From Whalleya microplaca (lineage: Eukaryota; Ascomycota; Sordariomycetes; Xylariales; Xylariaceae), in contig MU385724.1 of NCBI GenBank assembly GCA_022497155.1, positions 496,001 to 560,000 on the forward strand: a DNA stretch of 64,000 bases, in the 5' to 3' direction. The position numbers and the translations under genes were made by a program. Each line of letters opens with the position of its first letter. Within the stretch, counting starts at the first letter, position 1. The notes beneath the pieces are model-generated. The model was not told the DNA's origin, searched no databases, and saw only the letters and a program-made list of their open reading frames with translations. Shown here piece after piece: positions 1 to 64,000 of the stretch.

Positions 1-1717
1 GATATGTTTCCGACAAGCATCCCATTGCGGACATGGATTTGCTCGGCCCCTTATTCCTACGCTGACTTGTGACATTGCTACACACTTGTGCGGCTAGATT
101 GGGCTTCATGGGCTTCTAATAAGCGTGTCTTATCGCGTGGACAACTGCGTGATGCCTATGTCGAGGTTGTGTTTAAAGATCAGCGTCCGCAACGTGTTCG
201 TCTTGTCCACTATAAAATCAAACAAGCGCAGAACTTTAATCGTGCAGAATAAGCAACTTCACACACCATCCTGACTGCCTTGCTCTCTAACTTGGCTAGG
301 TTTCTACCATATCTCGCCTTGCAATGCCCAAGATCTAAGAGCCATACCTATCGACCCAAGTAGCGAATGGTCTTCTACAACTACGGTCTCTTTCCTAGAT
401 AGCTAAGAGTTCACAAATGCCACGCTGCGATGGGATGTTTATGGCCCGCCTACCTACTTCACGGCTATTAGTCGAGGCACTGAGCCCGATGTTGTCAAAA
501 GTGTATGCCAAGATCAACATCGTAACCTGAGTTAGCCACTTACGTAGAACTAGGTGAGACTAGCAACAACCCATAACATCTCCTATCTTGCCGCCGATGG
601 ACGGCATGGATATACCACTACCCTCGCTAAACTGAAGAACGGGCATTCCATCGACTTAAGTAAGTTGAATTCGGTTGAGGTTGAAGTAGACATAGAAATA
701 GACTGTCGACGCAGGAGCACGAGTAAGACAGATTTTTGATCCAGTATACAACACTAGGTCCGAGTTACGTAAGTTCACCTCTCGGGCTCTCTTCTACCAT
801 ACTAGTTGTCATATTTTTTATAAAAAGTTCCAAGTATTATATGATAATTATCTTATATATTTTACTATATGTTACGGGTTTATTTTATTATAATATTTAT
901 GCGGTGACTATCCCGCATATATGAAAAAAAGCCGTACGCCTAGACAATTTCTATTCATAACTCCCTTGCTATTGTGGGTGGTCTGTGCGTCCCTGCCTGT
1001 CAGCTTAAGGAATCCATTACCTAGTCACATGGAGTTCACCCTCCATCATTAATACAACATCCATACCACCCCCCTTACTTCACTATCAACAATCCACACA
1101 TGTACATAGTTAACTAGATCTGAAATTATTACGTAGCTACGCATGTAAGAACTGTATCTATCCGCTAGGCGTCTCGGTAGAATCGGCATCCCGCCTCTGC
1201 CGTCTCGCGACATATTATCAGATGCTAGACAGGTGGCGGCGGGTGGCTACGGAGGTACCTATTGACCCGATCGATCGCGGGGTACCCCGAGGCCAAATCT
1301 ATAGGTAAGGCACTAAGCAGCTCCGAGCTCGGGGGTCCTTGCTGCGGCTCTGGCGGGGTTCCAAACTTCAATTCGCATGTGTAAGCCGCGAGCAACATAA
1401 TACCTAGTTGGGCAAACACCCGAGGTGAGATTGAAGGTTCATTCGCCGCCACATGTCGGGGCTAATGATTTGCGGTGTGCGTCGCGTTTTGTTCAATTGA
1501 TCTAATTAGGATTGTTGGATAGCAATTGATTTCATCTCTAGTCGCGGCGAGCAATGGGAAGGAGATGTGAGACAGATCGTTTAATCCATGAAAACGTCCA
1601 CGGCGACGTTTCTGGCGGTTCATGATTTTATTACTTTATATAGGTCCCGAGACTCTAATAACCAGGCTAAATTAAATTACGTGTCCTCTCCTCCATCTAA
1701 ACAAATCTTTATCTTCT
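1..1717. other. Gene-poor 5' end of window
   Basis: No complete gene is supported. A short open stretch at about 70-252 (+) has fairly even codon use and ends in TAA at 250-252, but it lacks an ATG after the preceding stop and I do not recognise it. It could be the last exon of a gene or a decayed fragment. The part at about 790-930 is strongly AT-rich and resembles decayed, repeat-induced-mutated DNA. Confidence 0.4.
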
Positions 1718-2548
<831 letters not shown>

Positions 2549-2671
2549 TTATGATGAGAGGTCGTGGAGGATTCAGGGTAGGTTTGTCAAGGGGAGAATG
2601 GTGTAAGGAGCTAAGAGGACTATAAAGTATAAGCGGAAAGCAAGGGAGGAGAAAGAGCCATCCGGGTCACC

Positions 2672-2684
2672 TACTATATAAGCT
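2672..2684 (-). promoter_or_regulatory. Possible TATA box of the mannitol dehydrogenase gene
   Basis: A TATATA core lies about 155 nt upstream of the mannitol dehydrogenase ATG on the same strand. It is the only clear TATA-like run in the near upstream region. This is position and motif evidence only. Confidence 0.3.
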
Positions 2685-4575
2685 CGAAGACAAAGCACCT
2701 TCTACATACATGGAGGTGGGTATGAGTGGATATGAGTGGGTATGCATGATACCTATTAACGCCGGCGGTGATGTCATTGCTCCGTGTCGCTGACTATGCA
2801 GCCACTTACATTCAGCTGCCCAAGTACATTATGTACTCCAATGCAGTACAATTCCCTCGCGAGAATATCCATGAAATCCCATGACGACTGTCGACCTAGC
2901 GCTGCGCCGAAACATCATTTTAGTGGGTTATCTGGAGGAGAAAGATAGGAGAGAACCTTGAGGATGCTGTTTATCGGACTACCCCTCCTCCCCCGCAGCC
3001 CCGCAGAAGCAATTCGGATAACTAAAAGTGCGAGACCCAAATGATCTCATAGGTGGAATGGAGCTTGTACATATGTAACTTACATGTCCAGATACCATAA
3101 TTCTGTCTTCGTGAAACCAATTGGCCTATTGAATTTTTTCAAAAGGCTCTTGCCACTGCACGATCATCACGCAAGGTTGCCATATACATATGGAAATAAC
3201 CTTATTCCGCAGATCTTCCATCGGGAGGAGCACCGCACTTGATTGCCCCGTTTCCCCATACCGTTTTTACATAGTGCAGAGTGCCCAGGGCTGCCAAGCC
3301 CCCCAAACGGCCCCTGGCTCCTGGATGGATGCCTGCGTCGATCCAGGCACAACTGTCAATTGCGGTCTGTGGATAGTTGTACCGTCTGCATTTTACCGAA
3401 TGTAGATAGGCGAGGGGCAAACAGACTGCAAACTAATTGGACATTTCTGTTCAAGACAACTCATTTGTGCAAACTCCACGTCGTTTTTATTATTGTCACC
3501 TCTACCGTATTATTAACATCACCCGATTCTCCAGCATTCGGCACCAGCATATCGGGACTCGATCTGATGGCATCATAGCATGGTGCCTCGGTGTCCTGGG
3601 TGCATTTTAACTGGCTTCTTGATGATGGATACATCTAAGATGGGCTTATTCATACGAGAGATTTTACATGCATGGGCAAAAGGGGTAGTTGGTACAATAC
3701 CCACTGAAACCTCCCGCGGCGTGTGGCGCGTGACGCGTGACGGGCCAAAGTCGTCAGGCCGTGCAGAATAACAGCTGTTTTTGCAGTGGATGCATACCAT
3801 CTCAAGATATATAGAATGAAACTTATGATCGGAAATAGCCATTGGTTATATCTTGAGCTTCTGCTGATCAATAAACATTCGGGTCGAGTGGCTGAGGATC
3901 CCGAAGAAAATGGGTTGTCGGTGGTGTTGTCGAGAGGGTTGTCTAGAGAATGGGGGCGTGTTGGGCTGGAGAGCCAGAAATCTGAACCCCCATCACCTCA
4001 CAGTACTAGTCGCATGTTCATCATTCGTACCTACCATCTCGCAACACATGTCTCGTCCCTCCCATTGTTACTATCGTCTTTTCTGTGGCAATTCGTTTCA
4101 GACGGAGTTATCCCCTCCGCCGGTAGCGGCTAGTGGGATAAGCTCAAGGTTAAGGTTCATCCCATGTTCAGATCGTTCGGTGTAAGTTGTATTACCTGAC
4201 CTGTTCATAGTGTTGTGTGAGCAAGGTAAGACAACCCAGTTTGAAATACACTAAATTGAAAGCAATTGATAGATAAGAGTGTACTATAGCAACAAGGAAA
4301 CATGATGAATTGAGAAATGTCATGATAAATCACGTCGACTCCTAATTGCCCAAGAAGGCAGGCTTGAGAATATAGGATACCGAGTGGACAATGCAATTGC
4401 TCCGTGTAGAATCCGAATAAGTGATATGAAACATAGTAGACCGACCGACTTATGCTTTCAAATACCATGAGTGTACGAGTACCATCTTAATAATTCGTAA
4501 TAGTACCTCACAGAGGAAGCTGATGCCTATCATGTCAATACGGGACAAAATACTGAGTATAGTGACTTGATTGGT

Positions 4576-4652
4576 GTAGTGCAAGTTGAAGCTATAGGAA
4601 GGTGGCAGAGCCCCTTATATATACATGTATAGGGGCTGGCCATACGTAGGCC
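4576..4652 (+). repeat. Dispersed repeat family A, copy 1
   Basis: The segment from AGTGCAAGTTGAAGCTATAG through TATATATACATG has diverged relatives near 28184-28283 (+) and near 45290-45385 (-). Most differences I can read are transitions plus small indels. This suggests an old mobile element altered by repeat-induced point mutation. No coding capacity remains. Confidence 0.5.
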
Positions 4653-6348
4653 CGTGCCACCCTCAGCCCGATAGGGCGTATCTTAACAATGACATGTACA
4701 CCGATATAAAGGGGCTTTATTAGGCGGCATGATAGGAACTGAACATCAACCAGATCCTGATGGCAAGTCAATTAGAGCAACGAAACAAAGTCAAGGTGAA
4801 GACCCTCAACTTCATTGCTCGAGCCGTAGATAATTGGTGTTAATGCGGTTGCATAAGACCTCCCGTGTCAACATTTAACTACTATGGACAATGCTATAAA
4901 GACTCTTATGCTACACTATGGCTCTCACAGTAGATACACATTTAGTACAATATAATAGAAAGATTACCAGCAGGGATTTCTGGAGAGAATGCATATATTA
5001 TTCACGGACTCGAGAGATGTGGGTATTTCTGAATGCAACATACTGACTTTAAGGAAAGCTATTGTCTACCGGCCCCCATCGATCTTGTGTATACACCGCC
5101 ATGGGGTTAAGGACTGCATAGCTGTAGATAAGCTAACAAAGCGAATAGTCACACTTAGCTGCTGTAAACTGATGAGTTATCACAGCTAGATTTATCCTGA
5201 ATGATGTCAGTGAATTCTTAATAGGGAAGACGGGAATCATGAATAACCGGGCGGCATCGCTATTGTATACATGTTCGTGCGTGTTGACTGCAAGACATCG
5301 ACTCTTAAAAATATGTCTAAAAGGCTTACTAACATATATCAATGGTGCAGATAGAGATTGGAGAACATGCTAGGAAACCTGTCCAGATACGCATTCAGCG
5401 AGTATAATTATATCAATGGCAAGCATGAATGTTTCTATCCTACAGCTGAAGGACTGGAAGTCAATCATCCTGAGGAAGGTTGTACAATGCCTATCTAAGG
5501 GATGATACACGTCTCGCCGGACATTCCCTACCCAACTACGGCTTAGATATATTGTTCCTGACTGTGCACCTAGGTCTAATACGAAGGATGGTATTGACAT
5601 GAGAGAGGAAGCTGATCATATGGTCAGGCTCCTATGTCAATCTTGGAACATTCCCTCCAATACTAAAACTTGGTTTGGCTATTTTGATTATGCATATACC
5701 TTTTGTAGTATGGACATCCAAAAGCATTCTTCGAATGGTAACAGTCAACTTTCATATGTGCCCTCGGGTTTGGATTACGGGATAGATATATGTAATGTAC
5801 TGTAGACTAGTTGGCCTCCCATGTCACATGCCCCTAGGGAAGTCTGGGGAGCACCCCTCCCCTCCCGCGGGGTTAAATATACCAACCAATCAATCAGTCC
5901 AAAAGTATCGATGTTCTCAATATCGTCACTTACAGTCACGGCCCAGAGTACCAGGTGTAACACTCCATGTTAAAGACAGCCATGTTATTGGGCACCATCA
6001 TTAGGTACATTTCACTCTTAGCAAAGGGAAGACAGAATAGAGAGGGGACAGAGAAATGAACAAGTAGGAAAAGGACGGAAAAGATAAAGGATCATGTATT
6101 TAATTGTAATCTCCTTGTAGTCTCAATGATGCGCTAGGTAAATAGCAAGCCATAGGTGGTAATGTTCTATTGCTTGGTCAAGAGTTGCCACGCAAGGCTC
6201 GAGAAAACGAGCAAACGTGCAACTTCAACCAAAGGAGCTCAAAAGATGAGTGCAGCAGACTCGTTTGGAATAGAATACGGAATCTGGAAATGGAAACTTA
6301 AGGCAAACTCGAAGCCTCTCACTCAGCCTCAGGCACAGCCTGCCAGAT

Positions 6349-6500
6349 GTTAGAATTTTTTTTGGTAGTTCTTTTTTGTATGTATGTGGAGGTTGTTCGA
6401 ATAGGCTTTGAGTTGGTTCTTTGTGCAACAACTGTGTTGTTTTGCTACCTCATACGCTCACCTTGTGCCACCAGAGCTAGGTCATCATGAAAATATAGGA
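6349..6500 (+). repeat. Dispersed repeat family B, copy 1 (LTR-like)
   Basis: It begins TGTTAGAATT and contains GTGCAACAACTGTG followed by GCTACCTCATACGCTCACC. A second copy lies at 51749-51875 on the same strand and begins TGTTAGGATT. The TGTTAG start resembles retrotransposon LTR ends, so both could be solo LTR remnants. I cannot place a matching CA end or a target duplication. Confidence 0.5.
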
Positions 6501-7648
6501 GGCAGAGAGCAGGCACAACAGGAACCCACTTCAGAGAAATGCTGAGTGGATTTCATGCATAAGCAGTATGCATTCTGTGATAGAACAGGAGGTATTGAGC
6601 TCAGATGATCCTATTCAGCTTGGAAAGTTGTCATAATGTAATAATCTGTGTCTTTATGTGTAGTTGCTGTAAAAAGGGATGGTTGCATAACGGCGTTGTG
6701 TATCCTACTGGGTATTGTAGCCGCAGTTGCTTTTATTCACATATCAAGGCATTGCTTCTTTCTTATTCTCCAAGTTCTCTCATTGTCCATTCACTGCTCT
6801 ACAGGTCACGGCAAGTGTACCATACACCAAGTCAACTACGTGTTATTAACAGCTAAGAGTCGCAGGAGTTAAATTATGTCCTTTACCAAGTCTAGATTTT
6901 ATTCAGGACTTCGTTGCCATTCTAGGGCAAGACAAAGTAGAGCAAATCACCAAGTTTGCATAACTGCTGTACTTATCATGACAAACTCACCTGTACCTCA
7001 TAATGCTTGCGACTACCTGATGTTAGCTGTGATACTTCGTGATACTTCGAAGTTACTACAAAATGGATAGAACCACTAAAAAGTCGAACGAGAAGTCGCC
7101 AACATAATAGCAAAGTGTCTAAAGGGGTTTTGCTATTTGCCTACATGAGCAACAAACAAGTATCCATACAATACACCGGACGTTTGTCATAGCTCTAGGT
7201 ACTAGATTTGCCATGTATTTTGGCAGATATTCAGTGGTATTTTCGTCGCCGTTTCGCCCGTTGTGTTGTAACGCATTGTATATTGTAGTAGTATGAGATG
7301 GCTGGGCCATTGATACTCTGGCTATTTCTAATCTGCAAGAAGCTGAACAACAAGACAAGCCAAATTCTTTCTTATTGCCCTACATACGTTGGGCGATTCA
7401 ACAGTACCTCTTTCCTGGTACATGCAGTTTTCTTCGATTGCATACATAAGTCTAAGCTCTTGCTATCTTTTCTGCCTTTATTTCACCCGTCGCTCACCTC
7501 GACGCACCTGCACATTCTGATGGTTTGATCTATTTGGCTACCCTGCCTGTCTACTTCTCTCGCCGACACTCAACAAATTCCAACTACCTTTTTATATTTC
7601 AACACCCAAACTATTTCCCTTTCCCACGTCAACACCGTTGACACATAA

Positions 7649-7752
7649 TCGACACTTTGAGCCTTGCTCTTGTCGACACACAGAGCATTGCTCTCGTCGA
7701 CACACAGAGCACTGCCGTCGTCGACACACCAATCACTATTCATGCCGACACA
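7649..7752 (+). repeat. 24-bp tandem repeat (about 4 units)
   Basis: Units start TCGACAC at 7649, 7673, 7697 and 7721, with a partial fifth (CCGACAC) at 7745. The two central units are nearly identical. The period is a multiple of three, so all six frames stay open across it and yield apparent octapeptide repeats. It lies directly upstream of the ATG at 7761. Confidence 0.8.
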
Positions 7753-7760
7753 TCGTTGCA

Positions 7761-8471
7761 ATGTGCCGGCGACAACGCATCTACTACAGGTGCTCCCATG
7801 AGCACCTTGACATCGCAGCTCCTTACCAGGTCAAATACTGCCAGCAAGCCGAACGAAGAGGTCTTCGAAACGGCCATTACCAACCATGCGATGCCATCGG
7901 CAGGCTTCCACTCACACCTCAGAATGACTTCACCAACGCCCAAATTTACCCAGAGCTATGTGAGAGGTGCACATTAAGACAACAGGTTGACGACCAGTGG
8001 GAAGACATGAGACTACTATTCCAACAGAATCACATACCGCTAAATAGAATAGCCAACTTCGAATCAAGAAGAGAAGTGATCATTAACAGCCGAACCATGG
8101 CTGAATGGGCTAGAGCACAGCAAGAATTGATTGATGCTATCTCGCAAGAGCTATCCCAACAACGTAGTCGGCGGACTCCGACTACGTCCACTAGAAGAAG
8201 CCCAAATACTACAAACACTAGAAATACAGGCACAGCAGTGGCCTCAAACAGTCACTCGCAGAGTGGAAACTCACTCGCCAATGGCAACGCGAATGCCACA
8301 GGTCGCCGACAAAGGGACACTGTTCAAGGGCAGGCATTTGGCCATGCTAATGCACCAGATGCTCGTTGGAGCTATCAAGACTTCCAACTATACGAAGATG
8401 ATGATAGCGGATCCATGTCCGAGGAGCCAGAGGATATTGGCCGTCAGCGAACAAGACGTCGCCAGCCTTAG
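7761..8471 (+). CDS. Hypothetical protein, Cys-rich N-terminus and Arg/Asn/Ser-rich tail
   Basis: Predicted 236 aa in one exon. The N-terminus (MCRRQRIYYRCSHEH, with further Cys at LCERC) resembles the short C-x(n)-Y-x-C-x-H start common in uncharacterised filamentous-fungal proteins and could bind a metal. The middle is charged and helical (about residues 80-140). The rest is low-complexity with TTSTRR- and SNSHSQSGNS-type stretches, ending in an acidic patch (LYEDDDSGSMSEEPED) and a basic tail (RQRTRRRQP). The frame stays open further upstream through the 24-bp repeat but has no ATG there, so I start at 7761. I do not recognise a family and suggest no function. Confidence 0.45.
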   Translation: MCRRQRIYYRCSHEHLDIAAPYQVKYCQQAERRGLRNGHYQPCDAIGRLPLTPQNDFTNAQIYPELCERCTLRQQVDDQWEDMRLLFQQNHIPLNRIANFESRREVIINSRTMAEWARAQQELIDAISQELSQQRSRRTPTTSTRRSPNTTNTRNTGTAVASNSHSQSGNSLANGNANATGRRQRDTVQGQAFGHANAPDARWSYQDFQLYEDDDSGSMSEEPEDIGRQRTRRRQP

Positions 8472-10513
8472 CCAAGAATGTACGATGTGGCTAAGGCCTG
8501 GCTGAAGAGGAGAAACGGACGGGGGCGGCGGGGATGAAGAACGCAGCAAATTGACCCTTCCAGCCTTCCGGGGAAGACCGCACCCGGACTTCTACCATAT
8601 GATCGTCTTGTATCACAGTAAACTACTAGTGATAACCATGAAAGAAGCCTTGAGCCACCACAGCCATCACAACCTAGATACGCAACCAAAGTCACTGCAA
8701 CCGATACTATTGCGGCCTGCAGCCAAACGCCAAGCTCATCACAAGCGAAAGCTGGCCACCTGCAGTTTAACCACCACTGGAGGTCAACACGCATCCGTTG
8801 ACCTCCAACATACTCTGCCAAGCAGGAGAGCCGAAACGGCTTGCATCTACCTACCCATCCATACTACTAATCCACCTCAAGAGAGAGGTCCACTGAAAGA
8901 AATACCTTGCAGCATATCCAAAGACGTTTCAGGCGCCTTGCCTAGGATGATGCGGCTCTGCTCGGAGACTGCCGAGAGAGAGCCAAGCTCTCACTACACT
9001 CACGGTTCAGCTTCAGGGTCTACCTGTCCTGAACCTCAACACTGGGGCGCGAGCAAAGATGGCAAGCCATCCTGGCCCCTCCCCACCACTGCTGATTAAT
9101 GTGGTGGACGCCCCTGGTTCAACCGTCTCTATCGCGGCGGTTGAACCCTCCTCGTAGCCAGAAGCTCGATGGGGCGTTCGGCCGGTGTGCTAACGACCTG
9201 ACAACCCATGGGTGGAATAGGGTATCATAGGCATAAGAAGCTCACGACGTAGGAGCGTGAGCTCCCCGACGGATTTGCGAACACACATAGCGTACATACA
9301 TAGCTTTACATTACCTAATCACACCAGCGTTTCTCTCTGCCCTGACGAACCACCTACGTGACATGACGTGCATTCCCGTCAACGCAAGCGCCCACAACCC
9401 GTGATCTGTAACCCGTAGCCCGTGACCAGCAACCCGCAACCCCAACCCATCTCCCTCTCCCTCTCCCCTTTCTCTCTAGCACATACGTGCATGTATGTAG
9501 GTATATATAACCTCCCTCTCGTACGATGCATCCGCGCGCTGAAGCAACTCCAAACAGGCTTACGTATACCACACTCCCACGAACCGCAGCTATGCGACCG
9601 CCCGCCCGCGAGGACCCAGCGAAACAGCACCCCAGACCACCTGCGTTTCATCGCCCCCCTCTATTGCCTGCATGCGGGATCGATCCACCGCCTGCACCGT
9701 GGTTGCTGGCAAGCACGGCATTTGCTGTGCTGCCGGGCGCGCTGCTGAGATATAAGTTGTAACCAATCGTGAGCCTCTATTAGGCAATTGATGCAAGTGC
9801 CGTGGATCTGGTATCGGCAAGTAGAGCCGCATTTCAGAGCCTCAATGACAGATATCATCATCCCCTTCCCCCTTGCTCATCGGCGCATCTCGTTGTAATC
9901 CGTATTGCATACAATGTACATAATACACCTAAATCACCAAAGACTGGCGACGATTTTATGAAAAGAAAGAATTGGGTTCTAGCTATAAAAAAGATGTCTA
10001 GATACAAAGGCATATATACATATACGTAGGTAGTAGGTATGTGGTATTTCAAAGATGATCAACTACTTTCGCACACATGACTCGAGATGATGATGATGAT
10101 GATGACTTCCTCCTGTTCCATACACACGCTCTGGATTATAGCTTCTTGGGAGGAGTTCTCCTAGTAAGACTTTACACACGTATACATTCCAGGCGTATGA
10201 TACCAATCAATTAACATATATTCCCCCGTGGATTATCCGCTCCCCTGTTTCCTCTCTAAGTCTGTCTGTCCCTGTTCAGTAAGCCAACCAAATTAGAAAA
10301 AAGCCAGGCCGAATCCTCATCAATGCCCTAGCTAACAGTCCGACCTGCTGATGCAAGGCAATTAAGGCCGATGTAAAATCGGCCTCGACAGGGCTTGATA
10401 GTTAACTCATCGCAGGGTCGTGATGTGCGTCCGGCGCTAGCGGTTGGATTACGCTTTGGGAACTTGCCAAACATGATGCCGGCAAATTCTGTAGATAAAA
10501 TGCGAGAACAAGT
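8472..10513. other. Intergenic, no supported gene
   Basis: Several open frames of 70-180 codons occur here (for example 8551-9099 +), but they have low-complexity composition, no domain and no upstream start context. The segment 9420-9480 is a C/T-rich run (repeated TCTCCC). A (GAT)n microsatellite is near 10085-10103. The last few hundred bases are presumably the 3' UTR of NoxA. Confidence 0.35.
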
Positions 10514-12355
10514 TTAGAAATTTTCTTTGCCCCAGACGAAGGAGAAACTAAAATTCGGTCAGCTTTTAAGGCTAGGTTTAAGCAATGTGATCTCAACTTA
10601 CCCAGGTTCGCTGTACTTGTTACAGAAGATATGCAGCGTACTGCCAAGCCCCTTCGGTCCACAGAAGAACACACCCGCCTCAGCCGGTGAGTGCAGTTTC
10701 CTGATGCCCCTAAAGATCATGTCCCAATTCGGTCGGCCGAAGTTGGTCGGACTCCGCAGTCCGGTAATGGCGTCCTTGTCGGCGTTGGCATCGTTGATCA
10801 TGATATTCGTCGCGTCGTCCGCCTTTATCTTCGCCGTCAGATACGTGTGGATCTCGATCCGGCCGTCGACATCCTGGGCTTCGATGGCCATGAGCAGCGA
10901 TCGGAACCACTCGAAGGAGCCGAAATCTCTGCAGATCCAGAAAAAGTACACCTTCGCGAGCCGCGTCTTCTTCTGCGGGTAGTTCATTCGATACCAGATC
11001 GATTTCAGGATAGACGCAAACGGCGTGACACCAATACCAGCACCGCAGAGAACCGCGACTTCGTACTTGAACACATCCTCGGAGGCTGATCCAAATGGTC
11101 CATCAACATAGACACGGGGCAGAACTCTCTTAAGGGCCGGGTCCACATCCGTGTTCTGATTGTCAACTCCCACGACCTTGGACGAGTCCTTGCCACCACC
11201 CTCTTTCTTGCCAAATTCACAACCGAGAGCCGTAGCCAGAGACCTAGTGAAATCGCCGACAAGTCGCACGTGAATTGAGATGTAATCCTCCTCCGGAGCG
11301 CTGGTCAGGGTGAATGGATGATATTGCCACAGCGATACTTCTGGGCAGCAGAAAAAGATATACTGTCCAGCCCTTGTCTTGGTGTTTTCCTTCTTGATCT
11401 GGATTTCGCAGACGTTGCTTGGATGCTGGATGACCTTCGAGATGTAAGTCTTGTGGCGTCCGCGTAACTCCCGAGCAACTCTCTCGGCCAGATAAATGAA
11501 TCCTCCATACATCCAGTACTGCCAGAAAACACCGACAGCGGAGGTTCCAATCGAGACACAGAAGGGCGCGGTGTCGGGCTGGATCATGCAGAAAGCACCA
11601 TGGATGGACCAGAAGAAGAAGAAGACGATGAACATGTGGTGCGTGTACCAAAATCGTTCGTAGTTTGCTCGTCTCGGCTTCTCGTAGGAAGTTATGGCCA
11701 TTCCCGTAAGGGCGATCAGCATGATATATCCTGTCCAACCCGGACCCGATACCAAGTTCGCAACCAACCATCCGTAAATACCTAGGTTGTTCTTGGCAGC
11801 AATTTGCGCAAAGTTGTTCCAATGAGCGATCGTGTGGACCCACGAGAAGAAGAAAATCGACCACGCTGTCGTGATGTGAAACGTGATGTTCTTATCAAAC
11901 TGGATGATGCCATTGAGTGGCGTTTGTCTCGCCAACGAGATGAATGTCCTGCAAACAGGCAACAGGATCAAGGCGACATCCACGTGAAGCACCAGAGCAG
12001 CCGATCGTGCGATCATGTACGTCGGTCCGAAGGTATCTCTCGCCACCTGCAAATTGTCCTTTACTGCGTAATTGACGAAACCAAAGGCGAACACCAGGGC
12101 GTGGAGAGCCATGAAGACAAAGACGAAACTGACATGATTGTTAGTATACTCGTTCTCTCTCAATCAACTCACAGTTAGAACTAACAATCTTCGATAACCC
12201 TCATTGACCATCCATTTATCGAACCTTTCCCGCATCGTCAATTCCTTCTGCACTTCTTGGGTCATCTCTCCCGAGAGCAACATCCTCGTCAATGGCGTCC
12301 ATCTTGATCGCTCAGATGGCTTCTCGCCATACTGGCTTTGGCTGAAATACGACAT
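10514..12355 (-). CDS. noxA: NADPH oxidase NoxA (gp91phox-like)
   Basis: Three exons, complement(join(10514..10547,10602..12128,12186..12355)), 576 aa. This is a membrane superoxide-generating NADPH oxidase that in filamentous fungi acts in sexual development and hyphal fusion with NoxR and Rac. A ferric-reductase transmembrane domain carries the haem histidines (FHITTAWSIFFFSWVHTIAH and WYTHHMFIVFFFFWSIHG). It is followed by FAD-binding HPFTLTSAP, NADPH-binding GPFGSASED and GAGIGVTPFAS, and the Nox C-terminus ending FVWGKENF. Intron 1 uses GTTAGT with a perfect TACTAAC branch and restores the RRFFVFVFMALH junction. Intron 2 (GTAAGT, 54 nt) joins SEPG to FSFVWGKENF, so the last exon is only 34 nt. 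There are no EF hands or long N-terminal extension, which excludes NoxC and NoxB. Confidence 0.95.
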
Positions 12356-14661
12356 CTTGACTCAAGGGCGTCTCGTCGAAATCGGTGAGTATGTGTCGTC
12401 GTTCAAGCGCGTCCGGTCGGACTTGTCCACGAGCCTTGGAAAATCCCGAGTCCGTCTGACCCAAAGCCACCAATCCTTCGATAACAGCTCCTCCTCTTGA
12501 TTATATCCTGAATTACAATTTATATAGTCGTCGCACCAGAAATATGCTGATTCAGAGCCTGCTGAATTGGCACTAGGCCATCAAAGGAGAGAAGTCGTAT
12601 GATGAACGCGACGAGCTGATATTATTAAAGGAAGGGAAAGTTGGACTGTAGCCTGCAATTGCAGATGCTAGTCAGCCAACGTAAAAATTCGCACAGCGCA
12701 CCAGCAACAAGGAAACGAAGATGAGAAGGTAAGGCGTTGGTGAAGGGAGGGAAACGAAAGGAAAAGAGGGTTTCCGAAGATCTCATGCAAGAAGCGGGAA
12801 GGTGGTGGATGTTATGGAAGAGCGCCAAGAATAGAAAACATCAGGATCTTTTTTCTCTGTAGATCATACCTGGGCACGACGCCAGCACCGGGTGGCTATA
12901 TTCAACTTCAGAGATGGCGATTACGCGATATTATTCGCTGCGAATCCTCGGTTTTACAAACCAAAGATGAAGGAAAAGAGAAGCAGGCGTCCAGCACAAG
13001 GTAGAATGATGTGATACGGGGTCTTGGGGGTAGTTGGGCTAAGAAGCAGGCGTGTATCAGGTACTTGAGACCATGATGGGTCGAGGGGAGGGCTTGCGCA
13101 GTCGAGACATGTACCACTGGGTACACGCAACATGAGCCAGGGGTCTGTCTGGTCAGAGGTCTCGATTCTCGATCTGGCCTTTGAAGCAGTTACAGGCTTA
13201 CATGATAGTCCAAGGTTTTAGAAACTTGCCGGAGGCTCAGCGGGGCCAATGGATGATTTCCAATTGCAAATGGACAATAGCTTGACTTTCAATAGCAAAA
13301 TACAGACACCATATTCTAGTGGGAAAGACCTCGGTCTGCCATAGACCTGCTATGAACTAATTCAAAATAATAAAATTATAGAACGCAGATAGATATTGAA
13401 GCTTCTCAAAGTGTAAGATACAGATACAGTATCTGTTGAACGACTTCGTTCACTGTAGCTCTTCGTAATTTCGGAGCTATTCCAGTTTGATCTTCTGATC
13501 CTTACAGGGTTAAAGAGATAGAGAATGTGGGTTATGGCACCACTCTCGAGGACGAGATGTCTCGATATGGCGTAGATATGAAGTGGATTGGTGTGTCTCT
13601 CTACACACAAATTCTTAGCCTGGAACCGTTCATAACCCGTAACTCGGCTTGGGCGGCGTCGTGTCCTGATAGGCAAAAGAGACGAAATATGATGAAAAAG
13701 GATGAAGACAACTGGAGGAGCGGGAACGGGGGTTGAAAGAGGCTCGTACGTCGTTTGAGCGGCCCAGGGATTAGCGCTAAGCTGGACGTTTTCATTGGTC
13801 CATCTCTAAATGGCCCCTGGCGCCTACGCCGCACCTTGTTTCGTCCGGGGTCTTTGACACAATCAAGAGACTTGGACTGCCAAGGCTTTGTCGGAAAAGG
13901 GACAAGCGCCCGCTAACATTTATGCCTATTTGATACTATGCTTACAGAAATACCCGTCATAAGCATATATACTACTATTGTAGAGCATTCAGGTGATCTT
14001 GCTTGAGGAATTGTATGCAACATCATGTCCCCTAGGCCCTAAGATATGGAGACTCGTCAAGTACTTTCTATAAGGGATTGTGTAATGAAGTACATGCATA
14101 CGAACAGCTTTCCATTCTCTAATCTCGCTTTGGTGAATTACCAGCTCAGAGGTTACGTCCCCAACAAAATTGCCACAATCGAGGTATATATTAACCGAAA
14201 CCTGGAATAATGCCCTCTCAAAGAAATAAGGTTTTATAATTCCGCGTATACTATTCCATGTATCTAAAAAGAGCGAAATCTGTGGATACAACATTCGGGC
14301 TTCGGCAGATTGACGACGGGATCCAGGGTCTAGGAACGCTTCACGACGAGGCCCGGGTGTAAAGCCAGGGTTTTTCCTTGAGACCCCCTGATGAGAGGCT
14401 CTAGCTTATTATTATGGATGTTACCCAGCGACAGACAGCTTTGTCGAAAACGGCAGCTTGAGCCAGAGAATCGTTCGATTCGATTCGTTTGATGCCATCG
14501 ACCGAATGAGGGCTCGATCCCGGGACTAGATCTATTGTATCTCACCAAACGCGATCCTGTAAACCAGCTTCTATGTCTGTCGCCTGCGTGTTTTCTATGC
14601 ATCTCGAATCCAGCCTTTCTTGATATGGCCCCCAACCAAAGTCGTCCTCCCACGAGGAGAG

Positions 14662-14695
<34 letters not shown>

Positions 14696-16236
14696 GTTTC
14701 CAAGCCACATAATCCTACCGCCTAACTCCTATGTGAGCAAACGAGTAAACCGCATCATCTAGCCATTGGATCCGACAAACTGCGCCTCACGAACACTCCC
14801 AAAGGAGCCTCATCCCAGGACTCTCCTCCCACCTATGAATCGAAACCCGTCTATTCCCAACCTAACCTAGCCAACCTAGCCAACCCATCCGTCCCCCATC
14901 CCATCTTGCATCCCGTAGAAACAGCTATATTTACGTCCTCTTCCCACGCAACATCCCACCGCCGTACGACGGAGCTCACCATGGGAACGGACTTCTTGCG
15001 CGCCTGCGACATCCTAGCTTCTAAGTAGAAGCAGGGGAGAAGACAGACAGACCATGCCTAGGCCGCGTTTCCAGGAGGAGTATAGTGCATACTCGACGCT
15101 AAAAAGCTAAGGCGTGCGCCCCCTGTTCCAAAACACCCTTGCTGGGATAGATGTAACTGTGGCTCTTACCCTATTATGTATGTAAAGTGAGGTAGGTTCG
15201 ATTCGTAGCAGGGTGGTTAATACCTACCTACTAATTCGCTTTAGTAGCTCATCTGATATCTACTTTACCTGCGGCACGAGGCCGTACTCTATCATACGTG
15301 TAGGCTAGGTGTGATTCTGATGTTGTCCCCAGGAGGATTGTTCTGAACTACTAATAGAAAAGACGAGGTAGGTTCTTTTCCTAATGGAGCTATGTTTTGG
15401 CATTCGCTTTGTTAGGAGGTAGCTCATCTGATGTCTAATTAATCTGCAGCGCATGTCCGTATTCTGTGATAGGCTAGCTGTGGTTTCGATGATGTGGCCT
15501 GAAGCACTCTCCTGGACTACTAAAGACGATACATATTCGATTCTTCATAGAGTTTACTGATATTCGCTTTGGTAGTCAAGATCATTTGGCAGTTAAGTGA
15601 CCTTAACATTATACCCACATACACTTATATGTGTAGTATGATGACCTTACCTTACACTGGGACTAAATATGAATAATCAAATGCCACGGCGGTACCAAGG
15701 GCATAGTGCCTATCATATGGCATACTACAACAAAGTGGAATAGGGCATATTCATATCACGATGCAACAGCATAGAGACCCTCCATCATATATCAACAGAC
15801 CAAAACGGGATGTAGAAAAGGGAAACTGTATTATGATAGATCCGAGGCGTGAAGTATAGGTAGACCTGACTGAAGCCCGGGTACAATGCAAAGCCGGAAC
15901 CAGTCAGTCAGTCAGTCAGGACCATCCCATCTATCCATCACCCCCCGTGTCTATCTTTCTCATGAGACCTTGTTCTCTCCCCTAGGTAGTAGGCATTCTA
16001 GACCGATCCGTAAATTCATGTTCGTAGAGAGCTCTTTCGGAAGAAGCGCACACCCAACCCCGTAGTAACGATGAATGGACGACAGAGACGCCAAGCAAAT
16101 TCAGGTCCATTGCCTAGATTGGAAAGAAGGCGCGATGCCACACCCCCCCTCCAACACCCTTATCACTAAGCACTACACACTTCACTATCTCGTGTGCCAG
16201 GCTTTCTGCCTCGCCGGCGAACCGTGCTTCCCCGCC
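12356..16236. other. Intergenic between noxA and the E2 gene
   Basis: About 3.9 kb holding the noxA promoter and 5' leader (to roughly 13.2 kb), then gene-poor DNA. I see no conserved reading frame. Features: an (AT)n microsatellite at about 14661-14692, a C/T-rich stretch around 14800-14960, a degenerate tandem repeat at 15189-15590 (listed separately), and a short (CAGT)n run near 15900-15920. Confidence 0.4.
15189..15590 (+). repeat. Degenerate tandem repeat, period about 176 bp
   Basis: Unit A starts at 15189 and unit B at 15365. Both begin GAGGTAGGTTC and share ATTCGCTTT, GTAGCTCATCTGAT, CCGTA-TCT, AGGCTAG-TGTG and ACTACTAA blocks in the same order. A partial third unit, from about 15524, keeps ATTCGCTTTGGTAG. 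The units have diverged by many substitutions and small indels, so this is old satellite-like or duplicated intergenic DNA. Confidence 0.65.
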
Positions 16237-17278
<1,042 letters not shown>

Positions 17279-19377
17279 TGTGTGGATGTGGTGCTGATGC
17301 GGTTGATGGCTATAGTGTCTTGGTGTGACGCCGGGTGTCTCTTGTTGGAGAGGGAGACAGCTATTAAATACTTGCGGTCAGTATGGAATGCGGGAGAAGT
17401 GGGTGGAGTTGCAGTTGCAAAAGATGGATGAGAAGTTTGCAGACAAAGAAAGAAATGGCGTCGGGCGGGTAGAGAGATGTAGATCGGACATACCAGAAAT
17501 TAAATGTCGGGTGACTATAAGTCAAACGTCGAGTGAGGGCGGAGTTGGGAAAGGGATGTTGGCGCTGGGGACGGATAGGCAGGTCAAGATCGTGAATGGT
17601 GAAGTGCGGAAAGTTGGTAGTGGGGAGAAGGGAAGAGACAGTCAGGCAGGTGTTGCTTTCTTTTCAGGTGACGGAATGAAAGAGTGGGAGTTGCACTGAC
17701 CAGGTGTGTATGTGTATGTATGTACATGTACCTAATCCGTTCAATACATTTGATACATTCATAGACAACATATACAGATATGTACCTAATAAGGTACGGA
17801 GTAGAAGCCACAGACAGACGGCCGATGGCTGCCCGGCGCCTGCAACATTAGGTATTTTCAGCCCAAACACCACCATAGACCACCAAAGGCCAGCGAAGAG
17901 AGCCACTGGTCCATTGCCAAACCCACTGACAAACCCACTGACAAACCCACTGACAAACCCTGTCAAACCCCGCTGAACTGCGTGGCTTGACCATTCATTA
18001 TTCAGGTCTGATGAATCTGGAGGGGTAATAAGGTCTCCGTTTTTAGGACCCGAGAAACAATACATGTACCCAGCTATGTACATATGTACCCAAGCGCCTG
18101 AAGCACTAAGGCAGTTGGCAAGTCCTGACAGCGAACTGACTGACAGATGCCAGCTGCGCCACCTCTCTCCCGTCTTACTTACTAATAGAAGGAAGACCTG
18201 TCCACGCCGGCAGTCCGGCCAACCCGATGCAGCCGCAACCACACGGAAATTCGCGGCGCCTCCACTGTCATCGATGATGACTGATTGATCAGTGGCCAGC
18301 GTCCAGATATGAAGTCATTACTGCCTTACTGACTAGCGCTTCCGCCATACCATACGTAGCGAATCATTCGGAAGCACCCATCTAAGCGCTTCTGAATGTG
18401 CAGCCTACCAACCTACCAACCTACCTACAGAATAGACCCGTCTACTACCTAAGGTACTTACCACCCTGATGGAACCTCAGGAGTTCCGACAAGGTTGGCG
18501 ATACCAAATTACCACTTTCGGACGAGTTAAACCCTTCTTATATGTGGCCGATCGCAATTGTCCATCAGCTGTCCTTGGCGATCTTGGCAACCTGGCCTTG
18601 AACAGCCCTGCAGCAGCCAATCGTTTCTCAGGTGGTGACTACAATGATGGCGATCCAGAAAAATTCATCCATGCCGTATCACTATGTACATCACATGTTG
18701 CTATTCTAAGCCAGGCGGGAAGTAGATGGTACCCTGTTGGGCCAATAGCGTTTCAATATAGGATTAGTAAGGCTATCTCAGCTGCTGATAGCCTGGTTTG
18801 TCACAAACAAGACAGATGCTTGAGATAGAAGGAATCTTGATAAGTACAATGCTTATGGCGAATTGTCACTGGAACAGTTATGCGCAATCCTTCTTAACGA
18901 GGCATGTGCCATGTCCAACGCCTATGATGGGATAACAGATGATATACTTATTTGACTTGATTGCCCTCTATTTCCCTTTACGGCGTCTATATCTCTATAA
19001 CCCGATTTGAAGACTATATTCCACATAGCAAGCATGGAAAGCTTAATCGCAAAAATATATCAAACTACAGTATTTGCCTCCGAGTTGCATGTCGGAATAA
19101 GCCTGGCAAACACTATTCAGACGTACTACTTAAGCAAACTTTGTTATAGATGAGGTCCGAAGACGACTACGTTAGAATAAGCAATGAAATAGGGGGCAAA
19201 GCAATCATTCCTTGCTAAGTCAAATTCAAGTTATATGTATTATATGCTTAAATGTATCCAGCATTGTAGTGTCACGTAGTGTCACCTCTCCTTAACAGCA
19301 TGGCAACGAGCTCAAAGTCTCAAAACTCGGGACCCTCGGCAGCGAGACCTCAGCTTGTGGCACTCCAGCGACCTAAC
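17279..19377. other. Intergenic: E2 promoter and GCDH 3' side
   Basis: The first several hundred bases are the E2 gene's upstream region. A perfect short tandem repeat (CTGACAAACCCA, 12 bp, about three units) lies at 17929-17965. Several AGTCAGT/ACTGACTGAC motifs follow. An open frame at 18469-18828 (+) has no recognisable domain and I do not call it. Confidence 0.35.
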
Positions 19378-20824
19378 CTACACAAAAGCCTGTATACCCG
19401 TGATCGCTCTCCCCAGTATAAGACCTAGCTCCGCATTAGCAAACACCCAACACCCAATACAACACCCAATATACCACCCCAGGGGGGGGCCAACTTACTG
19501 TGGATATCGCTCTGCCCCTCATACGTCTGCGTCACGAACAAATTCGCCACGTGCCGCCCAATCCCATACTCATCACTAACAGCATTCCCCCCAAAGACCT
19601 CCTGCAGCGCGCGCGCCCCCGCCAGCGCGCGGTCGCAGTTCTGCCGCTTGACGAGACTGATCATCTCCGGGCTCGCGGCCCCGGCGTCCTTCAGACGCGC
19701 GACCTGCAGCGCCGCCAGCACGCCGTAGGCGACGTCGGTGGCCGCGTCCGCGAGCTTCTTCTGCACCAGCTGGTATTTCGCGAGCGGGTTTCCTTTGAAT
19801 TGGATTCGCTCGAGGGCGTAGCTGCGCGCGCGCGAGATGCAGTCCTCGAGCGCGCCCATCGTGCCGAGCGCGATGCCCAGGCGTGCGCTGTTGAGGCAGG
19901 TGAAGGGGCCCGAGAGGCCCTCGACGGCGGGGAACATGTTCGCGGCGGGGACCGGGCAGTCGTCGAGCTGGATCATGCCCGTGATGCTCGCGCGGAGCCC
20001 GTTCTTGTTCTTGATCGGCGGCGTCGCCAGCGTGCCAGGGGGGCAATCGCGCCTGTCGACGAGGAAGCCGCGGATCTTGCCCGTCTCGCGCAGCTTGGCC
20101 CAGACGAGCAGGACGTCGGCGATGGGCGAGTTCGTGATCCAGGTCTTGGAGCCGGAGAGGAGGAGGTACCCCGTCTTGGAGGGGTGCGGGCGCGCCGTCG
20201 CCTCCATGGACCCCGGGTCGCTGCCGTGGTTGGGCTCGGTGAGCCCGAAGGCGCCGAGGAGCTTGCCCTGCGCCATCGCGGGCAGGTACTTGTCCTTCTG
20301 CTCCGCGCTCCCGAACTCGTGGATCCCGCCCATCACCAGCGACGACTGCACCGACATGCCCGAGCGATACCCGCTGTCCACGCGCTCGACGGCACGTGTT
20401 ATCAGGCATGAGGCTACGGTCGAGGCGCCGGCGCACCCGTAGCCGTGCAGGTTGGCGCCGAGGAGGCCGAGCTCGCCCATCTCGAGGAGGATGGCGGGGT
20501 CGTAGTGCTCGTCGCGGTAGGCCTCTGTACGCGAGCGCGGTGCGGTTAGCGACTTAGCGCCCAAGATTGCGGGGGATGAAGTAGAGGGATGAAGTAGACG
20601 GGTATACACTCACGCAGGACACGCGGCAGCAGTCTTTCTTGACAGTACCGTTCTGCGGTCTCCGAGATAGCTACCTCCTCCTCGGTGAGCAAGCTCTTGC
20701 TGGCCAACGGGTCCTCCCAATCAAACGAGGACCTAGAAGCCGCGGCATAGCTTCTCGAAGCCTGTCTTTGCCCTAGGGAGGCGGCCAACAGTCGAATACT
20801 CCGCGATATCGTCGGTCGAAACAT
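19378..20824 (-). CDS. Glutaryl-CoA dehydrogenase, mitochondrial
   Basis: Three exons, complement(join(19378..19424,19499..20524,20614..20824)), 427 aa. This FAD enzyme of lysine, hydroxylysine and tryptophan breakdown oxidises and decarboxylates glutaryl-CoA to crotonyl-CoA in the matrix. The N-terminus (MFRPTISRSIRLLAASLGQR) is a typical basic, Ser/Arg-rich targeting peptide. The acyl-CoA dehydrogenase fold follows, with FGLTEPNHGSDPGSM, KTWITNSPIADVLLVWAK, QNCDRALAGARALQEVFGGN and QTYEGQSDIHSLILGRAITG, whose Glu in YEG is the expected catalytic base. The 47-nt last exon encodes the conserved LILGRAITGIQAF end. I chose the ATG at 20824 because it starts the targeting peptide. The dense GC-rich coding bias contrasts with the flanks. 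Confidence 0.93.
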
Positions 20825-21793
20825 GCTTGCACGCTCAATTGGAAGGAATTGAGGCGAGCGGGAGGGGAGTTGGAGGTGTCCATGGCTGGCTGCAGCATCG
20901 CGGGCTGTTGTAGTAGTTTGGCGGGGCCGAGGGTTGGGACTGCCTATGACGCTCCCTAATTCTATATAAGCAATCAACCCAGCAGCTCGGTATTCTATCA
21001 GCCGGTTCAACCCGCTGACCCGTACGGAATAGGTAGCCTGGAGCGAGTCGCTACCTTCCTAGGTACTTACTAATAAGGTACGTAGCGAGATCGGCTTAGT
21101 GGGGCGTGGCTGGTGCTTGTCCATTCTAAGTACATTGTACATATCATCGCATACACTTTATACTGATCAAAGCATAAATGTCATGGCTGTCTCTAGGTAC
21201 TCTAAACACGTCAAGTCTTATAGTGCTTACATATGTATTCAAAGCAGAGCTTACAACTTTATATATGCCACCAATCTTTGAGACATCCTAACCCTAGTTC
21301 ATTATGAAAGCAGCACGGTACATATGTATGTATATAGGCAAGTATGTCGTAACTGGATATCATCATCCCTACATTGCCATTATCTCTTTAAGAACATGGT
21401 ATACTTTCAGGTGTTGTGATCTAAGTGACTTATATGGGTAAGGGGAGTTGGTGATGATTGGGCCTTCTTCGCCTGTTAGCGGCGCCTGTCATGGAAGGAA
21501 CCCCAGAGACGAGTCGACATGAAACCTACCATCTCTGCAGATTCTCTACAGAAGTCGCTACGTGATGTAGCTCGAATCCATGAAACAGGGCCAAGTAACT
21601 TTCCTCGTATGGAGGTATCATCAAAACCGTCCTCTCTGCTTGCCTGTTCGTCAAGCTCCTCGGATCTCAATCCCGATTCCTAGAACCATGTTTACCAAGT
21701 GGCGATATATCTTTAAAGCCTTATGCTATCGTATCCGTCATCGCTTGTCGTCTACCATTACATACCTCAGCTCCCTAGTTAGTCCCAAACAGC
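20825..21793. other. Divergent intergenic region
   Basis: This is shared upstream DNA between the glutaryl-CoA dehydrogenase and the 837-aa unknown. A small open frame with a basic N-terminus starts at ATG 21688 and meets a GTTAGT donor at 21778. It could be a 5' exon of the downstream gene, but none of the AG acceptors I tested keeps its frame, so I leave it out of the model. Confidence 0.35.
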
Positions 21794-24357
21794 ATGACCC
21801 CGAGGAGTCATGATAGCCTGGTAATGAATCCCGGAGACTATGGATACCCACTGGGGACTGCCGAGCAACACCTGCGCTCCAACGGATCGCGAGGATACTA
21901 CAGCAGCGGCCCGTGTACTCCTTATAGACGCCACCCTGGCAGCCATCGGTCAGTCCGCTCCGAACAATGCCAGAAGGAGAACGACCGAGAATACGCAGAA
22001 TGGCACTCACTATCTCCTCCCAAATTGCGATTTAACGCCCACAGGGTTTCTTCCTATTGCCAGACGTGTAGGACGGCCGAAGATTGTCCACATAGGCCCC
22101 CTAGGTCCGTCAGCGCAAGCCCGTCCGAACGCCCGAGCCCTGAATTCTGTTGGGAACACAACAGCCAAGACGACGTGATTTCGACTTGGCTATCTGGCGT
22201 CCCCCCTTGTTCTGTATACTCGAGCAAGGGCATTGGTATAGATACGGAAACGAGAGTTGAAGAACCATCTGCCAGGCGCCACGAGCTGACTATCCAATCG
22301 GAAACTGGTTTCGACGGGCCTCTCAGTAGTCGTGATGGAGAAAACTATTTGACTCCAGAGGGTAGGTCTTGCGAGCTAGGATCCTCAATTCGTAGATCCC
22401 GTCTATCAGGTTCCTCTCGTGGGCTTCGATCTGACGAATCTGGATCTATCGACTGGGAGAAATGCTGGCCGAAGCGAAGACCTCGCCGGGTTCATGACGT
22501 GTCGGAGGCTTCAAATACAGATCCTGTCCCTCAATCGTATACCACGGATATTTTCTCTATGGTCAAGGATCAGGATGATAGCGACAGTGAAACGCATGCT
22601 GAAGAAAAGTCCTGTTCCCATGTCACAAAGCATGATACACGGTTTCATGCAATTCATCATATAGCCTTCAATTCATGCCCTGAGCTCCATCACCAGTTAG
22701 AATTTGCGGGAGAACCACCACCTGGATACAGTGTGAGCGCTTCTCCTGATACCCCCACAGCTCTTACTTACAAGGGGTATAGGCTCATGGAGGCCAAGAC
22801 TGCGTCCCGCAACTTCGTTTGAAGCTTGACGAGGGGAGATATAGACATCACGGTCACGTCCGTGATAAACTTTCAAAGAGGTTCAGGTCGTTCGGGCGGA
22901 GGCTCCGGCGCTCGAGCTCTTCTAGCTATTCGATTCGTTCCGATTTCCCAGCCCCCCTAGATGGCAAGGAGCGTCGAATCCGCGCCCGATGCTCTGCAGA
23001 TGTCTGGCTGTCATCGGGCGAAGAATCCCCGATATTCAACACCCCTGAGTCTAATGCTGGATCGGCTTGTTCCCCTAGCCATCATATTGATCCATTGGCA
23101 ATAGCTGGGGTGATGATTGCAACGGCAGAACTGGATCGACTTTCTTCACCAGGGAGCATCGGCCAGACTTCTAGGACATCTGCGTCCTCGTCTGGTGTTC
23201 TGGGAATCTCGCCAATGCTTCCCACGCCATTTTCCAGTAGCATAGGTAGTCCGAACAATGGAACATCCACATCTGATTTAGCTGAATTGGATACATCTCC
23301 TCCGACTATGCCGTTCAATACACCCTCGTCATCGGTTCCTCAATCGGGCCTTGTAAGCCCGGTACATAGATCTTCGTTGAGGCAGAGACAAAGGCGGAGG
23401 GCACATCGCAGCCGGTTGTCAGAGGTCACAACACCAGAGAATGAATCAGTGGATGATCTCGTCGAAGGTCAGCGTTCCTTCACGCCTCCTGCTATTGAGA
23501 CCCTACAAGAATGCTTAGCCAACTCGATGGGTGTAAACCAGGATACTCTGATACCACAACCATTGTCGATCAACCGAAGCCGTCGAGCAGAGACTGAGTG
23601 TCCGAAGATCAATCGCCCAGACGACTCGGCAGTATCTCATTCCATGCCTGAGCTTAATGCCCCTTCACCTGTTCGAGCAAATATCCCCTATATGACCACT
23701 AGAAGCTCGACAAAGCTTTCAGATAATTTGAGCCCAGATACACCATTCCCACCGTCTCGGAGCTCGTCAATCGGGAAGACGCCAGAACCAATGTACGGTC
23801 CAAGAAAAACCTCGACGAACGCGGATGATCAAGGACTCCTATCACCGAACGTCCCCCCTAACACCGAACACTCCGCAACACCAGCCGGAATGCACAGGAG
23901 ATTGTCAGGAGACCTACGCCGCGTCATAGGAAGAGCCGCTGCGGATGACGAGATACACGACATCGGCGACTACGTCAATGCGAGGCTCCAACGCGAGGGT
24001 TTCGGTCCCCCGGCCATCGACCCTGCAGAATCGGCGGATGCCCAGCCCAAGCCTGAGTCCTGCCATCCGGATACCTGGTCCGAGTCTCGAGGCGAGCCGG
24101 GCAACTCGGACCCCTTCTGTCCTCCGGACTGCCTCGTGACCAGGCACAGCAGTCAGGACAGTGGTCATGTGGCGCCCTTGGCGCTGATTAGGCGGAGCAC
24201 GAGCGGAACTGTTCATCAGCTCGGTGAGCCGGAAGCCGAATCGGCGGACTCGGATGATCAGGGCCAGCCCCAGACAGATGACGGATGGTCCGGTAATGAG
24301 GCGGCCGAGGGCATGCACGAGAGGAAAGACAAGAACTCGGAGCCGGCTTGGTTGTGA
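21794..24357 (+). CDS. Hypothetical low-complexity protein (837 aa)
   Basis: Two exons, join(21794..22732,22783..24357), 837 aa. The frame breaks at a stop near 22820, but a 50-nt intron (donor GTGAGC at 22733, CTTAC-type branch, acceptor TATAG ending 22782) joins two long open frames in phase. The junction reads PPPGYS|AHGGQDCVPQLRLKLDEG. No domain is recognised. The protein is rich in Ser, Pro, Arg and Asp. A strongly basic segment (KLSKRFRSFGRRLRR) follows the junction, and short SSS, TP and SP motifs suggest phosphorylation. The C-terminus is acidic and ends HERKDKNSEPAWL. It resembles disordered scaffold-like proteins common in Pezizomycotina. The start may lie further upstream. Confidence 0.7.
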
Positions 24358-24774
24358 GAGATGACAGAGATCCTATCCATGTACGGATACGTAGCGTTAC
24401 TCAGAAGAACCTAGAATGACAGGACCTATTAAACTGAATGGCTCCATGCTCTTGGCTTTTTTCGCTGTATTTTTCTGCTGAAACTCAATGTCGAAGCAGG
24501 TCATAGTGGCCGACGTGAAGAGAGCCCCCTATCAAGGCCTCTCTGTCAGTTTACCCCACTCTACTCCTGAGCCACTTAGTAGCTAGCCCTATCGCAATCA
24601 ATCAATTGCACTCGAAACACTTCTCTCAATTGACTGACTTCCATTGCGCCTGATTACAGGCCTCCATTCAGTCTCAGCTAGTAGGTTCACGATTTCCACC
24701 CATCCCGACAATAGCGTCATGAACCGGGTGTGCATATAGCCCGCATTAGAGTGGACCTGCACACATCCATCATT

Positions 24775-24926
24775 GGAACGATAGCTCAGTGGTAGAGGTT
24801 AGCATTTACCCCAATTCCCGAAGTTCCGGGTTTTCTTATTTCATCTCTAACGATTGCACAGCGAAGGATTGCAGTCATGCGTAACAAGTTATCCTTAGGT
24901 CGCCGGTTCGATCCCGGCTCGTTCCT
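24775..24926 (+). tRNA. tRNA-Cys(GCA) with two insertions (D-stem and anticodon loop)
   Basis: The acceptor stem pairs 7/7 (24775-24781 with 24919-24925). D-stem GCTC is at 24784-24787 and GAG at 24795-24797. The anticodon stem AAGGA (24864-24868) pairs with TCCTT (24892-24896), and the T-stem GCCGG/CCGGC has loop TTCGATC. Anticodon GCA is at 24871-24873. The discriminator T at 24926 is the U73 typical of tRNA-Cys. An ordinary 16-nt intron follows position 37 (24875-24890). A second, 64-nt insertion (24798-24861) separates position 24 from C25. Removing it restores the G10-C25 pair and gives a canonical 72-nt tRNA. The box A (TAGCTCAGTGG, 24782-24792) and box B (GGTTCGATCC, 24905-24914) promoters are intact. 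It could alternatively be a disrupted pseudogene. Confidence 0.85.
24798..24861 (+). other. 64-nt GT-AG insertion with branch motif inside the tRNA D-stem
   Basis: The insertion starts GTTAGC, ends TTGCACAG and contains CTCTAACG, with the CTAAC adenine about 11 nt before the terminal AG. This is the layout of the spliceosomal introns in this window's protein genes. Its boundaries could shift by two bases because AG is present on both sides, but only this placement gives GT...AG. A small CCCG/CGGG hairpin lies in the middle. Fungal nuclear tRNA introns normally sit only after position 37, so the position is abnormal. Confidence 0.7.
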
Positions 24927-24936
24927 GAGAACTTTC

Positions 24937-24949
24937 TTTTTTCTTTTTT
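24937..24949 (+). terminator. RNA polymerase III terminator of tRNA-Cys
   Basis: Two runs of six T (24937-24942 and 24944-24949) begin about 11 nt after the discriminator base, as expected for Pol III termination. They support active transcription signals for the tRNA gene. Confidence 0.75.
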
Positions 24950-25868
24950 CGGGTGTGGTGTTTTTGGGGTCGGGGTGGGATGGTGGGTGTGACTGAGGTG
25001 GCTAAGTACGGAGTAAAAGTTTGTTTTTTTGCTCGTCTGGGTTAACTGTATAGGGAAGTGTTGTAAGCCACAGCTCAGGTTAGTCAGGTCTCGACGTAGG
25101 ATGGATAATATTATAATAGAGATAGTTGTGAAAGCGGAGACAATTACCGTGACATTCTTCATCTTAGTAGAATGAATGACAAGCTTTTAATTACCAGAAG
25201 AGGTCCAGTTACTAGAAGGAATGAAACTCAGTGACGAGTTCTTAATTGCCCGGTGTTAAATTTCACGGGAAAATGTTTCTCGTGAACCTTGAGAGCTGCT
25301 ATAGGCCTGACTATTCTTAAGACCAGGAAGTCTAGCTATGATAGGAGAATCGAGTATCAGAAGAGCTCAGAATACCAACCAAAATAATTTTTTTATTAGG
25401 CTGGCCATGTTCGCCAATGAATTTGAAGTACTCTCACAGATAATTAAGGGAGATAACCGCTGTTGACGGTATATCTAAATACACGCCCTGAAAGATAGGA
25501 GGTGACACCGATCGCAGATGGGGCAGACTGTATCTGATAATTAATATACATAGATATATGCAAGTATCTGCTTCAGAGGCAGCTCCAAGGAGCCTGAACA
25601 TCTTCGATGCTTGGCTTCAGCTAACCAAGCTCAAGCCTCGCACAGTCAGTTGGAGCATCATACTATACCAATGAACCCATCCTACACCAGCACTTCTCAC
25701 TAGGTGGCGTATAGATGATTCTAAAGCCCCTAAAAACTTATGCCTGCCCATTCATTCAACCCAAAAACGCCATGCGATGCAGTAATTGTCCCACGAAACC
25801 CGCTGTAGCCCGTCTAGTTCCGTACATAGCACACACAAAGGTAAAGCACACAACGAAGCACTCACTCA
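24950..25868. other. Intergenic, no supported gene
   Basis: AT-rich DNA between the tRNA and SYS1. A minus-strand open frame over the tRNA (24875-25162) reads SRDRTGDLRIT, a well-known spurious translation of tRNA antisense and not a gene. No other structure was found. Confidence 0.4.
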
Positions 25869-26601
25869 CTACCTGGCTCCTTCACTTTTAACCCCCACCA
25901 TCTCGTACTCGCCCGCTCCGTCTCTTCCCCGGCCCCTGCCGCGGCCTCTCGAGATGCCCATCTCCAGGTCGCCGTTCTCGCCGCCGGCATTGCCGTTCTG
26001 TACCGCGGCCTCGGTGGTGCCCTCTGCGTTGGCGGTGTTCCTCCCGCCGCCGCCGAAACTAATTGGTCGGAGCTCCCTCCATCGACATCCGTACGTCCCT
26101 CCTGCGACGGCGACGGTACACGACAATGCCATTATAACCCACCACGCAACATGCCGCGGTATGAACCCCGTGTAGAAGGTCACGATGACGAGGTGGATGA
26201 AGTGGAGCGTGATCGCGAAGTCGAGGACTAGCTTGGACCGCCCTATTAACACCACCATGGCCACGACACTACCTATAGTCAGCAACCGAACAACCCAGGT
26301 ATAACTCATAAAGACAAAGTCAAAAAAGGGGGGGGGGGGGGGGAGACACGAACATCGCACCAGCGCAGCACAGCCAGACGAAGCCCATCAGCCACCCCTG
26401 TGTGGTGTCGCCGCGCAGGCTGGCCCAGCCGAAGACGAGGTCGAGGTCGAAGCGCGACCCGACCATCAGCGTCGTGAAGACCATCAGCACCAACGCGGCG
26501 ACGTAGTATATGCCCTGCAGCGCGGCGATCTGGCCCAGGATGCGCAGCGGCGGGAGCTCCGTTATGGCGCCCGGCCGAGGCGGCCTTCTTCGTCTCGCCA
26601 T
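25869..26601 (-). CDS. SYS1: Golgi membrane protein SYS1
   Basis: Two exons, complement(join(25869..26272,26361..26601)), 214 aa. SYS1 is a four-pass Golgi protein that recruits the acetylated Arf-like GTPase Arl3/ARFRP1. The N-terminal PPLRILGQIAALQGIYYVAALVLMVFTTLMVG, the SLRGDTTQGW motif, RSKLVLDFAITLHFIHLVIVTFYT and CRWRELRPISFGG are family hallmarks. The tail is a Gly/Arg run (RGRGRGRGRDGAGEYEM). The donor GTGCGA is slightly unusual but keeps phase and joins WLCCAG to SVVAMVVLIGRSK. The 88-nt intron contains a pure C16 run on the coding strand (G16 at 26328-26343 on the plus strand) and a CTGAC branch motif. Confidence 0.9.
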
Positions 26602-27419
26602 CGGGTCTCAGGGATGTGTAGAAAAGGAGAGCGAGCAGCTATGGGGTGGGCAGCTCGAGATAGGTAGGTAGGTAGGTAGGTAGGTAGGTAGGTAGGTGTC
26701 GTCTACAAGCGGAAACGGTATGAACGAGCGGATCGAATGGAAGACGAGGTCGAAGTCAATTAATGGATAGGCGTCACTATAACGTGACCATATCCGATTG
26801 GACACTGGTGTTTGTGAGCTGACCACAGGGGCCGTGTATGCCGTGTATGCCGTGAATGCGGCGTTGGTTAGTGCGACGTTATGCTATTACAATACAAGTA
26901 CAAGTATGCAAGTATGCAAGTAAGTTGTGTAAGTAATAAGGAAGGAAGAGACAGCGTCGTCGAGAGCTCGTCTCTCTCCAAAATTGGCTGATGACAGAAC
27001 CAACCAAAAAGGGTCGGTGCTTTCCCTCTCCTAGAATAATACAGCTGACAGATTACCTACTGTGATTCCGGCACGGAAAGGGAGGCGCCAGATTTAAAGT
27101 TAATTTCAGCCCACGTCTAGTCCCAATACGGCTAGCGTATCTTGGCAGCGTGCGCCACACCCACACCAGCTCACGACCTCACGTGCATTACATCTTCATC
27201 GGAAAAGCGGGGACCTGCGAAAGCTACCTAGGTATGTACTCCGTACCTTATCGGAAGTACCTATCTGCGCTTGAAGCTCCCACCCTCGTGCGACAGTCGA
27301 CTTGAAGAACCAGTACCTACCTCGCCGCTTCCCCGCGAGCAACATACCTACCCATACGCCCTGAACGAACCGAGCCATCCCCTCGAGTGCTCCCCACCGG
27401 AATATAAGGTAGCTTCACG
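26602..27419. other. Divergent promoter region SYS1 / COA6
   Basis: About 0.8 kb between two divergent genes. It contains a (TAGG)n microsatellite at about 26662-26697, short direct repeats CCGTGTATG and CAAGTATG near 26833-26925, and an AGGTA-CTCCGTACCT palindromic motif near 27230-27250. No gene. Confidence 0.45.
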
Positions 27420-27840
27420 ATGGGCTTCTTCGGACTCTTCGGCTCGGCGGAGGACAAGCGCAAGGAGGAGGTGCGCACCGGCGCGCGCGCCCCCGACCGC
27501 TCCGAGCGCAAGCAGTGCTGGGAGGCGCGCGACAACTTCTACCGCTGCCTCGACCGCCACGACGTCATCGACGCGACGGCCGGCGACGGCAAGAAGGTCG
27601 CCGAGAAGCAGTGCGCGGCGGAGAACAAGGCCTTCGAGCATAACTGCGCTAGTGCTTGGGTGGGTTTTGCTGGCAACGCGATTGTCCCTCAGGACTTACC
27701 TGGCTGACCTGGGTATGCAGGTCGCGTATTTCAAGCGCTACCGCGTCGCCGATTACCAGAAGAAAAAGACCCTCGAACGGTTAGAGAAGGAGGGCGCGAA
27801 TCAGATGGCCATTGAGGGACCTGGATCCAAGGCGGTATGA
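27420..27840 (+). CDS. COA6: Cytochrome c oxidase assembly factor 6 (COA6-like)
   Basis: Two exons, join(27420..27659,27721..27840), 119 aa. The protein is a twin-Cys CHCH protein of the mitochondrial intermembrane space that helps deliver copper to the CuA site of COX2. The CX9C motif CWEARDNFYRC and the CX10C motif CAAENKAFEHNC are visible, the exact spacing of COA6. After the intron it continues VAYFKRYRVADYQKKKTLERLEKEGANQ, the conserved helix. The 61-nt intron has GTGGGT, GCTGAC and TATGCAG signals. The start ATG gives MGFFGLFG, usual for fungal homologues. The gene is divergent from SYS1. Confidence 0.9.
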
Positions 27841-29819
27841 GACTAGGCAGTCTTGCTCCGGAGACTTTACTATAAATGAGGATCATGGGATATTCTCACC
27901 TTGGATGGCGGCTTGTTATGTATCATGTATGTACTATATTGTATGTACGCATGTGAACAGCATTGGACGGTGTTCCGGATGGGAAAAACGATTTAGGTTA
28001 GATTTGAAGCTCTCCTTTCAAAGAATTGATGCTGCAGTTTCAGCACATTACGATTGAGCAGCCGGGTGTACTCTTGCAAATCTGCCACTAATTAAGAGTC
28101 AACTCAGTCAATTCATTCTTTGAAGAGCAATGCCGTGTAACCTATTCTCTATTCCTAGCGACATTTTTGACTACGATGGGATAATATAATGAGGAGCATA
28201 ATCACCTGACGGAGTGCAAGATGAAGCTATGAAGGCAGAACCTACATATATACATGAGGCAGCCATATGTAGGCTTATACTCAGCTCTATGGCTCTAATC
28301 CAACAGCCCCGTATCATCAGAAAAGGGGGTCTCTCATTCTCATGATGCTATTCACTCCAGGAGGGCATCAACATATCATTCTGTTCCGGTCTCAGCAGAA
28401 GTCAGTCTTTTCAAGAATCTGAAATAAATCGCGCCAAGTGGTGACCGATGACATAATGGTTTGACTCGACAATGGTCTTGTTATGGTGGCCGGGTACTTT
28501 TAGAAATTGCGCCAATACGGCACAGCAGTAAAGTAATCTTATATTAGGGGCCAGGAGCTGCCTGTACCTGAAAGCCATCTATGTATAGTAGAATTCAGGC
28601 TCGACTGGTTCATTGAAAACATTCAATTGATTACATATTGCCAAGCACATCAGAATCCATTTTGTGTCCAGGGCTATCTGAAGGAAGTCGCTATGGAAAA
28701 TTTCATGTCCGTATTCAAGACTACCATCCTGAGTGATCGCAAAGGCACTTTGAATTTCTCTGAAAGAACAGAAAACCCATTGAACACATTCGCGGTGCTC
28801 TTGATCCAGTTTGATATATCAGTGATAAGCATACTATGATACTGATTATATCGTGGTTTATGTACCTTGATGGCCTGAAAGATATATGATCTAGGTCATG
28901 CAGTCTCCAAGGCCAGTTTTGGGCAAGTCAAGAAGCCGTCACAAAACTAAACTAGGTGCAAGGATCAGGGTCGGGGACGAAGAGAAATAGAGGGATGCGG
29001 AGGCGGATCATGATCATCACTATAGTATAGAATTCCCGATTACTGAACAAAGGCCAGCCAACTAGTGGCTTTCCGACTATAATACTGGTTCCCAAATTCT
29101 AACATAGTGTTTTCATGTACTATGTAAGTAGCTATGCCTCTTCCAGCCAATACAAAGTAGTTATAGTCTAACTATGTGCTGCTCTTCTGCGGCGCGGTCG
29201 TACGTAGAACTTGGTTGTGCTGGCATTGATCTGCGGGAATAAAGGCGTCTATTTAGCTAGCAGCGACAAGTATAGAGTCTTGTAAGTCAGCGCCGAAAGC
29301 TGTAGCAACGACAATCGGACACCGAGTCGAGTGGAAATTACAGGCTAGTCCGCAGATCTCTATGCTTTAAATGACTACACAGTTCTGCTAATTCATTCTC
29401 GGCTCTATACAACTAGATATCAGGTTACATAAAGGTACCTGTACACTGGGCGTTTCTCAGTTGAATCTTACGACGGGATTGTGATGCCGTCCAAGAGGAG
29501 TGTAAATAAAGCCCTCCACAATGTGGGCGGAGGATGGCTCGGCAAATGCTGCAGAACTTGGGCTGTGCCTCAAGGAGCCTGGTGTTGAGTCCAAAGAAAG
29601 AGTTACGGGTCGACAGCGTAAGTCACTCGATGCCAGAAGCCCCTATACGGTCTGAATACCATGCGGTTGAACGTGTACATAAACCCTTCGTTCCCAGAGC
29701 ACGTCAGTCAGTTATATCTTCCATCATCGACAACAACATCCAACTTACAGACATAAAATTAAATACCTAATACACTATAATCGTTACTTTCTCCGCTCAA
29801 ATCACTAAACACCATAATC
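27841..29819. other. Gene-poor interval
   Basis: No supported gene. It carries dispersed repeat family A copy 2 (28184-28283). Open frames are short and AT-rich. The last 300 bases are the probable promoter of the small secreted protein. Confidence 0.4.
28184..28283 (+). repeat. Dispersed repeat family A, copy 2
   Basis: It shares AATGAGGAGCATAA, GGAGTGCAAGATGAAGCTAT and a TATATATACATG-type core with the copies near 4576 (+) and 45290-45385 (-). Divergence is high and mostly C/T or G/A. Confidence 0.5.
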
Positions 29820-30252
29820 ATGCAGTTCACCACTACTGCTCTCCTGACTTCCCTCGTGGCCTCTGCCATGGGCGTCGTCGCCAAGCCCCTGGAATCGAAA
29901 GCCGAGGTCCACACCTTCGCCGGGGACAACTGCGACGGAAAAGACGATCCCACGGCGCTCACCGGATCCGGGTCGTACCGGTGCATAGCGGTCTCCGGCA
30001 AGCGATCCATCAGGGCTCCCGAGAAAAAGTGAGGTATACTTACCTAACCTATCACCCTGTGCCTATCTTCTTCTCTTTGCTTTCTCCTCCCCCACTCTCT
30101 ATGAAACCTGCTGACCATAATGTGACATGAATAGGGGCTGTAATATCAAGACTTTCAGTGGCAGTGACTGCAAGGGCAGCTCTTGGAAGGTCCCCGATGG
30201 CGATGTGGGATGCCACTCGGTTCTGTTCGCCTCCGTGGAGATCCAGTGCTAG
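29820..30252 (+). CDS. Small secreted six-cysteine protein (effector-like)
   Basis: Two exons, join(29820..30028,30135..30252), 108 aa. The first 21 residues (MQFTTTALLTSLVASAMGVVA) are a clear signal peptide. The mature part has six Cys and looks duplicated. The exon 1 part carries TFAGDNCDG then YRC, the exon 2 part TFSGSDCKG then GC, and a terminal C closes the protein. A dibasic KR (SGKRSIR) and KK (EKKG) lie between the halves and could be Kex2 sites. The 106-nt intron is GTGAGG...ATAG in phase 2, and the splice restores EKKGCNIKTFSG. I do not recognise a family. Small Cys-rich secreted proteins of this type act in host or microbe interactions, but that role is inference only. Confidence 0.75.
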
Positions 30253-33200
30253 GAGATCCATCGGCCGTGCATCGATGGGATATATATCTGGTCAACGAGT
30301 TTCAGATGAAGCAATGAGTATGGAAATTCAGGCATCGCAATGAGCTCTACAAAAAGCCCCTTTTCCCCTCTCACCTATAATGTTGCAATTAACACAGGTT
30401 CACTGTAGCAATATACAATTTTACATCTTTTATTTAAAGTTCTTTTACGAGAGCCTCCATAGTTATATTTAGCACTCTTGTTGTTCTTGCAATCATCTCG
30501 TAGGTGCTGCCGTAGTCACAGCTTCCGAAACTCAATTGCAATGCATCGACTTGAGTTGGTCTTGATATGATTGCTGAAAAGCTTATATTATATATAGTGC
30601 ACCTGAAATTGACTCCTCTTTTGAACCAATTGCATTATGAGTTTCATCCCACTTTGAAGTGATATAGAACATAACATGAAAGGGGTTAGTACAAGTAGGC
30701 TATATATGGGCTTCATCTGTATCTATGGACTGGTCAGTAGGTAGAACAGCGCTTCGAAACACATACACTGCCAAACTGTACCTGAAGTCTAAAGGGTACC
30801 TTCACCATTGACATATAAAATCAGAACTGTAGCATTGTAACATAGCCTTAAAGTCATTCTGTAGGTATAAATTCTTAAACCTTTATAGAATGAAATATCT
30901 CTTGAGACTTTAAAGCTTGTTTATGTGCTTCTTCTAAAATATGTTAGGAAGGATAAAGACTAGAGACGTAGAAACAGAAGTGAGGGCTTATAGACAATCG
31001 CTTAGACAGCGAAGATCATAGTTAGTAGATATCATATTCAGTGATGTTGAAGTTTTATAGGATCTAACACTTGCTGGTTGTCAATTCTGTGGCCTTTGCC
31101 ATCCCCTTGAGCCAAGACGCGCGAACGTGTATATTCCAACACCATTCGTAGTATTTGGCACTGGTCAACTTACGCAAGTAGTCATAGCTGTACAAAAGAG
31201 CCGACGTTGTTGGAGCGAATACTGACCTTTATGACGATGAAGGGCCTTAGAGACTGACCCCTGAATGTTCTTATTGCGTACAAGTAGCCATTGGGATTAT
31301 ATGCTAGAAAACCAAGATCATTCCTTGTGAAGTCTATCCAGGTTAAACTAGAATCTTCATGAATGCGAAAGCTGTCATATTCTTTACCTGGTGAAGACCT
31401 TTCTCAAACATGACAATCGCAGGTTTCTGGGTTACTAGCTACGGGTAGACAATAACAAGAGTAATGGTTTCGTCCTGTGCTAAAAGCTGTAGGCTTGTCG
31501 TTTAGCCCTTTCCCAGTCCTGCCCCTTTCATCCGTTGCATTTGAACTCGACTTCCTGTAAGTGAAGCCTCCCTCTCGAAATGCTGTGCCTTCCCAATATT
31601 TGGTTACCGCGTAATTGTCTTTCATTGAATTCATCCCTACACGAGTCTATTGTGCCCCTCAATAACGCCACATGATTGAAATATGTTCCCTATGAAGTCG
31701 GGGGCCTCCAAGGTGGACGTCCACCTTAACTTGAACTCTTCGTTAAATAACAACTCTGGGATTGAATGCTCGATCAGATAGTGCGATTCTTTGGAAGTAT
31801 TGATATCTATTTTGCTAGGGTTAAGGCTCTCTTTGAGCCTATATATGGTCGTGCCTTATATGTATAGATAGGGGGTACTGCCTCTAGTTTCCCTTCACTC
31901 AATAAGCTATCATGCCCATTCCCTAGTTCCATAGCTACTGATAGTTATACGCCGTTATAAATCTAGGCCTTTGCCTAGCTTTATTTGCTTGACTACCGGC
32001 TTGGAAAAGTCTTATTGTCACGAGTGTCATTGACTGCTTTGACACTCCGACACTGGGTAGACTTGAAGTACGCGATATAGCAAATATAAACACTCATTCC
32101 TTCCTCCACTCAGTGAAAATATTTCCCTGCTGAGTGATTGCAAAATATTGCGTCCAAGGGTAACATACGTTTCTCCTTACTTACAGGGCTTCTTCATTGA
32201 TTGATCCTGAATACTTATATGTGTTGTCCAGTAGGCCCACAGATCTACCCTTAGCACGGCAGCTTCCTCGACGTCTCTGAAGATCCAGCCTCGGATTCCC
32301 TAGATCTCCCCGGGAACCAATCCTTCTTTGAACCTAGTTCTTCCTTGCACCCAGTCGGCTGGGAAATGCTAAGGCTGAGCATCGCTACCACTGGATTCCC
32401 GCTCGTGGATCGCACCGCAGCCTTCGGCTTCTTGTACGTAGGTAGTCTGCGGAAGTTCCCTAGGGATTGCCCAGTCTGCGTGGTTTATTAGTAATATACC
32501 GGAGTGGTGTAGACTTAAAGAGTAACTTCATCTTCAGCCTTATTATTAGGTAGGTGTGCCTCGCTTACGGCAGCCTGTCATATCTAAGTACCAAAAGGGG
32601 CCATGTAGTGTGAACATTGATTAGGTAATTACAAGCTACACATTCAACAGAGACTCCTGCGGCCTCAAAATTTGTAATTGAGACTACCTATGTACACAGA
32701 AAGAGGGGGGGAAAGGGGAGGGGGGGGAGGAAAACGCCGTCGCGAGAGAGATCCACGGTAAAATTTTTACCAGTTCGGTCTACCAGGTTCGGCGTCCCGC
32801 CTGTCATTTCCGAAGCCAGAATGCGGCGCGGGCGCGGGACCCGAGTGCCTGGCTCGGGAATCTGGCGCGCGGCGGAGAGGAGTAGGAGAGAAGGGAGATC
32901 TGCCCGGGGCTGCCGGATTGGGCGGTCGCGAACCGGGAACGCGTTGGGCTGCGGCAGATAATAGCTATCAGGAGAACCGGGTATTTTGCTCTGGGTTTGC
33001 ACGACTGGGGTTTTGCACACGTGGGAATGGGAAGGGGTGGTGACTGTGTGGGTGGGAGAGATGCAATTTATTTTAACCAAGCGGTTTATTCTGGTAGTTT
33101 GTGGCCGGCTGGTTGTGGTTAGGAATGTTGATGCAATTTTTTGATATCCCCTTACGTCGGTCATTTTGTGGCCTAGCTGATGTAATGAATGATCTGTCAG

Positions 33201-35482
33201 TTGTAAATGCTTACTGCCATGCCTATCGTAATAGGTAGTCAAGTTGATCGAAAGACGTTCACAAGTTTACGGAGTATAATTCTAGTCTTGCTATATTTCG
33301 GTACTCGGCATTCAATATTATATCCTACAGCGAATAATACTCTTAAACCACTAAGTATAAATTTTGAAGCCAGTGCCCAGGACGAAATCTCGGCATTGCG
33401 GCAGAGGAACATGTTGTTGGAAGTATCGTAGCGAGCGGCTTTCCTCCAACGAGATCCTCTAAAATGTTCCGACGATCATTCCGTCGTGGTTGAGAGTGGA
33501 GCTAGCAGGGGGTGGCACACCTTGTCGAGCTGAACTTTTTTTATTACTGCAAAGTTTAGGGGATAGAGAAGTGGGGAGACAGTCATCATCAACGTGTCGC
33601 CTTGCCGTCTTCCTCTACGAATTCGGCAAATCCGGCAAACTGGTATCCTCCGATGCGTTGAATATGTAGAAGGTCATATTTATTAGATTTCCTCTCGTAA
33701 CCCCCTGATATGGCTGACTCGAGGTGCATCTGCCATGTACGCGTGTAAGCAGGAGTGCTTCCTGCCTCTGCATCTTGCTGCCCAGCTGGTCTAGTAACAC
33801 GAAAGGGAGTGCGGATTAGTGATTATTCAGGCAGTTCAGGCATTCTCAATGCTAGGGGTGTCTGCGTGTCTTGGCTGTGGAATAGTGGAATATCAGAGAT
33901 CGGCTTTTGTCAATCATTACGAGTTATGAACGGCAGTGTCCGTTGACTTCCCAATAGATGTCAGTTTCAGAAAAAAATGATGAATTAGACAAACAAACAA
34001 AATGGACTACGGACAAGTCATGCAGAGAGATTAATAGCGAATATCAAATCGTGGCTTAGACGGGCTGCGTTCCTGGCTACAGGTCCATTCGCTCGGCAAA
34101 GCGGACCAAGAGTACAAAGTGGTATTATTATAAGGTAGGTACTCCGTAGCTAATTATGTATGTACATATGTACTGACGCGCTTAGGCTTGGGTGCCACAG
34201 TCGCTCAGTCGCTGTGCCTGGTCATCGTGTCTTTCCACTTATGCAAGGTTCCAGCTGACATAACAGCCGTGGACCTGAACACCCGCCATTGCATCCATCT
34301 CAGCAGGCTGCGGGTGCAGCAGCATACAGCCCCACTCGGAGCACCAAAACTGCCCCCGAGTTCTGGACCACCTCCCTGTCTGCCGTACATAAAATAGCTC
34401 GAAATAGCCGGAAATAGCTGGGTGCACTCGTCGTCAGCTGGCATGCCAGGTGGCTGGAGGCCAGACAGCAAAATGCAAGGCAGTGGCCCTGCACATTACC
34501 CAGCTGCCCAGGTAGGTAGGTACGAGAGGGTAGGTACCTAATATCTCAGATGCACATGCACATGTCAAAAACAACTGCTGCTGTTCATCTCATTCTTTTA
34601 TATAATTATACTGAACATTCTTACCATTCTATGTTACCATTTCATATTATTGGTCGTGAAGTTATGAATTACCGGCCTATCTATGTGTAGCACTCACTCA
34701 CTCTCAGTCCTAATAACGTAACTCCTGTCTCTCTTTATTCTATTAGGACGATAATCACAGTAGATCCTTGAGGCTGTATTTGTGCAATTTGACGTATTCG
34801 TACCCACGTATGCATGTATCCACCACGGCGACCCTGCCACTTTGCCTGTCTGCCACTGTCTGCCACTGTACGCAGTAAACCGGATCCACCCGTTGCCAAC
34901 TTTCTCTGTCTGCACACTGCATTGCTCCTGCTGCTGCTGCTTCTGCTAGGTACGAATGCGCTGCTGCAAGAAGAGAAACCTTACCTAGCCAGCTAATTAG
35001 GTACATACGGTTATTAGGCTAGACACTGCAATTACTGTGTACTTCCTGCATAGCTGTTCTCATAACTGACTGGGAGGTACGGATAGAAGCACAACCCAAG
35101 CACAACCCAACCACAACACAACAAAATCTCACATCTCATCTTCAGTCAATCTCCTATCTTCAGAACACCAGTCCCATACATACGCATAGCAACAACAATT
35201 ATCGTTCACGCCCCCCCCCTCCCCCCCTTCCTCCCCAATCTCTTCACACTCGTCTCTCGGTTGTTGCCAATTCTCTTCTTCTTCTTCTTCTTCTACCACT
35301 AAACCATAAACAACTGCACTACGGATTGGATTAGAACGCGCCGCGATTTCTCGCCTCCCCCCGACGACCCACCAGCTAATTTCAACCACTGGGCCACCGG
35401 GCGAGGATTGCAGATGGTGCATTGTTCGAAATCCTCCCTAGCCCGTTCCTGAGCCAGTTTCTGAGAATTGCGAATCCGAAAT
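30253..35482. other. Long gene-poor interval, AT-rich then GC-variable
   Basis: About 5.2 kb. From 30.3 to 32.6 kb it is AT-rich with no open frame of note and looks like decayed repeat DNA. An open frame at 32688-33242 (-) is Pro/Arg-rich without a domain and is not called. From about 34.9 kb the sequence becomes C/T-rich (runs at 35210-35235, (TTC)n at 35275-35294), as expected for the promoter and leader of the downstream PI4P 5-kinase. Confidence 0.4.
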
Positions 35483-38400
35483 ATGCCCTCGTTCCTGAAC
35501 GACGAGAACTCTCCCATCTATCCCCCCAACGCCGGCGTCGTCCACCTCGGAAGCCAATACGCAAACCAATACGCAAACCAATACGAGCCCGGTTTCAGCA
35601 AGCTAATTGACTCCAAGGATCACATCATCCGCCGACCGCTGACCACCACCATCGACCACACGAATGACCATTTCGACGACAATTCATCAGAGCACTCCTC
35701 CCGTGGTAGCTCCCACCAGCGCCTACGGATGAATGGGGACGGGCCGCTCCCGTCGAGCATGACGCCCTTGCCCAATGGCAGGTCGAGTCGAGGAGCTGCG
35801 AACGAGGCCGACGCGAGATACCCTTCGTCGAATGCGAATGCGAATGCGAAGTCTTCGTTCGCCCCCGAGAGACATTCCACTGAGCGCCAGCGCCAGGCCC
35901 AGGCTCCTGTCAATGGAATATCCACAAACGGTGAATATCCACGGTTGAGCACCTCTGAGTCGCTGCCCCCGAAGCGCAGCTCTGTCGAATCGGCCTCCCG
36001 TGCATCGGTGCAACATGCCCTGGCTGAGCCCAACAACCGGCGGCCGTTGACTAATGGTGACACGTCAAACCTGGCCTCCATACCCTCTGACGCTGCCGTC
36101 CCGAGCTACCTGCATACCAGCCCCTCTCTGGCACCGTCAACCCCTAATTCAGACCCCGTCCAACGCAACACGCCGTCACCGCATAGGTTTTCACCACCTG
36201 CCAATTTCCAATCAAGTAATGTGGGTGCCTCCGCATCAACATCGGCCCTGCAGGCTCCCTCGGCTGGAATCAAGCACAGACATACCCTCGAGGTGCCCAG
36301 GGTCCAAGGTCGAGGCTCGAAAGACAGCAACGATACCGCATACACCAGTGGCCGATTCTCTCCCACCGCAGCTGGGGCTGGCCAACGTAGAGGTTCATTA
36401 AGTTTGGGGAGGAGGAACACGCGTTCCCTACACTCTGACATGCCTCGCGACGAAATAATGCCCGACGATGACGCGCTTAGGTGGGCAGAAGCATATCGGC
36501 AGAAGCGTGCTAAGAAGAAGAAGCGGGAGGAGGAGGATGACGACAGGGTCTTGGTGGGCACGAAGGTGGACGAGAATCACGCGAACTGGACGACGGCATA
36601 TAACATGTTGACCGGCATTCGAGTGTCCGTCTCCCGCACGAATGCGAAGCTCGACCGTCCCCTGACCGATGCCGACTTCGAGGCTAAGCAGAAATCGACG
36701 TTTGATATGTATGCCCCCCTCAGTTCCGCCCTTCCGCCCCTTCCGCCCCTTTCGCTCCGTGGCCCCATTCCATAGTAAACATGCTAACATAGAACAGCGC
36801 TGGGAACGAGTTGGTGCCTTCCGCAAAGTACGACTTCAAGTTCAAGGATTATGCGCCCTGGGTCTTCCGACATCTTCGTGCGCTCTTTAGGTTAGACCCT
36901 GCCGACTACCTGATGTCACTGACTGGCAAATACATCTTGTCCGAACTTGGCTCTCCTGGGAAGAGTGGTAGCTTCTTCTACTTCTCTAGAGACTACAAGT
37001 ACATCATCAAGACGATACACCATGCGGAACACAAATTTCTGCGAAAGATATTGAAAGAATACTACACTCATGTCACAGACAACCCGAACACGCTTCTCTC
37101 CCAGTTCTACGGCCTGCACCGGGTTAAGATGCCCTACGGCAAGAAAATCCACTTTGTCGTCATGAACAACCTCTTCCCGCCTCATAGAGATATCCACACG
37201 ACGTTTGATCTGAAGGGCTCTACGGTTGGGCGAGACTATCAAGAAGAGAATCTAGCAAAGAATCCGCGGGCAACCTTGAAAGATCTGAACTGGCTGAGAC
37301 GGAAGAGGCACCTCGAGTTGGGACTACAAAAGAAGAGGCTATTCCTGCAGCAATTAGAGCGCGATGTCCGGTTATTACAGAAGTTGAAGATCATGGATTA
37401 CTCTCTCCTGATTGGCATCCATGACTTGCAAAAAGGAAACGAGGAGAATCTCCGAGATAAGACTCTACAGGTATTCAACCCAGGGGGAGACGGACCTAGC
37501 GAAGACGGATTCGACCCTAGCTCTGTCCTTATGAGAACGCCGTCGAAGTTGGAGAATGCGCGCAAGGCAAGGGAGTTGAGACAGATGATCAAGGCTGAAC
37601 GGCCTATACCTATGGGCCAAACCAGCAGCAGGATGCCCGACGAATTACAAGAAGGTCAGAGTCGAGGCGGCATGTTCTACAACGACGATGGTGGGATACG
37701 GGCGACGCACGAGAACAATGACCCGGCCGATGAAATATACTATCTGGGAGTCATCGACTGCTTGACACACGTGAGTGGCGGTCTTTTATTCAACTATAAC
37801 CTGCTTCCCCCTATTTAGTACGCAAAACTGACTTGACAATAGTACGGCGTTATCAAGAAGATAGAACATTTTTGGAAAGGTCTATCTAGCGATCGTACGC
37901 AAATCTCCGCCCTCCCTCCTGAAGAGTATGGCGATCGTTTTATCAAGTTCATGTCGGGTATCACGATGTCGCAAGAGGAAGCGGCCAGAGACGCCTTCGA
38001 GCGCGAGGCCGCGGCAGAAGCAGCAGCGGAAGAAGAGGCAGAGCGCGCCCGCGCGGAGGGTGCCCAGGCATCAGGGTCCGAAGCCGCACCACCTCAACCT
38101 TCGTATTTACCGCCGCCGCCGCCAGGCATGCGAAGCCCGCAATCACCAGAACCGAATCCTACCGTAGAGAAAGCCCTCAAGAAGGCCTGTAAGAAGGAGC
38201 AAGACGTCTCAAAGGAAGAGCAGCTGCCGGAACGCAAGATGACAACAGCGATGTCGCCGCCTAACGGACGGCCCAACTCGCATGCCGTCCTACCAGTCGT
38301 CGAGGAGACAGCTGAGGCAGGCTCGATCGGCGGACGGAGCCGGGGCGAGAGCGTCAACGGGTCGAGGCCGTTCACGCCGGCGAAGCGACACGACGGGTTC

Positions 38401-38607
38401 ACGGACTTGGGGCCTCATGGTATAGGGGGTAGGGGCCCCCCGACTCCGCCAAAGACGAGTTATCTAGAATCCGACCGCGTCGGCTACGACGGGGCAAGGA
38501 AGCGGAGCGGTAGCGGCGGCAGCGGCAGCATCGCCTCGGGGCGATTCCTGAGGCATAGGATCAGCCGCGAGAGTCTCGAGAAGGCCCTGCCCGCCATCCC
38601 GCAATAA
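35483..38607 (+). CDS. MSS4: Phosphatidylinositol 4-phosphate 5-kinase (MSS4/Its3)
   Basis: Three exons, join(35483..36708,36798..37770,37843..38607), 987 aa. It makes PI(4,5)P2 at the plasma membrane, controlling actin, endocytosis and cell-wall integrity. The first 400 residues are low-complexity, with a YANQ triple repeat at about residues 31-43 and a NANA stretch. The catalytic domain runs from about 400 to 780: [32 protein letters not shown]-binding [38 protein letters not shown], and the activation-loop [13 protein letters not shown]. The tail is Ala/Glu- then Pro/Ser-rich. Intron 1 (GTATGC...CTAAC...ACAG) joins TFDI to [13 protein letters not shown]. The start ATG follows a long leader; an upstream in-frame frame exists but has no ATG. 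Confidence 0.94.
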
Positions 38608-39653
38608 TTTACTCAAGCAGTGTTCACGGTTCTTCGGTGTTCATCAATCAAACGGGCGTTTCATGTTCTTCTACTTCTTCTTTCTCTCTTGGCGCTATGG
38701 AGTTGGTTGTTACTACTACTACTACTATTACTACTGTCCGCATTTTAAATGACAACTCTCGAAAAAGCATCGCGGGAGGCAAGGGGCTAAACTCGTAATA
38801 TTCGAAGATTACAACACGGCAAAAGCAAAAAGCCAAGCCCCCTTAATGAGGATCGATCATCTAGACTGGCGTCGAACACACATTAGAAAGAAAAGAAAGG
38901 AAGACGGGATTCGAAAAAGCAACACAACCAACTAACAACTGAACTGAACTGAATAAATCTCTCTCTGGCTGGCTGCTTGTTGAATCGTGTGGTTGAGGAC
39001 AGGCAGGCGGGACGGAGCGGTTTGGCCACACAACAACTACGGAGGAGGAGCAGGAGGAGGTGAAGGGGGCGCGGTTTGTGTTTCTATTTAGCCCAGCGGC
39101 CGCGAAAAAAACAAAACTTGTCTCTGTGTGTGTGTTTGAAATTGCGAGGGGGAGGGGAGTCCAAAGAACGGCTTATTAGTCTTTAGTTTTTTAGTACGTT
39201 TAGCATACGTACATCTGTTGGTGGTAGTGTGTGATGGATGGATGGATGGTTGTTTTTTGAGACACACCACTACTACTTTACTTACTCTCGAGAGCATTAG
39301 GGGGGTAGGGGAGCATTTCTTCTCCAGCCTGTTTTGTTTGTCTGCTTTTTTCTGGTTTTCTAATTCTCGTCTCGTCTCGTTTTGTTGTTGAAAGCTTTTC
39401 CTTTGTTATTAAGAAGAACCGATTCGTTCCGTCTATTCTGGGGTTGTTGTTTTTTGCTTTTTTTGTAACTGAAAGAAAGACATGATACCACCTCCCATAT
39501 TTGCATATTATTATAAAAACAACATGCATGAATTTGACGAGTACCTTTTTCTCGAGTACCTCGGATACCTTGGGCCTCGAATCGAATCGGAATTGCTCTT
39601 TTCTCGCGCTCTCTCACCGATCAATGTCTCCTTTCTTAAGTTAAGATTCTCTT

Positions 39654-39687
<34 letters not shown>

Positions 39688-39970
39688 CGCTCCCGCTCCC
39701 CCCGCCGCCCTCCCTCCTCCCCAATCCGTCATAATCAATCAACCAAATCAGATCAGATCAGATCAGGCTTAGGATAGAAATCACATGTCTTCGAGAGAAA
39801 GATAGAGAGAAAGAAAGGAAGAAATCAAACGGCATACTACTACTATACTTGCTACCTTTGGAATCGATGTCGTTGGTGATGTCGACGTGTCTCGTACGTA
39901 CTGCGTTGTGTGAGTGTGTGATGTCTTCTAGAGACGGGCTTGCGGGTGAGTGGGTGAGCGTGATCTTGGT

Positions 39971-40034
<64 letters not shown>

Positions 40035-40041
40035 GGTGGTG

Positions 40042-40074
<33 letters not shown>

Positions 40075-42016
40075 TTGGCGGTGCTTGATGACTATCTCTT
40101 GCCTGCATACTATAAGGCTGTTTGTTGGTTTGTATGCCTTTCTAACTCATCATTGTGGATCGGCGTTGCTGCGAGCATTAGGGCGGCTATCTGGATGCTA
40201 CCTGAACAGCTTGCTTGCCTTGACTGGTTGGGGCCTTGTCTACCTGACTGCTATCCGAGGTGATGAGATCAAGGATATCAAAAATGAGTAGCAGTAGAAA
40301 TAATATCTTCTAGGTCCACTAGAACGCCTCCAACTACCTGCCCCTATTTTAGGCTGGGTCTCTAGTTATACATAGAACATCTGCGCTACGCGCCCACATC
40401 TTCGGGCCTTTAGGTGGAGGCAATCAAGCCATAGGCATCGTAGCTATTTGCAATGCATATATAATACTGATTAACTACTATTCTCTTGCAATCTGTAGCT
40501 GTTTGTCCCCAATAGATCCCTTACGCTGGTATGAGGCTGATGCTAGGTACCACGCTTCGAGCCGCGCTTCTCTACAGCCTATGGGGGAAGGCAGTGTGAT
40601 CGTACCCCGAGGGTGCGCCAATACTAGCCACTATGTGAACATCCACAAATATACGCCAGAACCTAGTCTCATAGATAATATACCGATACAGGATCCTGGA
40701 AACTCTTAGAGTCGGGACATGCTGGGCTCTATGTAGGTACATAGGCTGATAAGTGTGGCTGGTCAACGCCCCGTATATGTGGCTTAGCCACACCTATAAG
40801 CAGGGCATCGCCCTTTGTGCAGACTCTATTTAGTGATGATACTCCCGTAACATGCTACTTATAATGTGTGCGATAATAAGTAGTTATTCGGATTCTGCCA
40901 TGATAGCTTATAGGTTTAACTGAGAATTGAATAGTTGCTAGGTTTAAGTGATCTCCTTTACAGCACCCCTGAAGATTCCCCTTGAGCAAAAGACTCTAGG
41001 AACAACTATTCCGCTGAGCTCCATTTGCTTAGAAGTACTATATGAATAGCACTATACCTACTACCCCTATCTCGATGCCGAGTGGTAACTAGTGTGATAC
41101 TCCTAGCCTGCATTTACTTTATCACAACGCACAATATACCATGGTCTCCTTGGACTCTCAGTTTGATATAGCATCTTATATGGACTTGTAATTGGCCTTG
41201 CAGTCATCATGTTTCGTTTGCACTTTCGGCAAAGCGACGTCTTGATTGCATATATACTAACATATTGTGTATGTGCTGTGTGATCGCTCACAGTCTATGC
41301 GGGAATGGTGGCGATGATGGACTGGTGAAGCTTAGCGTTGCGGTAAGTATAAATACCGTTCTCGCTCCGACAAGGCAGCATTCCCACCAAGTCAAGTGAT
41401 TACTTGATCTGATATGAATTAATTGTGATGCCAGGACTTGATTATCTGAAGTACAGGCTGGTTTTCCACTTGATAAGTTTCAAGCGTTTGAGGGTTGATT
41501 GTATATGATCTGCAAAAATATATCGAAATATTTCCGGTGGTTAATTTTTACTTGCCTGATGCCCTTTTTTGCTACCTTTGATAGGAATTTAAAACTCATC
41601 GTATCTGTAAGCCTCTTGTCCTAGTTTGCTACACATGTTTTAGGCAGGCTTAGGTTGGTTTAAGGGCTAGGGGGTAAATTCGGGAACAACCTAGAGGAGT
41701 ATTAATTAAGCCAAGATGTAAATAGCCTCATGTTAGTTATAAAATTAAGTTATTTGGTTTAACTTGATTGGACTTGCTAGGATCACTGCGATGAAGAGGG
41801 TCAATATGTCATTTCGGCACCCTACACACCAATACTTGGCCACACTTGGCATCAGATCTTTGTGTCAAATACTCTGGTATATTCGCAAAGGAGACAAAGC
41901 TTGCCATATCTACCAAGTATCTTCCCGTCGTGTCCACTGCCCCAAGTCTCAAGTTCACTAGCCTGGTTCTTCTTTGTAGGCAGGATAGTAAAAAGGCTAT
42001 ACTCGACTCAGGCCCA
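38608..42016. other. Repeat-rich intergenic interval
   Basis: No supported gene. It contains (ACT)n at about 38714-38734, a TGC/GCT run at about 39656-39684, C-rich CCCGCTCCC repeats after it, a poly-G tract (listed separately), and AT-rich DNA from 40.3 kb on. Several open frames over the poly-G are artefacts of homopolymer translation. Confidence 0.45.
39982..40070 (+). repeat. Poly-G tract of about 89 nt
   Basis: 52 consecutive G (39982-40033), then TGGTGGT, then 30 G (40041-40070), preceded by a T run. It is the longest homopolymer in the window. It could form multiple G-quadruplexes or mark a difficult assembly join. Confidence 0.85.
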
Positions 42017-42673
42017 TCAATCTTCTTCTTTGTGATATGTACGCCTCATCGCCTCAATCATCCAATCAGACCGGTGAGTCCATGATCTCCATTCACGAAT
42101 GACAAGGATGAGCTCCTCGGTGTCTTCGTCCGTCTGAACATCCATTCCAGTGCCCTTGAGTGTGTGTTGCCGTTTAGCAGCTTTGTATGCATTCAGGTAC
42201 GCCTGCACAAGCATCTCCAGGTACTTGGCGCCGTCGGCCACCTCCTCAGCCAGCTCCATTTTTTCGTACACACGCTCAAATAGCTCGTGTGGCTCGGGGA
42301 TGCGTTCCTCTTTACTGTCGAAGTAAAGGTGGACTTCGAGGCCGATTTTGAAGATGTTTGTGACACCTTTAGATACGTCGGCGCGACTTGTCTCTGCGTC
42401 GGGCTTCCGTCCGTGGATCAGGATCTTCAAGGCTTCGTGGGTTTCAGATTTTATGGTTTTTTCCCCGAAGTCGAATGCTTCGCACTGGACGAATACATCA
42501 TTGTAGTTGGGTCCAGCGCCCTCGCCTACGGTTGATAACCACCTCTCGACGTTCCCCCGGGCCGACATGAATGAGACCGACGGGAATGGGGCCGTTATGC
42601 CCGGGGCCGGCCTGAACGGGACCGGCCTGAACGGGGCCGACACGAACGGGGCCGATATGATAGGGCGCGACAT
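42017..42673 (-). CDS. Hypothetical protein with N-terminal pentapeptide repeats
   Basis: Up to 218 aa in one exon. The first 30 residues are five-residue repeats (SAPFV, SAPFR, PVPFR, PAPGI, TAPFP) encoded by a 15-bp DNA repeat. From about residue 35 the sequence is balanced and looks folded: DVFVQCEAFDFG, a SETHEALKILIHG segment and a long amphipathic helix region (ELFERVYEKMELAEEVADGAKYLEMLVQAYLNAYKAAKR). It ends in a Trp-rich REWRSWTHRSDWM motif. The DVFVQC...KILIHG arrangement faintly recalls fungal BTB/POZ proteins, but I cannot support that. A start at the internal Met (MSARGNVERW) would omit the repeats. Confidence 0.5.
   Translation of the reverse strand: MSRPIISAPFVSAPFRPVPFRPAPGITAPFPSVSFMSARGNVERWLSTVGEGAGPNYNDVFVQCEAFDFGEKTIKSETHEALKILIHGRKPDAETSRADVSKGVTNIFKIGLEVHLYFDSKEERIPEPHELFERVYEKMELAEEVADGAKYLEMLVQAYLNAYKAAKRQHTLKGTGMDVQTDEDTEELILVIREWRSWTHRSDWMIEAMRRTYHKEED
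42560..42665. repeat. 15-bp tandem repeat (AACGGGGCCGACACG-like)
   Basis: About six units of a GC-rich 15-mer, each keeping a GGGRCCG core, lie at the 5' end of the 218-aa open frame. The period divides by three and yields the pentapeptide repeats. The tract is much more GC-rich than its surroundings. Confidence 0.6.
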
Positions 42674-45600
42674 GATTAGTCTTGTATGTGCGCAAGGGTG
42701 TACCAGTAAAGTTTCGGTTGACAGGCGAACGTCAACTTGTTCCGGGTTGCTTGCGATGAAATAGTTATGTGAAATGATTCTGCCTTTGCAGATTAAGACA
42801 TTGATAGAAGGGAAGAGCAGGGTCTGAGAAATAAATGCATAATTTTTCTATAGGCCAGTGCACGTCGCTATTTGACTGGTAGCAATCAAAGAAGCATGCT
42901 GGGTGACTCATGTCTGAATATCAAATGAGGATAGAAGTATACAATAGGGACAATAGTGAGTGCCAACAAACATTTGCCAAAGAGTGTGGTAGTCACCAAG
43001 TATGTCAGTAACCCAAGTACCTGGCAGCCATTCAAACCTTCCAAGCTATATCGATACGGAAAAGCTCAATCCTTTATGCCTATTGTAACCATGTAATTAA
43101 ATGCTGTAAAAACAACCCTCCATAACCATTGTACTCTGTCACAATGGTTGTCAAATTCCACTTTACCCTTCCTGGCCGCTTTCTCAATTATCAATATTCT
43201 TCAACCTCTTCATCACTGGCTGAACCTCCCCGTGGTTGCTTCATAATGTTTCTCCCTTCCTTCCTTTGTATCCCCGAGGTAATACGCTTGTAATATGCTT
43301 GAAATTCCTAAATGGCTCTGTGAAGTAGACAGCTTTAAAGAGGATACCGGAAAACTTCCGTCGAGTAACCCCTTCAGAAATACACATATTATGTTCCTGG
43401 TGATATTTATTGCTGTTGTTGGAGTAACTGCTCCAAGCGGCCGATGACTCAACGACGTCGGCATCTAGGAGCTTTCAAGGTGAATTTTATGGTTCCATTC
43501 ATCGATAACTCTCTGCAGAACGTATTTTGTAGTGGGATTTGACTCCCAATCTCGTGGCCTTGAAGTTTAAGAGCTCGCTCCCTCGATTTGGCGTAGAAAA
43601 AACGATACAGGAGAGATATTTATGAGCGCTTGATTCTTCCGAGGTATTTGGGATCAAACTACACCAAACTGCAGCATTTGGAGTCGGTATTAATTATTGT
43701 ATCTAGAACATGACTGGAGCATCTACTATCTAAATGAATCCGACGAGAGAAGATACTTGCTACCCAAGCTGCAATTAATGGGTAGGAATTTAAGTAATGA
43801 CTGTGGACGTTGCTTGCCTTCTTGCTAAGATGATGCAATTTATAAAAGATCCCAGATTCCGCCTTGTATCTCAATAAATGACGCATGCTTAATACAGTTC
43901 TTTCTGTTTCCAAGGAGGACGACACTATAAGCAGTAATCGGTACCTCGATTCGTAGAAAATTTGTATTGTAGGATAAGTATCGAAGACTTGTAGTCTAAA
44001 AGCTATCTGGATCTACTGAAGCTAAAGGGGACATCACAGTTACAGTGTGTGCAATTATCATTCAGGTACTGCCGTGCTCACTTTAATTAACTTAAGTAGA
44101 ATTGTGTAAAAGTCTAAGAGGACGGGGCGGTGCTTGATAAGAAACTGTGTTCCGTTGGAAGAATCCATTATGAAAAAAGGTATGTAATAATGAATAGGCA
44201 ATGTTGACCATGCTCTAACGAAAAAGTAATCGGGAAATCAGCTGCAACTAAGACTGCTTGTGTATATACTAGGATATAAGGCCGGCATTGGTCCATGACC
44301 TGAGATAGCTTTGAAGGTTGAAGTATTATTAAGGTTAGGTCGTCCTTGTTTTATGTTGGATAGTTTTTATGGAGCATTTACTATACTCAATTGAAATCGA
44401 CATTTGCAACAAAGTCCTTCGTAGCTTCTAGTATCGACAAGTATTTCCGGATGTCCTTGAAGTTCATGATTCCGCCAGACCTGCCTCGATAGTCATTATA
44501 TCGTGCTTCCAGATTCTGGCATCGCAGGGTGTTTGGAGTCCAATGTGTCAGCCTCAAATAACTGTATGGTCTGGCCTTGGGGCCGCATGAGCAAACGTAC
44601 TGCCGCAACCTATATCTCTGTTAAAACCTCCAAATCAATCAGAGTGAAGCGAGGCCTTGGATGACGGATTACAGGGATATGTGGCTGATAATCCAGGTGG
44701 CTGGGACGCCCCGAAAGCTATGGCTTATATATAGGAGGTTCTTCCTCCTCAGACTCTAGTGCTGATACTTCTCTAATAATAACTACTATACTACTCATAG
44801 CCTGCCTCTATTTTATCATTGGAGGTCGTCGATGTGGCGGTAAAGTTTCAAGGGACCGATTTCATATCGACCCTCGTGACCCCCTATTCCAGACGAGCCT
44901 TTCGCATCCGCTTCGGTGTGCCCAATAAGCTATGAACAGATCAAAATTTCTATACTGGAGCTGTATAGTAACATGCCTTATGAAACGGATATGTGTCTGA
45001 ATACAAGCTTCTCAATAGACACCTTCTTCACGGTCATGGCGGCCTCGCGTTATGCCATTCCCAACCATACTCTAGCGGAGCTTGACTAAACTTAATTAGC
45101 TAGAGACATAATTCTCTTCTACCTACTAGGGAATCTTGAGGACATAACAAGTAGAAAGATCTTAAGGAGTTCTATGGCCTGTGAATACTAGAGCTGAGTT
45201 GTCTACTTGACAAAGGCTAGTGTTGAGCGAAATCAGGATAGAAAGCTTCCTCTGAGTGTCAAGACACGCCCTATAGGACTGATACAGGTCAACATATGGC
45301 TACAGTCTGTATATATAAAAGGGCTCTGCCCTTCCTATAACGTCACCTTGCACTAATTAAGACCTTATGCTCCTTATTACTTTGTCATGCACAACCAAAG
45401 TAGCCGCAGTCGTCGAAGATGGGGACCATCTTGTCGGCAATATTATAAATCCGAAAATGTAAAATGCTGTTTTTGATTAGTGAGCCGTCCCGATGGGTTG
45501 GTGATCCGATGATAGGATAGGAGGACAAGCACGTGAGGGACCTGAAATGTTCGCCTACCTACCTAAGGGATGAGGTACACCAGAGGACTTATGTCGCATG

Positions 45601-45990
45601 TAGTACAAATGACGTGGACAGGAAAGTAGAAAATTTGTGGATAGCAATAAAACAGTGAAAGCCAATTCGTCCCAAAAATTATTTTTGACAAACATATGGT
45701 CATACAGGACTTTGTGAGCCTCCGTAGTTCAGTCATTGCCTAGGCAGCCACACACAGCCACCTATGACTACACCTGGCGGTTAATGGATGTATCCTATTC
45801 AACATCCTGCACAGATCTGCATACTTTACTGAATTCCTACTTATATTAAACCTCACTGTTTCCTGAGAACACTCACGCTGTTCTCGGCTCTTTACCCAGG
45901 CGGCAACATTCGGCACTTGCCATATCCAATTCCAGCTAAGCTGTAGATTATCTCGGTACAGGCTGGATTCCTAACGCCCCTCTCCACAAC
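42674..45990. other. AT-rich gene-poor interval
   Basis: About 3.3 kb with no supported gene. Frequent stop codons in every frame and AT-rich composition suggest mutated repeat DNA. Dispersed repeat family A copy 3 lies near 45290-45385. A stretch near 43520-43600 (minus strand) has tRNA-like blocks but does not fold into a tRNA. The final 300 bases are the promoter of the 2EXR gene. Confidence 0.4.
45290..45385 (-). repeat. Dispersed repeat family A, copy 3
   Basis: The reverse complement reads AATAAGGAGCATAA, TTAGTGCAAGGTGACGTTAT, AGGAAGGGCAGAGCCC and a TATATATACAG core, matching copies 1 and 2 in order. Confidence 0.5.
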
Positions 45991-46947
45991 ATGGCAGCGC
46001 AGGATCACGTTTTCCACCTCTTCCCAAGACTGCCTGCCGAGCTGCGCCTCATAGTATGGCGAGAGTGTCTGCCGCACCGCGTCGTTGAGCTCGAGCGCCC
46101 ACTCAGTCAAATTGTCTTCTTCAAGCAACCTAAGCACTGTACGGTCGAAGCGACGACAAACCAGAACAGCTGCCAGCCCGTCATCAGCCGCGTTTGTCGC
46201 GAGTCTCGCGCTGTTGCCTTTGAAACGGGCGGAGGCCTATGGGCCCATTACCCTGACGAGGACAACAATCACTGGGAACACTATTTCGCCATGCGCGACC
46301 CCTGGTTTGATACTGCGCGCGACGTTGTCCACATGCACTATGAGGAGGCTTATGATGTCGACTTTGGCCACCCTAACTCGGGTGACCCAGTACGTCATGT
46401 AGTGTGGGCGGCCGCGCAGACAAAGTCTGGACAGGCCTCTTTCAATCTAGATTTCCTCTCGCCTGGCTATATGTACAATCAGTCGCAGCTTGCCGACCTT
46501 CTTCGCCTGCGTTCGAGCTGGTTGGTGGTTGTTCACATAGTGGTCGTGCACATGGACCTTGAAGCAGCCGCGACATCTGGATTATTCGGCCTTTTATGCG
46601 ATGCACGCGTGCAAATCATCGACTTACGTGATAAGCGGAGAGTCGATGCCTTTTATGACCTAGCACTGAAAAACAAGAGGACGACCGACCCGGCTGGCCA
46701 GCCACTCGACAGGGCCTCACTGGCGTCAGGTATAACCAGGTTGGAAGATGCAGTTACAGATATTTATAAAGAGAAGCCGGCACCAGCAATGCATGCAGCT
46801 GTCATGTTTAGACTTTGCACTCAGAGATGCGACCAGGAAGATCAACGGGGCTCTCACTTGGCTGGGGCTGTACGAGGTCGTGGAGGGCATGGACAGAGGG
46901 GCAGAGGCATGAACAGAGGACGTGGGGCGCTGAGGGTAGGATCATAA
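45991..46947 (+). CDS. 2EXR domain protein with RGG-like tail
   Basis: 318 aa in one exon. The N-terminus (FHLFPRLPAELRLIVWRECLPHRVVEL) is the hallmark of the 2EXR domain, an F-box-like module expanded in filamentous ascomycetes and of unknown biochemical function. PVISRVCRESRAVAFE, also typical, follows at about residues 62-78. The last 40 residues are Gly/Arg-rich (GRGGHGQRGRGMNRGRG), resembling an RNA-binding RGG tail, which is not usual for this family. The ATG follows a CACAAC context and is the first in frame. Confidence 0.85.
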   Translation: MAAQDHVFHLFPRLPAELRLIVWRECLPHRVVELERPLSQIVFFKQPKHCTVEATTNQNSCQPVISRVCRESRAVAFETGGGLWAHYPDEDNNHWEHYFAMRDPWFDTARDVVHMHYEEAYDVDFGHPNSGDPVRHVVWAAAQTKSGQASFNLDFLSPGYMYNQSQLADLLRLRSSWLVVVHIVVVHMDLEAAATSGLFGLLCDARVQIIDLRDKRRVDAFYDLALKNKRTTDPAGQPLDRASLASGITRLEDAVTDIYKEKPAPAMHAAVMFRLCTQRCDQEDQRGSHLAGAVRGRGGHGQRGRGMNRGRGALRVGS

Positions 46948-47104
46948 TCATCACAATCATGTTCCAATTGTGCATTAGCTAGTGTATAGTACAATGAACT
47001 GAAGTACTAAATCGTCTAACCTATTAACTAATGACTCCATAAAGACCTCCTGTCACAACTATATATATATATAAGAGGATGTGCCAGCCGCAGAATGATT
47101 TACA

Positions 47105-48104
47105 TTAGCAGGTTGAATCACCCAGTAGACGATTTTCAAAGCTCTGCGCCGCCTGAATGGCGGCGGCATGTGCTGCGTCCGTCTTACTTAGTGTGCCAAA
47201 ATTGGCAACGTAAGATATGATAGCATTCTGCAGCTGGCCACTCATGCCCGAGTGAACGTTGATCGTTTTCTGTACGTCGATCTCTTCCCATGTGGATAGG
47301 TCTGGTGCCGTATGGGATCTCGTTTCTACGGTCTATCCGGGAAGCATTCCAATTCAAGTCAGTAAATATGTCTGAATTGAATCCAAACAAATCCAGTTCT
47401 GAAGAGATAGCTACGTATATCACAGTGTAGAAAGGTGGAAACAACTTACCCACGTAATCCCGGCATTGGAGAGTTGCTTGTTTATACCCAGGATAAGTTT
47501 GTCAGCCTGGTCGGCCTTACGTGCTTCGTGTATCGATACCATAGCCCGCCGGATGCTGTCAAGTTCATTATCGATGCCTTGGTCTTGCAGGTGTTGGCGG
47601 CATTGCTGGATGTTGTCGACGAGTTTTCCGAATATGTCGCTGAAATTGGTCCAGCTAGTTTTTTGGTATGCGCTAGGGAACACTTTAGACGGGTCGACCG
47701 TGTTCCTATACCCGTTCTTGTCGAGCTCGCTGGCTGTGGTAAAGACGTCCGGCTCCAGGTTAGTGCCGACTGTAGTACTCCCTGTCCAGGCAGAGGTTGT
47801 CTGTCCGGTCATCTGTATATACCTTACGAATTCGTCGAAAAAGCAGCTCTTGCCTGGGGCGCTGCCAATGCAATTCGGCGCGATGACAGTATTTCCAGAT
47901 CCAAAGGCAATGACATCCAGACGATAGGCATACCAAAGAAGCATAGTCTGTGAAAGTTACATTAGTCGCCGTTCATTGACGGAAAATCATGGGGATTTCC
48001 AACTTGCTTTCGGGAACACTTGCCTGGTATGGTCCAGCTAAGGCATTACCTAACACGTAAGGTACGAAGAGTAATAAGCCAACGCATGTCACGAAGAACT
48101 TCAT
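47105..48104 (-). CDS. Secreted protein of the chitinase-associated type (unknown function)
   Basis: Three exons, complement(join(47105..47332,47450..47947,48024..48104)), 268 aa. Exon 1 encodes only a signal peptide (MKFFVTCVGLLLFVPYVLGNALA) and the first mature residues. Intron 1 has a GC donor (CAG|GCAAGT) and CACAG acceptor; it is the only combination that keeps phase. The mature protein includes DVIAFGSGNTVIAPNC, CFFDEFVRYI and a helical middle (LDSIRRAMVSIHEARKADQADKLILGINKQL), then a TWEEIDVQKTI segment. It resembles secreted proteins often found beside LysM/class V chitinase genes in fungi. It is divergent from the GH18-less chitinase relative at 49173, which fits that pairing. Function is unknown. 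Confidence 0.75.
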
Positions 48105-49172
48105 GATTAAGGTAATGAAATAGTGGTACTCTGTCGAAAATATATTCAGCTCTGTTGGATACTAAAGGATATCGATACCAGACTAAACGATAACGAGGAC
48201 TGGAGAATAGATCAATGAGAAACATGAAAATAGCAGCGGGCAGACTCAAGAGAAATATAGAAAGTACCACTATATGACGTGTAAGCGAAGCTACATATGC
48301 ATCAAGATAACTCATCGTGATCATGCCTGGAACCGCTGCCATGGGAGGGCAGGCGACTTGCGAGGGCCAAGGTCTGGTCGACAACGGGGTAGCTCAGGGT
48401 CCCAGGGACTCAGTCGCGCAAGGAGAAAACGAGGTTTGCCTTCTGAGCAAACATCATTGCTAAAGATCGTTTGAATCAGTATCGCAGTCACTAGCGCCTG
48501 CGCGCTTATTATCTTCATCTTTTCAAAATTCCGTGTCACGTCGTAATTTGACCCGAAGCGGCGCGTATACTAGTAGTGTTTGCTGTCGTATCTCATTGCA
48601 ATTTAAGCATGTCAAGTGTGACAAATGAACGACTGAGGGCATCGTATAGACGCTCGCCAGGAGCGGACCGAGTTTAGGACCCTCTATAGGATCCATCTTT
48701 TTTTATTATCTTTTTAATGAAGATATTCAGACCAAAATGAGTATGATTGAACCTTGTGGTAAGACATATTAATTTGTGAGAAGTATACCTTATTAATTAG
48801 CTTCTCGCTACACATTTCTACAACCAGATGATATGATCCTTCCCTTTAATACATTAGACTAGCAAACATGACGGAAATGAAGCCGAAGAGATGACGAGGT
48901 ATAGAATACGCAAGTATAATCATTGAAGCTTGAGAAGAAGCAGGGACTAGCCATGAACCGTGGTCTAATATCTAACTGAGGCACTGTTCCGTCTTCCTTC
49001 TTCCCCTCTCGCTCGGTGGGGTTGGGCGACGTATCGTCTTCAAGATATAACTAAACCCCTCCTGCTTTTTTATATCACACGTACATTTACAGACACATTT
49101 TCATGATCGATAGGCCAACTCGATTTGAACTTTTCTCTTCTCATATTTCTTCTCTTCTCAGCGCCCGCCACC
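48105..49172. other. Divergent promoter of the secreted pair
   Basis: About 1.07 kb shared upstream DNA between the secreted protein and the LysM/chitinase-like gene. Just before the downstream ATG, codons 49125-49172 read NFSLLIFLLFSAPAT in frame, an apparent signal-peptide core, but there is no ATG between it and the preceding in-frame stop. Confidence 0.5.
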
Positions 49173-51391
49173 ATGAATACTTCAAGCGTTTGCAGCTATA
49201 TACAAGCGCAGGCTACCGATGGTTGCTGGAGTCTCGCCCAGCGTTGCAATATCACGCAAGGCCAGTTCAACCAATACAACTCAGGGGCCAATATCTGTAA
49301 TAGGACTATTGTAGGCCAGTCTGTATGCTGTTCTGCTGGGCCTTTGCCGGACTTTTCCCCAAAGCCTTACGATAATGGCACCTGTTACACCTATACGACG
49401 CAGTCCGGCGATACGTGTGCTAGCATCGCAATAGCTAACTCTATGAGCACCGACAAGATCATTTCAATGAACAACGGCACGTGGGGATGGGCCGGTTGTG
49501 ATCTCCTCCAGCTCGGCCAAACAATCTGTCTCAGCGATGGCACCCCTCCCTTTCCAGCACCAGTAAATGGTGCCCTTTGCGGGCCACAAGTCAGTATTCT
49601 TCGCTTCAGTAGAGGCTCAGAGTCTGAACTTGCAATATTTTGCTGACATTTGGATAAATATTAGGTTCCTGGAACAGAACAGCCGACAAATATATCGTCA
49701 AACAAGTGGGCGACTTTGAACCCGTGCCCCTTCAATTCAAGCTGCGATAGACGGGGTCATTGTGGCAATAGCACCGAGTTTCATATACCGAAACCTTTCT
49801 ACACAGGGTAATGAACCACCACCAGGTCTTTTTCTCCCTTTGGTTCTCCTTTGGACTTTCCAATATAGACTAACTCATGCTCACTGATCAGGCCCCCTGG
49901 AACGGCTAAGTCCGGGACTAACGGATGTAGTTTTAACTGTAACAGAACTATTACTAACAGCAGCGACAGCGGCATAGGCGACGAAGATGGTGATGACGAT
50001 GAGAAAGAAGACTTTGTGGTTTGTGACTATGGTCTTGCATTTAGCAGCCTTGATGACCTCTCATCCAAAGCCGGAGGACTTCGAACGGATTGCATATCAG
50101 TTTATACACTCCGGGTGCTGATCGACATGCTGAACGTGGCTTATTCGAACTACACTGACGTGGATAACGGATATGACGACATGTTCGGCTACTACGTTTC
50201 CTATATAACGAAACTGGTGCCGTCTATCCTGGAAAAGAATTTGATCTGGGATGGGAGCACTACAGGGCTGGACACTATTACCGGGCAGGACTCGACAATT
50301 CCCAAAGTTGGCCCAGTCATGAGTTGTGAGTTCTGAGATCATTCTGCGATAGCAACTTGAAGGACTGAGGACAGGCGACACTAACACAATTTCCTTCCCA
50401 GACTTTGACTGCAAGCTGGGCGACGGCACCCAGATCCCCTGTTCCGATGTCAGCAACACGTATGAGCGGACGATGAAGGATAACCCGACGGATATGAAAA
50501 TGACCGACGAAGACGGATATACCAAGGCACTAGTCAATGCCGGCCTGGCGCCGGATTGGGTGATGTTGGGCGATTACGAGATTGACCGGCCTCTTGATGA
50601 TGCAAAAGGGGCGGACGGCCCAACATACGGGGGGCACGGGATCGACAAGGTCATTGAAGAAAAACGTGGGGGGATTCGTACGTTTCCCTTAAGGTTCACG
50701 AGTGCCCCCGTCAAAAATTCGTCGCTCATAGTACCAAATCCTAAGGACGTGGTTACTAAGGGTCTCGGAAGCATCGAGGATTTGCATACGAGTATGGAGG
50801 CTACCATGTTGGACATCATTTCGGGCAACTGGGTGGGAGGCGCCATGTCTGACGCGGTTCAAGCCTATAGTATCCCCGTGTTTATGCTTTTACAGGCAGT
50901 CGATAGCATGGCGCAGGCTAAGCAGCTCGGACAGCAGGAGGAACAGCAAGAAGAGGCGGAAGAGGAAGAACGCAAGAAGAACTTCATCTTTCTTATTGTT
51001 AGTGTTGTTCTAATGGTGAGTTGTCTTCCTATTGGTTGATTTCATATGCTAATCTAACTTGCAGTTCGTCCCCATTATTGGTGAGGAAGTTGCTGCGGTT
51101 GCAGGTTTCGCCGATATCGCCCGCGCCATTGCTATTGCTGGCGAGGTTGGGAACGACGCTCTAGCAATTTACGATATAGTCCAAGATCCGAAATCTGCTG
51201 TCGTCAACATTTTTGGTATGTTAATGGGTGTCGGTGCTATTGCTAAAGTCTCGCGTGATGGGAAAGGGATTGCTTCCGTTGCTCAGATTCGGAAGGATAT
51301 GAAGCCGGATGACATCTCGTCCCTAGGCGCCATTTTCAAGGATAATGACGATAAACTGCAGAGAATCATGAAAGTTTGCAAGCATATTTAA
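49173..51391 (+). CDS. LysM/class V chitinase-like protein lacking the GH18 domain
   Basis: Five exons, join(49173..49589,49665..49807,49892..50325,50402..51015,51065..51391), 644 aa. The order is a degenerate LysM (SVCSYIQAQ...VGQSVCCSAG), a clear LysM (about residues 70-125: YTYTTQSGDTCASIA...GQTICLS), a hevein-like module (NPCPFNSSCDRRGHCGNSTEFH...GTNGCSFNC), then directly the C-terminal module of subgroup C chitinases (VVCDYGLAFSSLDDLSSKAGG...MAQAKQLGQQEEQ...FVPIIGEEVAAVAGFADIARAIAIAGEVG). The roughly 350-aa GH18 barrel expected between them is absent; an acidic linker GDEDGDDDEKEDF replaces it. The ATG has good context (GCCACCATGA) but starts after a signal-peptide-like segment. All introns are GT-AG. 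Chitin hydrolysis is not expected; binding or an antagonism role is inference. Confidence 0.82.
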
Positions 51392-52102
51392 AGAATGGCT
51401 AGCTTCTAATTTGAAGTACCTTGGTTATAGTGGACCTAAGGATTGTTATCATGTAGCTGTAACGAAGCCGTTACCACAGGTCTTGATTTGAGATAACAGA
51501 AAACGTGGAAAGTAAAATACTTAGATTAATCGCTGGCTAGCAAAGAGAGACTATCTAAGGGACAGCGAAACACAATCTTTTTATATCTGAATAGCTTCCT
51601 AGTAAATGGGACTTGGACGCCAAGCCACTATCCCTCTTGGCGACCATAAATCACGTGGTAGCTGGTTGCGGGGATATTCAGGAATGGGTGGTTGTAACAG
51701 TAGCAGTAGATGAGGATTACAACAGGAGCAGCTACAAGCTGAATAATTATGTGTTAGGATTCTTTGTTTGGCTTCATGTGTATAGATGTTATCTCCGAAC
51801 AACCTTTTAGTCAGTTCTTCGTGCAACAACTGTGCTATTTAGCTACCTCGTACGTTCACCTCATGACAATATGGAGAGGAGCAATCGTGGCGAACATTCT
51901 GAGCACAGTATATTCCATACCCGCGTCCTTTACAAGCCAATTTTGGTCATAATCAAATATCGATTCCAATTGGAGTTGGGCAAGCTTGCGAAGATGCTCG
52001 AGGTTGCCATCTGCTAATAAATTGGTTGATTGGGTGACATACAAGGCGTCTTGCGGTCTTTGGATGAAGCCAGCCTTTCAAGACCTCAACATACTATTAT
52101 AA
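51392..52102. other. Convergent intergenic with a repeat remnant
   Basis: 3' regions of two convergent genes. It holds dispersed repeat family B copy 2 (51749-51875). No gene. Confidence 0.5.
51749..51875 (+). repeat. Dispersed repeat family B, copy 2 (LTR-like)
   Basis: It starts TGTTAGGATT and contains GTTCTTCGTGCAACAACTGT then GCTACCTCGTACGTTCACC, matching 6349-6500 with mostly C/T changes. See copy 1. Confidence 0.55.
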
Positions 52103-53053
52103 TTAAAGCTCATAATCCTCAAAACTCTCAGCCAAACTGATTAGGCCTTGGACACCGAGGTCGTCTTTAGTAAGTACCGTCTTCCCATTCGCAGACCAGC
52201 TCTTATCCCCGACGGCTGCCCAATACCTCCACATCACTCCAAGAACATCTGCATACTTGCCCCAAAGCGCGTGCAACAACTCCACGGAGACTGGCACGCT
52301 GATGGCCTTTACCCCCTTTACCTTCGCCCATATCTGCAGCGACTCCTCCGCTGTCACAACCTCGACATGCGCCATGACAATATTCCCTTTGGTCTTATCT
52401 GGTTGCTCGAGTATGGGCTTTACGAAAGGACCCAAATTGCGCCTCACGTCACCGATGGTATAGATCGGCGTGTCGGGCGGGTGTGTAGTGAATTGTACGT
52501 ACGAATGTGCCGTAGGGATCAAGTACATTGATAAGGGATCATACGAGTAGTTGCTGTGGTACTGCGTGATGAAGATGAACGTCGTCTTGGCTGCGAGGTC
52601 ACTGTGCGAGCGGATGAACTCATCCACCTGGCTCTTGCCGGCGAAATTCGGTAGGAAGAATTGACCGCCACTGACCTCAGAAGCGTTGGGAAGCGTGCTC
52701 CAGATAAAATGCTGTAGACTTGTTGTATCTAAGGCAGCCTGTGCTATGTTTTTGCCCTGCGATGCCTCGACACGAATGGCAGTTTCGATATCGTGTTCGC
52801 CCAACAGTCGAACAAAGTCAGTGACGCCATACACGGCATAGGAGCCAGCAAATGCATCCTTCAGCGATGCTAGGTCGCTAATGTCAGCTCCTACTACTTC
52901 GACTCCTTTATCCTTTAATTCCCGAGCTTTTGGACTGTTTGGGTTTCGTGTTAGTCCACGGAGCTTATAATTGGTATCGCTAGCAAGAGCTGCTATCACC
53001 GTGCCTCCTTGTGTGCCAGTAGCTCCAACAACAGTGACTAGTTTAGGAGACAT
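52103..53053 (-). CDS. NmrA-like NAD(P)-binding oxidoreductase
   Basis: 316 aa from the ATG at 53053 in one exon. An upstream ATG at 53095 would add 14 residues, but family members start at the Rossmann strand, so I use MSPKLVTVVGATGTQGG. The GATGTQGG dinucleotide-binding motif, KLRGLTRNPNSPKA and ASLKDAFAGSYAVYGVTDF match the HSCARG/NmrA class of atypical short-chain dehydrogenases, many of which sense NADPH or lack catalysis. QHFIWSTLPNASEVSGG follows at about residue 125. It lies 1.25 kb downstream of the PKS on the same strand, so it could be a cluster tailoring or regulatory protein. That link is inferred from position only. Confidence 0.88.
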   Translation of the reverse strand: MSPKLVTVVGATGTQGGTVIAALASDTNYKLRGLTRNPNSPKARELKDKGVEVVGADISDLASLKDAFAGSYAVYGVTDFVRLLGEHDIETAIRVEASQGKNIAQAALDTTSLQHFIWSTLPNASEVSGGQFFLPNFAGKSQVDEFIRSHSDLAAKTTFIFITQYHSNYSYDPLSMYLIPTAHSYVQFTTHPPDTPIYTIGDVRRNLGPFVKPILEQPDKTKGNIVMAHVEVVTAEESLQIWAKVKGVKAISVPVSVELLHALWGKYADVLGVMWRYWAAVGDKSWSANGKTVLTKDDLGVQGLISLAESFEDYEL

Positions 53054-53371
53054 ATGTAGAGTTTGAATGGGACTTTCTCTTTCAGGAGAAAACATTAAGT
53101 GCTGTTGGTAAAAGTAGGCGCGTTCTTGGATTTTTCATTGCTGGTGACTAGAGCGTATATGTGCTCCCCTTTATATGTGCTAATTATTGATCCTTAGCAT
53201 CCCATAATCTATGTTCCAGTGAGATCGGTATACTATCTCGTGTTAATTATGACACATGCTGGGGCAAAATAGTGCCCGCAATGCTACACTGCTGAGAAAG
53301 CTCCCTGTGTGAGTGCCACTACTTTGTTGCAGCAGACATGCAGTGCTACTCCACTTTCGCTAGACGGGATA

Positions 53372-53838
53372 CGAAACGCTTATTTTGACGGTATAATTTA
53401 TTATTCTGACGGTGGTTAAGGCTTCAGGAGGTATACCTACCTCTCGGTACAATTTATTAGTAAAGGTATGTACCTTTTTTAATTTACAACTTTTTAATCC
53501 GTTTATTGCTTTGAAGCTATTAACGTAGTTAAATTTGCGGCTTTAATTTTATTGCTTGCAAAGTCTGATTTATTGTTAAAAACTTTAATAAAATTTGATA
53601 CGAGTATACGCATTGAAACTTAATAAAATGAACTAAAGCTCGTTAAGCCCTTTGCTATCAGTTGTTGTTAAAGAAGTCAGCAGTACCTTGAATGGCTATG
53701 TGAAGTATAAAAATAGTATGTCTGTTCACTAGTGAAATGTATTAAGGGATGGGTATATCTACTTTGTTACTATTTCTAGGCCAGGAAGCCTTGACTACCG
53801 TTAGAATAATAAATTATACCGTTAAAATAAGCGTCTCG
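53372..53838. mobile_element. 467-bp inverted-repeat (MITE-like) transposon
   Basis: Terminal inverted repeats of 54 bp: 53372-53425 and 53785-53838. They match at 49 of 54 positions without gaps, and all five differences are transitions. The repeat begins CGARACGCTTATTTT and contains RACGGTATAATTTATTATTC. The interior is very AT-rich and non-coding. Flanks share only GAT, so the target-site duplication is unclear. It sits between the PKS and NmrA-like genes. Confidence 0.85.
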
Positions 53839-54305
53839 GATGCGATACCATTATGGAGGCTGACATATTCCACTTCGGAACATATATGTACGGCATTAGG
53901 GCGCTGAGTAATATGCCTGTAAATCATATATTGCTTGACTGCTGTCTTCGAAGGGCGCGCAACTTATTTGACACTTCATTACTTTATTACAAATCCCTGG
54001 GTGGCGTGTAATGCTTGGATAAGTTATGGATGGGATATGATGATGTGGTATATTTTGGACCTTACTGACCATGCGGCCATGTTTCACACAGCACGCACTG
54101 CAGGTAGCTTTGTTTAGAGGAATATAGGCCTTTTAGCTACTCTTCTTCACACGAGGCCGGAAGCCCCGGGTGTCGTGTCCATTGTCTCACTATATGAACA
54201 GTCTAGCCAACTGACTTTCCTGTTCAGTCGCGAATCCGCCAAATTTCGGCAACATGTACCGTCAAGGGAACAATTGCTAGCCTTATAATTCCCTCGCCGG
54301 CTTCT
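53839..54305. other. Downstream region of the PKS
   Basis: About 470 bp from the transposon end to the PKS stop codon, presumably the PKS 3' UTR. No gene is seen. Confidence 0.4.
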
Positions 54306-57300
54306 TCAATTACGATGTAGGATATAATCGCTCTTCTCAGCCGCTAACAGACCTAATTGAGTAATGGTTGAATTTCCAAGTATCTGGACAACTGGCACCT
54401 CCGACCGAATCTCGGTTGAGAACCAATGCACAAGTTCCACAGCAACAAGTGAATCGACTCCAAAGGCGTGAGGCGGCCGATTGGTATCAATATCTTCCAC
54501 CGGAACGGCTAATGACCGTGCCAAACGCCTCGCTAGCAACGTCGCGATTACCATAGCCGCTTTGTCGAGCGACTCAGCTTCTCCAAGTTGAGAAGCAGAC
54601 GAGTCGGGCTGTACGGTGGTGCTTGTGGACTCTACGTCTTGTTCCATCTGGTACAGGTGACAGAACATTGGCATTCGCATCCATCCATGGTCTTGAACAA
54701 CACCGCCGCGCTTTACATAGGCTGGGGTTGTCAATGCACCGATAAGCTGAGTCTCCCAAGGGGAAGTGACACTCCGGCGCGGATTGCATGCATATTTCAG
54801 CATGAAATGTAGATCTTCTTCGCGCAAATACTTGTGATCAGTATATGTCATCGCTACAACTCGAGCCGCGTCGATTCGCTCTGCGATGTAGCCGATGCTA
54901 TCCAGAATCCCCAAGTCTAAGGATATGCATGGCTGCCCCTGAGAATAGCGAAGTCTCGCGAATGCGTCGAGAAATGAGCTGGCGGCAGCATAATTGCTTT
55001 GCGAGCTGGCGCCGTGAATGCCAGCAATCGACGAGAGGATGACGAAAAAGTCCATGTCAGGAGGAAGATTATGATGGAGGTTCCAGGTGCCTCTCACTTT
55101 AGGGTCGATCGAGGCCTGGAACTCTCGGAGAGTATAATCTTGGAAAATACGGTTCTGCAGCAACGGTTAGGTTGGATGAACTACAGTGTATAAATCATAT
55201 GGGGCCACTCGCCTCAATAACCATCGATCCATGTATGCAGCCTTTGATGGGAGGCATGCTCGTCCTAGCGTGTCGGAAGACAGCTTGTACAGCGTCTGAG
55301 TCAGTGATGTCGCATCTGGGAGCATACACGCAAACACCATTATTCTCGAGACTTGCGACGAGCTCCCTCGCAGCTTGAGTCTTGATGCCAGAGCGGGAAA
55401 GCAAGATAAGATGCCTTGCGCCGTGCCGAGACATCCAGGCAGCGGTGCTCCTCCCAATCCCCCCCAACCCACCAGTTATTAAATAGGTAGCGTTACTGCT
55501 AAATTCATAGTCCAACTCACTTTTTGGAATGACCTATTTACTAGTTAATCTAACCCAAGAGTACTCTTTTTAATGTGGAGTGTAAATTACCTTGATAATG
55601 TCTTCTCGCTCCCAATCGACCACAACTTTTCCGACATGTTGTCCTGTCTGGAGTAGTCTAAATGCCTCCTCAAATTCCGATAGCTTGAACACTGTGAGAG
55701 GATATGGTGCCTTATATTGCGTCTTTGACTCGTCCAGAGCTAATGATTGAACCTCATGCATTATTTTCTCCATCAAGCTCTCATTGTGCTTGCTAACAAC
55801 AGCGAGGTCAAGCGAGCAAAATGAAACATTGCGTTGGAACGGTTCCATGGGAAGGCTTTTGAATGTAGTGATATCTCGTTTGCCAATCTCAATAAACCTT
55901 CCAAATGTAGCAAGACATCTCCAGGTCTCAGTTAGAGCCTGGCCAGAGAGCGAATTCAGAACAACGTCGACGCCTTTACCACGCGTCCTTTGCATTATTT
56001 GCTGAGCAAAGGAAATGTGGCGACTTGAAAAGAATTGTTGAGCTTCGATGCCATATCGTTCCATCAAAAGCTGTTTCTTCTCGGGAGTACTGACAGTGAC
56101 ATATACTATCGCGCCAATATGCTGTGCTATCTGGACGGCAGCTTGGCCAACTGCTCCAGCTGCGGCATGGATTAGGATACTTTCGTTAGGCTTCAGCTGG
56201 GCCAAATGACATATGCCATATTGTGCAGTGGCATATGCAACGGGTATTGCGCTTGCCTCAGTAAAAGGCATGTAGTCTGGTATCTTCATAAGGTGAGAAT
56301 GTTTCGCACGAACATACGTACGAAAACTGCCATCTGTGATGCCGCACACCCTATCACCAGGACGGAAGGTTGTCCTTGAAGCCGAGCCTATCCATGTGAC
56401 GATACCAGCGAACTCCTGGCCGATGTGGTCATCCGCCACTTGATTCAAAGCAACCATGACGTCTTTGAAGTTCATCCCTGTTGCCTTAACAAGCACCTGG
56501 ACTTCATTGTCATGAAGTGTAAGTGATGGTGACGGACTCGAGACAAAATGGAATGAGTCAAGCTGCCCTGGAACAAAACGCAATTCCAGTGGATTCTCGG
56601 TCGATTCCCTCTCTTTAAATACGGCTGTTGTCTCAGGAAGTCCTCCGCTATTTTCAAAGTCTAGGAGCCTGTTGATATGAGGGGCTTCGACCACTCTGGG
56701 AATGTAGAAGGTTCCTGACTGCTCCAGTAAATCTGTCTCCAGCTGCTTAGGATGCACGTTGCAGCTTTGCTGAACAACACGCGAAATATCGGTAACGGCA
56801 GTGGGCCCTGGATGCACATTGAGATGAACGAAGCTGATATCTGGGGTTTCACGCATGATGGTTTTTCCAAACCCTGAGATCATGGATGATTCAGGCCTTT
56901 TTGGAACCTCCCCAGAGGAGTCGTTAACCCAAAATATTTTTCTAGAAGCCTTCACGATTCGCTGAAGAGCTCCAAACTGGACCTCAGTCATTTGATCCAT
57001 TATGGGATTCTCAAGTTCTATCAGCGAGATGCATTGCTCGTACGCGGAAGACATCAAGGCAAATGATTCGACCGAATGAATGTCGCAGACGTTCTTGAAG
57101 TTCGGAGCCAACCTTTTCTGCAGGGCAACAGCAACATCGTACTGCTCAGCTGTTTCTGTGATAATGACCGTCCTGGGGTTATCTACGTATTGCGTTGAGG
57201 ATGGCAAGCTGGACACCATGAGAGTCATCCCATGGCTCTCCTCAACGTCATCAGACAGCGATATTCGCAAGCCATCAAATCCGGCGCGAAACAGCGCGTC

Positions 57301-60300
57301 TTTCCAACTCTGTTTATTCAGAAGTGGTCCCGAAGTTCTGTAATCGTCCGAAGCTGTGATCTACGTAAGTAGCTGCGCGGGGCTTAAGTGGGGGTCTAGC
57401 CTACAAAGCCACCAGCCAGGGAGAACACCCGAGAAGCACGGTATAGTTGCCATTCGATGATTTGTAGGTTCCAAGAATATAAGCTGGCCACCACTATGTC
57501 ATAAATCAGCACATATGGATTCCTGGCGGTTCATCTTGAGCTCTTACGGTTTAAGTAACTTTCTAACGTTTTCCAACGTCTCTTCAATATTAGCCGTGGC
57601 ATGAAGCACCTATGAACGTCAAAATTGATCTAGGCAAGTCTAGAAAACCATATATATGATGTCTTGACTTACAGAAGCAGCAATTACAATGTCGTACGAG
57701 CTGAGATCGAAGCCTTGGCCCGCTGGATCACGTCCAATATCCAGAGTTTTAAACCTCATGTGGCTTAACAATGAAGCATACCGTCCCTGAGCCTTGACAA
57801 AGAAACTCGGTGAGATGTCAGTGAAGTCGTATCGGTTGAATCGTGGGGAAGAACCTGTGAACTTTCCTTGGCTTGAAAGGGTATCTAAGATGACGCTAGT
57901 GGTACCGCCCGTGCCTGCACCAACTTCAATGATATTGATATTGGAGTCCTTGTGTGCCAAGAGATCCATGTAAGCTGCAAGTCTATGGGATGCAAGGCTG
58001 AATAGCGGAGTTTGGTACAAACTTTCAGCAACACCGGTGTTGAACATTAGGTCAAGTGGATCGGTCTTCCCAGCGAGTATAGGTAGCAGGTTTTCCGCGA
58101 ACAATACGATATTGTTCTTTTCAGGTGAACTTGCTCTGTACTCGCTAATTAAGCGAGGACGAAGTTCGTCTTGATCGAACCCCGGCCAGTGTTCGATCAG
58201 CTCGGCTGTAGTCCCTTTTTCATGTTTGAGAAATCTCCTCGCCCATTGAACGTACTTCTGTAGATCAGGTTTTAAGATAACTGAGTCATCAGGCAGAGCC
58301 TCAAGCGCGTTAGACATAAAATGGCGGCAGATGATCTCCGTCTCCCTATCAATACCTTGGCCAGGCATACCACGCGTCTTTTGACAACAATACTCTTCTA
58401 TCTCGTGCTGGGATAAAAGGCTTATATCGGGCTTCCATTGGATCTGATGGAAAAGGGTCGTCAACTTGGGTGACTTATCTCTCTGCTGGCTGGCGATGTG
58501 AAACCCTGATAACCTACAACCGCGGAATATGACCATGGGGGTTTCTGTGACACTATCCATTGCAGTTACATCGCCATTCATGTAAGAAATGCCACGGTCA
58601 GTGATTTTACCGTAAAGAAGCATTGAGTCTTCGTCAAGTCCTCCCAATAAGCCACATGAGATGTATATATCAGAAAACCCTGTGGGAAACATGGTAGGCA
58701 AGCTGTGCCACGACTGGCGGGTAGCCGCGAAGAGTACATGTAAGAGACTATCAAGAGTCGATGGGTGAATGATGTGGTCGCGGAGCTCGTGTTTCTTCAC
58801 AAGTTGTGTCCACTTGTCGAAGGTGACTCGCCCTATAGCCTCGCTGGTTTCAGCGTTTACCGAAATTTCCTGAACTGTCTGGAAGCTCTTGCCAAAGTGT
58901 GCTCCTTGTTTGTGCAGGTCTTTATAGAACTGTACAGAGTCGATTTTGTCCCTGCAGCGTCGGCCGGCTTCTAAGAAACTGATATTGGACGCTTTAGAAA
59001 AGCAGCTATCTGTGGTACCCTCAGAAACCAGATCTGTGGCTGTATGTTGTACTACGGAAACTTGACCAGAGCAATGTAGTTTCCATTCATTTTCTGTAAC
59101 AGAGTATATCAAGAACTCCCAAGAAGGTTGACCCTTATCTGTTACGAGCCTAGCATGAGGGCGCATGTGGAGCTGTGTTTCGATTCCCTCTTCAGTGAGA
59201 GGTATAACTAAAGCACCCATGATGCTAACGTCCCTCAGCCGGTATCCAATGATGGTTGGATTCTCTACAGTAAGAGCCCGGGCACCCTCAAGGACCATTG
59301 CGAGCATACCCGCTGCTGGGTATAAAACCATACCATCCATCTACACCGTGTTAGCTCTGTGGACAAAATAAGGTACAATATCCGAAATGCAAATACCTTA
59401 TGATCTATGATCCATGGAAGATCCGACTCTCGTATTGTAAATCGCCATTTGGGCTCAAGGGGATTCCAATCAGTAGAGGGGTTTCCAAGAAGCTCATGTC
59501 GTGGTGTCTCGCGAAAACGGAGGTTTCTGGATAACCTGCTTTCAAGCCAATAGGTGTTTAAATGATTGAAGGAATAATGAGGAAGATTTACGAGCATCTT
59601 TGGCTTACGGTAACTGTTGGGGTAACTATTTGCAGCCTCAATACCGACCGGATATCCATGAATCGTGAGTCTCCCTACCATCTCCTTCGCTACCTTGATC
59701 GAAGGCGTGTTGCGGCGTAGGACATGGTCGTATACGTAGTCTTTTCTGTCGCCCAGGATTTGCTGAACAGGTTTGCGTAGTGTTGGATGGGGACCGACTT
59801 CGATCATGTAACGTGATCCTGTCGACTGCTGTCCGGACAACGATGATACCATAAGTTCAACTGCTTCGGAGAACCTTACTCTCGAAACCAAGTTTGAGAC
59901 CCAATAACTTGCCTGGAGTAAATCTTCGTTTGGCACTATCGACCTTGAAACGGATGACACGAAAATGGGTTCAGATAGGCTGGGAGTTTGTGACCTAGGG
60001 GCCAAATACCCCTCAAGACTCTCTGTGTAGCTGTCTGCGACCTGGAGCATTTGAGGCGAGTGGTAGGCGACGGGAACATCAAGTTTCCGTGCGAAGATAT
60101 TGTTGGATTGTAACCGGACAGCAAGCTTGTCGATATATGTTTCAACTCCAGATACCGTTGTGCTTTCACAACTATTGATACAGGCACATGTCAAGATGCT
60201 TTCATCTTCTTCACCAACGACAGCGACAATATGCGGCCTCAGGTCGACTTCAGACAATCCAACAGCAAGCATCCCCCCTTTAACAGAGTGTGGATCTGCG

Positions 60301-62621
60301 GAAAGCCTGACAACAGTTTCGCCCCTGAAATATGCAACACGCCACGCGGACTCTTTTGTGAGAGCTCCTGCGCAGTACGCGGCAGCGATTTCCCCAGATG
60401 AATGGCCCACCACCGCTTGTGGCGTGACGCCCCAGGATGCTAGCAGATCGACGAGAGCAACTTGGAGTGCGGTGCATAGAGGCTGGGCAAGTCTTGGGCT
60501 GTTGATGCCAGAGGATGATGGAGATGCGCACAGTTCCCCTTCGGTTCATTAGCACATTATAAGTGATAGTGGACACAGTTCAACACTCACCTAGCAGAGA
60601 CCAAGTAGAACCGAGCGAATGAAAATAGCTGTCTGCTTGTTCAAGGCTCTCCCTGAATATGTGGTACACGAGTAATTCCGTGCCCATCGATGCCCACTGT
60701 GCACCTTGGCCTGTGAATACAAACTGTATCGTGGGACTCCCAGAAGTCCGTACTGGTCTTTCGGTCATGCCTGAAAGGTTCCTTCGAAGATGTTCAATTG
60801 AATGGCTTAGAATAAAAGATTTCCAAGGATGCCGACTTCGCTTATTGCTTAGTGTAAATGCAAGGTCGGCTAGGTACTGGGTACTGGCGTCGGCAATTTG
60901 ATGAAGATGGCTTTCCAAAGCAGTGGCCTGTCGTTGGATACCATTCTCGTCTGCCGCGGAGACAACGAATAGGAAAGGAGATTCTTTCGATACACCACAC
61001 TTCCCTGGCAGTTGGAGTGGCTCGTTGGAAGAATACATATTATTGTTTCTCGAAACGGTGTTATGGAGTCCCTGTAAACCCGCAGCTTGCAAATAATGAA
61101 GAGCATCATCAACTACGACGTGGGCGTTCGTACCACCAAACCCGAAACTGTTTGCAGAAGCTCGTCGCAATCCATCCCCACGCCAATCTTCAGCAGTCAT
61201 TGGGAACTAAAGCAATAAGAGAATTGTCTGGAATGTTAGGGATGTTGCTCAGCTTACCTGCAAGTGCCACTGGTCGGCGTCTATTGCTGGATTTAGATGG
61301 TTTAACAGGGCGACGGGAGGAACTTTAGCTCTTTCAAGCATGAGGATTATTTTGATTAGCCCAGCTATCCCCGCCGTTCCCTCTAGATGGCCGATGTTGG
61401 CCTTGACCGAACCAACGAATAGGGGATTATCCAAGTTACGATGCTCTGAGAACGCCAAGCTGATCCCTTTGGCTTCGATTGGATCTCCCAGCGAAGTTCC
61501 AGTTCCGTGCGCTTCGAAATAACCCGTAGAATGGAAGTCAAACCCCACTTTTTCGTATGCCTTCCGGATGAGGGCAGCCTGGGCAGTTGAACTAGGCTGC
61601 GAGATCGATGGGGTACGTCCGTCTTGATTCACCGCCGTGCCGCGGATGACGGCACGAATGATATCCCCATTTTCAAGGGCCTTCGACAATCGCTTGAGTA
61701 CGATAACTCCAACACCCTCACCTCTACTATAGCCGTTTGCTCGTTCATCAAAACTATAGCACTGGCTATCTGGCGAAAGAAAATTCAGCCTTGAGAGTGG
61801 CACAGACATTGATCTTGGTTCAAGTTGTAATTGGACGCCACAGACAAGGCTCTGAGGAAGGGAGCGGGTTAGCTTTCAGTATAGCTCATGGGAAACATAG
61901 TTTATACCATTTCAGACTCCCCTTGGAGCAGACTTTGACAAGCTAAATGGAGGCCGGTAAGGCTGCTCGAACAAGCGGTATCAAGCGAGATGCTTGGACC
62001 CCGAAAGTCGTAGAACCAACTGAGACGATTGGACAGCATGGACGACGAAATTCCAGTTGCTTGGTATTTAGCATTTATCTCATCATCGTTGCCGTACAGT
62101 GACGAATATTCAGCAATAAGATTCCCAACAAATACGGACGTAGAACTCCCCCGTACAGCCTCCAGAGGCTGTCCAGCTATTTCTATTTAGCTGAAGGAAC
62201 TAGTGCTTTTTCAGATGATTGCCTTACCAGACTCTAGAGCATGGTAACTAGTCTCCAACAACAAGCGTAGTTGAGGGTCCATGGCTTTAGCTTCTGTGCT
62301 GCTAATGGCAAAGAACGGTGCATCGAATGCAGCGATGTCGCCCGTTAGATAATGACCACCGCGGCAAGCCACCTGCAATGTCATTAGTGGGGTAATGTCT
62401 GGGAACATGACTTCGCTAAGCCTCACAGTGTCTTGTCGAGCCTGATCCAGGTCGTGATGACCGTTAGCGTTGTAGCGAGTCTCTGGTACCTCCGTCATTG
62501 TCGAGATGCCCTCGCTTATGACTTTCCAGAAAGCATCATCGGACACAGTGTCCTGGGGGAAGCGGAAGGAGAAGCCAACAACAACTACAGGGTCCTCCCG
62601 GACATATTTGGGACCGGCCAT
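54306..62621 (-). CDS. Highly reducing type I polyketide synthase
   Basis: Eleven exons, complement(join(54306..55154,55213..55533,55591..57353,57405..57493,57548..57609,57673..59340,59397..60538,60591..61206,61258..61851,61908..62182,62228..62621)), 2590 aa. Domains in order: KS (DTACSSS Cys about 202, EAHGTGT His 338, NIGHLEG His 379), AT (GHSSGE Ser about 673), DH (IIDHKMDGMVLYPAAG His about 1006; HPSTLDSLLH), C-methyltransferase (EVGAGTGGTT about 1476), ER (IHAAAGAVGQAAVQIAQ about 2000), KR (GGLGGIG about 2224; SNYAAAS), ACP (GVDSL Ser about 2543). All catalytic motifs are present, so a reduced, possibly methylated chain is expected. There is no thioesterase or reductase, so release needs a partner. 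The KR intron (55155-55212) appears to use a GC donor (GAG|GCGAGT). Confidence 0.93.
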
Positions 62622-63813
62622 TTTGCCAGAGAAGAAGATTCAGGGGGTATCAACGTTATAGTACTTTCTCGGCAGCTGAATTGACACTAAGATGAAAGAA
62701 TTTCTACAATACTTGATATAAAAGCTCAAGTAGGACTTCAAAGAACTATTTAAGAAGTAATGGGGGAATAGACGAGATTTATATGAAGTAAACCGGTAAC
62801 AGGGGGACTGGTGTGCGATGGCTGAATGACGTGCCGACGGCATTTCAGTATTGCTTATAACTCGGCCTCTAGCATACTTAGCTACCTATGTAATGGTGGA
62901 TTAGACTGCCTATACAGTACGCCCACCTTCATATCTTTGTCTTGCCGTATTGATGTGAAAGCCAAGGATCTCTAGACATGCCATCAAACGAGGCTGCAGA
63001 ACGCAAAGTGCTCCCGCAAGCGTCTTGCACCAATATGTTGGCCGAACTACTAGTGTTTTGCTGTAACACGGGGATTTTTATCAGTTGGACTCCAATATCG
63101 CCACAAGTAGCACTACTTTTCGAGACTTTGAGTGTTCGTGGACATTTTCTTGACGTCTAAATGAGTACAACGCTCAACCAATTAGAATTAGACAAGCTAT
63201 CGGCTAGGTTACAATTTGGGGCTTGCTATGCGAGAGCCTGCAGCGGATGGTGCGAACCGAATACCAACAGCGAGGAATGGCTACTACCTCGGAATTTGCC
63301 TCTGCAGTAGGTTGGTGGCACGGCCCGAACCATCACGAAGGACTACCATTGGCGGGTATTTATCACACAGTCTTTCGTACTCGACTCTGTCTAGCCGTCA
63401 AGGAGGGAAATTTATAAATAGTTGGTATCTTTACAACCCTACTCCAACCCCTCAATGTTGCATTATTCATTCAGAGCAACGGCAGCGTGACATTGAGAGG
63501 TCTAACATTCTTTTAAGATCAACATCATTGAATTCCGGCATGCAGTTGGCGATCTTTGTATGTCCAACAAGATCCAACATGCAGGACTTGGTCGTCTACC
63601 TTCCAAGACTGTCAGCGATGGCGGCATGCAAACCCTCCAAGTTTCTCACCGCCGTCACATTGAGACAGAAAATCAAAACTTCGACTTGATATCGATCTAG
63701 AAAGAGTTCTCGGTAACTATATCTCACGTTGTGTCCTTTCTGACCAATTCCCCCTAGTGTATTCCAACAGCCTGCATTGATTCCGGGTGAAAGCCTAACA
63801 ACTTACCATCATT
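62622..63813. other. Divergent promoter region, PKS / PTH11-like gene
   Basis: About 1.2 kb between two divergent genes. Open frames inside are short and lack domains. It is the likely site of cluster control elements, but I see no clear palindromic binding site. Confidence 0.4.
63408..63421 (+). promoter_or_regulatory. Possible TATA box of the PTH11-like gene
   Basis: TTTATAAATA lies about 395 nt upstream of the ATG at 63814 and is followed by a C/T-rich stretch. The distance implies a long 5' leader or an unseen leader intron. Confidence 0.3.
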
Positions 63814-64000
63814 ATGCCGACACTCACAGCCAGTGCTATGAAGAACTTCGTTATTTGCGTTGTTCTGATGTGTTTGACGGCAGTTGCAACATTCGTACGA
63901 TTTATGATCAAAGTTGTTTATCGTCAAAAGCCTATGGGCGCAGACTGGATGTGTCTTTTAGCTGTCGCTTTCTTCTTCACCCATTGTATTATCATCATTA
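63814..64000 (+). CDS. PTH11-like rhodopsin-fold integral membrane protein (partial)
   Basis: The open frame runs off the window after 62 codons. The start MPTLTASAMKNFVICVVL leads into a hydrophobic helix, then TFVRFMIKVVYRQKPMGADWMCLLAVAFFFTHCIII. The RxxxKxxxRxKxxGxDDW-like arrangement (here RFMIKVVYRQKPMGADW) is the hallmark of the fungal rhodopsin domain of PTH11-related membrane proteins. Family members have seven helices and about 300-400 aa. It is divergent from the PKS, and such proteins often border secondary-metabolite clusters. Confidence 0.75.
   Translation, partial: MPTLTASAMKNFVICVVLMCLTAVATFVRFMIKVVYRQKPMGADWMCLLAVAFFFTHCIIII

What the first reader, a model, noticed from the sequence alone, without database searches (positions are those of the whole stretch)
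24775..24926. tRNA-Cys interrupted in the D-stem by an intron with spliceosomal signals
Seen: removing 24798-24861 and the normal anticodon-loop intron (24875-24890) gives a perfect 72-nt tRNA-Cys with U73, a full acceptor stem and a G10-C25 pair that exists only after removal. The removed 64 nt has GT at its start, AG at its end and CTAAC about 11 nt before the AG, like the mRNA introns of this genome. Known: fungal nuclear tRNA introns lie after position 37 and are cut by the tRNA endonuclease; ectopic D-arm introns are described mainly in red algae and archaea. I know of no fungal tRNA with a spliceosomal-type intron. Inference: a reverse-spliced spliceosomal intron, or a tRNA needing two splicing machineries.
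Basis: partly seen in the sequence, partly recalled or inferred. Interest (0 to 1): 0.93.

Follow-up and report, generated by a model that had tools for sequence, protein, structure and literature searches.

The report
Fungal tRNA-Cys genes with spliceosomal-type introns
In this fungus the genes found for an essential adaptor RNA (tRNA-Cys) are interrupted by what looks like an ordinary messenger-RNA intron, so making this tRNA probably needs two different splicing machines.

Summary
Removing 24798-24861 and the 16-nt anticodon-loop intron leaves a fully paired tRNA-Cys(GCA) with U73. Of 2247 possible GT...CTRAY...AG removals in the window, four give a tRNA, all at this place; 300 simulated windows gave 4 hits in 1,139,714 removals.

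The finding is wider than first reported. A second tRNA-Cys gene (G000:C11:484171-484310) has a 57-nt GT-AG insert at exactly the same place. Its sequence has diverged but keeps GT, CTAAC 10 nt before the end, and AG, while exon stems mostly keep pairing through double changes. One of four tRNA-Lys(CTT) copies has a 62-nt insert in the T-arm with GTAAGT, TACTAAC and AG. No intact tRNA-Cys turned up in pattern searches that were not exhaustive. No register fits the strict bulge-helix-bulge of tRNA endonuclease.

Best reading: the spliceosome removes the D-arm intron, then tRNA endonuclease removes the anticodon intron. No RNA data exist here, and no related genome could be searched. Spliceosomal introns in fungal U6 and U3 RNA are the nearest precedent; my ten literature searches listed none in a nuclear tRNA.

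The parts
24775..24797 (+). tRNA-Cys exon 1: acceptor 5' strand, D-arm up to position 24
   Evidence: ARAGORN on the spliced gene; RF00005 alignment
24782..24792 (+). A box (TAGCTCAGTGG), intact and upstream of the insert
   Evidence: sequence; A-box consensus recalled
24798..24861 (+). 64-nt D-arm insert between positions 24 and 25, GTTAGC...CACAG: spliceosomal-type intron
   Evidence: no second copy found in the genome
24847..24851 (+). CTAAC, putative branch site, 10 nt before the intron end; conserved in place in the second tRNA-Cys
24862..24874 (+). tRNA-Cys exon 2: C25 to G37 with anticodon GCA
24875..24890 (+). 16-nt ordinary anticodon-loop intron (after position 37)
24891..24926 (+). 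tRNA-Cys exon 3: position 38 to U73
24905..24914 (+). B box (GGTTCGATCC)
   Evidence: consensus recalled
24937..24942 (+). T6 run, putative RNA polymerase III terminator, followed by a second T6 at 24944-24949
   Evidence: sequence

Best explanation
24775-24926 is a working tRNA-Cys(GCA) gene with two introns of different kinds. Inferred order: RNA polymerase III transcribes the gene from its internal A and B boxes; in the nucleus the spliceosome takes the 64-nt D-arm insert for an mRNA intron (donor GTTAGC, branch CTAAC, acceptor CAG) and joins position 24 to 25; only then does the D-stem form, so that the tRNA endonuclease and ligase can remove the 16-nt intron after position 37. The second tRNA-Cys gene of the genome has the same design, so all cytosolic tRNA-Cys found depends on the spliceosome. 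Shown: sequence anatomy, signals, same site in two diverged genes, mostly structure-keeping exon changes. Inferred: transcription, splicing, order of steps.
For: (1) Exact removal restores a fully paired tRNA-Cys. (2) A second tRNA-Cys (L110:211-350) has a 57-nt insert at the same position with GTATGA, CTAAC + 10 nt, AG, though the two inserts otherwise align little better than shuffles (97 of 2000 score as well). (3) The two mature tRNAs differ at 11 of 72 sites, with three pairs changed on both sides and kept (4-68, 50-62, 51-61), a fourth A-T to T-G, and one broken: both look selected as spliced tRNAs. (4) A tRNA-Lys(CTT) copy has a T-arm insert with GTAAGT, TACTAAC, AG; the three other copies found lack it. 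(5) Shuffled inserts: GT-AG with well-placed CTAAC in 1.2e-4, 5e-5 and 1.9e-4 of trials for the three. (6) Lengths 57-64 nt and signals resemble five protein-gene introns of the window, 54-89 nt, and the fungal consensus GTRWGT / RCTRAY / YAG, branch-acceptor distance 6-36 (PMC5832005, section 3.2). (7) No intact tRNA-Cys among 50 pattern matches in the fetched loci. (8) Predicted minimum-energy folds of the unspliced Cys genes lack the normal D-stem; the spliced ones fold as cloverleaves. (9) Precedent: the fission-yeast U6 precursor is spliced (passages of PMC10484740), and U3 introns are excised by the mRNA splicing machinery (passages of PMC5832005).
Against: No RNA evidence and no comparison with related species. 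CysA donor fits GTRWGT at 4 of 6; the Lys acceptor is AAG, not YAG; CysA has T before CTAAC where the consensus has R. CysB has one A-C mismatch in the anticodon stem; its spliced fold is not exceptional (19 of 200 shuffles fold as well, z -1.39); and after removal of its insert ARAGORN reads it as tRNA-Ala(tgc) without the anticodon intron, so its Cys identity rests on alignment with CysA. The search for intact tRNA-Cys genes is by patterns, not exhaustive, and the one DNA search missed CysB. The assembly (114 contigs) may be incomplete.
Confidence: 0.84

Rival explanations
1. Disrupted pseudogenes: the inserts are dead insertions and tRNA-Cys comes from an intact gene not seen here.
For: Yoshihisa 2014 (PMC4090602, section 5) notes that D- and T-arm insertions in eukaryotic tRNA genes mostly occur in one of many synonymous genes and are supposed pseudogenes. 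This could fit the tRNA-Lys copy, which has three intact sisters. CysB has one broken stem pair.
Against: Two diverged tRNA-Cys genes with the insert at the same site, stems mostly kept by double changes, intact A and B boxes and T-runs; no intact tRNA-Cys found within the limits of the searches. Decay would not keep GT, CTAAC and AG.
Confidence: 0.07
2. The D-arm insert is an ectopic intron removed by the tRNA splicing endonuclease through a bulge-helix-bulge motif, as in Cyanidioschyzon and archaea.
For: Such D- and T-arm introns are known, including insertions in tRNA-Cys of a nucleomorph (PMC4090602 section 5). The same gene has an ordinary endonuclease intron.
Against: In 10 of 10 equivalent registers of the three genes no four-pair central helix forms; best 3 of 4, in the Lys gene; relaxed forms were not tested. 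GT, CTAAC and AG are kept, which an endonuclease does not need.
Confidence: 0.06
3. A single long anticodon-loop intron with a long variable arm, the alternative fold that ARAGORN reports when introns up to 200 nt are allowed.
For: ARAGORN proposes it for both genes with introns of 62 and 55 nt.
Against: It needs a three-pair D-stem with two G-U pairs, a mismatched anticodon stem and a long variable region, and puts the intron before the anticodon; the two-intron reading gives full stems (CysA) and aligned exons.
Confidence: 0.02

Closest known systems
Spliceosomal (mRNA-type) introns of fungal U6 snRNA and U3 snoRNA genes
   Same: GT-AG intron of mRNA type with CTRAY branch site inside a small structured non-coding RNA, the U6 precursor being a polymerase III transcript; PMC5832005 states that U3 and U6 were so far the only small structured RNAs known to be often interrupted (passage).
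   Different: Here the host is tRNA, which also carries an endonuclease intron. The fission-yeast U6 intron sits near catalytic nucleotides of a spliceosomal RNA (passage of PMC10484740); tRNA is not part of the spliceosome (recalled).
Non-canonical tRNA introns of archaea, Cyanidioschyzon merolae and nucleomorphs
   Same: Insert in the D- or T-arm of a tRNA gene, in some cases together with an intron at 37/38.
   Different: Those are described as BHB substrates of tRNA endonuclease (C. merolae, archaea) or of unknown mechanism (nucleomorph; 3-24 nt) (PMC4090602 section 5; passages of PMC3978253); here no strict BHB, and GT-AG with a branch site.
Canonical eukaryotic tRNA introns after position 37
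   Same: Present in the same gene (24875-24890) and in many tRNAs of this genome.
   Different: Position, length and splice signals of the D-arm insert differ.

Membership tests
Spliceosomal (U2-type) intron | GT...AG ends in a register that restores the host RNA | tested here: met
   All three inserts
Spliceosomal (U2-type) intron | Branch-site motif (RCTRAY) at 6-36 nt from the acceptor (PMC5832005) | tested here: met
   CTAAC 10 nt before the end in both Cys inserts (CysA with T in place of the leading R), 12 nt in Lys
Spliceosomal (U2-type) intron | Donor close to GTRWGT | tested here: inconclusive
   6 of 6 for Lys, 5 for CysB, only 4 for the window's CysA; five protein introns of the window 4-6
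Spliceosomal (U2-type) intron | Acceptor YAG | tested here: inconclusive
   CAG in CysA, TAG in CysB, but AAG in Lys
Spliceosomal (U2-type) intron | Removal by the spliceosome through a lariat | not testable with these tools
   No RNA data
tRNA-Cys(GCA) | Cloverleaf, GCA anticodon, U73 | tested here: met
   for the window gene; CysB by alignment only, one stem mismatch
Functional polymerase III gene | A box, B box, T-run terminator | tested here: met
   A and B boxes intact and a T6 or longer run after each of the three genes; box consensus recalled; transcription itself not testable
BHB tRNA intron | Two 3-nt bulges separated by a 4-bp helix at the junctions | tested here: not met
   10 of 10 registers lack the central helix; relaxed forms not tested

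The most novel reading that the evidence does not exclude
In this fungal lineage all cytosolic tRNA-Cys passes first through the spliceosome and then through the tRNA endonuclease, through an intron older than the divergence of its two tRNA-Cys genes, and tRNA genes there still gain spliceosomal introns (tRNA-Lys T-arm). Supply of an essential tRNA is thereby tied to mRNA splicing capacity.
Probability: 0.72. Interest if true: 0.94.

Novelty: new variant of a known kind. Interest (0 to 1): 0.91.

Why it matters
tRNA splicing and mRNA splicing are taught as separate systems. A tRNA whose body is rebuilt by the spliceosome would join them in one molecule, extend the small-RNA hosts of spliceosomal introns from U6 and U3 to tRNA, give natural cases of spliceosomal introns in RNAs that are never translated and probably never capped, and make intron gain by reverse splicing testable in related species. 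Practically, this gene is missed by ARAGORN at the tool's settings and by Rfam at its threshold, so genomes annotated as lacking a tRNA may hide such genes.

Tried and rejected
RF00005 over the genome gave 61 matches but scored only 63 of 1595 candidates and did not list the window's own gene, so it is not a census. The spliced tRNA-Cys as DNA query found only the window's third exon and missed CysB: weak evidence of absence. Neither the window insert nor the Lys insert has another copy at the sensitivity of the DNA search (the CysB insert was not searched), so no donor intron or introner family was seen. The one U6 match of this genome has no intron. Model R1 could not be run on this genome; on the window and L108 it matched the 5' part of the Lys gene and split the window gene into two weak matches. 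A tRNA-Trp pattern gave 31 hits; 7 were fetched, none a tRNA by Rfam or by eye; the pattern was stricter than needed (purine required after position 37), so Trp stays open. Patterns for further D-arm and T-arm cases gave 23 and 4 hits: the two Cys genes, the Lys gene and 24 others, of which 10 were fetched and gave no tRNA in the removal scan. That scan over 131 fetched loci (overlapping copies included, 9134 removals) gave 65 passing removals; those outside Cys and Lys are removals next to or inside already intact tRNAs. Search for intact tRNA-Cys: T32 patterns 53 + 61 hits, of which 105 of 114 rows were filtered for Y48/R46 and 26 kept (the 9 dropped rows were known tRNAs, three repeat rows and one overlapping row); C32 pattern 114 hits, 100 listed, 92 of those filtered (7 rows of one repeat and one overlapping row left out), 22 kept. 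All 48 were fetched. One search examined 50 pattern matches in these and control loci (the best 25 printed): only CysA and CysB combine a full T-stem, at least 4 of 5 anticodon pairs and a 7-of-7 acceptor stem; the D-arm was not part of that test. A tRNA-Cys with a 4-nt variable loop, a long anticodon intron or an unusual T-loop would be missed. The sigma-70 scan is irrelevant to a fungus.

Full report
Observation. Positions 24775-24926 hold a tRNA-Cys(GCA) gene in three exons. The ARAGORN tool finds no tRNA in the window as it stands, and Rfam at gathering thresholds finds nothing in the window; with permissive filters RF00005 aligns end to end at 40.6 bits with insertions of 65 and 19 nt in its alignment. 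Removing 24798-24861 gives a tRNA-Cys with 7-bp acceptor, 4-bp D, 5-bp anticodon and 5-bp T stems, U73, and a 16-nt intron after position 37.

Chance. I removed every GT...AG stretch of about 47-108 nt with CTRAY near its end from both strands of the window and asked ARAGORN for a tRNA across the junction: 2247 removals, four passing, all at this place, of which 24798-24861 gives the complete tRNA-Cys; three Markov controls gave 0 of 9027. With slightly wider length limits, 300 first-order-Markov windows gave 4 hits at 3 places in 1,139,714 removals. Keeping the exons and shuffling the insert, GT-AG with CTAAC 9-25 nt from the end occurs in 1.2e-4 of 100,000 mononucleotide shuffles, all equivalent registers allowed.

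Organism. The neighbouring glutaryl-CoA dehydrogenase and SYS1 genes are 100% identical over the matched part to proteins named from Whalleya microplaca (the SYS1 name is cut off at Whall), a xylarialean ascomycete. A further search, with a NADPH oxidase gene, had its best hit at 97% in another Xylariaceae. The genome G000 has 48.1 Mb in 114 contigs. Five introns read from these three genes by matching the proteins start GTGAGT, GTAAGT, GTTAGT, GTAAGT, GTTCGT, contain CTAAC, CTAAT, CTAAC, CTGAC, CTGAC and are 54-89 nt long. The window's insert is of that kind.

Second tRNA-Cys. A pattern for the Cys anticodon loop followed by a T-loop led to G000:C11:484171-484310 (L110:211-350). It is a tRNA-Cys with a 57-nt insert between the same two positions: GTATGA ... 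CTAAC + 10 nt ending TTAG. Rfam does not report it even at E 0.01, nor does the ARAGORN tool. Aligned with the window gene, exons agree; the inserts share the GT, the CTAAC and the AG, elsewhere only scattered bases, and a global alignment of the inserts is little better than shuffles (97 of 2000 reach it). The mature tRNAs differ at 11 of 72 sites. Three pairs changed on both sides and still pair (4-68, 50-62, 51-61 in sequence numbering), one went A-T to T-G, one broke (A-C in the anticodon stem). This is what two old, separately evolving genes under selection for the spliced tRNA would look like, with an intron evolving freely apart from its splice signals. Against: the broken pair, the unexceptional folding energy of spliced CysB (19 of 200 shuffles as good, against 3 of 200 for CysA), and ARAGORN's reading of spliced CysB as tRNA-Ala(tgc) without an anticodon intron.

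tRNA-Lys. Of 61 RF00005 matches I fetched 60. One, C41:306943-307077, is a tRNA-Lys(CTT) whose T-arm is split between positions 52 and 53 by 62 nt starting GTAAGT, with TACTAAC and ending GAAG. The three sister copies found lack it. Its stems still pair in the RF00005 alignment. The chance figure by shuffling is 1.9e-4. Insert and exon together rebuild the sequence GGTTCGACC, so the B box survives. This copy has intact sisters and could be dispensable. The acceptor AAG is off the YAG consensus.

Is there an intact tRNA-Cys? Three patterns covering T32 and C32 loops, a filter on variable-loop bases and a stem test on 48 fetched candidates plus controls left only the two split genes. Limits: 14 of the 114 C32 hits were not listed, rows of repeats were dropped, and unusual variable loops or long anticodon introns would escape. 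tRNA-Trp was also not found, so the census is open, not complete.

Mechanism. In the predicted minimum-energy folds of the two unspliced genes the normal D-stem is absent, and eukaryotic tRNA endonuclease is thought to measure from the tRNA body (PMC4090602, section 5). Hence the order proposed: spliceosome first, endonuclease second. That a polymerase III transcript can be spliced is known for U6 of fission yeast (passages of PMC10484740). U3 introns are reported to be excised by the mRNA splicing machinery in one species, the vast majority of Pezizomycotina studied there have U3 introns, and that paper calls U3 and U6 the only small structured RNAs so far known to be often interrupted (passages and section 3.2 of PMC5832005). 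A bulge-helix-bulge at the D- or T-arm junctions was tested in all 10 equivalent registers; none has the four-pair central helix. Relaxed forms were not tested.

Prior art. Ten searches of the paper library, one of them on the organism, listed no report of a spliceosomal intron in a nuclear tRNA that I could see from titles, abstracts and the passages read. I read PMC4090602 section 5 and part 1 of section 18, passages of PMC3978253, PMC8450103, PMC13149111, PMC4035089, PMC10484740 and PMC5832005, and section 3.2 of the last. The library holds open-licence papers only, and the U6 intron survey (PMC4829304) was not held. So 'not reported' is limited to that.

Verdict. A real feature, more frequent than first described, best read as a spliceosomal intron in an essential tRNA. 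What is missing is RNA evidence and the state of the same genes in relatives.

Noticed in passing
L010, L011, L012, L066/L108 (tRNA-Lys(CTT) loci), first ~40 nt after the tRNA: The four tRNA-Lys(CTT) genes share a 3' trailer (CAATTCCTGACGC-like) with a short hairpin whose stem varies with partly compensating changes (2 of 7 predicted pairs changed on both sides in a sequence, two pairs with one broken or gapped), before a T-run: a possible structured tail or fused small RNA.
   Followed up: partly
G000, RF00005 matches and pattern: No tRNA-Trp, Phe or Gly(GCC) appeared among the 60 loci read by ARAGORN. The search is not exhaustive, but these may also be split.
   Followed up: partly
L010-L069: The isoacceptors seen have one to four copies each and many have an anticodon-loop intron: within this incomplete list, a small, intron-rich tRNA set for a 48-Mb fungal genome.
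   Followed up: no
window 54306-60413: ORFs on the minus strand look like pieces of a polyketide synthase (translations); read by eye only.
   Followed up: no
G000, C16:382864-383218 and contigs C4, C21, C39, C54: A repeated motif CTGCAGTGAGTAATAAAGCGAGTTAGGTTCGATTC, with near copies elsewhere, recurs and carries a B-box-like end; possibly a tRNA-derived or other repeat.
   Followed up: no
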